A DNA stretch of 64,000 bases from Terriglobus roseus (GTDB taxonomy: Bacteria; Acidobacteriota; Terriglobia; Terriglobales; Acidobacteriaceae). The position numbers and the translations under genes are program-made. The DNA lies in assembly GCF_900102185.1 (NCBI RefSeq), contig NZ_LT629690.1, positions 1,364,001 through 1,428,000 on the forward strand. The letters are read 5' to 3'. The notes beneath the pieces were generated by a model. It was not told where the DNA came from. It was given only the letters and a program-made list of their open reading frames with translations, and made no database searches. Positions 1 through 64,000 of this stretch are shown in pieces (the stretch's first letter is position 1; each line of letters starts with the position of its first letter).

Positions 1-1
1 A

Positions 2-1501
2 TACGCGGACAAGCTGTACCAGGCGAAGGTTATGGTCAACGTGGAGCATCGCCGCGAACGCATCCGCAAAGACCTCGACAAAGCCACGCGCACCGTTGAG
101 GGCGCTCGCTGGCGCGAAGACCGTCCGCTGGTTGACAAGGTAACGCATCTGACCGAGTGGCCCACCGTCCTCCTCGGCAAGTTTGAAGACGAGTTCCTGG
201 CCCTACCAGAAGAAGTTCTCGTAACGGTCATGCGTGACCACCAGAACTACTTCGCGCTTGAGAATGGCGAACACATGCTGCAGCCGTATTTTCTCGCCGT
301 GCTCAATACAGAGCCAGTGGGCGAGGGCGTTGAGATCATCCGCCACGGCAACGAACGCGTTCTGCGCGCCCGCTTCAACGACGCACGCTTCTTCTACGAG
401 TTCGATCAGCGCATCTCGCTGCAAGAGCGTGTCGAACTGCTGAAGAACGTCACCTTCCAGAAGGAACTCGGCTCGTACTACGCGAAGATGGAGCGCACCA
501 ATGCGCTCGTCGTCACGCTGGGCCAGTTCGTGCGTGAACGCGCGAATGCGCAGCGTGGTCAGGGCCTGAGCGTGAAGCTGGATGCACTCACCACTGCTGC
601 AACGCTGGCCAAGGCCGATCTCACCACCGAACTGGTGAAGGAGTTCACCGAGCTACAGGGCATCGTGGGTGGTCTATACGCGCGTGCCCAGGGTGTGGAC
701 GAAGCCGCTGCTATCGCCATCTACGAGCAGTACCAGCCCGCAGGTATGGAAGACGCCGTCCCATCCACCGTTGAGGGTCAGTTGCTCTCGATCGCGGACA
801 AGGCAGACACCATCGCCGGCATGTTCGGTCTCGGCATGCAGCCAACAGGATCGAAGGATCCCTTCGGTCTGCGTCGCGCGGCCAACGGCATCGTCAAGAT
901 CCTTGCGGAAAGCGATCTGCCGCTGACGCTCGGCGAAATCGCAGGTGCTGCCACGAATAACGACACCCTCTGCGCCAACGTAAAGAGCTTCCTTAGCGAG
1001 CGCCTGGAGTGGTATCTCCGCGATATCCGCGGCGGAGCCTACGACGTGGTGAAGGCCGTCATGATCACTGAGCCGGACGACGTACGCGATGCCATGAAGC
1101 GCGTTGATGCCGTCTCCGCTGCACGCACAGGTGCAGACTTCGCCGCTATCGCTGCAGCATTCAAGCGCATGAAGAACCTCGTCGAACAGGCGAAGGCCAA
1201 GGGTGAAGTGTTCACACCCGGCTCCAAACACGAGTTCCTCACCGAACCCGTGGAACGCGCACTGGCGGAAGAAGCTGGACGCCGCGCCGCATGGGTGGAA
1301 GGTCTGCGCAAGGATGGCGACTACACGCTCGCTCTCGCCACCATCGCAGAGCTTCGTCCCTTCGTCGACGCCTTCTTCGACAAGGTGATGGTCATGGCAC
1401 CCGAACCGCAACTGCGCGCCGCACGCCTGGGCCTGCTGCTGCGCATTCTGATGGACTACAGCAAGGTCGCAGACTTCTCAGAGATCGTGATCGCGGGCTA
1501 A
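2..1501 (+). CDS. glyS: Glycyl-tRNA synthetase beta subunit (5' end outside window)
   Basis: The beta subunit of the heterotetrameric bacterial glycyl-tRNA synthetase charges tRNA-Gly in the cytoplasm together with GlyQ. The frame is open from base 2 and the first ATG at 32 is internal: the residues before it (YADKLYQAKV) continue smoothly into MVNVEHRRERI, so the gene starts upstream of the window. About 500 C-terminal residues are visible, against roughly 690-700 for the whole family. Recognisable stretches include VMRDHQNYFAL, GTVGGLYARAQG-like ELQGIVGGLYARAQG, TGSKDPFGLRRAANGI and a C-terminal DALR-like helical region ending RLGLLLRILMDYSKVADFSEI, all typical of GlyS. A strong hairpin follows the stop codon. 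Confidence 0.97.
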   Translation, partial: YADKLYQAKVMVNVEHRRERIRKDLDKATRTVEGARWREDRPLVDKVTHLTEWPTVLLGKFEDEFLALPEEVLVTVMRDHQNYFALENGEHMLQPYFLAVLNTEPVGEGVEIIRHGNERVLRARFNDARFFYEFDQRISLQERVELLKNVTFQKELGSYYAKMERTNALVVTLGQFVRERANAQRGQGLSVKLDALTTAATLAKADLTTELVKEFTELQGIVGGLYARAQGVDEAAAIAIYEQYQPAGMEDAVPSTVEGQLLSIADKADTIAGMFGLGMQPTGSKDPFGLRRAANGIVKILAESDLPLTLGEIAGAATNNDTLCANVKSFLSERLEWYLRDIRGGAYDVVKAVMITEPDDVRDAMKRVDAVSAARTGADFAAIAAAFKRMKNLVEQAKAKGEVFTPGSKHEFLTEPVERALAEEAGRRAAWVEGLRKDGDYTLALATIAELRPFVDAFFDKVMVMAPEPQLRAARLGLLLRILMDYSKVADFSEIVIAG

Positions 1502-1517
1502 ATGCTCCAATGAAAAA

Positions 1518-1552
1518 GAAACGCCTTCCAGTTCTTCACTGGAAGGCGTTTC
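1518..1552. terminator. Bidirectional intrinsic terminator between glyS and the convergent gene
   Basis: A perfect 15-bp inverted repeat (1518-1532 and 1538-1552) surrounds a 5-base loop. On the - strand the stem is followed by TTTTT (1517-1513), a good terminator for the gene at 1569-2201. On the + strand only a short GCTTT follows, so it is weaker for glyS. Confidence 0.85.
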
Positions 1553-1568
1553 GCTTTGCAAAAGAGAA

Positions 1569-2201
1569 TTAGTTCACGCGCTGTAACGTAGCAATCAGCT
1601 TCTCTGCCAGCGGCTCACCGCTCTCGGTCCAGAGCAACCGCGATGAAATGCCGCAGTGCTTCTCGACACTCAGCACAAAGGCCAGCAGCTTCTCCACGTT
1701 CTGCTGCAGACGCTTCTGTCCGTCCTCATCCAGATCGTTTTCATCCTGCACCCACGGCGTATCCAATCCGAAGTCCACGCGGATGTGTCCGTTCTGCTCG
1801 TAGCTGGCGTCGTCAAACTCCGGCCCAAAGCCGATGATTTTTACGGTCGCCGGTTCCAGCCGCCAGGTGCTGTCGAAGCCCTCGGCGCCTTCTTCCGGCT
1901 GCCACAGTTGCCACTTGACCTCAAACTCATAGGCCATGTCGTCATGAAGCTGTTCGGTGGCTTCGGCGACGGCATTCTTCGCCAGCGAGTCATCCGAATC
2001 TTCAGATCGGTCGTCATTCACAAAGATGCGTTGAAACACCGGCGACTCATTCCACCCAAGCGGAATAGCAGACGCCACGGCAATGCGTCCGTGGTTGTCT
2101 GCCACCTTGGCAAACTGTTCCAGGACAGCGGTGAGCTTCTCCGGCAGAGAAGCAAGACGGAAATTCGGAAACCAGAGGCTTAGATAGAGCTGATCGGCCA
2201 T
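1569..2201 (-). CDS. Conserved hypothetical protein, acidic, about 210 aa
   Basis: I do not recognise the family with certainty. The protein is about 210 residues, acidic and soluble, with no signal peptide or membrane segment. It begins MADQLYLSLWFPNFRLASLPEKL; an upstream ATG two codons earlier (2207) is an alternative start. The central part (WRLEPATVKIIGFGPEFDD) and the C-terminus (VEKHCGISSRLLWTESGEPLAEKL) look like an ordinary folded domain with codon use like the neighbours. It is convergent with glyS, shares the bidirectional hairpin with it, and is divergent from the LptC/LptA-like gene with an 87-base gap. No function is proposed. Confidence 0.8.
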   Translation of the reverse strand: MADQLYLSLWFPNFRLASLPEKLTAVLEQFAKVADNHGRIAVASAIPLGWNESPVFQRIFVNDDRSEDSDDSLAKNAVAEATEQLHDDMAYEFEVKWQLWQPEEGAEGFDSTWRLEPATVKIIGFGPEFDDASYEQNGHIRVDFGLDTPWVQDENDLDEDGQKRLQQNVEKLLAFVLSVEKHCGISSRLLWTESGEPLAEKLIATLQRVN

Positions 2202-2288
2202 AACCAATATTGGATGCTACTGCACGGAATGCGTTTCATGATGCGGAAAACGGACACACACCCCTGTTCCCTGAGAAGATAAACAGCA

Positions 2289-4586
2289 ATGGCAATGGGC
2301 AGCAGACGGGGCAGGGCAGGCGGCATTTCGGTGACGCGTCTTCGCCGTTGGCTCCTCGTCGGCGTCATTGTCCTGCTCGTGGCTCTGGCGTCGTTCATCG
2401 GCATCGCCCGCTACAAAGCCCGCAAGTTCCTGCATGATCTGCCCGCAAAAATGGGCATCGACATCAAATCGCAGGCCAATGGCTTCACCTATTCGCAATC
2501 CGTAAAAGGCCACACGCTGTTCACGCTGCACGCGGCCAAAGCCATCCAGCGGCAGAACGGCAAGACCACGCTCCACGACGTCGCCATCACCTTGTACGGC
2601 CCCGAGGGTTCGCACGAAACGGACAGTATCCGTGGCGCTGAGTTTGAGTACGACCAGAACAATGGCATCGTGAAAGCCATGGGCGAAGTACATCTCGACC
2701 TGGCATCGCCCGCCAACGCGCAACAAAACCCCAGTGCGAAACGAATCTCGGTAACCACCAGCGGTCTGGTCTTCACCCAGAAAGAGGGCGTCGCCACCAC
2801 CGACCAGCCGCTGCACATTGAGTACGGCGATTTGCATGGCACGGCCACGGGCGCTGATTACACAACAAGCACCGGCCTTCTCAATCTTCATTCCGCCGTG
2901 ACCATGGATGGCACGCAGGACCGCCAGCCAGTCCACCTGACCGCAGCTTCCGCTCAACTCGACCGGAACCAGCGCCTCGCCACGCTACACACTGCTCTCG
3001 TGCGTACCGGCGAGATGGATGCGCAGGGCGACACGGTCGTTCTGGATGCGGGCCCATCCGGCGGCATCGACGAGATCCGCGCCGACGGCCATACGTCTCT
3101 ACAGAGTGGCGACGGCATCCGCGCACAGGCTCCGAAGCTCGTCGCCAAAATCTCGGAACAGAACAAGCCGACGTTGGTCACCATGTCCGGCGGTGTTACG
3201 TTGTCTCATCCTGAGGGCAGCGGTTCCGGACAAACGGCTGTGATGCACTTCGATGCGGCAGGCAATGCGAAGACAGCGGAACTCACCGGCGGGGTTACGC
3301 TTGACCATCATTCGGCCACATCGCTGGATCACCTCACGGCTGACAATCTCGTCGCAGACCTCGCGCAGGACGCTACGCGCCACACGCTCCTGAAGGACGC
3401 CACTGCCACAGGCCACGCGCAGCTTCATTCCACCACTACAGGAAAGCCAGCAAAAACAACCGCAGTCTCTGGCGACACGCTGCATGCCATCATGGCAGCC
3501 TCCGGCAAGAAGCACTACGTTTCTTTGCTGACCGGCAGCGGCTCCACGCGACTGGATGAAGACGACGGCGCAGGCACCACACGCACCAGCACCGGCGACA
3601 CCCTGCAGGTAAAGCTACTGCCACCCGGAGCCGGGAAAACCGCGTCGTCCGTGCAATCGGCAACGCAGGATGGCCGAGTGACCGTCAACGCGAAGTCGCC
3701 TGCGAAGAATGGCAAGGCTGCATCCGAAACTCACGCAACCGCTTCCCACGCTGACTTCGATGGCGCCACCGGCAAACTGCTGCTCACCGGCGCGCCCAGC
3801 GTCACAGGCGATGGCATGCAGATCGCTGCTGACCACATCACACTTACCCAGGGCAGCGGCGATGCCGAAGCGACGGGCGGCGTCCGTGGCGTCTACCAGT
3901 CCAAGCAGAACGATCCCGTACACGTCACAGCGGAACACGCCACCGTCGCAGGGTCCGTTGCAAAATTCTTCGCTGGAGCGCATGCCGCACGCATGTGGAC
4001 GTCGTCATCGCAGATGGAAGCGCCGGTCATCGAAGTGGATCGCACCACCAACCGCCTGATGGCGCATGCCCCCTCCGGTTCTCCCGCAACAGGCACAGTC
4101 CATCTGCTGCTGCCTGCATCTGCCGCTGGTAAGGAAAAATCCAGCGGCGTGGTGCGAATCGTCGGAACAACATTGCTCTACGTTCCCGCAGAAGGCGCTC
4201 ACCTCGCTCATGCGGACGTGACCGGCGGCGTCACCATGCAAACCTCAGGCGCATCGCTTGCCGCACGGCAGGCAATTGCCACACTGTCCGGTACCACGCC
4301 AGGCGTTCTCTCCGGCAGTGTGCAGCAGATTGTGGCCACCGGCGCAGTCAACATCACGCAGCCAGGCCGCACCGGTCAGGGCGAACGCCTTGTATACACC
4401 GCTGCAGACGAGCGTTATGTCCTCACCGGAACCCCGCAAAACCAGCCCAAGGTGATCGACTCGCAGAAGGGAACCATCACCGGAACCACCCTCACACTGC
4501 ACGGCGGGGACAACAACGTGGAGGTGGAGGGCGCAGGTACGCACCGCGTCCACACCGAGGTGGAAGCCAACCCGCAGAAGAAGTAA
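2289..4586 (+). CDS. LptC/LptA(OstA)-like lipopolysaccharide export protein, fused
   Basis: Probable periplasmic component of the Lpt bridge that carries lipopolysaccharide from the inner to the outer membrane. Residues about 20-42 form one hydrophobic anchor ([20 protein letters not shown]) after a basic N-terminus, as in LptC. The following 100 residues (SYSQ-like [28 protein letters not shown] and [23 protein letters not shown]) resemble the LptC/OstA beta-strand pattern. The remaining 600 residues repeat OstA-like strands ([41 protein letters not shown]). At 765 aa it is far longer than LptC (about 190) or LptA (about 185). lptB follows 53 bases downstream, which supports the assignment. 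Separate lptA and lptC genes are not present nearby. Confidence 0.8.
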
Positions 4587-4639
4587 TCCGCATCCAAAGA
4601 CTGAATCCTCAGTCCTTTAGATTTCGTCTAAAAGTTTGC

Positions 4640-5458
4640 ATGGGATCAGCTACAGGTACATTGGAGATGGAGGGGCGGGGCGAGTCTTCGTCTTCTGGCT
4701 TGGAACTTTTTGAATCCAGCGCGGCGCAGACGCGACACACGCTTTCCACGGACGGCATCGCCAAGAGCTATGGCGGTCGCGAAGTCGTTCGCGGTGTCAG
4801 CATCAACATCACGCAGGGTGAAGTCGTCGGCCTTCTCGGTCCCAACGGCGCAGGCAAGACCACCAGCTTCTACATGATCGTGGGCCTCGTGCGTCCCGAC
4901 TCCGGCAGCGTCACCGTTGCAGGAGAAGACATCACCCGCACGCCCATGTATCTTCGCGCGCGCAACTTCGGTATCAGCTACCTGCCGCAGGAACCCAGCG
5001 TCTTCCGCAAACTCACGGTGGAAGAGAACATCCTCGCCATCCTTGAGACGCAGCGCCTAAGTTGGGAACAGCGCCGCAATCGTACCGCGCAACTCATTGA
5101 GCAACTCAACCTGGGCCACGTGCGCCGCACGCAGGGCTATGCGCTCTCCGGTGGTGAACGCCGCCGCGTTGAGATTGCACGTTGCCTCTGCATCGACCCC
5201 AGCTTCATCCTGCTGGACGAGCCCTTCAGCGGCATTGACCCCATCGCAGTACTTGACCTCCAGCAGATCATCTTCAACCTGAAGAAGAGCGGCATCGGCG
5301 TACTCATCACGGACCACAACGTCCGCGAAACCCTCAGCGTCACAGACCGCGCCTACATCATCGCGGAGGGCCGCATCTTCCGCCACGGCACGCCCGGCGA
5401 ATTGGGCCGCGACGCGGAAGTGAAACGTGTATACCTTGGTGAAAGCTTCCGCCTCTAA
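4640..5458 (+). CDS. lptB: LPS export ABC transporter ATP-binding protein LptB
   Basis: ATPase that powers extraction of lipopolysaccharide from the inner membrane with LptFG and LptC. Walker A is GPNGAGKTT (residues 67-75), the Q-loop lies in YLPQEPS (about 117), the signature is [15 protein letters not shown] (about 169) and Walker B is [13 protein letters not shown] (about 189). The LptB-specific text [18 protein letters not shown] and [20 protein letters not shown] is clear. The first 35 residues are an extra Ser-rich extension; the start could instead be the ATG at 4667. It sits between the LptC/LptA-like gene and rpoN, the neighbourhood seen for lptB in many Gram-negative bacteria. The transporter permeases LptF/LptG are not in this window. 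Confidence 0.95.
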
Positions 5459-5491
5459 AATCTAATTTCGCTAAGCAAAGGAACGAGCGCC

Positions 5492-6406
5492 ATGGCAGAC
5501 ATGAAAGCGATGGAGTTCACAGAAGAGCTGCATCTGCAGCCGGTCCAGCGTCCCGTTCCTGAGCCAGAAGCCGGTGAAATATTGGTTCAGGTCCTTGCCT
5601 CTGGCGTCACCCCGACCGAGAAGCTCTGGTATCCCACCACGCACAATGCCGATGGCACCACGCGATCCAAAGCGATCCCCGGCCACGAGTTCTCCGGTAT
5701 CGTTTCGGCCGTAGGTGAAGGTGTTGAGGACTATCGTCCGGGCGACAGGGTCTTCGGCATGAACGATTGGTTCGCAGAAGGAGCCACGGCGGAGTTCTGC
5801 ATCGCCAAGCCAGCAAACCTTTCCCTCAAGCCATCTTCGCTCTCGTCTGTCGAAGCAGCGGCCACCCCGATCGGCGCGCTCACGGCTTGGCAAGGCCTGC
5901 ATGATCGCGCAAAGCTGCAAAAGGGCGAACGCGTCCTCATTCATGGCGCAGCGGGCGCTGTAGGGCTGTTCGCTATCCAGCTTGCAAAGTTGCAGGGCGC
6001 ATATGTGATTGCCACGGCGTCTGGCACAAACATCGATTTCGTAAAACAGCTTGGCGCTGATGAAGTCATCGACTATCGCCAGCAACGCTTCGAAGACGCG
6101 GGTAAGGTTGATATCGTCTTCGATACCGTGGGTGGCGAAACGCTGACCCGCTCATGGAGTCTTCTCTCGCACGGCGGCAGGCTGGTAACGATTGCCGCAG
6201 ACGCGGAATCGACCACGGATCAGCGCGTGAAAGACGCCTTCTTCATCGTCGAACCGAAAGGCGATGAGCTTTCTTCTCTCGCCAAGTTGTTTGATTCCGG
6301 CAGGTTGAAGGCGTTTGTGAAAGCCGAACTTGCCTTGGATGAAGCCGACGAAGCTTACAGCGGCGCGCTAACCGGCAACCCCGGCAAGCTGGTCATCCGG
6401 ATCTGA
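5492..6406 (+). CDS. NADP-dependent medium-chain oxidoreductase (quinone reductase-like)
   Basis: Zinc-free member of the medium-chain dehydrogenase/reductase superfamily, about 304 aa. The N-terminal GroES-like domain contains PGHEFSGIVSAVGEGVEDYRPGDRVFG. The Rossmann nucleotide-binding motif is HGAAGAVGLFAIQLAKL (about residues 150-166), followed by GADEVIDYRQQRFED. It lacks the structural zinc Cys cluster, so a quinone or enal/enone reductase role is more likely than alcohol dehydrogenase; the substrate cannot be told. A Shine-Dalgarno-like AAAGGAACGAG precedes the ATG. It interrupts the usual lptB-rpoN order, 33 bases after lptB. Confidence 0.9.
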   Translation: MADMKAMEFTEELHLQPVQRPVPEPEAGEILVQVLASGVTPTEKLWYPTTHNADGTTRSKAIPGHEFSGIVSAVGEGVEDYRPGDRVFGMNDWFAEGATAEFCIAKPANLSLKPSSLSSVEAAATPIGALTAWQGLHDRAKLQKGERVLIHGAAGAVGLFAIQLAKLQGAYVIATASGTNIDFVKQLGADEVIDYRQQRFEDAGKVDIVFDTVGGETLTRSWSLLSHGGRLVTIAADAESTTDQRVKDAFFIVEPKGDELSSLAKLFDSGRLKAFVKAELALDEADEAYSGALTGNPGKLVIRI

Positions 6407-6577
6407 TTTCCTCATCCCGATCCGGAATCATTCAAAAAAGAATGAATTTGCAAGCACGTTGCTTGCCATTTGGCAGTCCGTGGCGCATCGTTTCGGAGTA
6501 GACTTCGAAAGGCAACGGTTACCCTGGTCTGTCTGGGCCAGGATTGCCGACCTTATTTGGCTACGGAGAAATAGTCT

Positions 6578-8086
6578 TTGCTGCTTCAGCCCAAGTTGAA
6601 CCTTCGAGTTGCTCAGCGCCAGGTGCTCACACCTGGGCTGGTCCAGATGGTGAGCGTACTAGCGCTCAACAAGCTGGAACTGAAGGAGATGATCAACGCT
6701 GAAGTTGTAGAGAACCCTGTGCTGGAGGAGATTGAAGATTCCTCCGCAAGCTTTGAAGAACTTGCCGGACGCGAAGGCGATCGCGAACTCTCCGCAGAAC
6801 AGCAAAAGACCGAGGCCGAGCGAGAAGAGAAAGACCCATTCGATGAGATCGACATGGGCGAATATTTCCAGGAGTATCTGGATCCCGGCTTCCGCGCCTC
6901 TGGCCCATCGTTTGAAGAACTCGATTCACCTTCGTTCGAAAACTTCCTCTCCAAGCCATCCACGCTGACTGATCATCTGCTGTGGCAACTCGGCGCCATG
7001 ACACTGCGGCCGGAACTGCGCGCTGCGTGCGAAGTGGTCATCGGCAATCTGGAAGACAACGGCTACCTCACCGTCGATGACACAGAGCTCGCCTCGCTCG
7101 ACGAAAACGGCCACGCCACGCCCGCCCTCATGGCAGAGGCAAGAGCTGCCGTGCAGACGCTCGATCCCATAGGCATCGCCGCCAAAGATCTGCGTGAGTG
7201 CCTCCTGTTGCAGATCCGCGCTGCCCTCAGCGACACGGACGACGCTATCCTCGACGAGGAAGAATACGAGGCACGCCAGAGCGAGCTCACAATCGCCTGC
7301 AGAATTGTCACGGATCACCTGCAGTTGCTGCAGAAGCGCGATCTTCGCGAACTCACCCGACTTCTCGGTGCAACGCTCGATGAGGTACAGGCTGGGATCG
7401 ACGCCATCCGTTCGCTCGATCCACGTCCCGGCCAGCGTTACAACCAGCAGGAGACGCGGCTCATTGAGCCAGACGTGGCTTTCGTGAAGCGCAACGACGA
7501 GTGGCAGGTTGTGATGAATGAGGACGATCTGCCTACGCTTCGCCTCAACGCCGGCTATCGCAAGATGCTGCGCCAGAAGGACACTGAGCGTGAGGTGAAG
7601 GAGTACGTCAAAGAGCGCTATCGCTCCGCCATTCAGCTCCTTCGCAATATTGAGCAGCGCAAGAACACCATCGTTCGCACATGCGACTCCATCGTCCGCC
7701 GCCAGCAGGATTTTCTGGAACACGGCGTGGACTCCCTCCGCCCCATGATGATCAAAGAGGTGGCGGAAGAAATTGGCGTACATCCTTCTACCGTGTCGCG
7801 AGCTGTCGCGAACAAATATGTGCACACCCCGCAGGGAGTGTTTGAGCTGCGCTTCTTCTTCAGCGAGGGCGTGAACGGACCCGAAGGTGGCGATCTTCCT
7901 CTCATGCTGTTGAAGAAAAAGGTTCGCAAGCTGATTGAGGAAGAAGATCCGAAGAAACCTTTGACGGATGATGCACTGGCCAGTGAGCTTCAGCGGCAGG
8001 GAATTCAGGTCACACGGCGCACAGTGGCGAAGTACCGCGAGGATATGAACATTCCCAGTACACATCAGCGCCGCAAACGCGACTAG
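6578..8086 (+). CDS. rpoN: RNA polymerase sigma-54 factor
   Basis: Alternative sigma factor that recognises -24/-12 promoters and needs AAA+ activators. The Gln-rich N-terminal region I (LQPKLNLRVAQRQVLTPGLVQ) binds activators; an acidic region II (about residues 55-115) follows; the core-binding region III has LDPIGIAAKDLRECLLLQI; the DNA-binding part contains VAEEIGVHPSTVSRAVANKYV and the C-terminal RpoN box, here read as RRTVAKYREDMNIPST. The start is TTG at 6578 with GGAG 10 bases upstream, matching the family N-terminus exactly. Length 502 aa is normal. hpf and rapZ follow, the classical rpoN neighbourhood. Confidence 0.97.
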   Translation: MLLQPKLNLRVAQRQVLTPGLVQMVSVLALNKLELKEMINAEVVENPVLEEIEDSSASFEELAGREGDRELSAEQQKTEAEREEKDPFDEIDMGEYFQEYLDPGFRASGPSFEELDSPSFENFLSKPSTLTDHLLWQLGAMTLRPELRAACEVVIGNLEDNGYLTVDDTELASLDENGHATPALMAEARAAVQTLDPIGIAAKDLRECLLLQIRAALSDTDDAILDEEEYEARQSELTIACRIVTDHLQLLQKRDLRELTRLLGATLDEVQAGIDAIRSLDPRPGQRYNQQETRLIEPDVAFVKRNDEWQVVMNEDDLPTLRLNAGYRKMLRQKDTEREVKEYVKERYRSAIQLLRNIEQRKNTIVRTCDSIVRRQQDFLEHGVDSLRPMMIKEVAEEIGVHPSTVSRAVANKYVHTPQGVFELRFFFSEGVNGPEGGDLPLMLLKKKVRKLIEEEDPKKPLTDDALASELQRQGIQVTRRTVAKYREDMNIPSTHQRRKRD

Positions 8087-8125
8087 CGGATCGGCTGCGA
8101 TCCACAGGCTGCGTCAACATACCAG

Positions 8126-8154
8126 TTGACGTGCCGCCTTCAGGGGACTACAAA
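8126..8154 (+). promoter_or_regulatory. Sigma-70-type promoter upstream of hpf
   Basis: TTGACG (8126-8131) and TACAAA (8149-8154) are separated by exactly 17 bases, about 95 bases upstream of the hpf start. This suggests that hpf (and perhaps rapZ) has its own vegetative promoter in addition to read-through from rpoN. Confidence 0.5.
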
Positions 8155-8248
8155 CACATCTCAAGGCGCCGGGATTAACGTGGCGTTCACAGGCTTCGTT
8201 GCCAAACAACCCCGGCATCTTACCCAAGAGGTGAAGGAGGTAAGCAGC

Positions 8249-8704
8249 ATGGATCTTGAGATCACCGGCAGAGGCACACAGGTAACAGCAAAACTGCGTG
8301 CGCAGGCAGAAGAGGGCTTGGCGCGCATAGAAAAAATCCTTGGACCGAAATGTATGGCCAAGGTGGTGCTCAGCTGCGAAAAGAATCGCTGCGAGGCGGA
8401 AGTCACGGTGCGTAACACCATCAGTACTTTCTCCTCACATACCTCGGCAAAAGATGTTGAGGTTGCCTTGAAGGACGCTTTGGACAAGGTGGAAATGCAG
8501 GCCGTGAAGGCGCGCAAGAAAGTTGTCACTACGCGCCATCATCCGGACCACGACGCCACCGGAACCATTCGCCGCCAGACTACGGATGCGGGCGAAGTGA
8601 CATCAGTCAAGAAATCGCCGGCGACAAATAAAACCGGCGTAGGAAAGGCCATTGCGGCCATTGAAGACGGAGAGATCGACACGGAGGAAGTCGAAGCCGC
8701 CTGA
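8249..8704 (+). CDS. hpf: Ribosome hibernation-promoting factor (short form) / sigma-54 modulation protein
   Basis: Binds the 30S decoding centre and inactivates ribosomes in stationary phase; 151 aa from the chosen start. The beta-alpha-beta core reads MDLEITGRGTQVTAKLRAQ, then a Cys-containing strand (VVLSCEKNRCEAEVTV) and ALDKVEMQAVKARKKVVTTRHH at its end. The ATG at 8249 is preceded by a strong AAGGAGG (8235-8240); the longer frame from 8126 has no ribosome-binding site, overlaps the predicted promoter and is rejected. The tail after residue 105 is low in complexity (TNKTGVGKAIAAIEDGEIDTEEVEAA) and too short to be the C-terminal dimerisation domain of long HPF. It lies between rpoN and rapZ. 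Confidence 0.93.
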   Translation: MDLEITGRGTQVTAKLRAQAEEGLARIEKILGPKCMAKVVLSCEKNRCEAEVTVRNTISTFSSHTSAKDVEVALKDALDKVEMQAVKARKKVVTTRHHPDHDATGTIRRQTTDAGEVTSVKKSPATNKTGVGKAIAAIEDGEIDTEEVEAA

Positions 8705-8727
8705 CAAGTTCTGAGTTCGTTAACGGG

Positions 8728-8758
8728 AAGAGGCATTCCATCGCGGATGCCTCTTTTC
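8728..8758 (+). terminator. Intrinsic terminator after hpf
   Basis: Nine-base-pair inverted repeat (8728-8736 AAGAGGCAT; 8747-8755 ATGCCTCTT) followed by TT and CATTTT, 24 bases after the hpf stop. It separates hpf from rapZ. Confidence 0.65.
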
Positions 8759-8803
8759 ATTTTGCGTCACTCGCACGTCGCTGGGCGATGCTAGCATTTC
8801 CGC

Positions 8804-9718
8804 ATGGCTGAACCACCGTCAGGCGGCACCCCGGTAGTGGGAAGTAAGGAGGGAACGCCTCATACTCCCGGACGAGAGCTGGTAGTACTCACAGGTCTTT
8901 CCGGTGCGGGCAAACTCTCCGCGCTCAAGGCATTTGAAGACCTTGGTTACTACGCAGTCGATAACCTACCGCTGGAACTGATTCCGCAGTTTGCCGAACT
9001 TCTGCGTGGCTCAAGTGAATTTACGCGAGCGGTTCTGGGCGTCGATGTACGCGAAAGCTCTATTGAGAACTTTCCGGGCATCCTTCATGCTGTACGCGGT
9101 CTGCTTCCCACCACGGTGGTCTATCTGGAGGCGTCAGACGACGTATTGGTACGTCGCTATTCCGAAACGCGACGCCCGCATCCTCTTCGTCGCGATGAGT
9201 TGGTTTCAGAAAGCATCGCATCCGAACGCAAGCGTATGGAGCCCATCCGGAATGTGGCCGATGTTCTTCTCGACACGACGCATTTCAACGTGCACCAGTT
9301 GCGCGCTCACATCACCACGCAGTTCAGCCGTCGCGAGGGCGAACAGAGACTGCTCATCACAACGCTTAGTTTTGGCTTCAAGAATGGCGTGCCTGCTGAG
9401 GCAGACCTCGTCTTTGACGTGCGCTTCCTGCCCAACCCTCACTTCATACCGGAGTTCCGTCCACTCACCGGTCGCGACGAGCGCGTAGCCAAGTACGTGA
9501 TGGATTTCCCGCAAACTCAGGAGTTCCTCGACCGCACAGCAGACATGTTGTTGTTCCTTCTGCCGTATTACGTCACGGAAGGGAAGAGCTACCTGACCAT
9601 CGCATTCGGCTGCACCGGCGGACAGCATCGTTCCGTGGCCATCGTGGAAGAGATGAAGAAGCGCCTCAGCGACGCGGGTTACCACGTGAAGGTCTCGCAC
9701 CGCGACATGCCACGATAA
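8804..9718 (+). CDS. rapZ: RapZ / YvcJ-family nucleotide-binding protein
   Basis: P-loop protein known in enterobacteria as the RNase E adapter that controls GlmS small RNAs; in other phyla the role is less clear. The protein is 304 aa with an extra N-terminal 25 residues. The P-loop reads GLSGAGKL (residues 31-38), then ALKAFEDLGYYAVDNLP, the strongest family signature. The C-terminal domain has FGFKNGVPAEADLVFDVRFLPNPH and the family end motif IAFGCTGGQHRSV. The Walker A Ser/Thr after Lys is replaced by Leu, with Ser one position later. It follows rpoN-hpf, but no ptsN or ptsH gene is nearby. Confidence 0.95.
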   Translation: MAEPPSGGTPVVGSKEGTPHTPGRELVVLTGLSGAGKLSALKAFEDLGYYAVDNLPLELIPQFAELLRGSSEFTRAVLGVDVRESSIENFPGILHAVRGLLPTTVVYLEASDDVLVRRYSETRRPHPLRRDELVSESIASERKRMEPIRNVADVLLDTTHFNVHQLRAHITTQFSRREGEQRLLITTLSFGFKNGVPAEADLVFDVRFLPNPHFIPEFRPLTGRDERVAKYVMDFPQTQEFLDRTADMLLFLLPYYVTEGKSYLTIAFGCTGGQHRSVAIVEEMKKRLSDAGYHVKVSHRDMPR

Positions 9719-9763
9719 CGCCTTCAGAGTGAGGTCTCGACTTCCAAATGGAGTCTGTCTGAG

Positions 9764-10225
9764 ATGAAAAACCTCTTCGACCCAATTGTGCTGGAGGAAA
9801 CAAGGCAGCGCGTTCTGGATCTGCGTCCAGAGAGCAAGCGGCAATGGGGCAGCATGGATCTCGCTCAAACGCTTGCCCATTGCACCTCAGGCGTTGAAAT
9901 GGCGATGGGTGCTATCCATCCCAAGCGTGCACCATTTCCGGCTAGCTTGATCGGCGTGCTTATCAAGCCGTTGGTCTTCCGCGACGATAAGCCGATGCGT
10001 CGTAACTCGCCCTCATCGCCGGAGTTATTCTCCGCGAACCCAACAGAGCTTGACTGCATCCGTGAGCGCTCTCGGCTTATCGCTGCAATTGACGATTTCG
10101 CCAGCCACGGTCCTGAAGGGTGCTCCCAATACCCACACCCGTTTTTCGGACCACTCAAGCCAGAACAGTGGGCCATCCTCATGTACAAACACCTCGATCA
10201 CCACTTGCGCCAGTTCGGTGCTTAA
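9764..10225 (+). CDS. DUF1569 domain-containing protein (DinB-like four-helix fold)
   Basis: A 153-aa cytoplasmic protein. The stretch WGSMDLAQTLAHCTSGVEMAMG is the conserved start of DUF1569 proteins, and HPFFGPLKPEQWAILMYKHLDHHLRQFG carries the C-terminal histidine motif seen in DinB-like metal-binding folds (candidate ligands H43-like in LAHC and HLDHH near residue 147). No enzymatic role is established. It lies 45 bases after rapZ on the same strand and may be co-transcribed, although an ATG with little upstream SD signal makes this uncertain. Confidence 0.85.
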   Translation: MKNLFDPIVLEETRQRVLDLRPESKRQWGSMDLAQTLAHCTSGVEMAMGAIHPKRAPFPASLIGVLIKPLVFRDDKPMRRNSPSSPELFSANPTELDCIRERSRLIAAIDDFASHGPEGCSQYPHPFFGPLKPEQWAILMYKHLDHHLRQFGA

Positions 10226-10361
10226 AGCTGCTGGCCGGAAGTCGAAGAATCTTCTTTCTTTGTCCTCTCTGAGCTGTCTCGGGAACTCTTACGTATGACA
10301 CGTGAACGAGTAAGATAAAACCCGTGCTGTACATGACACTTTTAATGGCCCGGCCCACGCA

Positions 10362-12224
10362 ATGAAACGCATTCTGCGCCTGTTGTGGTATCTGCGCCCT
10401 TATCTGCCCTTCACCCTGCTGTCCGTGGTTCTCATGGCCATCGTCGGCGCCATGGCTGCTCTGCGCCTTCTGCTGGTCAAGCCCATTCTTGACAACGTGC
10501 TCAGCGCGGATCTTCAGAGCACCAAGATCCTTGTCTTCGCCGTTCCACACACCCACTGGGTTATCAACCTGCAGTACTTCGTGCCGAACCACTTCCACAA
10601 TGCCTGGACGATCGTGGCCTATGCGCTCTTCGTCTCGGCGGTAGTGAAGTCCATTTGCGACTACGTCGGAACGTATCTCATCAACTATGCCGGCTTCGGT
10701 ATGATTACGGACCTGCGCAACGACTTGTACGGCGCAGTCCTCAAGCGTTCCAGTTCCTTCTTCCAGCGGTACACCACGGGCGCTCTGCTCTCCACGTTGA
10801 TCAATGACATTGAACGAGTGCAGATCGCCATGTCCACCGTGCTCAGCGATCTCCTGCAGCAGTTCTTTACGCTTCTCTTCACGGCATGTGTTGTGGTCAT
10901 CGCGGGTGGCAAACTCGCGTGGATCCTTCTCGGTTTCGTGGTGGTGATCTTTTTCTCCATACGAAAGATCGGTCGCGGCGTTCGAAGGACCACTCGCGGT
11001 GGACAGGACCGCCTCTCAGATATCCAGAATCTTCTGCATGAAACGCTCACCGGCAACCGCATCGTAAAGGCCTTCGGTATGGAGACGTGGGAGATGGCGC
11101 GCTTCCGCCGTGCCGCACGTACGCTGTTCCGGGCCAACATGCGCGCCATCGGCATCAGCTCCATCTCCTCGCCGCTGATGGATGCGCTTGGCTCCATCGC
11201 CATTGCGCTGCTGTTGTTCATTGGCCGCAACCGCATCGTGCACCACCAGATGACGGCGGGCTCATTCATCACCTTCCTCATCGCGGTCTTCGCACTCTAC
11301 GATCCGGTTCGCAAATTCGCGATGTACTACAACAGCTTCCAGCAGGCGCTGGGAGCCAGCGAAAAGATCTTCCACTTTCTCGACGAACGCGACGAACTTC
11401 CCGAAAAACGTGACGCCATCCGTCTCGAAGGTTTCCATGAAGGCGTCCGCTTCAACGACGTTCGCTTCGGCTATCGCGATGAAGAAGACGAAGAGAACTT
11501 CCACGAAGTTCTTCGCGGTATCAACCTCTATGTGCAACGCGGCGAGGTGATTGCGCTCGTGGGCCCCAGTGGCGGCGGTAAGTCTACGTTGGTGAACCTC
11601 ATCCCGCGCTTCTTCGATCCCACAGACGGCAGCATCACGCTCGACGGCAACGATCTGCGCGACGTACAACTCGCCAGCCTGCGCAAACTCGTCGGCACCG
11701 TCACGCAGGAGACGGTGTTGTTCAACGACACCGTCCGCAACAACATTGCCTACGGCCAGCCTGACGTTCCCATGGAACGCGTTATCGCCGCAGCGAAGGC
11801 AGCGCTTGCACACGACTTCATTGAACGTATGCCCGACGGCTACAACACCGTCATCGGCGAAAAAGGTTTCCGTCTCTCCGGCGGCGAACGCCAGCGTCTC
11901 GCCATCGCACGCGCCATCCTGAAGGACGCGCCCATCCTCATCCTTGACGAAGCCACCTCCGCACTCGACGCAGAGAGTGAATCGCTGGTACAGGAGGCGC
12001 TTTCTAACCTGATGGTGCACCGCACGGTGTTGGTCATCGCGCATCGCCTGTCTACTGTGCGCCGCGCGGATCGCATCCTCGTGGTGGAGCGCGGACAGAT
12101 CGTGGAAACTGGAACGCACGCAGAACTACTCGCACACGGTGGTACGTATCACAAGCTCTACATGATGCAGTTTGCAGGAGACGACGCAGCACCCGACACT
12201 CCGCTACAGCCGCAGGGCGTATAA
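10362..12224 (+). CDS. ABC exporter, MsbA-type (lipid/multidrug)
   Basis: Half-transporter of 620 aa with an N-terminal six-helix membrane domain (hydrophobic stretches at about 15-35, 80-100, 165-200 and 265-300) and a C-terminal ATPase. Walker A is GPSGGGKST (about residue 400), the Q-loop region reads GTVTQETVLFNDTVRNNI, the signature is LSGGERQRLAIARAIL (about 505), Walker B is ILILDEATSALD and the H-loop is IAHRLSTVRRAD. This organisation and sequence are those of MsbA, which flips lipid A-core in diderm bacteria; drug exporters of the same family cannot be excluded. The presence of the Lpt genes 5 kb upstream agrees with a lipid A role. gmk follows after 27 bases. Confidence 0.88.
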   Translation: MKRILRLLWYLRPYLPFTLLSVVLMAIVGAMAALRLLLVKPILDNVLSADLQSTKILVFAVPHTHWVINLQYFVPNHFHNAWTIVAYALFVSAVVKSICDYVGTYLINYAGFGMITDLRNDLYGAVLKRSSSFFQRYTTGALLSTLINDIERVQIAMSTVLSDLLQQFFTLLFTACVVVIAGGKLAWILLGFVVVIFFSIRKIGRGVRRTTRGGQDRLSDIQNLLHETLTGNRIVKAFGMETWEMARFRRAARTLFRANMRAIGISSISSPLMDALGSIAIALLLFIGRNRIVHHQMTAGSFITFLIAVFALYDPVRKFAMYYNSFQQALGASEKIFHFLDERDELPEKRDAIRLEGFHEGVRFNDVRFGYRDEEDEENFHEVLRGINLYVQRGEVIALVGPSGGGKSTLVNLIPRFFDPTDGSITLDGNDLRDVQLASLRKLVGTVTQETVLFNDTVRNNIAYGQPDVPMERVIAAAKAALAHDFIERMPDGYNTVIGEKGFRLSGGERQRLAIARAILKDAPILILDEATSALDAESESLVQEALSNLMVHRTVLVIAHRLSTVRRADRILVVERGQIVETGTHAELLAHGGTYHKLYMMQFAGDDAAPDTPLQPQGV

Positions 12225-12251
12225 ACTCACTTCAAAAACGGACGAACGACA

Positions 12252-12938
12252 ATGGCAGGCATTCTCTTCATCATCTCTGCGCCCAGCGGCTCCGGTAAGA
12301 GCACGCTCGTGGGCGAACTGCGAAAGTACGTGGAGGGGCTGGAATTTTCCGTCTCATACACCACCCGCGCACCGCGCGGCAGTGAAGAAGATGGACGCGA
12401 ATACCACTTCACCACGCGTGAAAACTTCGAACGCATGATCAAGGAAGATGCCTTCCTTGAATGGGCAGACGTCTTCGGCAACTACTACGGAACAGCGCGA
12501 GCCGCTCTGGCACAGGCCGCGAGAAATGATCACGACCTTCTGCTCGACATCGACGTGCAGGGCGCGCTGCAGGTGATGGAGCGCATGCCCGAAGCGGTAT
12601 CCATCTTCATCCTGCCTCCCAGCCCCGGTGTTCTTGAAACTCGTCTACGCAATCGCAGCGCGGCGGAACGCATGACCGACGAAGCGGTGATTGAACGCCG
12701 TCTGCGTCAGGCGCACGGCGAACTTGAGCATGTGTCGAAATATCGTTTCGCTATCGTGAACAATGTGCTCGACACAGCAGCAGCGGAACTTCGCGCTATC
12801 GTGTTGCAAGCACGAGGTGTTGCCTCGCAATCGGATGTTGCATTAGCGAACGGATGCCGCACTCAGATATCACCAGAAGGTGTACGTCAGGTGCTGGAAC
12901 AGTTCGCTGCTGCACCACTCACGCCCGCAACAAAGTAA
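12252..12938 (+). CDS. gmk: Guanylate kinase
   Basis: Converts GMP and ATP to GDP and ADP in purine nucleotide metabolism. The P-loop is SAPSGSGKST (residues 9-18). The GMP-binding segment reads FSVSYTTRAPRGSEEDGREYHF (shortened here: SVSYTTRAPR, then DGREYHF), followed by FLEWADVFGNYYGT and DIDVQGALQV. The lid region has RLRNRSAAERMTDEAVIERRL. At 228 aa it is slightly longer than the usual 205, with an extra C-terminal tail. It is followed by rpoZ, the common gmk-rpoZ pair, 87 bases downstream. Confidence 0.97.
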   Translation: MAGILFIISAPSGSGKSTLVGELRKYVEGLEFSVSYTTRAPRGSEEDGREYHFTTRENFERMIKEDAFLEWADVFGNYYGTARAALAQAARNDHDLLLDIDVQGALQVMERMPEAVSIFILPPSPGVLETRLRNRSAAERMTDEAVIERRLRQAHGELEHVSKYRFAIVNNVLDTAAAELRAIVLQARGVASQSDVALANGCRTQISPEGVRQVLEQFAAAPLTPATK

Positions 12939-13025
12939 CCGTTTCGTCTACTTCTGATAAAAATCTTCGCGCCGTTTCATGCCATCTGGGTTACAGTTGC
13001 CTCATGCGGTACGGAGGCAAAGGGA

Positions 13026-13256
13026 ATGAACGAATCTTCGCAAGCCCTGAACGGTATCGACGATGCTCTGCTCAATAAGTACAGCCTGGTAAAGGGAGCT
13101 GCACGCCGCGCGCGTCAGCTTCAGTCCGGAGCTGCCCCGCTTGTTCACACCAACAGCATGAAAGCCTGCCGCGTAGCGCAGGACGAAATCCGCAGTGGAT
13201 CTGTGCGGTATTTCGTAAAGCCTTCTCCGAAGGCCATTCTTCCGTCCGCACTGTAA
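13026..13256 (+). CDS. rpoZ: RNA polymerase omega subunit
   Basis: Small RNA polymerase subunit that helps assemble beta-prime. The 76-aa protein contains LLNKYSLVKGAARRARQLQSG, which matches the conserved omega helix (KY-LV--AA-RARQL--GA), then KACRVAQDEIRSGSVRYFV, equivalent to the A--EI--G-V-Y segment. GGAGGC (13014-13019) precedes the ATG. The gmk-rpoZ order supports the call even though the protein is short and divergent. Confidence 0.93.
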   Translation: MNESSQALNGIDDALLNKYSLVKGAARRARQLQSGAAPLVHTNSMKACRVAQDEIRSGSVRYFVKPSPKAILPSAL

Positions 13257-13330
13257 GTTCCTGTGTAGCGGAGGGTCCGGTGCACCGCCGTCCACAGGGC
13301 GAGAACGTTGTTGCGCTCTAGAATGGACAC

Positions 13331-14344
13331 ATGGACGGAAGCGCTGAATCACTGCGCGGGTACCTTGAGTACCTTCGCGACTTAGGAATTTACGACGTGT
13401 ATCGCACCAGCGATCCGTCAGACGATCCTGCGCTTGCAGCATGGTGGAAGTCGGTTGCCTCGCCCGTAGCGCCTCCTGCATCGGCAACTCCTCAACGTCC
13501 TGCAAACTCAAGCGTTCCTGCTCCACAGCGGCCAGCCGCGCCAATACAACGTCCCGCTCCATCACCCACGCCGCAGCGTCCGCCGATGCCATCGAGTAAT
13601 CGCGCGCCGGATATTGTCATCACACCTCCCGCAGCCGCGGCTGCACCGCCGCCCGCATACGACTTCGATCAGGCCCCCGCGCCCACAGGACAGTTCGCTC
13701 CCCCTGCCATGCCTCTTGTCAGCTTCAACAAACTTGCGCCCCTACCCACAGAACGCGTCGCGCCTGCAGACAAAGTCGCAGCTCTACAAAAAGTCCGCGA
13801 CACAATCGGTGACTGCACGCGTTGCCCACTGGCCTATGCCGGCCGCCACAACATCGTCTTCGCAGACGGCGACCCCAACGCCGAGCTCATGTTCGTGGGC
13901 GAAGGCCCGGGAGCCGACGAAGACGCTAGCGGCACTCCCTTCGTAGGCAAGGCAGGGCAGTTGTTGAACAACATGATCAACGCCATGGGCCTCAAGCGCG
14001 AACAGGTGTACATCGCGAACGTGGTGAAGTGCCGCCCGCCTCAGAACCGCACCCCGGAGCCCAAGGAAGCCAACACCTGCTCGCCATTCCTTCTGCAACA
14101 GGTAGACATCGTGCAACCGAAGGTCATCGTCGCACTCGGTGCCACGGCAGCAACGTATCTGCTCGGCGTAAAGCAATCGCTGGCAAACCTGCGCGGCCAA
14201 TGGCACGACGTTCGCGGAGCCAAATGCGCCGTCACCTACCATCCCGCCTTCCTCCTGCGCGATCCCCGCCAGAAGGGCGAGGCCTGGAAGGATCTCCAGC
14301 GCGTCATGGTGGAACTGGGCCTGAAGCCACCCGCCCGTAGCTAG
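13331..14344 (+). CDS. Family-4-type uracil-DNA glycosylase with proline-rich N-terminal extension
   Basis: Base-excision repair enzyme that removes uracil from DNA. The catalytic domain (residues about 150-335) has the iron-sulphur Cys pair in DCTRCPLAYAGRHN, the active-site motif EGPGADEDASGTPFVGKAG, KCRPPQNRTPEP, a further Cys in ANTCSPFL, and the C-terminal YHPAFLLRDP motif (HPA, leucine-loop region). The first 35 residues resemble a short helical segment (YLEYLRDLGIYDVYR), and residues about 45-130 are a Pro/Ala-rich linker. The added N-terminus makes it 337 aa, compared with about 200 for minimal family-4 enzymes. Some relatives are annotated as phage SPO1 polymerase-related proteins. 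Confidence 0.92.
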   Translation: MDGSAESLRGYLEYLRDLGIYDVYRTSDPSDDPALAAWWKSVASPVAPPASATPQRPANSSVPAPQRPAAPIQRPAPSPTPQRPPMPSSNRAPDIVITPPAAAAAPPPAYDFDQAPAPTGQFAPPAMPLVSFNKLAPLPTERVAPADKVAALQKVRDTIGDCTRCPLAYAGRHNIVFADGDPNAELMFVGEGPGADEDASGTPFVGKAGQLLNNMINAMGLKREQVYIANVVKCRPPQNRTPEPKEANTCSPFLLQQVDIVQPKVIVALGATAATYLLGVKQSLANLRGQWHDVRGAKCAVTYHPAFLLRDPRQKGEAWKDLQRVMVELGLKPPARS

Positions 14345-14417
14345 CCCCACAGAACATAAAGTGCCAGGAATTCCTTCTTCTCAGAAGAGAAGACTTGGCA
14401 TTCTCTCGATGCATGAG

Positions 14418-14453
14418 TTAGGCTTGCCTAAAGAGCATTTAGGTATACCTAAA
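14418..14453 (+). promoter_or_regulatory. Two tandem metal-repressor-like palindromes at the TonB receptor start
   Basis: TTAGGCTTGCCTAA (14418-14431; six-base arms) and the perfect palindrome TTTAGGTATACCTAAA (14438-14453) have centres 21 bases apart, i.e. two helical turns. The TTAGG...CCTAA arms resemble operators of DtxR/IdeR/MntR-type iron or manganese repressors. The second site ends one base before the ATG at 14455, so a bound repressor would cover the ribosome-binding region. The cognate regulator is not in the window. Confidence 0.65.
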
Positions 14454-14454
14454 T

Positions 14455-16791
14455 ATGCGTCACTCACGAAGCCTTATCGCCGCTGTTCCGCTCGCTTGTT
14501 CACTAATCGCCTCTGCCCAAAAGCCAACCGTGCAGACAGAAGTGACAGTCTTCGCGGACGAGGAGCAACCACTCGTCAACAGCCCCTCCGCGCAACAAAA
14601 ACTGAATGCGAAACAGCTTGAGGCCGTGCCCATCTTCAACGCCTCCACGGGATTTACTGACATCCTCACACGCACCACACCCGGCGTGGCCGCGGACGCG
14701 AATGGTTTCGCGCACCCCCTCGGCGAACACGCGGACACCTCCATCTCGCTTGACGGCCAACCCATCACCGACCAGATGGCAAAAGTTTTCTCCAACCAGA
14801 TCGACCCCAACATCATTCACAGCCTCACCGCCACAACCGGCGCCCCTCCTGCAGAGTTCGGCGACAAGACCAGCCTCGTCGTAAGTGTCACAACAAAGTC
14901 CGGCATTGCTCGCAAGCCATTCGGCACGCTCTCCACCACCTACGGAAGCTTCGGCACCTGGTCAGAAAATCTTGCATTGGGCGCAGGAGGCCAGCGCTGG
15001 GGAGAGTTCCTCGCCATCGGCGCAAATGGCTCTGAACGTTTTCTCGACACGCCAGAATTCATCCCCTTACACGCCAACGGAAATGGCCAGGGAGCCTTCA
15101 ACCGTTTCGATTTCCATCCCAACGCAGCGAACCTGCTTCATCTCAACCTCGGCGTCGGACGCTCATGGTTTCAAACACCCAACAGCTACGACACCGCCGC
15201 AGCAGGGCAGGACCAACGCAGCCAGATCCGCAATGCAAACATCGCTCTCGGCTGGACACACATCTTCACGCCATACTTCCTGACCAACTTCACACCCTTC
15301 TACCGCCACGATGAAGCGCAATACTTTCCATCCGCGAATCCATTAGCTGACGCCACCGCAACACTCGCGCAGAATCGAACACTTACCAACACCGGCTTCC
15401 GCCTCGAAGGCGAATACATTCGAGGCCCCCACACAGCAAAAGTAGGCAGCACCTACTGGCACACGCTGCTGCACGAGCGCTTCGCCGTCGCCCTTACCGA
15501 TCCGCTTTACAACGCACTGTGCGTTGATGCCTCTGGCAATCCCGTAGCAGCATCTGGTATCGATTCCACCAGCCAATGCACAGCCGCCGGATACAACATC
15601 AACTCCAACTTCCTGCCCAATCTCTTGGCCTATGACCTAACGCGCGGCGGTTCACTCTTCCGCTTCAACCAATCCGCAGACGTAGTGCAAGCCGCGTTCT
15701 ACATGCAGGACGAAATCAAACTAGGCAACTGGGTACTCAGCCCCGGCCTGCGCTACGACATCTACAACGGCCTAAGCCACGGAAACCAACTGCAGCCACG
15801 TTTCGGCATCGGATGGCGAACACCATGGACACACACATTGCTGCGTGGCTCGTACGCGCGACTCTACGAAACGCCGTACAACGAGAACCTCATCTTCGCC
15901 AACGAAAGCTCTGCAAACAGCACCGGCAAAAATCCATTCGCGAGCTATCGCTCTGAACCCGTTCGCCCGGCAACACGCAATCAATTCAACGCAGGCTTCG
16001 AGCAGGCTTTCGGAAACCATCTCAGCGTCAACGCCGATTACTACTGGAAGTTCACGCGCAACGATTTCGATTTCGACACGCTCTTCAATACGCCCATCAC
16101 CTTCAGCGTCGCGTGGCGTAAATCAAAGATCGACGGCCTTGCCATCACAGCCAATCTGCACGACTGGCACGGCATCAACATCTTCAGTGTCATGGGCCAC
16201 GTCCGCTCACGATTCTTCACACCGCAGACAGGCGGCCTCATCTTCAACAGCGTGCCATCCGCACCCGTCTTCCGCATCGACCACGGCGAAGAGTTTGAAC
16301 AGGCAACCGACATTCGCTACGAGTTTCCCGCGCGCCTCATCGGAGAGCATCACCCGTACATCTCCGGCATCTGGCGTTACAACAGCGGTCTCGCTCTACC
16401 GGACACAGTGCCCACGTATCTCGATGCCTTGAATCTCACCGCAGACGAACAATCGCAGATGGGCCTTCACTGCGGCAACAACTACGCCACACCAACACAG
16501 GCAATCCGACAGTGCAGCGCCGCAACCTTCGGTGCAACACGCATCCGCATTCCAGCCTTTGGCACAGAAGACGACGACAGAAATCCCGTACGCGTCACCC
16601 CGCGAACGCTAGTCGATCTCACAGCAGGCGACGACCGCCTCTTCCGCTTTGAGCACGTAACAGTAGGAGCGCGCATAGCCGTACTGAATGTTGCGAACAA
16701 GATCGCCCTGTACAACTTCCTCTCCACCTTCAGCGGCACACATTTCGTCCCGCCAAGAACCGTGCAGGGCAGCCTCCAGTTTTCTTTCTAA
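14455..16791 (+). CDS. TonB-dependent outer-membrane receptor
   Basis: A 778-aa receptor for energised uptake across the outer membrane. Residues 1-21 are a signal peptide ending SLIASAQ. A TonB-box-like TEVTVFADE follows, then the plug domain (ILTRTTPGVAADANGF, SISLDGQPITDQMAKVFSNQ, GDKTSLVVSVTTKSG). The remainder is barrel strands rich in aromatic residues and ends in QGSLQFSF, a typical outer-membrane C-terminal Phe. It lacks the N-terminal carboxypeptidase-like domain of the common acidobacterial receptors. The upstream palindromes suggest metal-dependent control, so a siderophore or metal complex is a plausible ligand. The gene stands alone, with a LysR gene convergent and overlapping its end by 4 bases. 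Confidence 0.92.
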   Translation: MRHSRSLIAAVPLACSLIASAQKPTVQTEVTVFADEEQPLVNSPSAQQKLNAKQLEAVPIFNASTGFTDILTRTTPGVAADANGFAHPLGEHADTSISLDGQPITDQMAKVFSNQIDPNIIHSLTATTGAPPAEFGDKTSLVVSVTTKSGIARKPFGTLSTTYGSFGTWSENLALGAGGQRWGEFLAIGANGSERFLDTPEFIPLHANGNGQGAFNRFDFHPNAANLLHLNLGVGRSWFQTPNSYDTAAAGQDQRSQIRNANIALGWTHIFTPYFLTNFTPFYRHDEAQYFPSANPLADATATLAQNRTLTNTGFRLEGEYIRGPHTAKVGSTYWHTLLHERFAVALTDPLYNALCVDASGNPVAASGIDSTSQCTAAGYNINSNFLPNLLAYDLTRGGSLFRFNQSADVVQAAFYMQDEIKLGNWVLSPGLRYDIYNGLSHGNQLQPRFGIGWRTPWTHTLLRGSYARLYETPYNENLIFANESSANSTGKNPFASYRSEPVRPATRNQFNAGFEQAFGNHLSVNADYYWKFTRNDFDFDTLFNTPITFSVAWRKSKIDGLAITANLHDWHGINIFSVMGHVRSRFFTPQTGGLIFNSVPSAPVFRIDHGEEFEQATDIRYEFPARLIGEHHPYISGIWRYNSGLALPDTVPTYLDALNLTADEQSQMGLHCGNNYATPTQAIRQCSAATFGATRIRIPAFGTEDDDRNPVRVTPRTLVDLTAGDDRLFRFEHVTVGARIAVLNVANKIALYNFLSTFSGTHFVPPRTVQGSLQFSF

Positions 16792-17690
16792 GCCTTCGTC
16801 CGACCAATGGTGCGAGCCATGCGCGCAAATCCCTGCACAATCGGCCGCTGCTCACCCTTGCGAAACGCAAGCTCTACATTGCTAACCTCGGTAGCGCCGC
16901 GCAACGGAACATACACCACACCTTTCTCTGCGATGGTCGCCACGCAGGCCGGTGCAATGGAGACACCAAAACCCGCTGCCACCAACCGCACAATGCTGAG
17001 CCAGTGCGATGCCTCCTGCACCACACGAGGCCGAAATCCGGCATCACCGCAAAGCGATAGCGGCTTATCAAAAGCCACACTGCCTGCCACGCGCGAGTAA
17101 AACACGAAAGGCTCATCACGCAGCACCGAAGCATGAATCGTCCGCTGATTCGCACGTGGGTGCTTACTCGGAAGCACGGCAAGGTAGCGCTCTGTAAACA
17201 ACGTCTCAACTTCCAGATCCGGCTGCGGATCACTGTCCCGCAGAATACCGGCATCCAGCGTGCCATCCAGAAGCCCACTGGCAACGCGCGATGTGAACGA
17301 TTCATGCAGATGAATCTGCACAAGCGGAAAAGCAGAACGATATTGCCGAAACACAGCAGGCAACGTAGCCAACATGCTGGACCCGACGAACCCAACATTC
17401 AATCGCCCACTTTCACCGCGAGCAATGCTGCGTGTCTCCTCAAGATCAAGCCGCACATTGCGAAGCGTGCGATGCGCACGCTCCAGCAAAACCTCACCCG
17501 CTGAGGTAAGTGACACAGAGCGAGAAGTGCGCGTAAAAAGAGGCGATCCCACAATCTCTTCCATGCGCCGGATCTGCTGAGAAAGTGCAGGCTGCGCCAG
17601 GTAGAGCTTCTGCGCCGCGCGACCAAAGTGCAGCTCCTCTGCAACCGCTACGAAGGAACGAAGATGCCTCAACTCCAGATCGGAATCCAT
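16788..17690 (-). CDS. LysR-family transcriptional regulator
   Basis: A 300-aa regulator. The N-terminal winged helix reads LRSFVAVAEELHFGRAAQKL, then QPALSQQIRRMEEIVGSPLF, the LysR recognition helix. The remaining 200 residues form the periplasmic-binding-protein-like effector domain (LNVGFVGSSMLATLPAVFRQY). It ends by overlapping the TonB receptor stop codon by 4 bases on the opposite strand. A LysR-type T-N11-A palindrome lies 12 bases upstream of its start codon, between it and the divergent GNAT gene, so autoregulation and control of that gene are plausible. The effector is unknown. Confidence 0.93.
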   Translation of the reverse strand: MDSDLELRHLRSFVAVAEELHFGRAAQKLYLAQPALSQQIRRMEEIVGSPLFTRTSRSVSLTSAGEVLLERAHRTLRNVRLDLEETRSIARGESGRLNVGFVGSSMLATLPAVFRQYRSAFPLVQIHLHESFTSRVASGLLDGTLDAGILRDSDPQPDLEVETLFTERYLAVLPSKHPRANQRTIHASVLRDEPFVFYSRVAGSVAFDKPLSLCGDAGFRPRVVQEASHWLSIVRLVAAGFGVSIAPACVATIAEKGVVYVPLRGATEVSNVELAFRKGEQRPIVQGFARMARTIGRTKA

Positions 17691-17701
17691 GCATCCAGCT
17701 T

Positions 17702-17716
17702 ATCAATCGCATTGAT
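17702..17716. promoter_or_regulatory. LysR-type operator (T-N11-A) between LysR and GNAT genes
   Basis: ATCAATCGCATTGAT is a perfect inverted repeat with 6-base arms and a 3-base centre, and contains T(17703)-N11-A(17715), the core pattern of LysR-family sites. It lies between the divergent LysR (start 17690) and GNAT (start 17771) genes. Confidence 0.55.
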
Positions 17717-17770
17717 TATGCAATTGGACATGCCTGATCGAGATGGTTACGGTGGAGTTGTGAGAGAGAA

Positions 17771-18265
17771 ATGATGACAGACCTAACCCTGCGCCCAATG
17801 AAATCACAGTCGGATGCCAACGCATTCCGCGCCTTGAACGAGGCATGGATCACAAAACTGTTTCGTCTGGAAGAGAAGGATCGCACCACACTCAACGACC
17901 CGTACAACACCATTCTCGCCAAAGGCGGCCAGGTGTATGTCGCGGAGCTGGACGGACGCATCGTCGGAACAGCCGCATGGGTTCGTTATGCCGAAGGCAT
18001 CTACGAACTCTCAAAGATGGCGGTGGATAGCACGGTCCGCGGGCAGGGCATCGGCAGAAAGTTATTGCTTTACATGATCGACCAGGCACGCTCTTTGGGC
18101 GCCCGTACCGTGTTTCTCGGCAGCAGCAAGAAGCTGCAGAATGCCGTGCACCTCTACGAAGCCGTGGGCTTCCACCACGTCCCTCCGTCTGAGCTGCCGG
18201 AGATGAAGTACGATCGCGCCGACGTCTTTATGAAGATGGAGATGGCGCCACTTTCCGGCGCTTAA
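17771..18265 (+). CDS. GNAT-family N-acetyltransferase
   Basis: A 164-aa acetyl-CoA-dependent transferase. The fold is shown by VYVAELDGRIVGTAAWVRY (beta4), KMAVDSTVRGQGIGRKLLLYMI, which carries the acetyl-CoA pyrophosphate loop R-GQGIG, and LYEAVGFHHV near the C-terminus. The substrate cannot be inferred. Two adjacent ATG codons at 17771/17774 could serve as start. It is divergent from the LysR gene, and its 3' end overlaps the 3' end of the KTSC-like gene on the other strand by 38 bases. Confidence 0.9.
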   Translation: MMTDLTLRPMKSQSDANAFRALNEAWITKLFRLEEKDRTTLNDPYNTILAKGGQVYVAELDGRIVGTAAWVRYAEGIYELSKMAVDSTVRGQGIGRKLLLYMIDQARSLGARTVFLGSSKKLQNAVHLYEAVGFHHVPPSELPEMKYDRADVFMKMEMAPLSGA

Positions 18266-18563
18266 CGCGAGGCTCCTGCGCTGCTGGAGGATCTATACCT
18301 TCAACCTCCTCCGGCACTTCGCGTTTGTATTTCAATGAGTACCGATTCCGAATCTGGCGGCTGATGTACGTACTCAACCCCGCACCTGCACGTGCAAGCT
18401 GCCGCATCACCTTTAAATGCAGGCGACCGGTGGCGGCAGGCGTGTACACATACACGTCGCCGCTCCGAAACTGGATGTGCATCGCGTCATTATCAAACGC
18501 GTACGCCACGACACCGCTGGCGGCATGTACCTTCCGGTACGGTTGAAACGTCACTTGGCTCAT
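18228..18563 (-). CDS. KTSC-like domain small protein
   Basis: A 111-aa protein. VVAYAFDNDAMHIQFRSGDVYVY resembles the KTSC domain (a small beta domain found alone or with lysyl-tRNA synthetase), although the rest (LSTYISRQIRNRYSLKY) diverges. The C-terminus is basic and Pro-rich (VKRRKVAPSPSS), suggesting nucleic-acid contact. Its 3' end overlaps the GNAT gene, and its start lies 12 bases from the likely priA start on the other strand, an unusually tight arrangement. Real coding status is supported by similarity and consistent codon use, not by an obvious ribosome-binding site. Confidence 0.65.
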   Translation of the reverse strand: MSQVTFQPYRKVHAASGVVAYAFDNDAMHIQFRSGDVYVYTPAATGRLHLKVMRQLARAGAGLSTYISRQIRNRYSLKYKREVPEEVEGIDPPAAQEPRVKRRKVAPSPSS

Positions 18564-18575
18564 ACACTAGAAGAT

Positions 18576-21056
18576 GTGTCTTTCTTCGTAGACGTCGCCT
18601 TGCCTGTTCCGTTAGACAGGTCTTTTACATACCGAGTCGACGGTGAGGCGCCTGCCATCGGGGCGCGCGTACTCGTACCCTTCAGCGGACAACGGCTGAT
18701 GGGCGTAATTCTGCGCGTGCATTCGCAGGAACCCGAAGGTGAATTTGAGGTGAAACCGGTGCAGCAGGTGCTGGACGACGCCTCGCTCCTGCCCGACGAT
18801 CTGCTGCGCCTGGCGGAATGGATCGCGCAGTATTACGTCGCTCCTTTGGGCGAGGTCCTGCGCGGCATGCTGCCCCTCACTGCGGAAATCCGTCGCGTGT
18901 TTCTCTATCGGATTGCCGAACAGGGCCGCCGAGTTCTGTATGAGGGCGCAGAAAAAGGTTCGTCGCGCCGCTCAAAGCTGTCGCCGGAGGAACAAAACCG
19001 CGAATACGCCGTACTCAACGCGCTGGAAAGCGGCAACGCACTGAAGCTTGCCCAACTTCGTTCCGCCACAGGAGCAGGGAAGGCGCTGCTGGAAGGCATG
19101 GTGCGCAAGCGTTGGCTCTCGCGAGAAGTTGAGGCCGACGAGCGTGATGCACGCCGCACCGAACGCGTCGCTGTCCTCGTGGAAGACGCGCGCCTCCCCA
19201 AACTGAATGACAACCAGATGCGCATCCTCGCGGAACTCACCGCGGTCGGCGGTCGCATGCCGGTGCGCCATCTGCGCGACCTTCCTGTGCCCGATTCCAC
19301 GCTGACCACGCTCGTACGCCGAGGTCTGGTCGTCATTGAAGACGAGCCACTCGCATTCCATCTCGGCGGCGTGCATGCCGAAGGCAAAAAACACGCGCAC
19401 GAACATGCCTTGAACGAAACACAGATGGAAGCCCTCGCCTCCATCGCAGCATCGCTCGCGGAAGGCAGCTTCAAGCCGCATCTGCTTTATGGAGTCACTG
19501 GCAGCGGCAAAACAGCGGTGTACTTCGCAGCCATGCAACGAGTCCTGGCCACCGGCAAAGCCGCCCTGTTGCTGGTGCCTGAGATCGGCCTCACGCCCGC
19601 CATGGCCGGGCAGATGTACGCAGCCTTCGGTGATGAAGTGGCTTTGCTGCACTCGCAGCTTTCGCCAGACGAACGCGCCGAACAGTGGCACCGCATCCGT
19701 CGAGGTGAAGCACGCGTCGTTGTCGGCACACGCTCCGCAGTCTTCGCGCCCGTGCCATCGCTCGGCCTCATCATCGTCGATGAAGAGCACGACTCCAGCT
19801 ACAAGCAGGAAGAAACCCCGCGCTACCACGGTCGCGACGTGGCCGTCATGCGCGCCAAACTGCTCGACATCCCGGTCATCCTCGGTTCAGCCACACCGTC
19901 ATTGGAGAGTTGGAACAACGCACAGACCGGCCGCTACACGCTGCTGAAGATGGAACAGCGCGTAGCCAACCGCCCATTGCCTGAGGTCGAACTCGTCGAC
20001 ATGCGCGCGGAGTTTCAGCAGACCGGCGCAGAACATCTCTTCAGCCGACGCCTCATCGAAGAAACCCAGGCCACACTCGACCGCGGCGAACAAGCCATCA
20101 TCCTGCTCAACCGCCGCGGTTACAGTTACGTGGTCATGTGCCGTTCCTGCGGCGAAAAGATCGAGTGCGAAAACTGCGCCATCGCCATGACCTTCCACAA
20201 GCCGGTTCACGGCACGGACCTTCACGCTGAACCCGGCGAACGCCTCGAATGCCACTACTGCGGCTTCCGTCGTAACGTGCCCAAGGCCTGCCCCAAATGT
20301 TCCAGCGAGCACCTCTATTACATGGGCGCAGGCTCGCAGCAAGGCGAAGAGCGTTTGCAGGAAATCTTTCCCTCCGCACGCATCGGCCGCATGGATCGCG
20401 ACACCGTCCGCGGACGCGGCGACGTGGAACGCCTCCTCCAACGCCTCCACTCCGGCGAGATCAACCTGCTCGTAGGCACGCAAATGATCGCCAAGGGCCA
20501 TGACATCCACGGCGTCACCACCGTCGGAGTCGTAGGTTGCGACCATGCGCTCGGCATGCCGGACTTCCGCGCCGCAGAGCGTGTCTTCCAACTACTCACC
20601 CAGGTCAGCGGACGCGCCGGTCGAGGCGAAAAGCCGGGCCGCGTTCTGGTGCAGAGCTATCACGTGGACCATTACGCCGTCCGTTGCGCCGCCGCGCACG
20701 ACTATGAAGGCTTCGTGCGCCGGGAAATGCAGTTCCGCCGCCCGTTCTTTTACCCGCCCTTCGGCGTCCTGACCAACGTATTGATCCAGTCGCAGGACAT
20801 GGGCGAGGCGATGCGGTGGAGCGGGGAACTGGGCCGCTGGTTCAATACCGCATCCGTGCCGGGCGTAAGGATGCTCGGCCCTGCGGCAGCGCCGGTCTCA
20901 CGCCTGAAGCGGATCTACCGATATCACCTGCTGCTCAAAGCGCAGAGGCGCAGCGACCTGCAGGCTGGTCTGCGCAACATGCTGCGCCACGCGGAATACA
21001 AGGGCATCCCGCGCAACGCCATCATTGTGGATGTCGATGCGATCAGTTTGATGTGA
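18576..21056 (+). CDS. priA: Primosomal protein N' (replication restart helicase PriA)
   Basis: Helicase that reloads the replisome at stalled forks. The 3'BD domain begins FFVDVALPVPLDRSFTYRVDG and LMGVILRVH. The helicase core has Walker A GVTGSGKT (about residue 304), ALLLVPEIGLTPAMAGQ, DEEHDSSYKQ, ILGSATPSLES and the Cys-rich zinc region CRSCGEKIECENCAIAMTF ... CHYCGF ... CPKC (about 520-575), followed by GAGSQQGEERLQEIFP and DFRAAERVFQLLTQVSGRAGRG. The GTG at 18576 gives an N-terminus that matches the family; the frame is open from 18417 and an ATG at 18525 would overlap the opposite-strand KTSC gene. Length about 826 aa is normal. Confidence 0.93.
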   Translation: MSFFVDVALPVPLDRSFTYRVDGEAPAIGARVLVPFSGQRLMGVILRVHSQEPEGEFEVKPVQQVLDDASLLPDDLLRLAEWIAQYYVAPLGEVLRGMLPLTAEIRRVFLYRIAEQGRRVLYEGAEKGSSRRSKLSPEEQNREYAVLNALESGNALKLAQLRSATGAGKALLEGMVRKRWLSREVEADERDARRTERVAVLVEDARLPKLNDNQMRILAELTAVGGRMPVRHLRDLPVPDSTLTTLVRRGLVVIEDEPLAFHLGGVHAEGKKHAHEHALNETQMEALASIAASLAEGSFKPHLLYGVTGSGKTAVYFAAMQRVLATGKAALLLVPEIGLTPAMAGQMYAAFGDEVALLHSQLSPDERAEQWHRIRRGEARVVVGTRSAVFAPVPSLGLIIVDEEHDSSYKQEETPRYHGRDVAVMRAKLLDIPVILGSATPSLESWNNAQTGRYTLLKMEQRVANRPLPEVELVDMRAEFQQTGAEHLFSRRLIEETQATLDRGEQAIILLNRRGYSYVVMCRSCGEKIECENCAIAMTFHKPVHGTDLHAEPGERLECHYCGFRRNVPKACPKCSSEHLYYMGAGSQQGEERLQEIFPSARIGRMDRDTVRGRGDVERLLQRLHSGEINLLVGTQMIAKGHDIHGVTTVGVVGCDHALGMPDFRAAERVFQLLTQVSGRAGRGEKPGRVLVQSYHVDHYAVRCAAAHDYEGFVRREMQFRRPFFYPPFGVLTNVLIQSQDMGEAMRWSGELGRWFNTASVPGVRMLGPAAAPVSRLKRIYRYHLLLKAQRRSDLQAGLRNMLRHAEYKGIPRNAIIVDVDAISLM

Positions 21057-21063
21057 AGAGGAG

Positions 21064-21357
21064 CTACTCGGCTTTAGCTGCCAGTGGCTTATCCAATTCC
21101 TGCAGGTCTTTGCCAGGCTTGAATCGCACGGCGCGGCCGGGCTCAATGTCCACTTCGGTTCCGGTGCGTGGATTACGTCCGATACCAGTTTTCCGAGGTT
21201 TCACTGTGAAGACGCCGAAACCGCGAAGTTCGATGCGGTCACCAGCGGTAAGCGCTTTTTTCACGCCCTTCAAAATGTCTTCCACTGCCTGTTCGGCACG
21301 TGTTCTCGGTAGACCGGTACGGTCGACGACTCGCTGAATCAGGTCCTGCTTGATCAC
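21064..21357 (-). CDS. HU/IHF-family DNA-bending protein
   Basis: A 97-aa nucleoid protein. [20 protein letters not shown] starts the helical dimerisation part; [20 protein letters not shown] followed by [21 protein letters not shown] is the classic beta-arm, with the intercalating Pro in RNP. RGFGVF and the length fit IHF-alpha/beta or HU; the sequence does not decide which. It is convergent with priA with only 7 bases between stop codons and divergent from dcd. Confidence 0.93.
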
Positions 21358-21549
21358 GGATTTGCTTTCCCTTCCAGTGTCGGAGCGGCCATGGGCAACC
21401 GGCGCATTGTCATGATGTTAGGAAGGCCTTTGGCCCCTGTCAACATTCTCCTGAATCCTTTGTCGACAAAAAAGATCAAAGCGCCCGATTGTCGTAAGAT
21501 GACACAAACAGCAGAGTTACGCATGGCGTACCCTCGCGGCAGGAGTGCA

Positions 21550-22104
21550 ATGTCGATCAAGAGCGATAAGTGGATCCGGGAGCAGGCAACAAAGCATGGC
21601 ATGATTGAGCCGTTCAGCGAGAAGCAGGTCAGCAAGGGCTGCATCTCTTACGGGCTCTCGTCCTATGGTTACGATCTGCGCGTGTCCAACGAATTCAAAA
21701 TCTTCACCAACGTGAACAGCGCCATCATCGACCCCAAGGCGTTCGACGAGCGTTCTTTCGTCACGGTGGAAGCAGATAGCGTGATCGTTCCTCCCAACTC
21801 CTTTGCACTCGCCCGTTCCATTGAATACTTCCGCATCCCCCGCGATGTCCTCACAATCTGCGTCGGCAAGTCGACCTATGCTCGCTGCGGCATCATCGTG
21901 AACGTCACGCCGTTCGAACCGGAATGGGAAGGCTACGTCACCCTCGAAATCTCCAACACCACACCGCTTCCGGCAAAGGTCTATGCAAACGAAGGCCTCT
22001 GCCAGATTCTCTTCTTCCAGTCGGACGAAGTGTGTGAAACCAGCTACGCGGACCGTTCTGGAAAGTATCAGAGGCAGCAGGGAATTGTGCTGCCGAAACT
22101 GTGA
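21550..22104 (+). CDS. dcd: dCTP deaminase
   Basis: Deaminates dCTP to dUTP for thymidylate synthesis. The protein is 184 aa from ATG 21550, which has AGGAG 5 bases upstream; the frame upstream to 21391 is open but unsupported. Motifs: [64 protein letters not shown] (catalytic Glu in the last segment; Arg/Ser in KSTYAR) and the C-terminal GKYQRQQGI, the nucleotide-binding tail. A neighbouring LuxR-type regulator starts inside its stop region (GTGA overlap), suggesting coupled translation. Confidence 0.95.
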
Positions 22105-22742
22105 CTACGTCCGGCCAATCGGTGAGCGGTAGGCTGCGCATCGGTGTGGTCAGTAGCGATGCTTTGCGCATCGAAGGTCTTCGCGCCATCCTGGAAGAGA
22201 CCTGCGACATCGTCCCCATGACAGCGCCGGAAACTCTTCGCGACAACGATCTGGCGATGGTGCTGATCGACGTCCCTGAAGATGATCTTCCGGCCCTCAT
22301 GTCCACTCTCCGCCGCGCACGTCCCGGCCTGCGACTCATCGTCCTCGGCACACGCAGCGACCCCGGTTTCATTCAGAAGGTCGTCGCCAGCGGTGCCAAG
22401 GGCTATCTCCTGCACACCGCAAACCAGCGGGAAATCACCATGGCTGTTGAAGTCGTGGCCGATGGTTCCATCTGGGCGCCACGTAAAGTTCTTGCAAGTC
22501 TGATCGACACCATCGCGCCGACCGAAGGTCGAGCACCTGAGGTTCGCCTGACGCCGCGAGAACAGGAAGTCATTGAGCTGCTCATCGCTGGCCGTGCCAA
22601 CCGCGAGATCGCGGCCACGCTCGGTGTTGAGACAAAAACCGTCAAAAGCCACGTGGGCCGACTCCTCCAGAAGTTCGGCGTGCCCAATCGTGTTGCGCTC
22701 ACGGTCCGTGCGCTTGAAATGCAAATCGGTCGAGAACTCTAA
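22101..22742 (+). CDS. LuxR/NarL-type response regulator with degenerate receiver domain
   Basis: A 213-aa regulator. The receiver domain reads [29 protein letters not shown] and SGAKGYLLH; the usual acidic pair is reduced (SSD), the conserved Thr is Gly (VLGTRSD) and the conserved Lys after GYLL is His, though the candidate phospho-Asp in LIDVPE remains. The C-terminal LuxR HTH is intact: [40 protein letters not shown]. It starts with GTG at 22101 and overlaps dcd by 4 bases. No histidine kinase is nearby. It may work without canonical phosphorylation. Confidence 0.92.
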
Positions 22743-22810
22743 AATTCTCTCCTCGAAAAATTGAGACAAAATGCCTGATTTATGGGCAATATTTCAATTT
22801 TGGTTGAGTC

Positions 22811-22943
22811 ATTGAGGGGCTTAGGCCCTCCGTAACTTGAACATTGTCCTTGCGGACCTCATCCTAGCTTTACGTAACACAGACCTGGGAGAAGAGGGGC
22901 TGGCGGCGCGGGTGCGAACCTGATCGACAGCCCCCATTTTTTA
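22811..22943 (+). ncRNA. Candidate structured small RNA or leader ending in an intrinsic terminator
   Basis: The 327-base gap 22743-23069 contains no gene. Within it, GGGGCTG (22896-22902) can pair with CAGCCCC (22928-22934), followed by A and TTTTTT (22937-22942), a good intrinsic terminator. The same CAGCCCC can instead pair with an upstream GGGGCT (22816-22821), and TTAGG (22821-22825) with CCTGA (22919-22923) and CCC (22826-22828) with GGG (22910-22912) would extend an irregular rod, as in 6S-type RNAs. A GGT-GCGA-ACC tetraloop hairpin (22911-22920) lies inside. I cannot assign a known family; it could also be the 3' UTR of the regulator gene. Confidence 0.4.
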
Positions 22944-23069
22944 CTCTCACGGACTCTCCCTCCCCCACATTTCATCCGAGTACAACGTTCTCCGTCGTCC
23001 ATTCATCCCACTACATGAATTGACAGTAGCGGCTGATGTTAATGGCTGCTACGGATTGGGTGGAATACT

Positions 23070-23765
23070 GTGATCAATCGATGGAAAGCTGCTTTGTGTT
23101 CGGCAATGGTGGTTGCCGTAACCATTCCGGCCATGGCTGCCGATAAGGCAAAGCTTGATGAACGTCTAACCGACTCCCAGAACATCATCAACGAGATTAT
23201 GGCGACGCCGGATAAGGCTATCCCGTCATCCATCCTCGGCGGCGCTTCATGCGTTGTGGTGATTCCTGCCTACAAGAAGGGCGCATTCATCGTGGGCGCT
23301 CAGTATGGTCAGGGCGTAGCCACGTGCCGTACCGGCCACGGTTGGAGCGCACCGGTCTTCGTGCAGCTCACCGGCGGCAGCGTGGGCTTCCAGATTGGCG
23401 GTCAATCGACTGACCTGGTGCTCGTCGCCATGAACCAGAATGGCCTTCAGCACATGCTGGCGAACAAGTTCAAGATCGGCGCGGATGCCGCTGCAGCTGC
23501 CGGCCCGGTAGGCCGCAACGCACAGGCGGGAACCGACTGGAAGCTGAACGCGGAGTTCCTCACCTATTCGCGTTCCAAAGGCCTCTTCGCAGGTATCAAC
23601 CTTGACGGCACGGTTCTGTCGCAGAACATCGATGACACCCGCGAGTTTTACGGCACGGCGACCCCGTTCAAGACCATTCTGAACGGCAACATCCCCACGC
23701 CGCCGGACGCACGTCCGTTCGTCGGAACCGTGGCGAAGTACTTCATCGCCACGCACAATAAGTAG
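23070..23765 (+). CDS. SYLF (Ysc84-type) lipid-binding domain protein, secreted
   Basis: A 231-aa protein with a signal peptide (MINRWKAALCSAMVVAVTIPAMAA). The SYLF domain is shown by AIPSSILGGASCVVVIPAYKKGAFIVG, GWSAPVFVQLTGGSVGFQIGGQSTDLVLVAM, NKFKIGADAAAAAGPVGRNAQAG and YSRSKGLFAGINLDGTVL (given here as short known elements). SYLF domains bind phosphoinositides in eukaryotes; the bacterial role is not settled. Start is GTG at 23070 without a clear SD. A strong terminator follows its stop. It is a single-gene unit downstream of the candidate RNA. Confidence 0.9.
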   Translation: MINRWKAALCSAMVVAVTIPAMAADKAKLDERLTDSQNIINEIMATPDKAIPSSILGGASCVVVIPAYKKGAFIVGAQYGQGVATCRTGHGWSAPVFVQLTGGSVGFQIGGQSTDLVLVAMNQNGLQHMLANKFKIGADAAAAAGPVGRNAQAGTDWKLNAEFLTYSRSKGLFAGINLDGTVLSQNIDDTREFYGTATPFKTILNGNIPTPPDARPFVGTVAKYFIATHNK

Positions 23766-23776
23766 GTTTCCACCTT

Positions 23777-23811
23777 GCGGCTGACGCTCCTTGAGCGTCA
23801 GCCGCTTTTTT
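23777..23811 (+). terminator. Intrinsic terminator after the SYLF gene
   Basis: Perfect 13-bp inverted repeat (23777-23789 and 23793-23805) with a 3-base loop, followed by TTTTTT (23806-23811). It lies 11 bases after the stop codon and rules out the long frame from 23791 as a real start of the next gene. Confidence 0.92.
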
Positions 23812-23877
23812 ATTGTTCGGCACTGGTCGAAACCAAAGGCGATCCTGCATCATCTACAAAGACAGGTCCCCCTGGTT

Positions 23878-24882
23878 ATGCCTATCGCCGTCGCATTCTT
23901 CGAACACTATGCCTACAGCATCCTCTTTCTCTGGGTGCTGGTGGAGCAGCTTGGCATCCCCGTGCCATCGGTGCCTCTGCTCGTGGCGGCGGGGACCCTG
24001 ACAGCGACACATCGCATTCATGCTGTACCGGTCATGGCGTCCATCCTGCTCGCCTGCCTGTTTGCAGATTCGTTGTGGTATTACCTGGGTGTTCGTTACG
24101 GCGGCCGAGTGGTCAAACTCGTGTGCCGCATGTCGCTGGAAGCCTCCACCTGTGTCAAAAAGACGGAGAGCTCCTTCAGCCGTCACGGCGCCACCACGCT
24201 TCTCTTTGCCAAGTTCATCCCCGGCTTGTCGACGGTAGCGCCGCCCATCGCCGGGCAAACAGGCATGCCGTATGCCCGGTTCCTCGCGTACGACCTCGTA
24301 GGATCGGCAATCTGGGCCTCAGCATACGTTTTCGGTGGACGTTTCTTCGGCGACTTCGCAGAGAAGCACGCCATGCTGGTTCACCTGTCCACGCGATTTG
24401 GCTTGTTGATCTTTGTGCTGGTGGTTCTTGGCTTTATCGCGCGCCGCATCTGGTCGCAGCGCCAGTTCCTGCGCGATCTGCAGAACTCGGCCATCACCGC
24501 TACCGAACTAAAAAACCTCATGACCATGGCTGAATCAGGCGATGCCCGTCAGCCGTTCATCGTTGACCTGCGTCATCCTCTGGATTACCTTCCAGACCCG
24601 CGTGTGCTGCCGGGCGCTCTCCGCATCAGCCCCACGGAGTTGGAGAAGCACTGCCACCTGCTGCCGCGCGACACGGACGTGGTGCTTTACTGCACCTGCC
24701 CGAACGACGAAACGTCCGCCACACTGGCCAAGCGTCTCCAGCGCCTCGGCGTGCACCGCGTGCGTCCGCTGCGCGGAGGCTTTGAAGGCTGGCGCGACGC
24801 CGACCTCCCATTGGTCCCATACGACGAACAGAAGCCTCGGGAAGCTGCGCCGGAACTCATCGAAGCCGCAGCCGCTGCATAG
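23878..24882 (+). CDS. DedA-family membrane protein fused to a rhodanese domain
   Basis: About 334 aa. The N-terminal 210 residues are a DedA/SNARE-associated (VTT) domain: VEQLGIPVPSVPLLVAAGTL, ADSLWYYLGVRYGG, FSRHGATTLLFAKFIPGLST and hydrophobic helices ending VVLGFIARRIW. DedA proteins are thought to flip or recycle lipid carriers using the proton gradient. Residues about 225-325 form a rhodanese domain with PFIVDLRHPLDYL, a Cys-containing active-site loop VVLYCTCPNDETSA (about residue 272) and LRGGFEGWRDADLP. The ATG at 23878 gives a normal DedA N-terminus. The fusion suggests a redox or sulphur-linked cytosolic function. Confidence 0.88.
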   Translation: MPIAVAFFEHYAYSILFLWVLVEQLGIPVPSVPLLVAAGTLTATHRIHAVPVMASILLACLFADSLWYYLGVRYGGRVVKLVCRMSLEASTCVKKTESSFSRHGATTLLFAKFIPGLSTVAPPIAGQTGMPYARFLAYDLVGSAIWASAYVFGGRFFGDFAEKHAMLVHLSTRFGLLIFVLVVLGFIARRIWSQRQFLRDLQNSAITATELKNLMTMAESGDARQPFIVDLRHPLDYLPDPRVLPGALRISPTELEKHCHLLPRDTDVVLYCTCPNDETSATLAKRLQRLGVHRVRPLRGGFEGWRDADLPLVPYDEQKPREAAPELIEAAAAA

Positions 24883-25031
24883 TTTCGTTCCTGCGTAGTT
24901 CGCAAACCTATCTTCTTTCGGGAATGCGGCGTAATCCCACGACACCTCGTGGGAAATCGCAATATCCGCCTTGCCGCGCACGCTGCAAGCTGTTCTGATA
25001 GAGCCACACTCGTTTCAGGAGCAGTCCCGCC

Positions 25032-27074
25032 ATGCAGCACTCCCGTGCCATGCGTCGCAGCGTCATCGCTGCCGCCGTCGCCTTTACTGCCACACTTGCC
25101 CTTGCACAACCGCCCGAGGGCCAGCAGCGTCGTCCACAGCTACCTGACACCGGCGGCCCATCCGCCACGTACGATCCGCTGAAGACCTTCGCGCCTTTCC
25201 AGATGCCGCAGACGGCCAACATCTATCGCAGCGGCAACGGCGCACCCGGTCCCAACTACTGGCAGAACCAGGCCGACTACGAGATGCACGCCAGCATCGA
25301 CACGGCCACGCAGACACTCAGCAACGACGAGACCATCACCTACACCAACAACTCGCCGGACACGCTGAACAGCCTGTGGCTGCAGGTCGAACAGAACACC
25401 TATCGCCTCGACGCACGCGCCCGCAACTTCGCAGGCGGCAGCCGCCGCGCACCTGCCGATCAGTTCACCGAAGGCACTGTGTTTGAGTCGGTGGAACTCA
25501 TCGCCAACGCCAAGGGTGCAAAGCCTGAGAAGGCGACATACATCGTCAGCGACACGCGCGCCCGCATCGATCTGCCCACGCCGCTCGCTCGCAACGGCCA
25601 GATCAAGATCCACATCAGGTACCACTACAAGGTGCCGGGTCGTTGGGGTGGCCGTACCTCTGTCGACAAGTCGCGCGACGGCTACGAAATCTACGACATC
25701 GCGCAGTGGTATCCACGCATGTGCGTGTATGACGACGTTCGTGGATGGGACACGCAGCCCTACCTCGGCAACGAGTTCTACACCGAGTTCGGCAACTACG
25801 ACTACTACGTCACCGTGCCCTCCAACATGCTCGTCGCAGGCAGCGGCCTCCTCGTTAACGAGAAGGATGTGCTGACGAAGAAGCAACAGGACCTTCTCGC
25901 CAAGGCGCGCACGTCTGACGCAACAGTCGTCATCCGCTCCGTCGACGAGATCAAGGATCCCAACAGCCGCCCGAAGAAAGACGGCACGCTGACCTGGCAT
26001 TACCACATGGACCGCACCCGCGATGCCGTCTTCTCGGCCTCAGCAGGCTTCGTGTGGGATGCCGCAAAGATCAATCTGCCCGCAGGTAAAACAGCTCTCT
26101 CGCAGAGCTTCTATCCAGCGGAATCCGCCGACCCTGACGCATGGCCTATGGTGACGGAATACACCAAGGACACGGTTGAAAACTTCTCGCGCGACTGGTA
26201 CCCGTACCCGTGGCCCGTCATGACCAACGTCGCCGGCTTCTCCTCCGGCATGGAATATCCGTCGATGGTCTTCGACGGCATCCGCGACAAGGGCAAGGGC
26301 AGCTTCGTCGTCACCGCGCATGAAGTGGGCCACACATGGTTCCCCATGATCGTGCAGAGCAACGAACGCCGCGACGCATGGATGGACGAAGGCTTCAACA
26401 CCTTCATCGACATCTACGAGTCGGACTATTACAAGAACGGCAAGTACGCGCCCAAGCGTGACGGTGAATACGCTCCCGGCCCTGACTCACCCGCGGATCA
26501 GATCGCCAAGGTTATCGCAGATCCGCAAGCGCCCACCATCCTCTCGCGCGCAGACGCCATCCGCGAAAAGTATCGTCACCCCGTCACGTACTTCAAGTCA
26601 GCAGAAGGCCTGTGGCTGCTGCGTGAAGACATCCTCGGCCACAACGTATTCGATCGCGCCTTCCGCAAGTACGTCAGCGACTGGGCCTTCAAACACCCCA
26701 CCCCGTCTGACTTCTTCCGCGAGATGGAATCAGAGGGCGGGGAAGACCTCAGCTACTTCTGGCATGGCTGGTACGAGAACAACTGGTCGCTCGACCTCGC
26801 AGCGAAGGACGTAAAGTACACCGACGCAGCCGACCCATCCAAGGGGGCAAAGGTCACCATCGAGCAGAACGGCCAGCTCGTTCTACCCGCATGGGTCGTC
26901 GTGAAGTACGAAGACGGCACTGACCTCAAGATCAAGCTGCCAGCAGAAACCTGGCTGCAAAAGGCAAAGTACGACCTGGCCCTTCCCACCACCAAGAAGA
27001 TAGCCAGCGTAACCATCGACCCAGACCAGCGCATCCCGGACAGCAACCGCAGCAACAACACAGCAAAGCCGTAA
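25032..27074 (+). CDS. Secreted M1-family metallopeptidase
   Basis: A 680-aa zinc aminopeptidase-like protein. Residues 1-25 are a signal peptide (VAFTATLALAQ). The N-terminal domain (HASIDTATQTLSNDETITYTN, WLQVEQNTYR) is the M1 beta-saddle; the substrate-binding loop reads SSGMEYPSMVFDG in place of GAMEN; the zinc site is TAHEVGHTWFP (about residue 430) with the third ligand in MDEGFNTFIDIYE. The C-terminal part has YFKSAEGLWLLREDILG and DLSYFWHGWYENNWSLD. Such acidobacterial M1 proteins are generally periplasmic or outer-membrane linked; the substrate is unknown. Confidence 0.95.
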   Translation: MQHSRAMRRSVIAAAVAFTATLALAQPPEGQQRRPQLPDTGGPSATYDPLKTFAPFQMPQTANIYRSGNGAPGPNYWQNQADYEMHASIDTATQTLSNDETITYTNNSPDTLNSLWLQVEQNTYRLDARARNFAGGSRRAPADQFTEGTVFESVELIANAKGAKPEKATYIVSDTRARIDLPTPLARNGQIKIHIRYHYKVPGRWGGRTSVDKSRDGYEIYDIAQWYPRMCVYDDVRGWDTQPYLGNEFYTEFGNYDYYVTVPSNMLVAGSGLLVNEKDVLTKKQQDLLAKARTSDATVVIRSVDEIKDPNSRPKKDGTLTWHYHMDRTRDAVFSASAGFVWDAAKINLPAGKTALSQSFYPAESADPDAWPMVTEYTKDTVENFSRDWYPYPWPVMTNVAGFSSGMEYPSMVFDGIRDKGKGSFVVTAHEVGHTWFPMIVQSNERRDAWMDEGFNTFIDIYESDYYKNGKYAPKRDGEYAPGPDSPADQIAKVIADPQAPTILSRADAIREKYRHPVTYFKSAEGLWLLREDILGHNVFDRAFRKYVSDWAFKHPTPSDFFREMESEGGEDLSYFWHGWYENNWSLDLAAKDVKYTDAADPSKGAKVTIEQNGQLVLPAWVVVKYEDGTDLKIKLPAETWLQKAKYDLALPTTKKIASVTIDPDQRIPDSNRSNNTAKP

Positions 27075-27091
27075 GCGAACAGCAAAGCAAA

Positions 27092-27125
27092 GCAAAAGCC
27101 CCGTCCATCTGGACGGGGCTTTTGC
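27092..27125. terminator. Bidirectional intrinsic terminator
   Basis: Perfect 15-bp inverted repeat (27092-27106; 27111-27125) with a 4-base loop, including AAAA on the left and TTTT on the right, so it can serve both the M1 gene and the convergent TIGR03435 gene. Confidence 0.85.
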
Positions 27126-27139
27126 TTGCGTGACGAAAA

Positions 27140-27928
27140 TCAATTCGCTGAAGGCTTCTCTGCGCTCTCAATGACCAGCACATTCGCCGGTGCCTTCACC
27201 GGCAAGATCTTCAATCCAAGTTGTTCCTGAATCGCCGTAAACATTCCAGGAGGAGCATCGGCATCGCCTGCTGCAACACCATCTGGCGTCCACCGCAACG
27301 AGAAGTCATAGTGCCCATCCAACCCAGTCTGATCCACCAGGGGACGATCGAACTCACTCTGCATACCCAGCAGAAAGGTCGTCATCGTCGTGTTCTGAAA
27401 CTGCATCCTGCCTTTGCCATTGCCATTCTGATTCGGCAACGCATTCGGATCGGCCTTACTCTTCTCCAGCTTCGGACCGCCCTTGGCCACGGTCAACGCA
27501 TAAACCGGAATCTCGCGTTGCTCGCGCTTGAACTTCAATCCAAAACGATCCGCCAACAACTTCTGCACCATCACCTGCACATCCGGCACGCTCAGCTTGC
27601 CTTCCTTATCCGCAACACCGTCAATGGTCCATCGCGCTGTATCGAACCAGTCCGGAGCATTCACAATCTGTTTTGGATGGACTGAATAGCCAATGACGAT
27701 CAGCGTCGTCACATCCTGATTCTCAATATTCACGCGGTTTCCGCTCACATGAAATCCACGATTCCGATGCATCGGTTCAGTAGGCTTAATGGTTGCCACT
27801 TCAAAAGTAGGTGCAGCGGTCGGCGTGGTTGCGACAGCCTGCGCATGAAACGGAATAGAGCACAGCGCAGTAAAAAGTACGCATGCGGCAGCAACAGCAG
27901 AGCGTCGAGCATTCATGATGAAATCCAT
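27140..27928 (-). CDS. TIGR03435-family protein, acidobacterial
   Basis: About 262 aa. The N-terminus has a signal peptide (AVAAACVLFTALCSIPFHAQ). The family pattern begins FEVATIKPTEP, then INIENQD-like VNIENQDVTTLIVIGYSV, VQKLLADRFGLKFKREQREI, PVYALTVAKGGPKL, LVDQTGLDGHYDFSLRWTPD and a C-terminal LGLKILPVKAPANVLVIESAEKPS. Such proteins are strongly expanded in Acidobacteria, often in tens of paralogues, with no known activity. The frame is open to 28078, but the signal peptide begins near 27928 or the ATG at 27916, so one of these is the start. Confidence 0.88.
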   Translation of the reverse strand: MDFIMNARRSAVAAACVLFTALCSIPFHAQAVATTPTAAPTFEVATIKPTEPMHRNRGFHVSGNRVNIENQDVTTLIVIGYSVHPKQIVNAPDWFDTARWTIDGVADKEGKLSVPDVQVMVQKLLADRFGLKFKREQREIPVYALTVAKGGPKLEKSKADPNALPNQNGNGKGRMQFQNTTMTTFLLGMQSEFDRPLVDQTGLDGHYDFSLRWTPDGVAAGDADAPPGMFTAIQEQLGLKILPVKAPANVLVIESAEKPSAN

Positions 27929-28050
27929 TTCGGAAAAAGGGCTAGTACCCACTCTTACGCACGCCGTCGCCTTCCAGTTCCGTAAAACATTTCTGCCAAC
28001 AGAAAGCGCGGCCAAGATACTCTGAATCCGCCCTAAGCGCACATCATCAC

Positions 28051-28453
28051 ATGCCACGCAGAAAATCCAATCCACCACGCAGAGTCATCTGCCTCTGCGT
28101 CCTCGCCATCATCATTCCGCTTGGCCTAGCAGTGCGATACGCGCCACTCCATCTGCCATGGTTCTGGTCAAAGTACCTCGGCTCCATGCTGTGCCGTTGC
28201 GGTCTACTGGCTCATCGCCATGCTTCTCCCCAGACTCCGCCCAGCATCATTAGCAATCATCGCGTCCGCGATCGCACTCATCACAGAGTTCTCACGACTC
28301 GTCCCCGAGCCACACATTGACGCGTTCCGCCTCACGCTCGCAGGACGACTTCTGCTAGGCCGCTACTTCGCATGGCCCAACATCCTCGCCTATCTCATAG
28401 CGATCGCAATCACAGCAACGGCGGACAGCAGATTCGATTCACGCCGGTCGTAA
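28051..28453 (+). pseudogene. DUF2809 membrane protein gene, disrupted by a frameshift
   Basis: Two overlapping frames together spell one DUF2809 protein of about 135 aa. The first (28051 on) reads ICLCVLAIIIPLGLAVRYAP and KYLGSMLC; the second, in another frame, continues from about 28193 with AVAVYWLIAMLLPRLRP, ITEFSRL and LAGRLLLGRYFAWPNILAYL. In relatives the motif is KY-G--LWA, so the break falls where the Trp codon should be; a 2-base loss (about 28191-28193) would explain it. A sequencing error is possible. It may lack a translated product. It lies on the + strand between the divergent TIGR03435 gene and the Tat phosphoesterase. Confidence 0.7.
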
Positions 28454-28572
28454 CCAACAGCGAACTTGCGATACAGAAAAAGCAAAGCGAACATAAGCGC
28501 TTTTCTCCATCAATTCGCGACACCGTAATCCACCGCTGGTATAAGGATGCCCAGAAGGGAAACCCCGAACCA

Positions 28573-29586
28573 ATGGATTTGCAGATCACTCGTCGCCGCT
28601 TTTTGCAGCAGACAATCGGCTTCAGCGCCGCCGTACTCGCCTCGCAGGCAATACCTGCCATCGCTGCGCAGCCGCATGGCGAAGCCGATCTGCTTATGGT
28701 CGGCGATTGGGGATACGCACGTCCTGCCGCCCAGGAACTCGTCGCCGCAAGCATGGTGAAGTACATAAAGTCGCAGCGCCTTCATCCGCAGGCACTCCTT
28801 ATGCTCGGCGACAATTGGTACGACGAGTTGCCCGGTGGTGTTGATTCACCCCGCTGGAAGACGCACTTTGAAGACCTCTATCCCGCCAACGTCTTCCCCG
28901 GCCCGGCCTACGCCATCCTCGGCAACCACGACTACCAGATGTACCCCACCAGCAAGGTCGAAGCGGAACTCGCTTACGCGCGTCGCCCGCACACACGCTG
29001 GACCATGCCTGCCAAGTGGTACAGCTTCGATTTCCCCGCGAAGAAGCCGCTTATCCACTTCATCGCGCTCGACAGCAACATGCCGCACGAGATCAAACCC
29101 AACCCCGACGGCACGCCGAACATCAACTTCACACTCACCGAAGAAGAGCGCGTTGCCCAACTCGCATGGCTTGAGAAAGAACTCGCTGCACCGCGCCTCA
29201 CGCCATTCACCATCGTCATGGCGCATCACCCCGTGTACACAGACGGCCCACACGGCGACCACGCCATGCTCATCCGCGATTGGGATCCGCTGTTGCAGCG
29301 CTATGGTGTACACGCGTATTTAGCAGGCCACGATCACGATCTGCAGCATCTCGAGTTCCACGGACATCCCACCAGCTTCTTCCTATCCGGTGGCGGTGGC
29401 GCTGATCTTTACGATTTGAAGATCACTCCAGACAAGCGCGGCCCGTGGGCGCAAAAGGTCAACGGCTTCAGCCATCTCTCGGTGACTGAGAAGCTCCTCA
29501 CACTACGTCACGTGGATGCTGCGGGCAACACGCTCCACGCCATGACGAAGACACCAGACGGCAAGACCTCTGTGATTTCGGCGTAG
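28573..29586 (+). CDS. Tat-exported metallophosphoesterase
   Basis: About 337 aa. A twin-arginine signal (ITRRRFLQQ then a hydrophobic stretch to AIPAIAAQ) indicates export folded to the periplasm. Metal-binding blocks of the calcineurin-like fold are all present: VGDWGY, LGDNWY, LGNHDYQ, MAHHPV and AGHDHDLQH. The overall pattern resembles tartrate-resistant/purple acid phosphatases of bacteria. The ATG at 28573 is 6 codons before the Tat motif; longer frames upstream overlap the DUF2809 remnant and are rejected. A very strong hairpin follows. Confidence 0.93.
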   Translation: MDLQITRRRFLQQTIGFSAAVLASQAIPAIAAQPHGEADLLMVGDWGYARPAAQELVAASMVKYIKSQRLHPQALLMLGDNWYDELPGGVDSPRWKTHFEDLYPANVFPGPAYAILGNHDYQMYPTSKVEAELAYARRPHTRWTMPAKWYSFDFPAKKPLIHFIALDSNMPHEIKPNPDGTPNINFTLTEEERVAQLAWLEKELAAPRLTPFTIVMAHHPVYTDGPHGDHAMLIRDWDPLLQRYGVHAYLAGHDHDLQHLEFHGHPTSFFLSGGGGADLYDLKITPDKRGPWAQKVNGFSHLSVTEKLLTLRHVDAAGNTLHAMTKTPDGKTSVISA

Positions 29587-29593
29587 ATCAACG

Positions 29594-29640
29594 AACACAA
29601 CAACAGGTGCATGGAATCCCCATGCACCTGTTGTTGTGTT
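29594..29640. terminator. Long perfect hairpin between convergent genes
   Basis: A 21-bp perfect inverted repeat (29594-29614; 29620-29640) with a 5-base loop, followed by TT. It separates the phosphoesterase from the convergent haem protein and probably terminates both. Confidence 0.75.
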
Positions 29641-29644
29641 TTCA

Positions 29645-30940
29645 CTAAGGCAGTGAAGCAGGCTTCAAACTCAGCAGAAGCTCTTTGCGCTCTGCAACGA
29701 AGTTCGCGGCAGATTCCACCTTCGTCCACTGCGGTCCCGCGAACTGCTGATAGTCCGCACCATTCGCAAGAAACTCCACACGCACCGGGCTATCCGGAAT
29801 CCTCCCGCCAAACCAGTGCGGATCGTCGCGCTCTGCCCACGTAACCAGCGCGACTACAGCGCCAGCGCCATGTTGTAAGGCTGCATCATTTCCATACAAA
29901 ACAGAGATTGTTTTCTTCACCGGATCGGAAAGCATCGTCATCGGCTTCCAGGCCAGCGGCTGATAGGGAAGCGATGTAGGCAATGTCACTGAGTGGTTGT
30001 TCACCACCTCTGTGCCCGGCACAGTCGCAGCAGTCATCGGCAACGTGTACACGTAGTCGTCACCCTTGACCGGCAAATGGCAACTCGTGCATTCCTTCAC
30101 AAAGCTCGCGTCTTTGCCATAGGGCTTCAGATCAAGCCCACGCCATCGGCCCCAACCCCATCCCTCTGTGGACGCATACTTCTGCGCATCCTTCACCATC
30201 AGTTCCACTTGAATAAAGTCGCCCACGCGAAGCGTTCCATCAGCGTTCGCTTCCTGCTTCCACGCAATCTTCGCCAGCTTCGCGCCATCCGGCCAAGGGG
30301 AGATCTTTCCCTCAGCCACTGCCTTTGCGGCAACATCGTTGCCCAGAATGAAGCGGAACGTATGGTTGTCACCGCGATCGGTAAAGCTGATCGGTTTCCA
30401 CGTTGCAAACGTTGGTTCAAACGCAAGTCCATTCCATTCTGGCTTCACGCTGTCCAACGCAACGCGCGGCATCATCGCAGGCGCAGCATTCGTATCGGTA
30501 GAAGCGGGAAGAGGACCCCAAGGCGACAGATAATCCTTCAGCGTCGCAAGCTCGTCTGGTGTGACTCGTGCGTCCTTGTGCAGTGCTAGAAAGCGCGGCA
30601 GTGGCATCGCTCCAAGCTGAATCATGTTCACGGCTTCGTACAGCGTCGCCTTCTGCACTGCATCCGGCTTGCTTCCCAGCGTTGAGAAGTTCAGGTGCTC
30701 ACGCGCTTCAAGAATGTCCTTCCGCACAAGAAAGTAGGCCGGCTCTGGTTGATCAAACCACGCAAGTCGGCGTTCGTCGGAATGGCAGCTGTAGCAGTCT
30801 TTACGCAGGATCTGCCGCACATTCTCAGGCGCATGAATCTCGGCTGTGGCGGGCTTACTTGGAATAGACGGCCGCACCAACTGCGCAATCAAAAACAGAA
30901 CCGCAAGCACCAACACAACTCGTACCAACTGCTTCAACAT
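29645..30940 (-). CDS. Membrane-anchored c-type cytochrome: haem-binding domain plus cytochrome P460-like domain
   Basis: About 431 aa. Residues 5-25 form a hydrophobic anchor or signal (VLVLAVLFLIAQLV). The first domain has a CYSCH haem c motif at about 49-53 (ILRKDCYSCHSDERRLAWFDQ) and belongs to the haem-binding/DUF1924-like group. The second domain, after a linker, has TFRFILGNDVAAKAV, GWGWGRWRGLDLKPYG and a second haem c motif CTSCH (about 278), as in cytochrome P460 relatives. The start at 30940 has GAGGGAG 5 bases upstream. The function is probably periplasmic redox or nitrogen-compound detoxification, not proven. Confidence 0.82.
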   Translation of the reverse strand: MLKQLVRVVLVLAVLFLIAQLVRPSIPSKPATAEIHAPENVRQILRKDCYSCHSDERRLAWFDQPEPAYFLVRKDILEAREHLNFSTLGSKPDAVQKATLYEAVNMIQLGAMPLPRFLALHKDARVTPDELATLKDYLSPWGPLPASTDTNAAPAMMPRVALDSVKPEWNGLAFEPTFATWKPISFTDRGDNHTFRFILGNDVAAKAVAEGKISPWPDGAKLAKIAWKQEANADGTLRVGDFIQVELMVKDAQKYASTEGWGWGRWRGLDLKPYGKDASFVKECTSCHLPVKGDDYVYTLPMTAATVPGTEVVNNHSVTLPTSLPYQPLAWKPMTMLSDPVKKTISVLYGNDAALQHGAGAVVALVTWAERDDPHWFGGRIPDSPVRVEFLANGADYQQFAGPQWTKVESAANFVAERKELLLSLKPASLP

Positions 30941-31033
30941 AGTCTCCCTCAGCACTGTGTTTGAACTCTATGTCACCCCAGACCTTAGGGCTATGCGAAA
31001 TATCGCGCTACTTCGAAGCATGAGATTCGGTGT

Positions 31034-31708
31034 TTAACTCCGCGGCTTGAGCCACTCTTCGGAATGTTTCTCCAGCGCCACTCGCACCAGTTGGCTTCGG
31101 GTTCTCACGCCTGCTTTATGAAACAGTTCTTGGATGCTCGCTTTCACCGCTGTCTCTGACACTCCCAGCTCCGCGCCAATCTCTTTGTTGCTCAGGCCGT
31201 CCAGAATGTGTTGCAGAATCTGTTGCTGTCTCACAGTCAACGCGGGAGCATGCATCTCTGCACTCTGTCTTACTGGGGTAGGCAACTGACGCAACGCACT
31301 CTCATCCCACCATTGATTTCCCTCAGCCACCGCGCGGATGGCATGGAGCAGGTGACGAGGATCACCGTGTTTCAACACCACGCCTGAGACTCCAACATCC
31401 AGCACGTCATGGAGCTCGGTTACATCCATGTCGCGTGTTACCAGCAGAAACCGCGCAGCAAGGCGAAGCTGTGACAGTGCTTCAAGCAATTCCTTCTGAT
31501 TTTTCTTTCCTGATTCGTAGTCCAGCAGAACCACGTCCACATCCTGCTCATGCAAGGCATCGTGCAACTCCGCCAAGGTCGCACAATGTCCTACTACGGT
31601 CACGTCGGGCTCGTGCAACACGGAACTCACAAAGCTCTCGCCAAAGAGCGTATGGTCGTCCACAACCAACAGCCGTATGGGACCTGTCTCCACTTGGGTC
31701 ATCCTCAT
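31034..31708 (-). CDS. LuxR/NarL-type response regulator
   Basis: About 224 aa from the ATG at 31708 (a second ATG at 31702 is equally possible; the frame is open to 31771). The receiver domain is canonical: LLVVDDHTLFGES with the acidic pair, phospho-Asp in VVLLDYESG, Thr in LLVTRD and Lys in VVLKHGD. The LuxR HTH reads LTVRQQQILQHILDGLSNKE, IGAELGVSETAVKASIQELF. No sensor kinase is adjacent. It lies in a single-gene unit, with 77-odd bases to the haem-protein start. Confidence 0.93.
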   Translation of the reverse strand: MRMTQVETGPIRLLVVDDHTLFGESFVSSVLHEPDVTVVGHCATLAELHDALHEQDVDVVLLDYESGKKNQKELLEALSQLRLAARFLLVTRDMDVTELHDVLDVGVSGVVLKHGDPRHLLHAIRAVAEGNQWWDESALRQLPTPVRQSAEMHAPALTVRQQQILQHILDGLSNKEIGAELGVSETAVKASIQELFHKAGVRTRSQLVRVALEKHSEEWLKPRS

Positions 31709-31920
31709 CGTTTCGGCTTCACCCCATAACGGCGGGTGCGGTTTCGTACAGACCGGTATTCCAGGCCACACTCGAAAGAGCTGTCAAGCCCCTCTCCGCA
31801 TAACCTTATTACCATCAGTCACCTGCGGCTGCCGGTAATTCATTACAAACTTGCTACACTGGATATGCACCCGAAAATTTAAGCTGACTTTGCTTCTGCA
31901 CGATGAAAGCTAAGTCTTTT

Positions 31921-32034
31921 GTTAAGACGATTTTGCCTCTAAGTCCTTACGGCAGACGATTTTGCGGCGTCCCCGCAGGTATCTCCCGTAGAATGACGAT
32001 TTTGCAAAAACAGGGGGGAGGGGGGTACCCCTCC
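31921..32034 (+). repeat. Dispersed repeat, copy A (three GACGATTTT boxes, G-rich tail)
   Basis: GACGATTTT boxes start at 31926, 31955 and 31995 (spacings 29 and 40). The third leads through GCAAAAACA to a G6-A-G6 tract and GGTACCCC (32013-32031). The same organisation occurs in reverse at 56641-56751. Copy A ends about 25 bases before the M28 peptidase start. The 350-base gap 31709-32059 otherwise holds nothing I can identify. Confidence 0.85.
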
Positions 32035-32059
32035 AGTCCCAGGGAGTGCTTCCAGAAAA

Positions 32060-34300
32060 ATGCGCCGACTCGCCGCTGCCTCGCTCGCCCTTCTGCTTCC
32101 TATCTCTGCTGTTACGCAGGAAGCTCCAAAGCCCATCCTTGGCTTCACTCCTCAAAGCGCGCAGACAGAGCGACAGCTTGAGTCGAAGTTCCTCACGCTG
32201 CCGGACGCAAAGCGCATCTCCGCGAACATGCACAAGCTCGCGGGACATCCGCACAACGTTGGTTCCGCTGCGCAGCGCGCCAATGCGGAATGGCTGGTCG
32301 AGCAGTACAAGTCCTGGGGTTGGGACGCCAAGATCGAGTCCTTCGATGTGCTCTATCCCACGCCAAAGGTGCGCGTGCTGGAACTCCTCGGCAGCAAGCC
32401 CTATAAGGCCAGGCTGGAAGAGCCGCCCGTTCCGGAAGATCCGTACACGCAGGACAAGAGCCCCGCAATGCCGCCGTACAACATCTACGCGGTCGACGGC
32501 GATGTCACTGCGCCGCTCGTCTACGTGAACTACGGCATGAAGGCCGACTACGAAGAGCTGGAGCGCAACGGCGTCTCCGTGAAGGGCGCCATTGTCATCT
32601 CCCGTTACGGCGGCGGCTGGCGCGGCCTCAAGCCCAAGCTCGCGTACGAGCACGGTGCTCTCGGCTGCATCATCTACTCCGATCCCGCCGATGATGGCTT
32701 CGGCCCCGGCGATGTCATCCCGACAGGTCCCATGCGTCCGGAATGGGGCGTGCAGCGCGGCTCCGTCGCAGACACCACTCTCTACGCAGGCGACCCACTT
32801 ACTCCTGGTGAAGCCTCTGTCCCCGGCGTAAAGCGCCTAGCCATCAAAGACAGCAAGGTCATCATGCAGATCCCGACGATTCCCATCTCGTGGGGCGATG
32901 CCAAGCCGCTGCTGGCGCAACTGGACGGCCGCACAGTGCCCGCAACGTGGCGCGGCGCCTTGCCCTTCACCTACAAGTTCGGGCCCAGCAAGGAGAAGGT
33001 CCACCTGAAGGTGGAATCCGACTGGGGAACCAAGCCTGTGTTGGACGTCATCGCCACGCTCAAGGGCAGTGAAGAGCCAGATACGTGGATCGTGCGCGGC
33101 AACCACTATGACGGTTGGGTCAACGGTGCAGACGATCCCATCAGCGGCGAGTCCGCCCTCATGGAAGAGGCTCACGCACTGGGCGAACTGCACAAGCAGG
33201 GCTGGAGCCCGAAGCGCACCCTCGTCTACGCCGCATGGGACGGTGAAGAGCCCGGTCTTCTCGGCTCCACCGAATGGGCAGAACGCCACGCCGACGAGCT
33301 CACCAAGCATGGCGCTGTATACATCAACTCCGACGAGAACGGCCGCGGCTACTTCGGCGGCAGCGGCTCCCAGAGCTTCGAGCTCATGGTGAACGACGTC
33401 ACCCGTGAGATGACCGACCCTGAGACTGGCAAGAGCGTATGGGATCGCCAGAAGGCCGCAACACAGACGGGTCGCGGTCGTCGCTCCGGTGGCGACGGCG
33501 CTGGCCGTAAGACCATCCCCTTCGGTCCTGCAGGCTCCGGCTCTGACTACGCAGGGTTCATCGACCATCTCGGCGTAGCCTCCATCAACATCGGCTACGG
33601 TGGTGAAGACCGCGGCGGAACCTACCACTCCGCCTACGACACACCGTGGCATTGGGACCAGTTCGCCGACAAGGACCAGGTCTACGGCAAGCTCTTCGCC
33701 CAGACTGCGGGAACCATCGTCCTGCGCATCGCCAATGCGGATGTCATGCCATACAACTTCACCGAGCTGGCGTACACGGTGAAGGACTATGCGGACAACC
33801 TCAAGGCTGAGGTGAAGACGATGCAGGCGGAGTCCACGCAGCGTGACCGCGCCCTGAAGTCCGGCGCATACACCCTGGCGAACGACCCCAAGAACTCCCT
33901 CACACCACCGCCAGCGCTGCCCATGCCTCCCACGTACGACTGGACCACGCTGGACGCCGCCATCACCAAGCTGTCCACTGCATCCACTCGCTACGAGGGC
34001 CTGGCGGCGAAGGCTGTGACACTCTCAGCGGCCCAACGTAAGACCCTGAACGATGGCCTGGCAGTAAGTGAGCGTAAGCTGCTCTCCGACGCTGGTCTAC
34101 CGGGACGCCCATGGGTGAAACACCTCATCTACGCCCCCGGCACCTACACCGGCTACGGCGCCAGCACCCTACCCGGGGTACGTGAGGCCATAGAAGCAGG
34201 CCGTTTTGACGAAGCGAAGCAGCAATTGGATGTTCTGGTAAAGAGCCTGAACGATGAAGCAGACTTCATCGATTCACTCTCCACCCAAATCGGTCAGTAG
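32060..34300 (+). CDS. M28-family metallopeptidase, glutamate carboxypeptidase II-like, secreted
   Basis: A 746-aa exported peptidase. Residues 1-20 are a signal peptide ending ISAVTQ. A PA domain (VKGAIVISRYGGGWRGLKPK, KLAYEHGALGCIIYSDPADDG) is inserted, as in PSMA/GCPII. The M28 zinc site includes VRGNHYDGWVNGADDPISG (about residue 349; HYD, DDP), the catalytic Glu in AAWDGEEPGLLGS and later ligands in GSGSDYAGFIDHLGVAS and TYHSAYDT. The C-terminal 200 residues form the dimerisation domain. Its ribosome-binding site is poor: AGGGAG lies 13 bases upstream, just after the repeat. Confidence 0.94.
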   Translation: MRRLAAASLALLLPISAVTQEAPKPILGFTPQSAQTERQLESKFLTLPDAKRISANMHKLAGHPHNVGSAAQRANAEWLVEQYKSWGWDAKIESFDVLYPTPKVRVLELLGSKPYKARLEEPPVPEDPYTQDKSPAMPPYNIYAVDGDVTAPLVYVNYGMKADYEELERNGVSVKGAIVISRYGGGWRGLKPKLAYEHGALGCIIYSDPADDGFGPGDVIPTGPMRPEWGVQRGSVADTTLYAGDPLTPGEASVPGVKRLAIKDSKVIMQIPTIPISWGDAKPLLAQLDGRTVPATWRGALPFTYKFGPSKEKVHLKVESDWGTKPVLDVIATLKGSEEPDTWIVRGNHYDGWVNGADDPISGESALMEEAHALGELHKQGWSPKRTLVYAAWDGEEPGLLGSTEWAERHADELTKHGAVYINSDENGRGYFGGSGSQSFELMVNDVTREMTDPETGKSVWDRQKAATQTGRGRRSGGDGAGRKTIPFGPAGSGSDYAGFIDHLGVASINIGYGGEDRGGTYHSAYDTPWHWDQFADKDQVYGKLFAQTAGTIVLRIANADVMPYNFTELAYTVKDYADNLKAEVKTMQAESTQRDRALKSGAYTLANDPKNSLTPPPALPMPPTYDWTTLDAAITKLSTASTRYEGLAAKAVTLSAAQRKTLNDGLAVSERKLLSDAGLPGRPWVKHLIYAPGTYTGYGASTLPGVREAIEAGRFDEAKQQLDVLVKSLNDEADFIDSLSTQIGQ

Positions 34301-34414
34301 GGAATCCAGCAGCATCTAAGCGGAGAGCGTATCGTTATCACGTAGCGGCAAGGCGTGATGAGGGAACGCTCTCCGCTTTACCATGGAGCGAAGACTCAAA
34401 GGGAGATTCAGAGT

Positions 34415-34936
34415 ATGCAGAAGTCGTGGATGGCAACAGTGGTTTTGGGTGCATGTAGCCTGACTGCATTCGCAGTGGCGCAGAAGCCCGTGAAGGTTGA
34501 GTTGAAGGACCCCGCTGGCAAGGATGTAGGTACCGTAGAGTTTGCCAAGAAGGGTAAGACTGTCGACATGAAGGTGTCGTTGCACGATCTTCCGGCAGGC
34601 GAACATGGTATCCACGTTCATGCAGGTGATGCCTGCACCGCGCCGGACTTCGCCAGCGCCAAGGGCCACCTCAACCCGGACAACAAGCACCACGGCTACC
34701 AGAACCCTGAAGGCCATCACGCAGGCGACTTCGCCTCCAGCGTGAAGGTCGGCGCTGACGGCAAGGGCAAGGCTACGCTGAGCAATCCGGATATCTCGCT
34801 GGACACCGCATCCATGTCATCCATCTACGGCAAGACTGTAGTGGTGCACGAACTGGTAGACGACCAGAAGACTGATCCGGCAGGGGCATCAGGCAAGCGC
34901 ATCGCCTGCGGCGTTATCCCCGCTGCTGCCATGTAA
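34415..34936 (+). CDS. sodC: Cu/Zn superoxide dismutase, periplasmic
   Basis: Disproportionates superoxide in the periplasm. The 173-aa protein has a signal peptide (MATVVLGACSLTAFAVAQ). Copper ligands are seen in GEHGIHVHAGDAC, GHLNPDNKHHG and VVVHELVDD; the zinc loop has NKHHGYQNPEGHHAGDFAS. The disulphide partners are C in GDAC and in GKRIACGVI. The ATG at 34415 has GGGAGA 8 bases upstream; the longer frame from 34355 is rejected. A UUCG-loop terminator follows the stop. Confidence 0.95.
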   Translation: MQKSWMATVVLGACSLTAFAVAQKPVKVELKDPAGKDVGTVEFAKKGKTVDMKVSLHDLPAGEHGIHVHAGDACTAPDFASAKGHLNPDNKHHGYQNPEGHHAGDFASSVKVGADGKGKATLSNPDISLDTASMSSIYGKTVVVHELVDDQKTDPAGASGKRIACGVIPAAAM

Positions 34937-34961
34937 GCGGCACATCGCCTCGTAGGAACTA

Positions 34962-34989
34962 CCAACTGCGGACTTCGGTCCGCAGTTGG
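34962..34989 (+). terminator. Intrinsic terminator with TTCG loop after sodC
   Basis: Perfect 12-bp stem (34962-34973; 34978-34989) closed by a TTCG tetraloop, followed by CGTTTAT. It lies between sodC and the convergent FAD oxidoreductase. Confidence 0.8.
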
Positions 34990-34992
34990 CGT

Positions 34993-36420
34993 TTATGTCA
35001 GTCGCAGCCTCGGCAACCCCATATCCACGGCAGCCGCAGACGCAGCATGCCACCCACACATGCCATGCACTCCTCCACCCGGAGCCGTAGACGACGAGCA
35101 TAGATACACCCCTCGTATCGGCGTCCGATGCCGCGTCCGCAACACAATCTGCTTCAGTGTCATGGCTCCGCCGGTAATGTCACCACCCAACAGGTTCGGG
35201 TTCCATCGTTCCATGTCGGTTGCCGTGCGCACATGCCGCGCAAGGATGGTGTTGCGGAAGCCTGGTGCGAACCGCTCAACCTGATCCTCGATACGCTGAG
35301 AGAAGTCCTCCGTCGAGCCATTGGGCACATGGCAGTACCCCCACGCCGTATGCATCCCCGCAGGCGCACGCGTCGCATCGAATAGGCTCGGTTGTGAAAG
35401 AAGAACATACGGACGATCGCTCGCAATAGCGTTCCGTCCGTCACGCTCAGAAGCAGCAATCTCTTCAAAGCTGCCGCCAAGATGCACAGTGCCTGCACGA
35501 CGCGGCAGCTCAGACTGCCATGGAATCGGTGAAGAGAGTGCCCAATCAACCTTGCACGCACCCGGACTCAGTTGCACAGCTGACAGCACCTTCGCTTCTG
35601 ATTGGGAAAGTGCATCGCCAGCTAGAGATACAAACTGGCGCGGCGTAACATCCAGCAGCAGAGCGTCCGCTTGTGGCAAATCACGTAACGACGCAACCGG
35701 ATGTTGCAGCACAATCTCCGCACCAAGCTCTTGCAGCAGTGACAGCATGGCATTGGCAACGCTCTGCGAGCCACCGCGTGCAACAGGCCAGCCTGTACTG
35801 TGCGCCGCTGCTGCCAGAACTAACCCTTCACCCGCACTTGCCGTCATCTCCAGTGGAACAGCGGCATGTGCAGCGAGCCCTGCGAAGAGTGCTTTGGCTC
35901 GTGTTGTCCTTAAGTGATTCGCGAGGTTCCGAGCAGAGTGCAAAGCGTCCATTCCAAGTCGAGCCATGCGGAACGGGTGACGCGGTATGCGCAACAAGGG
36001 TGATAACGCATCCTGCAGCAAAGATGGCCATGAAGCCAGAAGTGGACGCATCCACTGGTTCCATCGCTGTGCGTCTTCGCCCAGTAAAGATGCCGTTGCG
36101 TTGACATCATGCAGCAACGCCACTGAGTCGCCGTCATCCAGAGGATGCGCAACGGGAACGTCTGGTTCTATCCATGTAAGTCCGTGTTGTTCCAATGGCA
36201 GCGTGCGGAGGAACGGTGATGCCTTTGCCAGTGGGAAAACACCAGCACCTGCATCGTGAATGCATCCCGGTAGCGTCAGCGCTTCTGAGCGCAGACAGCC
36301 ACCTGCTTGTGCTGCTGCCTCGAAGACGGTGACATGAACACCGGCACGTGCAAGTGCGATGGCCGCTGCCAAGCCATTTGGGCCACTGCCTACAACCGCC
36401 GCACTCTTGCTGCTGTTCAT
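34993..36420 (-). CDS. FAD-dependent NAD(P)-binding oxidoreductase, phytoene-desaturase-like
   Basis: About 475 aa. The N-terminal dinucleotide-binding motif is AAVVGSGPNGLAAAIALARAG, followed by VFEAAAQAGGCLRS. The FAD-binding C-terminus reads IRGVYLCSSSTAPGGGVHGMCGWHAA. This is the architecture of CrtI-type amine-oxidase-superfamily proteins, which include phytoene desaturases, retinol saturases and many uncharacterised members; the substrate is unknown. The ATG at 36420 has an AGAGG sequence close upstream; a start at 36432 is possible. It is divergent from the ABC ATPase with 52 bases between them. Confidence 0.88.
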   Translation of the reverse strand: MNSSKSAAVVGSGPNGLAAAIALARAGVHVTVFEAAAQAGGCLRSEALTLPGCIHDAGAGVFPLAKASPFLRTLPLEQHGLTWIEPDVPVAHPLDDGDSVALLHDVNATASLLGEDAQRWNQWMRPLLASWPSLLQDALSPLLRIPRHPFRMARLGMDALHSARNLANHLRTTRAKALFAGLAAHAAVPLEMTASAGEGLVLAAAAHSTGWPVARGGSQSVANAMLSLLQELGAEIVLQHPVASLRDLPQADALLLDVTPRQFVSLAGDALSQSEAKVLSAVQLSPGACKVDWALSSPIPWQSELPRRAGTVHLGGSFEEIAASERDGRNAIASDRPYVLLSQPSLFDATRAPAGMHTAWGYCHVPNGSTEDFSQRIEDQVERFAPGFRNTILARHVRTATDMERWNPNLLGGDITGGAMTLKQIVLRTRHRTPIRGVYLCSSSTAPGGGVHGMCGWHAASAAAVDMGLPRLRLT

Positions 36421-36472
36421 GCCTCTGATCATTACACTGAATCTACGAGCGCTGTCGCGCCGTATGGAGTGA

Positions 36473-37282
36473 GTGTTGTCTGCTGAAGAGCTGAAGCCTT
36501 TCCTTTCGTTCCGCAACGTGAATGTGATGCGTGGTGAACGCACCATCCTGCACGATATTCATCTGGATATGCGACGTGGCGAACGCATCGCCATCCTTGG
36601 CCCAAACGGATGCGGCAAGAGTACGCTCATCAAGGCCATGACGTCAGAGATCTATCCATTGGTGCAGCCAGGAATGCACGTAGAGATCTTTGGTCGTCAG
36701 CGCTGGGACCTTACGGAGCTTAAACGTAAGCTCGGTGTTGTGACGTCGGAACCGCCAAGTAAATCCGCACGTCACACCACGTCGTTTGACGCAGTATTGA
36801 CGGGCTTCTTCTCATCCGCAACTCTATGGCCGAATCTTACCGTGACGGACCAGATGCGAGAGCTTGCAACTGTTGCCATGAAGCATGTGGGAGCAGATCA
36901 GTTTGCACAGCAGGAACTGGGAACGCTCTCTGCGGGGCAACAGAAGCGCGTGATGATTGCGCGTGCTCTAGTGGGAAGCGGCGATACTCCAGAGGAGCGG
37001 ATGTTGTTGATGGATGAACCGTCAAATGCCTTGGATATTGCAGCACAGGCCGAATTACGCAACACCATGCGCAGTCTCGTGCAGCTGGGGACTGGATTGA
37101 TCCTGGTGACGCATCACATTGCGGACATTATCCCAGAGATCGATCGTGTACTGATGATGCGCGATGGACGCATTGTCGCAGATGGATCACGTGAAGAGAT
37201 GATCACGGAAGGCAAGCTCTACGATCTATTTGGTGTTCGCGTGAACATCACGGAGAAGGATGGCTATCTGCACGCATGGTAG
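36473..37282 (+). CDS. ABC transporter ATP-binding protein (stand-alone)
   Basis: A 269-aa ATPase. Walker A is GPNGCGKST (about residue 43), a signature-like LSAGQQKRVMIARALVG replaces the usual LSGGQ, Walker B is MLLMDEPSNALD and the H-loop is THHIADII. The overall form resembles the YlmA/ModF-like group of ATPases without a partner permease, and no permease lies beside it. GTG at 36473 is preceded by GGAG at 36466. The divergent FAD oxidoreductase may be unrelated. Confidence 0.88.
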   Translation: MLSAEELKPFLSFRNVNVMRGERTILHDIHLDMRRGERIAILGPNGCGKSTLIKAMTSEIYPLVQPGMHVEIFGRQRWDLTELKRKLGVVTSEPPSKSARHTTSFDAVLTGFFSSATLWPNLTVTDQMRELATVAMKHVGADQFAQQELGTLSAGQQKRVMIARALVGSGDTPEERMLLMDEPSNALDIAAQAELRNTMRSLVQLGTGLILVTHHIADIIPEIDRVLMMRDGRIVADGSREEMITEGKLYDLFGVRVNITEKDGYLHAW

Positions 37283-37301
37283 TGGCGTGCAGGAAAGAAG
37301 T

Positions 37302-37331
37302 AAGGCGGCCTTTGCGGGCCGCCTTTGCTTT
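37302..37331. terminator. Intrinsic terminator between the ABC ATPase and the arg cluster end
   Basis: Nine-base-pair inverted repeat (37302-37310; 37317-37325) followed by TGCTTTTA. It can end both the ATPase transcript and the convergent arginine transcript. Confidence 0.7.
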
Positions 37332-37885
37332 TAGTGATCGGTGCCTGTGAAGGCAATCTGGAGTGGAACCAGCTCCGGTTGCTTAATTTTGGCAGGGCCA
37401 AGAACTGCAACGCGAGGAACTGGGCCGCGCAACATCGCCACTTCGTCGCATGCGTGCAGACGCGGGCACTTCTGGCAATCTTTGTAGATTTTGTCCGGCA
37501 ACGCGGTCCGATCCATCGTGGTGCGGAAGCCGTAGCGGAAGAAGAAGTCAGGAATGCGCGTGAACAGGCAGACGGTTTGCACGCCGTGGTCTTCCGCTTC
37601 CTGAAGAAGGGCCTTCAGCAGCATGCCACCCGCGCCTTGTCCCTTGGCCTCTGGCTTCATCACGATGGAGCGCACTTCAGCCAGATGCGGGCCGTACAGA
37701 TGCAGCGCGCCGCAGCCGAGAAAGACACCGCCTTCGCTTTCGGCAACATAAAAGTCACGTACGTTTTCGCATATCTCCGCGTATTGGCGGCGCAGTAGCG
37801 TACCGTCGCCGGAGAGCGAGTTGACCAGTTCGAAGATGTTGGCCGCGTCCTGTAGACGCGCCTTTCGAACACTAGCCGAGGGCAT
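37331..37885 (-). CDS. N-acetylglutamate synthase-like GNAT acetyltransferase
   Basis: About 184 aa. The GNAT fold is clear: VYVAESEGGVFLGCGALHLYG (here read as FYVAESEGGVFLGCGALHLY), EVRSIVMKPEAKGQGAGGMLLKALL with the acetyl-CoA loop and CLFTRIPDFFFRYGFRTT. The Cys-rich stretch YKDCQKCPRLHACDEVAML is typical of the short ArgA-type synthases of Gram-positive and acidobacterial clusters. It is the last gene of the arginine cluster and overlaps argH by 14 bases, which supports N-acetylglutamate synthesis, the first step of the pathway. Start ATG 37885 has GGAG about 8 bases upstream. Confidence 0.85.
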   Translation of the reverse strand: MPSASVRKARLQDAANIFELVNSLSGDGTLLRRQYAEICENVRDFYVAESEGGVFLGCGALHLYGPHLAEVRSIVMKPEAKGQGAGGMLLKALLQEAEDHGVQTVCLFTRIPDFFFRYGFRTTMDRTALPDKIYKDCQKCPRLHACDEVAMLRGPVPRVAVLGPAKIKQPELVPLQIAFTGTDH

Positions 37886-39298
37886 GTTCTGTCTCCATCT
37901 GGCGCTTGAGTTCTTCAATCCTCTTCTGCGCCGAAGCGAGTGATTCTTTTACCTGGTGGATCGCCGTGCCACCGATAACGTCGTGGCAGTCCAATGTCGC
38001 TTCCAGCGTGATGGCTTGCTGGAAGTCATCGCCGAACTCTTCACCGAACTGCTTTAACTCTTCCACGTTCAGATCATTCAGTTCGCGGTTCGTATCGAGC
38101 GCGAAACGAACTGCATTGCCGATCTTCTCATGCGCTGTGCGGAACGGAACACCTTTGTAAACCAGATACGTTGCAGCAGCCATCGCATTCAGATAGCCGT
38201 GTGTTGCAGCGTTCTCCATGCGGTCGAAACGAAACTGAAGTGCCGCGGTAAACGGAGCAAGCAGCGGCAGCATTCCATCCAGCGTTTCGGCAACTTCAAA
38301 GGTGGCTTCCTGCGTCTCCTGCATGTCCTTGTTGTAGGCCAACGGAAGTCCTTTGATGATGGTGGCAAAGGTGGTTGCTGCGCCGAGCAGACGTCCGCTC
38401 TTGCCGCGTACCAGCTCAGTCAGATCGGGGTTCTTCTTCTGCGGCATAGCAGATGAACCGGTGCTGAATGCTTCAGGAAGTTCGATGAATCCGAACTCTG
38501 CGGTTGCATGCAACGTGATCTCTTCTGCGAAGCGCGACAGATGCAGGCCGATGGTTGCTGCGGTTTGCGCAAACTCCAGTGCGAAGTCACGGTCACTGGT
38601 TGCATCCATGCTGTTCGCGGTCGGAGCAGTGAAGCCGAGTTCCTTTGCGGCGATGGTGCGATCCAGCTTAAGCGTTGCGCCCGCGATCGGGCCGGAACCG
38701 AGCGGGCAGAAGTTCATGCGTGCGCGTGCATCCTGCAGACGCGTGATGTCGCGCATGGCCATTTCAAAGTAAGCCATGAGCCAATGCGCAACCAGAACAG
38801 GTTCTGCACGCTGCAGATGCGTGTAGCTTGGCATTGCATGTTCGCCCGCAGATTGAGCGAGCGCGAGCAGGGAAGCAGCCCATGCTGCAAGATTCGCGAT
38901 TGCGCGGTCAAGTGCACTGCGAACATACAGGCGCAAGTCGGTAGCGATCTGTTCGTTGCGGCTACGGCCGGTGTGCAGCTTCAGCGCAACGATGCCGATG
39001 CGTTCCTTCAGTTCAAGTTCTACGAAGTGATGAATGTCTTCGGGAACATCGCTCTTCAGGTTCAGACGCTCGTTTGCGAAGTCATCCGCGAGTGAGTCGA
39101 GCCCATTCAGAATGGACTGCAACTCAGCATTGGTGAGGATGCCTGCGGCAGCAATAGTCTTTGCATGCGCCTTGCTGGCCGCAGCTTCCTGTGGCAACAA
39201 GCGCCAATCAAATGGGAACGAACGCTGCCACTGCTCGAATGCTTTGTTCAACGGCTCGCGGAAACGGCCTGACCACATCTTGTTTGCTTCGTTCGCCA

Positions 39299-39299
<1 letters not shown>
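37872..39299 (-). CDS. argH: Argininosuccinate lyase
   Basis: Last step of arginine synthesis: cleaves argininosuccinate to arginine and fumarate. The 475-aa protein begins KMWSGRFREPLNKAFEQW and has DVPEDIHHFVELELKERIG, LHTGRSRNEQIATDLRLYVR, YTHLQRAEPVLVAHWLMAY and the superfamily signature GSSAMPQKKNPD. Its start ATG overlaps the argG stop by one base (TAATG), and its end overlaps the GNAT gene, so translation is probably coupled. Confidence 0.97.
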
Positions 39300-40767
<1,468 letters not shown>

Positions 40768-40773
40768 TGAGGT

Positions 40774-41874
40774 CTATGCGAGGGTCCGACGGCGCTTGCC
40801 GTTTACGCCGCGGTCGCGTGGAATACGCTTTGCTCCGCCCAGAAGCATCAGCAACAACGCCTTCTGCGAGTGCATACGGTTTTCTGCCTGATCGAAGACC
40901 ACCGACTGTTCACTGTCGATGACGGCATCCGTCACCTCCTGTCCGCGATGTGCGGGCAGGCAGTGCATGAAGATGGTGTGATCCGTGGCATGCGCCATCA
41001 GAGCTTCATTTACTTGATAGGGCTTGAAGATCGGCGTGCGCTTGGTGGTCTCATTTTCCTGGCCCATGGAGATGCAGACGTCTGTGTAGATTGCATCTGC
41101 GCCCTCTACTGCCTTGATGGGATCATGCGTCAGAGTGATGGTTGCGCCGGTGTCCTCGGCGATGGCCATCGTCTTGTGAATGATCTCCAACTTCGGTTCG
41201 TAGCCTTTGGGAGTTGCGATGGTCATGTGTGCGCCCAACAGAGCGCCGCAGAGCATCAACGAATTGCACACATTGTTGCCGTCCCCAACGTAGGTGAACT
41301 TCACACCTTCTGCTGTGCCAAAGCGTTCTTCAATGGTCATGAAGTCCGTGATGGCCTGGCAGGGATGCTCGTAATCGCTGAGTGCATTGATCACGGGAAC
41401 CTTGCTGATGTCGGCGATCTCGGTGACTGTCTCGTGCGCATAGGTGCGCAGGACAATAACATTCATCCAGCGTTCCAGGTTATGCGCCACGTCTGAGAGC
41501 GATTCACGCTCGCCGAGCGGCGACTGTGTCTGGTCGTAGAAAATTGCGTTGCCGCCAAGCGTGTTGATGGCTGCTTCAAAGGTGAGGCGTGTACGCAGCG
41601 ATGCCTTTTCAAAGATCAGCACCATCTGCTTGCCATCCAGCGCGTGTTTGAAATCTTCCGGATGCGCCTTGACTGCGTGCGCCAGCTCCATGATGGCAGC
41701 CAGTTCCTGTACGGAAAGGTCGCTCATGGAACAGAGGTCCCGACCGCGCAGACTCTTCGCTGCTTCGGTGAAACCTGCGTCGGATTGAATGCCAAGCGCA
41801 ACCTTCGGCTTTGGCATATCGAGTACGTCGGAAGCGCCTGAAGTGCCTCCCATAACAACTGTCTTGCTACCCAT
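40774..41874 (-). CDS. argF: Ornithine carbamoyltransferase
   Basis: Transfers the carbamoyl group to ornithine, giving citrulline. The protein is about 366 aa from the ATG at 41874 (the frame is open to 41922). The carbamoyl-phosphate loop reads SLRTR in place of the usual STRTR; HPCQAITDFMTIEERFG, DVCISMGQENETTKR and FMHCLPAHRGQEVTD (catalytic Cys, HCLP) are typical of true ornithine, not acetylornithine, transferases. A 40-residue N-terminal extension is unusual. Its start overlaps the argD stop by 8 bases. Confidence 0.93.
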   Translation of the reverse strand: MGSKTVVMGGTSGASDVLDMPKPKVALGIQSDAGFTEAAKSLRGRDLCSMSDLSVQELAAIMELAHAVKAHPEDFKHALDGKQMVLIFEKASLRTRLTFEAAINTLGGNAIFYDQTQSPLGERESLSDVAHNLERWMNVIVLRTYAHETVTEIADISKVPVINALSDYEHPCQAITDFMTIEERFGTAEGVKFTYVGDGNNVCNSLMLCGALLGAHMTIATPKGYEPKLEIIHKTMAIAEDTGATITLTHDPIKAVEGADAIYTDVCISMGQENETTKRTPIFKPYQVNEALMAHATDHTIFMHCLPAHRGQEVTDAVIDSEQSVVFDQAENRMHSQKALLLMLLGGAKRIPRDRGVNGKRRRTLA

Positions 41875-43171
41875 GGACCTGTTCCTCTGCGAGTGCGGCC
41901 TGTGCCGTCTCAGCATCTGCAATGAGGCTGCTCAATGCAGCAATCGTTTCGTCAACATCCGCCTTCGTAATCAGATAGGGAGGAAGGAAGCGCAGCACGG
42001 TTTCGCTGGTGCGGTTGATCAGAATGTGCCGTTCAAACAGCATCTTGTCCGCAACCTCTTTTGCGATCTCCGCAGACTTCATTTCAACACCGATCATGAA
42101 GCCGGCACCGCGCACTTCCAACACGCTGTCATGTCCCGTAGCAAGCGCACGAAGCTGCGCGATGAAATAATCACCCACTTCGGTTACATGCGCGAGAAGA
42201 CGTGACTGCTGAATCTCATCAATGACGGCGATCGCAACAGCGCAAGCCAGCGGCCCTCCACCAAAAGTGGTGCCGTGCATGCCTGGCGTGATGGCGCGCG
42301 CAGCTTCTTCTGTGCACAGCATTGCACCCATCGGCAGGCCACCTGCAATCGGCTTGGCCAGCGTGGTCACATCCGGCTGAATGCCGTAGTGCTGATACAT
42401 CGTCCACTTGCCGGTGCGACCCATACCGCTCTGAATCTCGTCACAGAGCAGCAGAGCGCCGCTGCGGTCACACAGTGCACGTGCGGCAGAGAGGAACTCC
42501 TTCGAGACGGGGTGAATACCACCCTCGCCCTGTAGGCACTCCAACGCAATCGCGCACACGTTCTCGTCGAAGGCTGCACGCAGTGCATCCACATCATTAA
42601 ACGGAACGAAGATGACGTCCGGCATCACCGGGTTAAACGGCTCGCGATACTTCTGCTTGTGCGTCGTGGCAACGGAGCCCATGGTACGGCCGTGGAAGCT
42701 GTGCTCCATGGCAATGAAACGCGTACCAATGTTCTTGCCTTCGGCGCGCAAAACACCTGCGTGCGCACGGGCCAGCTTCAACGCAGCTTCCCACGCTTCC
42801 GTGCCGCTGTTGCAGAAGAAGACGCGATCCATGCCGGTGATCTCTGTCAGCTTGACAGCAAGCGTGGCAGTGCCCTGGTGATAGAAAAGGTTCGACGTAT
42901 GAAGCAGGGTCGCAGTCTGCTCGTGGATAGCCTTGGTGATCGCAGGATGGCCGTAGCCAAGCGCGGACACACCGATGCCACTCAGTAAGTCCAGATATCG
43001 GTTCCCAGCATCATCAAACAGGTGCACGCCTTCGCCGCGCGTGAGGAGAATCGGGTGACGGTCATAGGTCTGAAGCAGGAGCTTCTTCTCCGCGGCCTGG
43101 GTAGCAACAAGGTTCATGTCTGCTGCGCCTCCGTTAAGGATGATGTCGTCGTGCTGATTGAATTTGTTCAT
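41867..43171 (-). CDS. argD: Acetylornithine aminotransferase
   Basis: PLP-dependent transaminase of the fourth step of arginine synthesis. The 434-aa protein has FFCNSGTEAWEAALKLARA, SFHGRTMGSVATTHK, LLLCDEIQSGMGRTGK and the lysine-binding TLAKPIAGGLPMGAML with the PLP Lys in AKPIAGG. ATG overlaps the argB stop by 4 bases (ATGA), and its own stop overlaps argF by 8 bases. It is slightly longer at the N-terminus than most family members. Confidence 0.96.
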   Translation of the reverse strand: MNKFNQHDDIILNGGAADMNLVATQAAEKKLLLQTYDRHPILLTRGEGVHLFDDAGNRYLDLLSGIGVSALGYGHPAITKAIHEQTATLLHTSNLFYHQGTATLAVKLTEITGMDRVFFCNSGTEAWEAALKLARAHAGVLRAEGKNIGTRFIAMEHSFHGRTMGSVATTHKQKYREPFNPVMPDVIFVPFNDVDALRAAFDENVCAIALECLQGEGGIHPVSKEFLSAARALCDRSGALLLCDEIQSGMGRTGKWTMYQHYGIQPDVTTLAKPIAGGLPMGAMLCTEEAARAITPGMHGTTFGGGPLACAVAIAVIDEIQQSRLLAHVTEVGDYFIAQLRALATGHDSVLEVRGAGFMIGVEMKSAEIAKEVADKMLFERHILINRTSETVLRFLPPYLITKADVDETIAALSSLIADAETAQAALAEEQVHG

Positions 43172-43950
43172 GCGACCATAACCTCCGTTCCGTCGTTCAC
43201 GCGCGAACTGATCAGGTCCGGCAATACCTTTGCCGCCTCGGCAGGTAAGATGCGAACGCGCTTCACGCCGCCCAGCAGGGCATCACGGCAGGCATTCAGC
43301 TTTGGCAGCATTCCGCCTGAAATGACGGCTTGTTTCTCGAGTTGCGGGATTTCTTTCAGTGACAACCAACGCATCACCTGGCCATCCGCACCCTTCACGC
43401 CAGGAACGTCGGTGAGAAAGATCAATGCGTCGGCTTTTGTCGCAACAGCGGTTGCGCTCGCCATTTCATCGGCGTTGATGTTGTAGTACTCGCCGTCGAA
43501 ACCAAGCGCAATGGAACTGATGACGGGCACGGCGCCCATCTTCCAGATAGCATCCAGCCAGCGCGGATCGGTCGCCGCAATTTCACCAACGAAGCCGAGG
43601 TCCGGTGTGGTCTGCTTCTTGCGTGCGCGGAACACATGTCCGTCACCACCACAGATGCCCACAGCAGCTTGTCCCTGTTGACCCAGCGAAGCGACTAATG
43701 ACTTATTCACGCGGCCTGCCAACACCATCAACGCAGCGTCACGCGTTTCCGCGTCAGTCACACGCAGACCGCTGATGAATTCACTCTTCTTACCCAGTGC
43801 CTGCAGCGTCTTAGTCAACTGAACGCCACCACCGTGCACGATTGCCACCTGATGCCCGTCCGCAACCAGTTCCGCGATGGCCTTGCCAATCGCGTGAAGT
43901 AGTTCCGGCTTCTCCAGAGCGGCACCCCCAAGTTTCACGACATACTTCAC
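43168..43950 (-). CDS. argB: Acetylglutamate kinase
   Basis: Phosphorylates N-acetylglutamate. From the GTG at 43950 the protein is about 260 aa: VKYVVKLGGAALEKPELLHA, IVHGGGVQLTKTLQALG, FISGLRVTDAETRDAALMVL and NINADEMASATAVATKADAL with the nucleotide site near FLTDVPGV. GGAGGGA lies about 7 bases upstream of GTG, which overlaps the argC stop by 4 bases (GTGA). The frame continues upstream but is inside argC and unsupported. Confidence 0.95.
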   Translation of the reverse strand: MKYVVKLGGAALEKPELLHAIGKAIAELVADGHQVAIVHGGGVQLTKTLQALGKKSEFISGLRVTDAETRDAALMVLAGRVNKSLVASLGQQGQAAVGICGGDGHVFRARKKQTTPDLGFVGEIAATDPRWLDAIWKMGAVPVISSIALGFDGEYYNINADEMASATAVATKADALIFLTDVPGVKGADGQVMRWLSLKEIPQLEKQAVISGGMLPKLNACRDALLGGVKRVRILPAEAAKVLPDLISSRVNDGTEVMVA

Positions 43951-45056
43951 AGGAGTCCCTCCGATTCCTTCCAACCACACATCACATTCAAGTTCTGAAC
44001 AGCCTGTCCGGAAGCCCCTTTGAGGAGGTTGTCCAGGCAGGAAACAACAACGAGCCGCTTACCATCGGGCGCAAGCTCAAATCCGATATCGCAATAGTTC
44101 GTACGTGCCACGTGCTGAATCTGCGGCAGATCACCTGAGCGATGAACTCGCACCATTGGGCTGCCAGCGTAGAAATTGCGCAGCACTGCTTCTACTTCCG
44201 CGGCAGATTTCTTTTCGTTCAACCGCAGATAGATGGTCGACAGAATGCCGCGTGGAATGGGCAGCAGATGTGGTGTGAACTGAATCTGATCGCTGCTCAA
44301 TCCAAGCTGTTCCAACATTTCGCCGGTGTGCCGATGTCCGAAGACCGCATATGCCGAAAGATTGTCAGCGGCATACATGAAGTGTGTTTTCGCCGTCGGT
44401 GCTTTGCCCGCGCCACTCACACCACTCTTCGCATCGCACACAATGCCGTGTTCCACATCGACGATCCCGGCGCGGATAAACGGTGCGAGCGCCAGGATGA
44501 TGCTGGTGGAATAGCAGCCGGGATTCGCGACAAGGCGTGCTTCACGAATCTCGTCGCGATGCAGTTCCGGATTGCCGTAGACCGCTTCTTCCTGCAGCTT
44601 TGCAGCGAGTACAGGATTGGCATCGTGCAGCTTGTACACGGCTGCGTTTGCAGCGTCATGCAGACGCCATGCACCGGATAGGTCGATGACGCGCATTCCC
44701 GCTTCCAGTGCGAATGGAACCCACTCGCGCGACTGTTCATGCGGCGTCGCAAGGAAAAGAATCTCTGTGCCGCTGTCGCGCAATGTCTCCCATGTGAAGG
44801 GAACGACTGCGGGGGCGCTAATTTCGTTATGCGCAATGTGCGGATGCAGATCGTATACCGTGGTGCCGTCCGCTTCAGAGCCCATGCGACCAAGGAAGAT
44901 TGGCTGCGTCTCGCGCAGGCGCGGATGGTTCAACAGCAAACGCGCAAGTTCGCCACCAGCGTAACCAGTGACGCCTGCAACGGCGGTGCGAACGGTGGAA
45001 CGTGGGAGCTTCGCCAGCGTAGCCAGCGGCTCCGTTTCATACAGTGCTGTGCTCAT
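43947..45056 (-). CDS. argC: N-acetyl-gamma-glutamyl-phosphate reductase
   Basis: NADPH-dependent reductase of the third step. The 369-aa protein has AVAGVTGYAGGELARLLLNH, ATPHEQSREWVP, VIDLSGAWRL and the catalytic Cys in LVANPGCYSTSIILALAPF. The ATG at 45056 overlaps the argR stop by 4 bases (ATGA), suggesting coupling; the frame open to 45164 is inside argR and rejected. It precedes argB by an overlap of 4 bases. Confidence 0.96.
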   Translation of the reverse strand: MSTALYETEPLATLAKLPRSTVRTAVAGVTGYAGGELARLLLNHPRLRETQPIFLGRMGSEADGTTVYDLHPHIAHNEISAPAVVPFTWETLRDSGTEILFLATPHEQSREWVPFALEAGMRVIDLSGAWRLHDAANAAVYKLHDANPVLAAKLQEEAVYGNPELHRDEIREARLVANPGCYSTSIILALAPFIRAGIVDVEHGIVCDAKSGVSGAGKAPTAKTHFMYAADNLSAYAVFGHRHTGEMLEQLGLSSDQIQFTPHLLPIPRGILSTIYLRLNEKKSAAEVEAVLRNFYAGSPMVRVHRSGDLPQIQHVARTNYCDIGFELAPDGKRLVVVSCLDNLLKGASGQAVQNLNVMCGWKESEGLL

Positions 45057-45490
45057 CCGATCAACTCTTCCATGCGCGTCTTCAGCGCGGCAGCGCCTTT
45101 TGAATCGGCGCAGATGACAAGGACCGTGTCGTCGCCGGCAATCGTTCCCAGCATCTCCGGCCAATCTTCGTAATCCAGTGCCGCGGCTACGGGCTGCGCT
45201 CCACTGGTGCGTGTGATGAGAACGAGAAGATTTTGAGCCTGTTTTACTTCCAGGCCAAAGTTGAAAAGTGTTTCCTTGATGCCGGGATCGTCATCCTCTT
45301 CATCTAAATCGCCCGGGAGCGCATATCCATTCGGTCCCTTGTAAACGCGAAGCTCATGGAAATCGCGAGAAAGCGTCGCTTGCGTGACAGTGAAACCGCG
45401 CTTCTGCAGCTTCTTGCGAAGCTCATCCTGACTGACGATTGCGGTCGTCACCAGAAGCTCGCGAATTGCTGATTGGCGCTGCTGTTTCAT
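45053..45490 (-). CDS. argR: Arginine repressor
   Basis: Arginine-responsive hexameric repressor of arginine genes. The 145-aa protein has a winged-helix N-terminus (RQSAIRELLVTTAIVSQDEL, RKKLQKRGFTVTQATLSRDF) and a C-terminal oligomerisation domain ending GTIAGDDTVLVICADSKGAA, which holds the arginine-binding Asp pair in GDD. It heads the operon argRCBDF(GH). Tandem ARG-box-like palindromes lie about 90-150 bases upstream, so it probably represses its own transcription. Confidence 0.96.
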   Translation of the reverse strand: MKQQRQSAIRELLVTTAIVSQDELRKKLQKRGFTVTQATLSRDFHELRVYKGPNGYALPGDLDEEDDDPGIKETLFNFGLEVKQAQNLLVLITRTSGAQPVAAALDYEDWPEMLGTIAGDDTVLVICADSKGAAALKTRMEELIG

Positions 45491-45576
45491 GAAGATGCCT
45501 CACACCCGAAGAAGATAGCTGCCGTTGACCTGTGGTGGGGGCGGTAGCGAGAGAATTTAAGAGCCGTCTCCCGGCT

Positions 45577-45641
45577 ATGCATTGGATGCATGGCGCAAAT
45601 TCGCCGATGCATAAGTATGCATAAACATGTATAAATATACA
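45577..45641. promoter_or_regulatory. Tandem ARG-box-like operators between argR and gltB
   Basis: TGCATAAGTATGCA (45608-45621) and TGTATAAATATACA (45628-45641) fit the ArgR consensus TGNAT-N4-ATNCA; their centres are 20 bases apart, as in paired ARG boxes. A further palindrome ATGCATTGGATGCAT (45577-45591) lies 30.5 bases before the first centre. The group sits in the 275-base region between the divergent argR (start 45490) and gltB (start 45766), so it could control both. Confidence 0.7.
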
Positions 45642-45765
45642 GAGCCCTACCAGTCAAGACTTCCCGTTGTGCATTTCCGCTACGTTCGCGGGAAATGGTT
45701 AGGCACCCTTACAGAAAGACTGCGTTTCCGCTATCCGGCGGTGTTTTTGCGCAGTAGAATGAGCT

Positions 45766-48700
45766 ATGGCTACCCAGATTTTGCCGACCCGTTCTGAGGT
45801 CACGAGTGCCTGTCGTCCAGTGCGCTCGCTTGTCGACCCGCGTTTTGACCACGACTCCTGTGGTGTTGGATTTGTTGCGGATTCCGGAAATAAACCGTCA
45901 CACAAGGTGCTTACAGACGCCCTGACGGCACTTGCCCGCCTGGCTCATCGTGGTGCTGTGGCTGCAGATGGTAAGAGTTCCGATGGTGTGGGCATTATGA
46001 CGGCGGTTCCGCGTGCGCTTCTGCTGGCTGCAACTGGCGTGACGCTTGCTGATGAAAGGCCGCTGGGCGTTGGCGTGGTCTTCGTCAATGAGAAGGGTGC
46101 GAATACCTGCGATGTGCTGGAAGCATGCCTGGTAGAGCAGGGTCTTACGGTACTGGCATGGCGCGATGTTCCGGTGAAGCCGGAAGTGCTGGGTGAGATT
46201 GCTCTGGGAACCATGCCGGAAATCCGTCATGTATTAGTGACGGCAGATGTTGAAGATTTGGAGCGCAGCCTGTACCTGGCGCGCAAGAGCTTTGAGCGGA
46301 AGTTTGAGGCAGGCGAAACGTCCGGTTATGTCGCTTCACTTTCCACGAACAAGATTGTTTACAAGTCCATGTGCAGCGGACGCTTGCTGCCGGAATTCTT
46401 TCCTGACCTGCAGGATGCTGGATATGTGACTCCGTATGCGCTGTTCCACCAGCGTTATGCGACGAACACCACGCCCGCGTGGCATCGTGCGCAGCCGGGT
46501 CGCATGCTGGCGCACAACGGTGAAATCAACACCGTGTGGGGCAATCGCGCACGCATGGAAGCTCGTTACTCCACGCTGCCTGCAGAGTGCCAGCCCATCC
46601 TGACGAAGGACGGCACGGATTCCACATCGCTCGATGAAACCGTTGAGCTGCTGACGCGTAATGGCTACAGCATCGCTGAGGCGATCCGTGTTCTGCTGCC
46701 GCCTGCGGTGACCAACCGTGATTCGGCGTTTCTGAAATATCACCGCGACACGATGGAGCCGTGGGACGGTCCTGCTGCGCTAGGATTTGCCGATGGTCGC
46801 TACGTGGGCGCTGCGCTCGACCGCAATGGTCTCCGTCCGAGCCGCTACGCCATCACAACGGATGGTCTCGTTGTTGCTGGTTCGGAAGCTGGTTTGGTCG
46901 ATATCGATCCAGAAACGGTGCTTCACAGCGGACGTCTTGGCCCCGGTCAGATGCTGGTAGTCGACCTTGAAGCGAAGAAGATCTACGAGAACGATCAGTT
47001 GCTGGACCTGTTCGATGAGGACGGCTCTTACGCAGCACTGATCGACGATCTGACGATTTCAGCGGAGTGGGTTGATCTGCCACCGACTGATTTCGACGCC
47101 ATCGCCCGCGCACAGAAGAGCTTCGGTTACACGAAGGAAGATGTGCGCATGATTCTGACGCCGATGGCAGCGGACGGCAAGGACGCAGTGTGGTCCATGG
47201 GCGACGACACTCCGTTGGCTCCGTTGGCACGCACACCGCGTCCTATCTATGCCTACTTCCGGCAGCGCTTTGCGCAGGTGACCAATCCGGCAATCGATCC
47301 TCTGCGTGAGGCCATCGTTGTCTCTCTCCATACCCGTTTAGGACCGTGGTCGCACATGCTGGACAAGCATGCGACATTGCCCGGTATGTCGCTGGGATCG
47401 CCGTTCCTTTCCGTGGGCAAGCTTGATGCTCTGCGTCAGGGTAAGTATCCGCATAGCGATACGCTTCGGTTGCGTGAGTTGAGGTGTGTATTCAACAAGG
47501 ACTTCTCACTGCAGGTCGGCATTGAGGCTCTGTGCACCAACGCTGTTGAGTTGGTCAGCTCCGGTGTTGAGATCCTCCTACTGAGCGATCGGTACGCTGA
47601 TGCCGATAACCTGCCAATTCCGATGGCCATTGCCGTCAGCGTCGTGCATCACGCGCTGGTGAAGGCAGGCCTGCGCACTGCCACTGGCATTGCGGTGGAA
47701 GCAGGCGATGTGCGTGATGTACATCATGCTGCTGTGCTGATTGGTTATGGCGCGGGTGCAGTGTGTCCGTGGTTGGCACTTGAGACGGCACGTGCAACGG
47801 CCGGTGCCGACGGCGATCCGAAGGTGCCGGAAGTGAAGATGCTGAAGGCCTTTGATGCTGGTCTCGCAAAGATCATGTCGAAGATGGGCGTCAGCGTGGT
47901 GGACAGCTACCGCGGTGCATATCCTTTCGACATTCTTGGTTTGGGCAACGAAGTGGTGGATCGCTGCTTCCCGAACACTCCTGCTCCCATTGGCGGTGCC
48001 GGATTTGCCCAGATCGAGCACGCTATCCGTCAGAACTGGGGAGCACCTGTATCCGACGAGCTTCAGGCGAAGATCGACCTGCCGGACTACGGTTGGGTGA
48101 AGTTCCGCAAGGCGGACTTGGCGGAACCGCACGCGTGGGCGCCGTCGCACGTGAAGGCGTTGCAGTCTGTTGTGGGATCGGCACGTAACGTGGCTCTCCC
48201 GGAAGATCCGGCGAAGGCATTCCAGATTTACTCGTCCGCCGTGGATTCCAGCAATGATCCCACGGTGTTGCGTGAGCTGCTGGAGATTTCTCCGGCTGGT
48301 GCGGAACTGCCATTGGATAAGGTGGAGCAGCCTTCCTCGATGTACAAGCGCTTCATTGCTTCGGCGATGTCGCTTGGTTCACTGAGCCCTGAGGCGCACA
48401 CCACCATCACCATTGCGATGAACACGCTTGGCGGTAAGAGCAACACGGGTGAAGGTGGCGAGGACTCTGACGTCTACCGTACGCATCCTGGCAACCGTCG
48501 CGTGCCGCAGCCTGGTGAGGCTGCCGCGTTTGTGAACAAGCCTGCGCAGGGCGGTGTTGCTGTTGCAGAGCCGATGGTTGAGGCTCCTGCAATTCATTCG
48601 CTGCTGAACAATCGCATCAAGCAGGTAGCCAGCGGACGTTTCGGCGTCACGGCAGAATACCTTGCTCATGCGGAAGAGATTGAGATCAAGGTGGCGCAGG

Positions 48701-50295
48701 GAGCCAAGCCCGGTGAGGGCGGCCAGCTTCCCGGTCACAAGGTTTCTGGTCTCATTGCGCGTCTGCGTCATGCGCAGCCGGGCGTGCCTCTGATCTCGCC
48801 GCCGCCGCACCACGACATCTACTCCATTGAAGATCTGGCGGAGTTGATCCACGACCTGAAGCGCGTGAACAAGCGCGCTGCTGTGGGCGTGAAGCTGGTT
48901 TCAAGCTGTGGCGTAGGTACAGTCGCAGCCGGTGTTGCGAAGGCGTATGCGGATTACGTAGTCATCGCGGGCAACGTGGGTGGCACAGGCGCTGCGGCGC
49001 TTTCGTCGATCAAGTACGCTGGCAATCCGTGGGAGCTTGGTCTGGCCGAGGCGCAGCAGACGTTGATGGCGAATGGTATGCGTGGACGTGTTCGTCTGCG
49101 CACAGACGGTGGTTTGTCCACCGCACGCGATGTTCTGATCGCAGCGCTGCTCGGCGCGGATGAATACGCCTTTGGTACGGCGGTTTTGGTTGTGCTGGGC
49201 TGTGATATGGCTCGCCAGTGCCATCTGAACACGTGCCCCACGGGCATTGCTACGCAGAAGCCAGAGCTTCGTGCTCGCTTCCGTGGCAAGCCGGAGCATG
49301 TAGTGCGCTTCTTCCAGCAGCTTGCAGGCGATCTGCAGCAGTTGCTGGCGCGCTACGGCCTCGCCTCCATCGAAGACGCAATCGGACGCGTCGACTTACT
49401 ACAGCAGGTGCGTGCCGACGGCGGTCTGGATCTCTCTCCGATGCTGGCACAGGTTGGAGAAGGTCCGCGCAAGTGGGCTGGCATTCGCAACGATCGCCCG
49501 GAGAGCCGTCCGGCCTTGGATGAGCCGTGGGTGGAACCCGCGCTGGCGGCGGTGGTGGAAGGCAAGCCGTACGAGGTCATGGAGGTCATTGCCAACCGTG
49601 ATCGTGCTGTAGGCGCTCGTATTGCTGGTGAGATTTCAGTGCTGCGTGCCAAGGCGGAATCGCCAATGCCGGTGCCGGATATCAATATCAACCTTGTTGG
49701 CACCGCCGGGCAGAGCTTTGGCGCATTCGCCGTCGAAGGCATGCACCTGACTCTAACCGGTGAAGCGAATGACTTCGTTGGTAAGGGGCTTAGCGGCGGA
49801 GAAATCGTCATCCGTGCACGCGGCATGGCGGTTGGAAGCGGTGGCCATCACGTGGTGCTGGGCAACGTTGCACTGTACGGCGCAACGGCAGGCAAACTGT
49901 TTGCTGCGGGCTATGCAGGCGAGCGCTTCGCCGTGCGTAACTCCGGCGCTACAGCAGTCGTTGCAGGCGTGGGTGATCACGGCTGCGAATACATGACTGG
50001 CGGTACGGTTGTCGTTCTCGGCGAAATCGGTATGAACTTTGGCGCAGGCATGACCGGTGGTATCGCGTGGATTTATGACGTGGATGACACTGTTCTCTCG
50101 CAGACGCGTTACCACGCAGAGTTCTTGCAGGCGGTCCCATTTGACGAGGTCGAGGCAGAAGCGCAGGCAGAACTCAAGGCTCTTCTGGAAGAGCACGCCG
50201 CCAAGGCAGGCAGCACACGCGCAGCGCGTATGTTGGCAGATTGGCCGGCTTACTCCCCGAGGTTCCTTCGCATGGTGCCGTTGCCGCAGGCCTGA
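45766..50295 (+). CDS. gltB: Glutamate synthase large subunit
   Basis: Transfers the glutamine amide to 2-oxoglutarate, giving two glutamates. The 1509-aa protein has an N-terminal class-II amidotransferase domain with the catalytic Cys32 (HDSCGVGF, exposed after cleavage of the propeptide), an FMN-binding central domain (GAKPGEGGQLPG, YVVIAGNVGGTGAAAL), the iron-sulphur Cys triplet in CDMARQCHLNTCPTG (about residue 1145) and a GXGXG-type C-terminal beta-helix (GLSGGEIVIRARGMAV). The NADPH-supplying small subunit gltD is not next to it. It is divergent from the arginine operon and shares its control region. A terminator follows. Confidence 0.97.
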   Translation: MATQILPTRSEVTSACRPVRSLVDPRFDHDSCGVGFVADSGNKPSHKVLTDALTALARLAHRGAVAADGKSSDGVGIMTAVPRALLLAATGVTLADERPLGVGVVFVNEKGANTCDVLEACLVEQGLTVLAWRDVPVKPEVLGEIALGTMPEIRHVLVTADVEDLERSLYLARKSFERKFEAGETSGYVASLSTNKIVYKSMCSGRLLPEFFPDLQDAGYVTPYALFHQRYATNTTPAWHRAQPGRMLAHNGEINTVWGNRARMEARYSTLPAECQPILTKDGTDSTSLDETVELLTRNGYSIAEAIRVLLPPAVTNRDSAFLKYHRDTMEPWDGPAALGFADGRYVGAALDRNGLRPSRYAITTDGLVVAGSEAGLVDIDPETVLHSGRLGPGQMLVVDLEAKKIYENDQLLDLFDEDGSYAALIDDLTISAEWVDLPPTDFDAIARAQKSFGYTKEDVRMILTPMAADGKDAVWSMGDDTPLAPLARTPRPIYAYFRQRFAQVTNPAIDPLREAIVVSLHTRLGPWSHMLDKHATLPGMSLGSPFLSVGKLDALRQGKYPHSDTLRLRELRCVFNKDFSLQVGIEALCTNAVELVSSGVEILLLSDRYADADNLPIPMAIAVSVVHHALVKAGLRTATGIAVEAGDVRDVHHAAVLIGYGAGAVCPWLALETARATAGADGDPKVPEVKMLKAFDAGLAKIMSKMGVSVVDSYRGAYPFDILGLGNEVVDRCFPNTPAPIGGAGFAQIEHAIRQNWGAPVSDELQAKIDLPDYGWVKFRKADLAEPHAWAPSHVKALQSVVGSARNVALPEDPAKAFQIYSSAVDSSNDPTVLRELLEISPAGAELPLDKVEQPSSMYKRFIASAMSLGSLSPEAHTTITIAMNTLGGKSNTGEGGEDSDVYRTHPGNRRVPQPGEAAAFVNKPAQGGVAVAEPMVEAPAIHSLLNNRIKQVASGRFGVTAEYLAHAEEIEIKVAQGAKPGEGGQLPGHKVSGLIARLRHAQPGVPLISPPPHHDIYSIEDLAELIHDLKRVNKRAAVGVKLVSSCGVGTVAAGVAKAYADYVVIAGNVGGTGAAALSSIKYAGNPWELGLAEAQQTLMANGMRGRVRLRTDGGLSTARDVLIAALLGADEYAFGTAVLVVLGCDMARQCHLNTCPTGIATQKPELRARFRGKPEHVVRFFQQLAGDLQQLLARYGLASIEDAIGRVDLLQQVRADGGLDLSPMLAQVGEGPRKWAGIRNDRPESRPALDEPWVEPALAAVVEGKPYEVMEVIANRDRAVGARIAGEISVLRAKAESPMPVPDININLVGTAGQSFGAFAVEGMHLTLTGEANDFVGKGLSGGEIVIRARGMAVGSGGHHVVLGNVALYGATAGKLFAAGYAGERFAVRNSGATAVVAGVGDHGCEYMTGGTVVVLGEIGMNFGAGMTGGIAWIYDVDDTVLSQTRYHAEFLQAVPFDEVEAEAQAELKALLEEHAAKAGSTRAARMLADWPAYSPRFLRMVPLPQA

Positions 50296-50315
50296 GTCAT
50301 TTCCCAAAAACAACG

Positions 50316-50348
50316 AAATGGACCCGGTTTTACCGGGTCCATTTTCTT
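50316..50348 (+). terminator. Intrinsic terminator after gltB
   Basis: Twelve-base-pair inverted repeat (50316-50327; 50333-50344) with a 5-base loop, followed by TCTTTT. It ends the gltB transcript, 20 bases after the stop codon. Confidence 0.85.
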
Positions 50349-50495
50349 TTAGGAAGTACTTCATACGGTGATGGTGTGGACGGTGTTTGCTCCAAGCTCA
50401 TGTCTTCAGCGAGATTTGTCATCCAACCCTACAGAAGATTTTCTGCTTCCATGTAGGATGACCGTTGGGCTGATACATGCCCTGTTGGGAGTCGC

Positions 50496-52256
50496 ATGGA
50501 CCTGCGTACGCTGAACGACGTTTTTCTGAATGCCACTTCGCGCGGCAGTGAGCGCGCCATACTTACACCCGTTGGCGACCAGTGGGAGGCCATCTCCTGC
50601 GACGCTTTGTACTGGAGCACGCGACGCCTCGCGGCGTGGCTGCAATCGCAGGGAATTGCGAAGGGTGATCGCGTTGGTCTGATTGCAGAAAACCGCTGGG
50701 AATGGGCTGTGACAGATTTCGCGTCCTTGACCATCGGTGCTGTTGATGTTCCCATGTTTCCCACGCTTACTGCGGACCAGACAAAGGCGCAGCTTGTCGA
50801 TAGCGGTACAAAGATTGTCTTCGTCTCCACGCAGGATGTTGCGAAGAAAGTCGTGGGTACGGGATTCGCGGGAACGATCGTCTCCATGGACAGTGGCGAA
50901 ATCGGAATTCCTTTTGCTGATCTTGTGAAAGGTGAGAATTCTTCTGCGCGTGATGCGGCATTCGATCAGGCTCTGGCGTCTGTGCAACCGGAAGATATGG
51001 CCACCATCATCTACACCTCCGGCACCACCGGCGATGCAAAGGGCGTGGTGTTGTCGCACGGCAACATCGCTTCCAATCTCTCGATGACCACGGAGCTATT
51101 TCGCTTCGGACCGGATGACCTGATGGTGTCGTTCCTGCCTCTGTCGCACGTAACGGCACGCCACATTGATTACCTGTTCTATGCGGAGAATGTCACGCTG
51201 GCATATGTCAACCGTCCAGAGCGTGTGCTGCCTGCTATGGCCGCTGTGAAGCCGACGATCTTTGTCGCGGTGCCGCGTGTCTACGAACGCGTGCGTCAAT
51301 CCGCAGAGGGCAAAGCGTTGAAGGCGGGTGGTCTAAAGGCGAAGATCTTCCAGTGGGCGATCAAGACCGGCGCAAAGCATCGCGACAAGGTGGCGCAAAT
51401 GCAGGGCGAGCCTTCGTCGCTGGCATGGAAGATTGCAAACAAGCTGGTGTACAGCAAGCTGCGTGAGGCGTTCGGTGGGCGCGTGAAGGTCTTTGTTGCC
51501 GGTGGTGCTCCGCTCGGCATCGACCTGGCGCAGTGGTTCGCGTCGGCGGGCATTCCAATTCTCGAGGGTTATGGGCTTACCGAGACGTCTCCCGTCATCG
51601 CCGTCAATCTGCCAGGTCGCAACAAACTTGGCACTATTGGTCCCAAGTTGAAGAACATCGACGTGCGCTTTGCAGAGGATGGAGAGTTGGAGGTTCGTGG
51701 TCCCAGCATCTTCAAGGGCTATTGGCAAAAGCCGCAGCAGACTGCGGATGTCATGGATGGCGAGTGGTTCCGAACGGGCGACATTGGCAAGATCGACTCG
51801 GAAGGCTTTCTCTCCATCACTGACCGTAAAAAAGAACTGATCAAGACTGTGGGCGGCAAGTTTATTGCGCCTCAGCCGATTGAGAACAAGCTGAAGGTCT
51901 CATCGCTCATCGGCTTTGTGGCCCTGCAGGGCGACAAACGAAAATACGTCGCTGCGATCGTTTCTCCCAACTTTCCAGTATTGGAAGAGTGGGCCAAGCA
52001 GCAGGGAATCAACGCATCGGATCGCAGAACCTTAGTTCAGGATGACAACGTCATTAAGCTTTATCAAAAAGAATTTGATCGAGTGAATCAGGAGGCTGCG
52101 CCATGGGAAAAGGTGAAGCGGTTCCGGTTAGTGTCCGATGAATGGACAGTGGATGGCGGTGAAGTAACCCCCAGTCTGAAGCTCAAGCGGCGTGTCGTTG
52201 CTGCTAACTATGCGAAAGAAATCGAAGCAATGTATAGCGGTGCGGATGCGGAATGA
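50496..52256 (+). CDS. Long-chain fatty acid-CoA ligase (AMP-forming)
   Basis: Activates fatty acids to acyl-CoA via acyl-AMP. The 586-aa protein has the P-loop IIYTSGTTGDAKGVVLSHGN (about residue 170), the A5 motif EGYGLTETSP (about 360), GEWFRTGDIGKIDSEGFL and the catalytic Lys region TDRKKELIKTVGGKFI. The sequence is close to the FadD15/Faa type with few N-terminal extras. No other fatty-acid gene is adjacent; accB-accC lie 4 kb downstream. The ATG at 50496 has GGGAG about 6 bases upstream. Confidence 0.93.
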   Translation: MDLRTLNDVFLNATSRGSERAILTPVGDQWEAISCDALYWSTRRLAAWLQSQGIAKGDRVGLIAENRWEWAVTDFASLTIGAVDVPMFPTLTADQTKAQLVDSGTKIVFVSTQDVAKKVVGTGFAGTIVSMDSGEIGIPFADLVKGENSSARDAAFDQALASVQPEDMATIIYTSGTTGDAKGVVLSHGNIASNLSMTTELFRFGPDDLMVSFLPLSHVTARHIDYLFYAENVTLAYVNRPERVLPAMAAVKPTIFVAVPRVYERVRQSAEGKALKAGGLKAKIFQWAIKTGAKHRDKVAQMQGEPSSLAWKIANKLVYSKLREAFGGRVKVFVAGGAPLGIDLAQWFASAGIPILEGYGLTETSPVIAVNLPGRNKLGTIGPKLKNIDVRFAEDGELEVRGPSIFKGYWQKPQQTADVMDGEWFRTGDIGKIDSEGFLSITDRKKELIKTVGGKFIAPQPIENKLKVSSLIGFVALQGDKRKYVAAIVSPNFPVLEEWAKQQGINASDRRTLVQDDNVIKLYQKEFDRVNQEAAPWEKVKRFRLVSDEWTVDGGEVTPSLKLKRRVVAANYAKEIEAMYSGADAE

Positions 52257-52317
52257 AATAGCTAACTTACTCGTTGCGTTCCGGAACCCCGATAAATGAC
52301 ACAACCAGAAGAATTTG

Positions 52318-52347
52318 CTTGTACCGGAACTTGGAAAGCTGTACAAG
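52318..52347. promoter_or_regulatory. Inverted repeat upstream of the small HTH gene
   Basis: CTTGTAC (52318-52324) and GTACAAG (52341-52347) are perfect 7-base arms 16 bases apart, about 60 bases before the HTH start at 52404. It might be an operator; no regulator is known. Confidence 0.3.
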
Positions 52348-52403
52348 TATGGGGCCGGGAAGCTGTGACTTCCTGCGAATCCTAAATCTCCTGGGAAGAA
52401 ACC

Positions 52404-52658
52404 ATGCCGAACGCCGCAGAAATAGCTATTCGCGAAGTCATGGATATCCGCCAGGCAGCCGGATATCTGGGAATCAGCAGCGACACGCTGTACCGCTATG
52501 CCTCGGAAGGATTTGTGCCCGCGTTTAAGCTGGGAAACCGCTGGCGGTTCAAGAAGACCCTGCTCGATACATGGATGGATCGCCAGTCAGGCATCGTGGC
52601 ACCTGAGCCGGTAACAGTGAAGGCTGAAAGCAAGAAGCCAGCACGTTCCGCAAAATAG
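52404..52658 (+). CDS. Excisionase/MerR-like helix-turn-helix small protein
   Basis: An 84-aa DNA-binding protein. MDIRQAAGYLGISSDTLYRYASEGFVPAFKLGNRWRFKKTLLDTWM is the classic excisionase-family wing-helix (given as short known elements: QAAGYLGISSDTLYRY, then FKLGNRWRF). Such genes often lie near integrases, but none is here; many bacterial chromosomes carry lone members. The ATG is preceded by GGGAAGA. Its stop lies 1 base from the convergent metallophosphoesterase stop. Confidence 0.88.
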   Translation: MPNAAEIAIREVMDIRQAAGYLGISSDTLYRYASEGFVPAFKLGNRWRFKKTLLDTWMDRQSGIVAPEPVTVKAESKKPARSAK

Positions 52659-52659
52659 T

Positions 52660-53535
52660 TCAGGCAGGTTGCAGCGTAAGCAGCGTGAGTTCTGGTGGGC
52701 AGTTAAACCGGAATGGTAGGTGCATGCAGCCGAGGCCGCGATTTACATAGACCTGCATCGCAGAATCGCCCACCTTGTGCAGATCCTCCACATATTTCTC
52801 ACCCATGGCAGGCAACAGGATTGGCGGTAGGAACGGAAGCCGCACCTGTCCTCCGTGTGTATGGCCCGCCAACATCAGATCTACATCGTAGTTCTGAGAA
52901 GCAACGGTGTCGGCAAAATCCGGTTCGTGTCCCAGCAGGACGATCGGTTCGTTCGGTTTTCTTTTTGGCATAGCGAGCGCGAGATTGGGCACGTCGAAGT
53001 AAGCATCAGCAATGCCGGAAACCCAGATTCTTTCGCCTCGTCTTTCAAGTGATGTGAATTGGTTCAATAACAGCTTGAGGCCGTTGCGACCAAGCGCATC
53101 GGCTACGTCTCGCTTAATCGGCGCATCATGATTGCCAAGAGAGCAGAAGCGTATCGAGCATTTAATCTCGCTCAGAATTTCGGCGCAGGCGTATGCATTC
53201 GGGACTGATTGGTTGCGGTTGTCGTCCTTGACTGTGGTGACGAAATCGCCTGTGAGCGCAACCATGTCCGGCGCAAGTTCATTCACCCGCCGAACGGCAT
53301 GGCGGACGAAGAATGATTCGTCATAGTTATGAAAGTGGAAATCACTGAGCTGTGCGATGCGGAAGCCGTGAAACGGAGCAGGTAGATTGCGGATGTAAAC
53401 CGTGCGCTCCACGGTCATGAGCAAGTGCCGTTCAATCTCGCCAGCGTAAAGGGTTAGACCACCTGCGGTAAGCGCAGCGCCCGCGAGAAACCGTCGTCGC
53501 GTAAGGTTTTCTATTGCGCTCTTCCGCGAGGACAT
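52660..53535 (-). CDS. Tat-exported metallophosphoesterase (YkuE-like)
   Basis: A 291-aa protein. A Tat signal (TRRRFLAGAALTAGGLTLYAG) targets it to the periplasm. Metal-binding blocks: AQLSDFHFHN, VALTGDFVTT, LGNHDAPI, LLGHEPDFAD and LAGHTHGGQVRLP, the calcineurin-like fold typical of YkuE/UDP-diacylglucosamine hydrolase-like and phospholipid phosphatases. The substrate is unknown. It is convergent with the HTH gene and divergent from the M24 peptidase with about 60 bases between the starts. Confidence 0.92.
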   Translation of the reverse strand: MSSRKSAIENLTRRRFLAGAALTAGGLTLYAGEIERHLLMTVERTVYIRNLPAPFHGFRIAQLSDFHFHNYDESFFVRHAVRRVNELAPDMVALTGDFVTTVKDDNRNQSVPNAYACAEILSEIKCSIRFCSLGNHDAPIKRDVADALGRNGLKLLLNQFTSLERRGERIWVSGIADAYFDVPNLALAMPKRKPNEPIVLLGHEPDFADTVASQNYDVDLMLAGHTHGGQVRLPFLPPILLPAMGEKYVEDLHKVGDSAMQVYVNRGLGCMHLPFRFNCPPELTLLTLQPA

Positions 53536-53596
53536 ACGTCATGATACCGGCTCAGCCATGCGACAGGGAAACACCTGGCATCGTATCCTGTTAAAG

Positions 53597-54712
53597 ATGA
53601 TGCATCGCGGACGTATCCGCCATCTGGCACAGGAGTTGCGACGCCGGTCGATACCGTCGCTGTTGGTTACAAACCTTCCAGACGTCCGTTATCTAACGGG
53701 CTTCACAGGATCAAATGCCGCATTGGTCGTGGTGGCTGAGCCGCGTGTGTCTGCGCGACTATTTACCGACGGCCGCTACACAGTGCAGGCTAAGCGCGAA
53801 GTGCAAGGCGCGACTGTTCGCATCGCTCCGAAATCCGCACTTGCAGAGGCATGCGATTGGGCGGAGCAACATGCGGCCCGATGTGGTTTCGATCGCAGCC
53901 AAACTACTGTCGCCGCCTTGGCTTCTATGAAGAAGTCCCTAGGAAAGAGAAGCTTTTTCGTTCCCGCGGACGGCTTGATCGCAGCGTTGCGGATGGTCAA
54001 GGATGCCATTGAGGTGGATTACATGCGCCGAGCGGCGTCTTTGACTTGTTCGCTCTACGAGGGGCTGCTCGGGTGGATTGAACCAGGCATGCGGGAGCGA
54101 GACATTGCTGCTGAGCTTGAACACCGCGCACGTCTGTCCGGTGCGGAAGCCATGAGTTTCGAAACAATCGTGGCTTCGGGTGAACGCAGCAGCCAGCCAC
54201 ATGCCCGTGCCACCCAAGCGCACATCTCTGCGGGAAACCTGGTCACACTCGACTTTGGCATTGTTCTGGATGGTTATTGCTCTGATATGACCCGCACCTT
54301 CGCTGTGGGATACGGTGAAAAGCCGGTGCCGCCAAAGGCAAAAGTGCGCTGGGCAGAACAGCGCGAAGTATTTGGAGCGGTTCTTGCTGCACAGCAGGCC
54401 GGGGTTAACGCAGTGCGTGCAGGTGCTACCTGTGGCGAGGTGGATCGTGCTGCGCGATCCGTTTTGGAGGCGGCAGGGTATGGAAAATACTTCACCCACT
54501 CCACCGGACATGGCGTCGGACTGGAAATTCATGAGGTTCCCCGGGTAGGGAAAGACAGTAAAGACGTTCTGAAGGCCGGAACCGTGATTACAATCGAACC
54601 CGGGGTGTATCTGCCCGGACGCTTCGGCGTGCGCATCGAAGATTCTGTACTGGTCACTGAAGATGGCGCCGAGGTGCTGACCCCCGCACACAAAGGCTGG
54701 ATGGAACTGTAA
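53597..54712 (+). CDS. M24-family Xaa-Pro aminopeptidase-like protein
   Basis: About 371 aa from the ATG at 53597 (53558 or 53600 are alternatives). The creatinase N-terminal domain reads [20 protein letters not shown], followed by the pita-bread domain with metal ligands in [47 protein letters not shown] and [15 protein letters not shown]. All five dinuclear-metal ligands seem present. It precedes accB by 30 bases, but a functional link is not expected. Confidence 0.93.
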
Positions 54713-54742
54713 CGCCGACACAGCAAGGCAGGCATAAGGAAG

Positions 54743-55237
54743 ATGATGGAACAGAACGATTTGCAGGAACTTCGCGAGCTTGTCTCCTTCTTGAAGGACA
54801 ACGGAATCGCCGAATTTGATCTTCACCGCGGAGAGCAGCATGTCCGCATCAAGTTTTCGCAGCCTGCGGCACCGATCGCGTTCGATCCGGCGCAGTTTGC
54901 GCATTTTGCGGCTGCTCCGCACGTAGCCCCGGCACCCGTAGCGGCCGCTCCGCTGGCTGTTCCTGCGCCTGCAGCGGCGGCTTCCCCGGCAGAGGTGCTG
55001 CACGAGGTGAAGTCGCCCATCGTGGGTACGTTCTATGAGAGCTCCGCTCCTGGTTCTGCTCCGTTCGTGAAGGTGGGTGACACCATCTCCGTTGGCCAAG
55101 TGGTGTGCATCGTGGAAGCCATGAAGCTCATGAACGAGATCGAGAGCGACGTTGCCGGTGAAGTGGTGAAGATCCTCACTGAGAACGGGACGCCCGTGGA
55201 ATACGGTCAGCCGCTGTTCGCGGTACGGCCGCGGTAA
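54743..55237 (+). CDS. accB: Biotin carboxyl carrier protein of acetyl-CoA carboxylase
   Basis: Carries biotin for the acetyl-CoA carboxylase reaction, the first step of fatty-acid synthesis. The 164-aa protein has an N-terminal [21 protein letters not shown], a linker rich in Ala and Pro (residues 55-85) and the biotinyl domain with [20 protein letters not shown] and the biotinylated Lys128 in EAMKLMNEI. It is followed 10 bases later by accC, the usual accBC operon. Two ATG codons (54743, 54746) could serve as start. Confidence 0.97.
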
Positions 55238-55247
55238 GGACGTGGGC

Positions 55248-56639
55248 ATGTTCAAGAAGGTCCTGATCGCAAACCGTGGCGAGATCGCGCTGCGTGTTAT
55301 CTCGGCTTGCCGGGAGCTTGGCATCCGTACGGTGGCCGTATACTCCGAGGCTGACCGCAACAGCCTCCATGTCCGCTTTGCGGATGAGGCTATCTGCATT
55401 GGTCCGCCACGTTCGGCAGAGAGCTACCTCAATGTTCCCGCAGTCATCTCCGCTGCGGAGATCGCGGATGTGGATGCCATTCATCCCGGTTATGGCTTGC
55501 TGAGTGAGAACGCCAACTTCGCCGAAGTGTGCCGCGCGAGCAACATCAAGTTCATCGGACCGCGCCCTGAAGTGACGCGCATGATGGGTGAGAAGTCCAC
55601 CGCCCGGCAGACGATGAAGGCGGCTAACGTGCCTATCCTGCCGGGGTCCGATGGTGTTATCGGATCGGTGGAAGAGGCGCTGCAGTGGGCTGCGGATGTG
55701 CGCTACCCGGTGATCCTGAAGGCTGTGGCTGGTGGCGGCGGACGCGGTATGCGTATCGTCCGTTCGGCTGACGAGCTTCCCGGTTTGTACAACCAGGCAT
55801 CGACCGAGGCGCTGAACGCCTTCGGCAATGGCGACCTGTACATGGAGAAGTTCATCGAGCGTCCTCGCCACATTGAGTTCCAGGTGTTGGCGGACGAGCA
55901 TGGCAACGTGATGTCGTTGGGCGAGCGTGAGTGCTCTATTCAGCGTCGTCACCAGAAGCTGATCGAGGAAGCTCCGTCGCTGCAGATTACGCCGGAGATC
56001 CGTACGCGTCTTGGCGGCGTGATTGAACGGTCGCTGCGTGAGATCGGTTACTGGAACGCTGGCACGATCGAGTTCCTGATGGATGAAGATGGCGAGATCT
56101 ACTTCATCGAGATGAACACGCGTATTCAGGTTGAGCATCCGGTTACGGAGTTGATCACGGGCATCGACCTGGTGAAGGCGCAGTTGCGCATTGCATCGGG
56201 TGAGAAGCTACCGGACATTGTGCCGGCTCGTCCGACGATCAATGGCCACGCGATCGAGTGCCGCATCAACGCTGAACATCCTGAGAAGTTCACTCCTTCC
56301 GCGGGCAAGATCACGGCTTGGAATGTGCCGGGCGGAAATGGTGTTCGTGTGGATACGAACCAGTACCAGGAAGGCGTTGTTCCGCCTTACTACGACAGCA
56401 TGATTGCCAAGGTCATCTGCCATGGCAAGGACCGCGAAGAGGCGATGAACCGCATGCAGCGCGCTCTGAGCCAGTTTGTGGTGGAAGGCATTCACACGAC
56501 GATTCCGCTGCAGCAGAAGATCTTCAGCGATCCCGACTTCCGCAAGGGTGACTTCGATACGAAGTTCATGGAACGCTTCTTTGAAAAGGAAGCTGCACGC
56601 AAGAAGGCGGAAGCGGAGAACGAACCCACAGGTGCATAA
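55248..56639 (+). CDS. accC: Biotin carboxylase subunit of acetyl-CoA carboxylase
   Basis: ATP-dependent carboxylation of biotin on AccB. The 463-aa protein begins [18 protein letters not shown] and has [20 protein letters not shown], the Gly-rich loop [51 protein letters not shown] and [16 protein letters not shown]. The start at 55248 is preferred because TAAGGA lies 8 bases upstream; the GTG at 55242 is too close. Dispersed repeat copy B starts directly after the stop codon. Confidence 0.97.
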
Positions 56640-56640
56640 G

Positions 56641-56751
56641 CAGGGAGGGTACCCCCCTCCCCCCCGTTTTTCTAAAATCGTCTTTCTATTGGGTTTACGG
56701 TTCTGGCGTCGCTAAAATCGTCTGCCCATTGGAGTTAGAGGCAAAATCGTC
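56641..56751 (-). repeat. Dispersed repeat, copy B (reverse orientation)
   Basis: On the - strand GACGATTTT boxes begin at 56751, 56722 and 56682 (spacings 29 and 40, as in copy A), followed by AGAAAAACG, a G7-A-G6 tract and GGTACCC. The first 29-base unit matches copy A at 24 of 29 positions. Copy B begins 2 bases after the accC stop. The rest of the gap 56640-57019 has a terminator and otherwise nothing I can identify. Confidence 0.85.
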
Positions 56752-56765
56752 TTTCTAAAAGAGTT

Positions 56766-56792
56766 AGGGCCACGCGCAAGCGTGGCCCTTTG
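56766..56792 (+). terminator. Intrinsic terminator after accC, following the repeat
   Basis: Ten-base-pair stem (56766-56775; 56780-56789) with a GCAA tetraloop, followed by TTGTCTC. It lies 127 bases downstream of accC, so the accBC transcript would carry the whole repeat in its 3' UTR. Confidence 0.7.
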
Positions 56793-57019
56793 TCTCTAGT
56801 TCTATTTTAGCCGTTTGACGGAAATACCATGCCAACTCTATTTGCTGTGGTTTGTTGGGTTTAAGTGGGTTGAGGACTTGACAGCATCAATCTCTCTTTC
56901 TCAATCAGGCCCGGATGTCCGCTTTTGCTTCAGGTCTATGAGTGCATTGGCCTGTTGTCTCCAACCAAGTAGTGGTCGTTGCCGGGACTCCGACCTTTCA
57001 GGCCTTCCGATCGGGAAAT

Positions 57020-59782
57020 TTATTGGATGGTAACGGTGAATGTAATGGTGTGGATGGTTGTGCCGCTAGTAGCGGTGACCGTCAGGGGGTACGTTCCGGC
57101 GACGGGGTAGAGGGTTTGGGGACCGGAGGGCCCGCTAGAGCGAATGGAATCTCCGCAGCCGACGACGGAGAGCAGGCCGGCAAAGAGGCTAACGGCGAGG
57201 AAGAGCGAGCCTCCGCAAATGAGGTGACGCGGCCTCGGGATGGCGCTCCCCACTCTGCGACGGCGGGTGAAGACCAGAGCGAATATACCGAGGGGCAGAG
57301 TTCCAGCGACGATGGCGGTGGACGCGCCGGGATTCAAGGGAGACCGACGGGGTGTCAGAGATGCGGACTGGACGTCGGCCTGGAGAGTGAGAGTGGCTGT
57401 GGCGGCGCCACCGGTAGGCGTGACGCTGGGGGAAGAGATCGAGCACGTGGAGTTGGTGGGTGCACCGGTGCAGGTGAGGGAGGTCGCGGCCGAGAAGCCA
57501 TTGAGGGGTGTAAGAGAAATGGTGGTGGTTGCGGCGGAGCCGTGGGTGACGGTAGCCGTGGGAGAGGACAGCGACAGGGAAAAGTCGGCCGCGGCGACGG
57601 CGTCGGTGATGATGAGCGTGGTCGGGGGGGTGGTCTGCTCTTGCCCTACGTGAATGCCGGGGAAATAGACCTGGATGGCGTGAGACCCCACTGCAAGAGT
57701 GGACGTGATGTACGAGGCAACACCGTTGACCAGCGTCACACTCGCAAGGTTCTTACCCGAATCGATAAACGTGACGGAGCTAACCGGCGTTCCATAGTTC
57801 GCAGTCACAGTCGCTCGTAGCGTGACTGCCTTGCCGAATGCGGCTGGGTTGGGTGTGACTGTCAGCTGGATGGTTGTCGTGTCGTTCGAGAGGATATTCA
57901 GAACCGCCCCCCCGGACTGGCTGGGAGCATAGAGAGAGTTACCGTGGAAGACGGCGACGAGTTCGTGAGCGCCAGCGGCAAGGGAGCTCGTGGTGAGGGT
58001 CGCGGTATTGCCCATGAGTGGCAGAGTAGCGATGGCTTTATAGGGTGGAAAGCCAACTTCGTCGACGAGATCAACGGAGCCGGTAGGATGACCGCTAGAG
58101 GCTGTTTCCGTAACGGTGAATGTGATAGGTATACCCGACACGAAGTTAAAGAAGTATGAGGGGTCGGCTCTAAGGTCGGGAGAGACGGTCAGGTCGGTGG
58201 CTGTCTGCAGCGTCGGCGCAATAACCTGAGTGTCGTGCAGAAAAATCTGGGCGGTGTTCTGGCCGGACTCGGTGGTTACGAGGTCATTGAGACCGTCGCC
58301 ATCAAGGTCAGTGATGACGGTTGCGGAGTTACCCCAGGCAGTAGCCGAGAGCCCTTCAAGTAGTGAATTGGGCGCGCGGAAAGTGCCGTCGCCGTTGCCA
58401 GCGAAGATGAGCAACGCGTTTCCCGTATCGTTCGCGATGACATCGGGAGTTCCGTCGCCGTCGACGTCTCCAACGGCGACGGTCAGTAAGTAGGCCAGAT
58501 CCCCGGGTGCCGTAGTGTTCTGAGGCGCGAGAAACTGACCGGGATGGGCGGGATCTCCAAGGTATACGGAGAAGAAGCTACCCTTGCCTGAGACCACCAC
58601 GTCCGGGAGACCGTCGTGGTTGAGATCCTGCACCGCGATGCTATTGATAAGGGCGGGCGGGCTACTAAAAGCGGGAGCGAGGAACTGCCCGGGATGGGTT
58701 GGGTCAGCCAGGAAGACGATAAACTCCCACGTGATGCTGCCTGCAGGCGTGTTGCTGTTATCCGACGGCGCGCAACGCACGATAAGATCAGGCCAGCCGT
58801 CGCCGTTCATGTCCGCCGCATTGAGACCAACGACGTCGTAACCGGAAAACGATGAACTGGTGACGCTTGAGGTGAAGGTGCCGGGTGCGGACTGCTGGTT
58901 CAGCGCGACAGTAATGCCGCTGGGATTCGCGGAGACTGCATTCCCCACGACGTAGGCAATGTCCGGCAGGCCGTCGTGATTGAAGTCTGCAATGGCAATG
59001 GGAGTTCCATGCCCCTCGACCACCTTCGTCGCCGGAAGAAAGGACCCCGGTGACGCGGGATTGTTCCGGAAGAACAACGTAAGTTGGCCACCTCCGCCTG
59101 TAAAGACCAGGTCGACAAGACCGTCGGCGTCGAGATCGACGGCGAGCACGCGGATGAAGCCGTCGAGGTTGTTGGCAGTAATTGGTAGGTTGGCAGGCGG
59201 GAGAAAATGGCCGGGTTTGTCGGCAAGCGAGACGGCCAGGGCATCGGGATAGCCTTGCACGGTGGCGATATCGGGGATGCCGTCGTTGTTGAAGTCTGCA
59301 ACCACGGCGCCCGCTAGCTCGTTATAGGCACTGCTGACGGAGAAATCGATCGTCTGGGCGTAGCGAAGGGCGCTAGTGGAGGTGTAGTTCCCTGGAGTAA
59401 CTGTGAGGGCGACGGGGGAACTGGTTGCGGCGGCGTTCGCGGTAGTGGAGTGAAAGGTAGCGCTGAGTTGGTGGGTTCCGGGAGCAAAGATGTGGTGCAG
59501 GATCGCTGTCCCCGGTGTGAAACCGGTCCCGGAGGTACTCACTAGCTGGAGGGTCTGAATCTTCTGAGTACCGTCAAGAATATCGACCGTGCCGAAGCGA
59601 ACGGGACCAGCTGAGTCGGTGACAGTGACCGTAGCGATGGTGGGTATAGCAGCGGCCTGGGTAGCGGGAGAGTTCAGCGCGAGCGAAATGGTGACGGGGT
59701 TCTGCCCGGCAGCGGCGCAAAGAGAGATAAGGAAGAAAGGTACGGTCAAGGCGCGAAAACAAAGCAAAGCAGAAAAGCGCAT
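57020..59782 (-). CDS. Secreted FG-GAP / Ig-like repeat surface protein
   Basis: A 920-aa exported protein, ATG 59782, with a signal peptide (LTVPFFLISLCAAAG). Residues about 30-130 form an Ig-like domain (AGPVRFGTVDILDGTQKIQ). Residues about 140-510 carry FG-GAP-type repeats with calcium-like loops DFNNDGIPDI, DLDADGLVDL, DFNHDGLPDI, DMNGDGWPDL, DLNHDGLPDV, DVDGDGTPDV and DLDGDGLNDL. Two further Ig-like domains (PTGSVDLVDE, SSVTFIDSG) follow. Near the C-terminus a hydrophobic stretch (LPLGIFALVF) followed by RRRR, then a second one (LFLAVSLFAGLLSVVGCG), then a final beta domain (PVAGTYPLTVTATSG). Likely cell-surface, adhesive or carbohydrate-binding. Confidence 0.88.
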   Translation of the reverse strand: MRFSALLCFRALTVPFFLISLCAAAGQNPVTISLALNSPATQAAAIPTIATVTVTDSAGPVRFGTVDILDGTQKIQTLQLVSTSGTGFTPGTAILHHIFAPGTHQLSATFHSTTANAAATSSPVALTVTPGNYTSTSALRYAQTIDFSVSSAYNELAGAVVADFNNDGIPDIATVQGYPDALAVSLADKPGHFLPPANLPITANNLDGFIRVLAVDLDADGLVDLVFTGGGGQLTLFFRNNPASPGSFLPATKVVEGHGTPIAIADFNHDGLPDIAYVVGNAVSANPSGITVALNQQSAPGTFTSSVTSSSFSGYDVVGLNAADMNGDGWPDLIVRCAPSDNSNTPAGSITWEFIVFLADPTHPGQFLAPAFSSPPALINSIAVQDLNHDGLPDVVVSGKGSFFSVYLGDPAHPGQFLAPQNTTAPGDLAYLLTVAVGDVDGDGTPDVIANDTGNALLIFAGNGDGTFRAPNSLLEGLSATAWGNSATVITDLDGDGLNDLVTTESGQNTAQIFLHDTQVIAPTLQTATDLTVSPDLRADPSYFFNFVSGIPITFTVTETASSGHPTGSVDLVDEVGFPPYKAIATLPLMGNTATLTTSSLAAGAHELVAVFHGNSLYAPSQSGGAVLNILSNDTTTIQLTVTPNPAAFGKAVTLRATVTANYGTPVSSVTFIDSGKNLASVTLVNGVASYITSTLAVGSHAIQVYFPGIHVGQEQTTPPTTLIITDAVAAADFSLSLSSPTATVTHGSAATTTISLTPLNGFSAATSLTCTGAPTNSTCSISSPSVTPTGGAATATLTLQADVQSASLTPRRSPLNPGASTAIVAGTLPLGIFALVFTRRRRVGSAIPRPRHLICGGSLFLAVSLFAGLLSVVGCGDSIRSSGPSGPQTLYPVAGTYPLTVTATSGTTIHTITFTVTIQ

Positions 59783-59961
59783 CGTACAAAGATCTCCGAC
59801 GGGATCACCCAAGCAATTGTGCCTCGGCGAGTCTAACCTTTGGTTAGACAATCAAGAAAGCACTAATTGCTTCGGAGTCTATTTCGCAAGATCGTTTTGG
59901 GAAACTATGACAAGTTCTATCCACACTATCCGTCCCAACTGACACAGAATCACCAAAGCAC

Positions 59962-60387
59962 TCACCGAGAGAGCGAGCGCTTTCGCTTGTCTTCTGCAAA
60001 GAGTCTGGGGCCGACCTCTATCAGTCTTGGCATCATTTTGTGTAAGCTCACGCGATCCCACGGAGCGTTGGTGCGAGTGCGCAGTCCTTTTTCGTTGAGG
60101 TCACTGACGATCTGGGAATAGGAGAAATCCTGGCTCAGCAGATCCATCATCTGCCTCAAGACTGCATTCTCGTAAGGGTCGATCTCCAGACGCATGCAAT
60201 CGTCGGAGAGTCGGAGACCGTAAGGAATCTCTTCTGCGTGTTCCGGTTCGTGAGGTGTTTCCGATTCCGGAAGTTCTCGACGCCACTCGATTGAAACCAA
60301 CTGCCATCCGGCCTTCTGGCGGTCGGCGATGAGAGCCGGGCTGAAGGGGCCGGAGAACCTGTCCTTGACTCGTTCAAAGTAAGGCAT
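59962..60387 (-). CDS. Small protein with recombinase-domain-like C-terminus
   Basis: A 141-aa protein. The N-terminus (MPYFERVKDRFSGPFSPALIADRQKAGW) is not recognised. Residues about 68-120 (ENAVLRQMMDLLSQDFSYSQIVSDLNEKGLRTR, TNAPWDRVSLHKMMPRLIEVG) resemble the 'Recombinase' DNA-binding domain of large serine recombinases, but the catalytic resolvase domain is absent. It could be a domesticated fragment or an acidobacterial regulator. No adjacent mobile-element signs were seen. Confidence 0.65.
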   Translation of the reverse strand: MPYFERVKDRFSGPFSPALIADRQKAGWQLVSIEWRRELPESETPHEPEHAEEIPYGLRLSDDCMRLEIDPYENAVLRQMMDLLSQDFSYSQIVSDLNEKGLRTRTNAPWDRVSLHKMMPRLIEVGPRLFAEDKRKRSLSR

Positions 60388-60556
60388 GTGTTTCCTCCAG
60401 GCTTTGGACGAGCAATCGCCACGCCAAAGTATTTTGCTTCAGAATCAAGTGATTGATCCGAGATTGCTTTCGAAAGCTGTGCATCTGCGGACGGAGCTGT
60501 TCGCATGCGGACAAATTTCTGACGTTCCTCTAGGTCTGCGATGGTGGCATGGAGCC

Positions 60557-61483
60557 TCAGTCTGGTGTGGGTTCAGAGATATGATCGATCAGTACGATCC
60601 TGACTGGTCCTGTTCCGCTTTCTAATCGCACTCCGAGCTGCTGCGCTACTGCCTGAATCAATGTTGGAGCGCCATCGTCAGCGCCTGGATCGACGCGAGG
60701 ACTTCCACTATCGGGTCGAAACTCTAGTGTTAGATCGTACTTACCGGTCAGTCCTGTCCCGTCTACGATCGGCTTAGTGTCCAGACCGGGTACCCCGATC
60801 CCTGCCAAAGCCCGGACCCCGTCAACTACGGTCGTGTTCGTTATACCAACGTGTAGCAGCCCTCCGGATGTGTAGTACCAACTAAATCCGCAGTTCGTGA
60901 CTGATGGAGTTGAAGGATCCGGTGCTTTGCCCACCGAAGCGTCCCCTTGCGTTGAACAATTGGTCCCCTCGGTATGCGGATGTATCTTCGGTCCGAGTAG
61001 GCCGGGCTTACTCAGGACAACTTTATTCACCGCGCCCTCTTTGGTGAACTCATGAATCTCTAGAGCGAACCGATCTGCCAGCATAGTCCGGAACATCTCG
61101 CGCAGTTGCTCGTTCGTGGGCTGGCCCTCAACTCGAAAGGTCACTCTATAGATCTGCTTTTTCACCCAACCAGGCTGCTTTTCGAATGCTGCTTTGGCCT
61201 CACTTATCTGCAATCGGTAGGCCCAGGAGATCGTCAGCCAGACCGCTCCCGCCATCGTTTGCAGCCCGTAAACTGGAGCCGTCTTATCCCGGATAAATGC
61301 TGGGATGAATGGGATCGAGCCAGGAGGAGCGGGCTTTATCGACACCGTCTCAAAGGCTAACGGAGCTGCGGTTGGAGTTGTTGTTTCTTGCTGCGGTTGA
61401 GCGGGCTGAGGCACTTGTCCATGGAGGCTGCAGATTGCGCATGCCACGAGCAACAGCGTTGCTGCCGTTCCTTTTCCTGTCAT
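60557..61483 (-). CDS. TIGR03435-family protein, second copy
   Basis: About 308 aa (ATG 61483; 61492 is an alternative). A signal peptide (TLLLVACAICSLHGQ) is followed by a Pro/Gln-rich stretch, FETVSIKPAPPGS, LREMFRTMLADRFALEIHEF, NKVVLSKPGLLGPKI, IVDGTGLTGKYDLTLEFRPD and LIQAVAQQLGVRLESGTGPVRIVLIDHI. These elements match the first copy at 27140-27928 block for block. Its function is unknown, with no clear operon partner. It starts about 100 bases downstream of the LysR stop on the same strand. Confidence 0.88.
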   Translation of the reverse strand: MTGKGTAATLLLVACAICSLHGQVPQPAQPQQETTTPTAAPLAFETVSIKPAPPGSIPFIPAFIRDKTAPVYGLQTMAGAVWLTISWAYRLQISEAKAAFEKQPGWVKKQIYRVTFRVEGQPTNEQLREMFRTMLADRFALEIHEFTKEGAVNKVVLSKPGLLGPKIHPHTEGTNCSTQGDASVGKAPDPSTPSVTNCGFSWYYTSGGLLHVGITNTTVVDGVRALAGIGVPGLDTKPIVDGTGLTGKYDLTLEFRPDSGSPRVDPGADDGAPTLIQAVAQQLGVRLESGTGPVRIVLIDHISEPTPD

Positions 61484-61591
61484 ACCGTTCATCCCGTTTG
61501 TCGATCGGTTTACTAAGTGTCAGTACTGACGTATGGACGAACGACTTCAAGGTTTGTAAACGACGGAGTGGATTCATGCTTCATCGATTTT

Positions 61592-62551
61592 CTATCGGGG
61601 CTTTCCTCGGCGAAGAACTCTGGCGGTTGATTCCGCGCTGTTTAGAGGACGTGCGACGACGTTGGATTCGCGAGAGGCATGTTCGTCGGCCCACTGAAGA
61701 AATTTTTTAAGTAGTGGGGAAGTGTTCGACTTGTTGTATCCCATGACGAGATCGATGGTTGGGACTTCGCCGTGCAGAGGCCTCGCGACTACTGACCGGA
61801 TGAGTGCATTTTGTACGTAGGACGGCAATAGGGTGAAGCCGCCTGTGGATGCTACGAGCGACATGCCGCCTGAGAGAGTTTCGGCGTCGTAGATTTGCTT
61901 GAGTTTGATGCCAACTCTTGCGGCGTATTCCTCGATGACAGTTTTGAGAACGGGAGCGGCGCGTGCTGTGCTGATGAAGTCTTCTCGACAGATGTCTTCC
62001 GGGCGGATTGCTTTGTGCCGCGCGAGGCGATGGCGAGCAGGCAGGATGGCTACCAAAGGTTCGCTTGTGAGGAATTTGAAATCGAGGCCTACGGTTTTTG
62101 TTTCACGGCGTAGCAGGGCTACATCGATTTCGCCCTGCATTAATGCATTCGCGAGTTCGGGTGATGATTTTGTTGTGATGGTGAGGTCGGCACCGGATGC
62201 GTCGTCGCGCAAGACACGCAGTGCTTCGGTTAGCCAGATGACTTCCTGACCGGGAAGGAAGCCTAAGCTGAAGCCTGGTTTGTGAGGTCGCTCCGTGTTT
62301 CTTGCAGCTTCGCACGCAACGTCGATCTGCATGAGTGCGAGTCTTGCATGATCGAGGAAGACTCGACCTGCTGCGGTGAGTTCAATGCCTCTGGCTTTGC
62401 GTTCGAGGAGCTTTACGCCGAGTTCCATTTCAAGGTCGCGAATCTGTCGACTGAGTGATGGTTGTGCGGTATGCAGTCTTCTTTCAGCGGCCTGTAAGAG
62501 ACTTCCTTCTTCAGCTACGGCAATGAAGTAACGCAGATGGCGAAGTTCCAT
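61592..62551 (-). CDS. LysR-family transcriptional regulator
   Basis: About 319 aa from the ATG at 62551. The winged helix reads ELRHLRYFIAVAEEGSLLQA, then QPSLSRQIRDLEMELGVKLL. The effector-binding domain includes FLPGQEVIWLTEAL and LVASTGGFTLLPSYV. It is divergent from the alpha/beta hydrolase gene, and the region between them holds two palindromes, so it probably controls itself and the hydrolase. Confidence 0.93.
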   Translation of the reverse strand: MELRHLRYFIAVAEEGSLLQAAERRLHTAQPSLSRQIRDLEMELGVKLLERKARGIELTAAGRVFLDHARLALMQIDVACEAARNTERPHKPGFSLGFLPGQEVIWLTEALRVLRDDASGADLTITTKSSPELANALMQGEIDVALLRRETKTVGLDFKFLTSEPLVAILPARHRLARHKAIRPEDICREDFISTARAAPVLKTVIEEYAARVGIKLKQIYDAETLSGGMSLVASTGGFTLLPSYVQNALIRSVVARPLHGEVPTIDLVMGYNKSNTSPLLKKFLQWADEHASRESNVVARPLNSAESTARVLRRGKPR

Positions 62552-62566
62552 TTGGGAGACCCCTCT

Positions 62567-62589
62567 AGCTATGCGCAATAAGCATAGCT
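62567..62589. promoter_or_regulatory. LysR-type operator near the regulator start
   Basis: AGCTATGC (62567-62574) and GCATAGCT (62582-62589), with a 7-base spacer, contain T(62572)-N11-A(62584). The site lies 16 bases upstream of the LysR start codon, where an autoregulatory operator is expected. Confidence 0.6.
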
Positions 62590-62643
62590 CAAACAATCAA
62601 AGTATTTGTGCACGTGATTGGAGAGGACCACTCTATGGCCAAC

Positions 62644-62666
62644 GGAGAACGCATGATGCGTTCTCC
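62644..62666. promoter_or_regulatory. Perfect 23-base palindrome before the hydrolase start
   Basis: Two 11-base arms (62644-62654 and 62656-62666) around a single central base lie 28 bases before the ATG at 62694. The tight symmetry fits a protein-binding site as well as a short hairpin. The SD sequence GAGGAG follows at 62681-62686. Confidence 0.55.
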
Positions 62667-62693
62667 GGAATTTCAAACTTGAGGAGTAACACC

Positions 62694-63395
62694 ATGTCAG
62701 CACAACAGAAACTCGCTATCGTTTTTTGTCACGGGATATGGGCCGATGGCTCGTGTTTCAGCAAGGTCATTCCTGCGTTGCAGAAGGATGGCCATGAAGT
62801 GATTGCAGCGCAGTATGGCCTGGATTCGTATGAAGGGGATGTGGCTGCGATCAAACGCACGCTGAATCGCGTGGGAAGCCCAGTTCTGCTTGTGGGGCAT
62901 TCCTATGGTGGCGCTACGATTACGGCTGCCGGTGTGGATGAGCGTGTGGCGGGATTGGTTTATATCTCGGCTGTTGCACCGGATGCAGGTGAGACGGTGC
63001 AGAACCAATTGGACAAATATCCTTCAGACATTTTTTCGCGTGTGGAGGTGGCAGATGGGCGTGCATGGCTGGTCCCGAGCGGCACCGAGTTCTTTTGCGG
63101 AGACTTGTCCGCTGAAGAGCAGAAGCTGGTTTGGGCAACGCATTATGCGCCTGTTGCTGATTTGTTTCAGCAACAGAAGCTTGATGCCAACGGCGTTGCG
63201 TGGAGGACGAAGCCTAGCTGGTTTGTTCTGGCGAAGAAGGACCACACTGTGCATCCTGACCTGCAGCGGTGGGTGTCAAAGCGTATGGGCGCAACTGTGA
63301 CGGAGGTGGAAAGCAGTCATGTGCCGATGCTCTCCATGCCTGATGTTGTCATTGATGTGATTCGCAAGGCTGCGAAATCACTGGAAGGGAAGTAA
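62694..63395 (+). CDS. Alpha/beta hydrolase
   Basis: About 233 aa. The fold is shown by AIVFCHGIWADGSCFSKVIP (oxyanion HG), VLLVGHSYGGATITAAG with the nucleophile Ser in GHSYGG, an acid-residue region FVLAKKDHTVHPDL and the catalytic His in EVESSHVPMLSMPD. It resembles salicylate esterase-like or plant-style hydrolases that are common as short bacterial detoxification enzymes; the substrate is unknown. The ATG at 62694 has GAGGAG 7 bases upstream, preferred over the open frame from 62571. A LysR regulator is divergent. Confidence 0.92.
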   Translation: MSAQQKLAIVFCHGIWADGSCFSKVIPALQKDGHEVIAAQYGLDSYEGDVAAIKRTLNRVGSPVLLVGHSYGGATITAAGVDERVAGLVYISAVAPDAGETVQNQLDKYPSDIFSRVEVADGRAWLVPSGTEFFCGDLSAEEQKLVWATHYAPVADLFQQQKLDANGVAWRTKPSWFVLAKKDHTVHPDLQRWVSKRMGATVTEVESSHVPMLSMPDVVIDVIRKAAKSLEGK

Positions 63396-63425
63396 ATCTT
63401 CTTAGAAGCTGTAAGGCTTCTTGAC

Positions 63426-63460
63426 TACGACAGACCGCCTCATGACGGTCTGTCGTATTT
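63426..63460. terminator. Intrinsic terminator between hydrolase and VOC genes
   Basis: Twelve-base-pair stem (63426-63437; 63446-63457) with an 8-base loop, followed by TTT. The genes on both sides converge here. Confidence 0.75.
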
Positions 63461-63469
63461 GGGTCGCTA

Positions 63470-63919
63470 CTAGCCGTACATCACGCCTGCATGGCTTTGG
63501 CCTACTTCGATGAGGTAGCCATCGGGGTCGCGGATATAGCAACGTATCTCACCGTATTTGTCGATGGGTTCTGTGAGAAAGTCGGCTCCACGGCTCTTCC
63601 ATAGCTGATACGACGCCTGCATATCTGCTACGCGGAAGTTCATGAAGCTGTTGATGTGGTCGGGGTCAGGTGTGCTGAGTGTGACGGTGGGTTTGTCTGG
63701 TGTGGGGCCGCCGCCGACGTTCAGGATCATCCAGATATTTGCGAGTTGAAGGTAACAGGGGGCGTTGCCATCGCCGAGTGTAAGGATGCGAGCTCCGAAG
63801 ACTTTTTCGTAGTAACGGGCGGATCGCTCAATGTCACTCACGGTGAGAAAATGCGCGATGCTGAGGCCTTCTTTGGGAGGCATTTCAAAACTGTTCTGTC
63901 CGACTTGTATGTCGCTCAT
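63470..63919 (-). CDS. VOC (glyoxalase/bleomycin-resistance) family protein
   Basis: About 149 aa from the ATG at 63919. AHFLTVSDIERSARYYEKVFGA starts the first beta-alpha-beta repeat; FRVADMQASYQLWKSRGADF and IRCYIRDPDGYLIEVGQS form the second, with metal-type residues His (IAHF) and Glu (LIEV). AAGGA lies about 8 bases upstream; an ATG at 63937 overlaps the stop of the partial gene before it (ATGA), so that longer start is also possible. The substrate is unknown. Confidence 0.9.
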   Translation of the reverse strand: MSDIQVGQNSFEMPPKEGLSIAHFLTVSDIERSARYYEKVFGARILTLGDGNAPCYLQLANIWMILNVGGGPTPDKPTVTLSTPDPDHINSFMNFRVADMQASYQLWKSRGADFLTEPIDKYGEIRCYIRDPDGYLIEVGQSHAGVMYG

Positions 63920-63933
63920 GGAGTGTTCCTTTT

Positions 63934-64000
63934 TCATGCTGAGGCGTTGCGTGGAATGAATCCTGGAACGCCAGTGTTGACTACGTTGTTGAGACGTTCT
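63934..64000 (-). CDS. Partial gene at the window edge, C-terminus only
   Basis: The - strand is open to the window edge and ends ERLNNVVNTGVPGFIPRNASA before a TGA at 63936-63934. The stop overlaps an ATG at 63937-63935 (ATGA), suggesting that the gene precedes the VOC gene in one transcript. Too short to identify. Confidence 0.45.
   Translation of the reverse strand, partial: ERLNNVVNTGVPGFIPRNASA

Follow-up and report, generated by a model that had tools for sequence, protein, structure and literature searches.

The region analyzed is located in Terriglobus roseus (Acidobacteriaceae; contig NZ_LT629690.1) within a stretch of 64,000 nucleotides, referred to as the window. Between the stop codon of a regulator gene at position 22742 and the GTG start codon of a SYLF gene at 23070, a gap of 327 bases was confirmed, which an earlier reading made from the DNA letters only (the sequence-only reading) had described as free of genes. 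Both neighbors named in that reading, a degenerate regulator and a SYLF gene, were recovered by domain searches. The regulator carries a GerE domain, and its receiver reached 18.3 bits with Response_reg (PF00072), which is below the cut-off of 30.2 bits for this family. Based on comparison of 84 related loci, the 133 bases from 22811 to 22943 within the gap resolve into an inverted repeat, a promoter and a predicted RNA of approximately 70 nt. The features are as follows:

22101–22742, + strand: NarL/LuxR-type regulator gene with degenerate receiver, upstream neighbor of the RNA (GerE, PF00196, 62 bits)
22808–22835, no strand assigned: imperfect inverted repeat abutting the -35 element (information peaks at fixed spacing in both arms)
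22837–22865, + strand: sigma-70-type promoter, as deduced from aligned rows: TTGAAC (22837–22842), 17-base spacer, CATCCT (22860–22865)
22873–22942, + strand: predicted small RNA of about 70 nt (R1 and R2 covariance models; fold z -2.00)
22876–22894, + strand: nearly invariant 5' end AACACAGACCUGGGAGAAG, which may serve as a pairing seed or as a protein-binding site (information content, predicted unpairedness)
22896–22942, + strand: intrinsic terminator with stem GGGGCUG/CAGCCCC (22896–22902 with 22928–22934), apical stem and U6 at 22937–22942 (sequence and covariation)
23070–23765, + strand: SYLF/Ysc84-domain gene, downstream neighbor of the RNA (PF04366, 133.9 bits)

Just 3' of the SYLF stop codon, at 23777–23811, a strong terminator-like hairpin was also observed, consisting of GCGGCTGACGCTC-CTT-GAGCGTCAGCCGC followed by T6.

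The 84 compared loci were picked from the listed matches for spread over genera and therefore represent a non-random selection, in which near-duplicates are included. Seven of 53 matches were removed (two duplicates and five weak matches on the opposite strand), 40 further loci were added, and L048 and L049, in which the motif is absent, were also left out. Information content was determined on the 80 non-redundant rows among the 84.

Promoter, probable operator and terminator of the predicted RNA

Within the 80 non-redundant rows, 64 contained a TTG meeting the rule applied in the analysis and 16 did not. In rows aligned on this TTG, the -10 hexamer sits exactly 17 bases past the -35 hexamer, its second position is A in 57 of 64 rows, and the spacer is mostly near 0 bits. 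Matches to TATAAT averaged 3.33 at a spacer length of 17, compared with values of at most 2.19 at the other lengths from 13 to 22. The resulting family pattern, TTG-N17-YANAAT, is, judged from the aligned rows, the signature of a sigma-70-type promoter and not of an RNA loop. Among all 84 rows, 74 have a TTG 36–50 bases before CAGA, and 66 of these show the A at the second position. Since the chosen TTG lies 41–46 bases before CAGA in 53 of the 64 rows, transcription would start a few bases 5' of AACACAG; the RNA ends given above were accordingly placed by promoter spacing at the 5' side and by the terminator at the 3' side. A consensus promoter scan of the window returned no site (0 found), the hexamers of the window being too poor for it, and by consensus the window's own promoter copy is weak.

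The inverted repeat upstream of the promoter has a consensus of approximately GTTACTAAGGT-N6-ACCTTCGTAAT, and the copy in the window reads GAGGGGCTTAGGCCCTC. In the 64 rows aligned on the promoter TTG, both arms show information peaks at fixed spacing, and on average 4.75 of 11 positions are complementary, compared with 2.0–3.3 after sliding one arm by 1–3 bases. These values point to a probable operator, presumably recognized by a DNA-binding protein. Loci for which no regulator was found in the fetched flank behave differently from one another: L065, L075 and L080 have no clear left arm of the repeat, while the left arm is still present in L036, L068, L106, L071 and L092. Due to this mixed retention, we infer rather than observe control by the neighboring regulator. 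Furthermore, L058, L061, L082, L083 and L108 possess a second palindrome (approximately TTTACTNNTTAGTAAA) about 80–100 bases 5' of the seed, which is possibly another regulator site.

The sequence-only reading had treated 22811–22943 as one structured RNA. A single long RNA of 133 nt is disfavored because both conserved blocks 5' of the seed are placed at promoter spacing and flank an almost uninformative spacer. The first half of this stretch looks like operator and promoter DNA rather than RNA, and the RNA was assigned to 22873–22942. By the length rule applied in the analysis, RNA lengths of 49–85 nt were obtained across the 84 loci. Folding of the 133-nt stretch yielded a z value of -1.36 (17 of 200 shuffles were equally good) and folding of the last 70 nt a z value of -2.00 (8 of 200). 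Predicted folding by itself is weak evidence for an RNA; it is sequence conservation, rather than the fold, that lifts the candidate above chance.

The terminator hairpin noted in the sequence-only reading is present, with GGGGCTG (22896–22902) facing CAGCCCC (22928–22934) and a T6 tract at 22937–22942. An alignment of the gap in relatives, which that reading had suggested as a check, revealed covarying pairs in this stem: two-sided changes occur in 7/7 pairs, and 97.7% of cells are paired, so that the stem sequence varies among loci while pairing is kept. In total, 66 cells with two-sided changes were counted, compared with a mean of 10.3 after shuffling (0 of 500 shuffles reached 66) and with 7–19 in slid versions of the stem alignment. 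The underlying alignment A4 comprises 83 rows, 81 of them distinct (L019 and L020 omitted, the second match in L104 added), and, being fitted to a covariance model, leans towards structure; the slid and shuffled controls were computed on the same alignment. The stem contains 12 G-U cells versus 6 A-C cells, an excess that leans to the + strand, and the U tract points in the same direction. A simple terminator scan, the definition of which permits loops of 3–8 bases only, found 0 sites.

It had also been proposed that CAGCCCC pairs instead with an upstream GGGGCT, forming a long irregular rod or an attenuator-like switch. The upstream sequence does exist at 22817–22822 and could pair, but only 2 of 84 rows retain it, and it precedes the promoter. 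Moreover, covariation ties the CAGCCCC arm to the adjacent 5' arm of the terminator, which speaks against the proposed alternative pairing.

The terminator hairpin and U tract directly follow the most conserved part of the RNA, a block of the form (A)ACACAGACCUGGGAGA. Its CAGA and GGG positions carry 1.49–1.97 bits (80 non-redundant rows). Seed variants within the family are CAGACCUGGGAGA, CAGAUCUGGGGAA and CAGAACCUGGGAGA, the latter two being found in other genera. Across the 84 loci, the predicted mean unpaired probability is 0.67–0.96 from 7 nt before CAGA through the U before GGG, and drops to 0.14–0.44 over GGGAGAA, which is able to pair with the U tail.

Distribution and copies at other loci

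A query of 181 bases (22770–22950) matched 11 of 200 Acidobacteriaceae genomes, and two of these matches look like chance. Nine of the 11, the window's own locus included, show dCTP deaminase, regulator, element and SYLF in this order. Two congeners match the query only over 22817–22948 and 22816–22944, at 95% and 92% identity, respectively. Covariance models extended this range considerably. Model R1, representing the 3' part, detected the RNA in 183 of 398 genomes of the family at an E-value of 0.01 (38 of 79 genera). Model R2, built from 83 matches, was positive at an E-value of 0.001 for 244 of the 298 order genomes searched (56 of 70 genera; 211 of the 251 genomes of good quality), and all 244 positive genomes belong to the Acidobacteriaceae. 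In a draw from the phylum, R2 matched 29 of 297 genomes, 28 of them inside this family. The sole match outside (G614:C10:562662-562713) is weak, with an E-value of 7e-4, and may represent chance or a distant relative.

An exact search of named genomes with 19 bases gave 11 records, each with Terriglobus, Acidobacteriaceae or Acidobacteria in its title, including T. roseus DSM 18391 and T. albidus DSM 26559; seed and terminator were found in each of the three records examined. The plasmid collection contained no match to the RNA. Among viral contigs one match was obtained, the surroundings of which possess neither terminator stem nor U tract; it was taken as chance and not as mobile spread.

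At 72 of 84 loci a same-strand SYLF gene lies downstream of the RNA; the other 12 have none there. The SYLF match starts 72–421 nt past the RNA in 71 of the 72 loci and 1287 nt past it in one. Within the flanks fetched, 54 of 84 loci have a regulator homologue upstream of the RNA. Some relatives keep RNA and SYLF together while the regulator is displaced or was not found; in L022 and L025 the matched regulator ends about 1.4 kb upstream of the RNA instead of directly beside it, and intervening material seems to separate the two. Locus L067 features a tandem pair of SYLF genes 3' of the RNA, and three tandem copies of the RNA itself lie within about 800 bases of one genome (G373:C121:6215-6289, 6702-6776 and 6925-6999).

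Neither SYLF nor the regulator adjoins the RNA at 11 of the 84 loci, two of which are in the window's genome. These two additional copies scored 36.0 and 22.5 bits with R1 and are located at positions 1501–1552 of L044 and 1501–1550 of L045 (G000:C1:2257792-2257843 and 1131730-1131779). In both, a CCTTGGTAACTATC block replaces the GTAACTTG of the main copies, and their terminator stems differ.

In seven of the 11 copies the surrounding genes were tested and found to differ from one another, encoding transaldolase together with MacB; SRAP; HAD hydrolase; SpoIIE; polyketide cyclase; gamma-glutamyltranspeptidase together with an endonuclease/phosphatase; and M16 peptidase. The downstream genes vary likewise (MacB permease, SRAP, HAD hydrolase, polyketide cyclase, endonuclease/phosphatase). 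A same-strand gene follows in five of the seven (L044, L045, L055, L057 and L094), and the next gene is convergent in L056. Because 11 copies are placed elsewhere without either neighbor, the RNA looks like a stand-alone family.

Possible function of the RNA

Based on these results, the element is probably a short regulatory RNA gene in its own right and would belong to a new trans-acting sRNA family of the Acidobacteriaceae. The comparison of loci supports this proposal by the conservation of the element, the promoter pattern, the covarying terminator and the copies at other loci, as does the presence of Hfq in the genome. According to the proposed mechanism, the sigma-70-type promoter at 22837–22865 would drive a transcript of about 70 nt ending at the intrinsic terminator. 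The palindrome upstream probably controls this promoter, with the adjacent NarL-type regulator as the obvious candidate and possible activator. The conserved, mostly unpaired 5' end would be exposed ahead of the terminator hairpin and its oligo-U tail and would most likely pair with target mRNAs. Pairing with mRNAs is considered the likeliest mechanism since promoter, exposed 5' end, terminator with U tail and copies together correspond to the plan of a trans-acting sRNA of the Hfq type. The weak consensus of the window's promoter and the frequent pairing of the GGGAGA portion with the U tail in predicted folds weigh against the proposal.

Candidate targets were sought by complementarity to the seed. 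A 14-base anti-seed pattern with at most one mismatch gave 29 matches in 8 genomes of the same genus; 15 were counted as copies of the RNA, leaving 14 non-copy sites versus 4 for the reversed control pattern. A shifted 13-base pattern gave 19 matches in four genomes, of which six were exact and coincided with RNA copies; the 13 non-copy sites that remained compare with 7 for the reversed control. Near-perfect complements of the seed therefore show a mild excess over the control, with no convincing target among them. In 17 of the 27 non-copy sites the longest frame (at least 100 codons) occupies the other strand, and in the remaining 10 the same strand; none of the sites is at a start codon common to relatives. 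Only two pairs of sites are common to genomes: L185/L187, inside long overlapping frames on both strands, and L153/L170, where the opposite strand resembles the start of a ribosomal protein L28 gene. Pairing of the seed showed no excess with the 420 bases 3' of the terminator (mean z 0.02 over 72 SYLF loci), a region that barely extends to SYLF in a few loci, and none with the 5' region of the regulator (54 loci, mean z -0.07). Imperfect targets would escape the searches used.

Association with SYLF raises the question of a cis-acting leader or attenuator, in which the terminator stops transcription unless a signal permits read-through into SYLF. SYLF indeed lies 3' of the RNA on the same strand at 72 of 84 loci, and five of the seven tested copies elsewhere likewise precede a same-strand gene. 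An attenuator or riboswitch would be expected always upstream of the gene family it controls and to feature a conserved alternative pairing of its terminator, whereas 12 of 84 copies have no SYLF gene downstream, the genes that follow the tested copies are of different kinds, the next gene in L056 is convergent, the distance to SYLF varies widely, and the proposed GGGGCT arm is retained at 2 of 84 loci. A leader of SYLF is hence rather improbable. In its pure form it fails to explain the neighbor-less copies; nevertheless, the orientation leaves room for a cis role acting on varied genes, which the SYLF link and the same-strand downstream genes at five of seven tested copies would suit as well.

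Alternatively, the invariant 5' end could be the site of an RNA-binding protein instead of a seed for mRNA pairing, making the RNA a protein-binding or decoy RNA. This is consistent with a 5' motif that, unlike the stem sequence, hardly varies among genera and copies, and with complementarity searches that gave no convincing targets. Csr/Rsm sponges, however, are multi-site RNAs, unlike the present one with its one site per molecule. Seeds of sRNAs are highly conserved as well, and imperfect targets are missed by such searches. Altogether, a protein-binding role is considered possible but less likely. In contrast, both a 6S-type RNA and an attenuator-like switch are highly improbable: a fold over 133 bases can be drawn, but the RNA is predicted to be only about 70 nt long, few loci retain the upstream pairing arm, and the 6S RNA of this genome is encoded elsewhere, with no 6S match listed for the element at E-values up to 10.

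Going beyond the preferred sRNA family, it may be speculated, with considerable doubt, that the RNA serves the Acidobacteriaceae as a core post-transcriptional regulator, wired by its operator to the NarL-type regulator and copied with a frozen 5' end, its partner perhaps being a protein. If so, the RNA would be a lineage-specific decoy RNA. Acidobacteria are abundant soil bacteria whose regulatory RNAs are barely charted. Since promoter, operator, seed and terminator have been set by comparison, a search for targets and for the regulator is feasible in culturable Terriglobus.

Comparison with known RNA families

The sequence-only reading had placed the candidate outside the known families, had considered 6S-like folding a possibility and had suggested a scan with Rfam covariance models, a hit of which might account for the element. 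At gathering scores, no Rfam family matched across the whole window, and none matched in 11 loci of the RNA family apart from a neighboring tRNA. The element is conserved, and its placement outside known families thus stood, since no known family accounts for it at these scores. For the gap, only sub-threshold eukaryotic families were among the matches listed at E-values up to 10. Across ten loci scanned below threshold, a single match (RF00489, L097, E 3.4) coincides with a copy of the RNA; it reached 21.1 bits against a cut-off of 50 and was taken as chance. A literature search of limited depth found no published description of the RNA; for the phylum Acidobacteria, a table in a 2022 review counts only 4 distinct annotated sRNAs (PMC9029176).

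6S RNA (RF00013) resembles the present RNA in that both are non-coding RNA genes. It was rejected, and with it the 6S-like folding, because the element gave no match at the gathering score and none listed at E-values up to 10, is predicted to be much shorter, and the genome's 6S match is located at G000:C1:4768044-4768230 (52.7 bits). Acido-1 RNA (RF01686), reported from Acidobacteria by Weinberg et al. 2010 and entered in a table of that paper as RNA 'y' and cis-reg 'n' (PMC2864571), is likewise acidobacterial and of similar size (64 model positions). Its model matched in 4 of 298 genomes of the order, one match being above the cut-off; the flanks fetched around these matches contained nothing matching dCTP deaminase, the regulator or SYLF. 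Acido-1 was dismissed as an explanation, as it was not listed at the element and has 0 matches in the window's genome.

The closest correspondence is to trans-acting sRNAs of the Hfq type, from which the present RNA differs in that its mRNA pairing and Hfq binding are putative and in that no Rfam family matched at gathering scores. It represents a new family within a known kind and stands out by occurring in most of the Acidobacteriaceae genomes sampled, in a phylum for which few sRNAs have been annotated. In common with these sRNAs, it has its own sigma-70-type promoter pattern, as found by comparison of rows, and a conserved, mostly unpaired 5' stretch, the predicted accessibility of which resides mainly in AACACAGACCU. 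Moreover, it ends in an intrinsic terminator with a U tail (covariation, U6), occurs as copies at several loci in some genomes, and is found in a genome encoding Hfq (PF17209, 97.6 bits).
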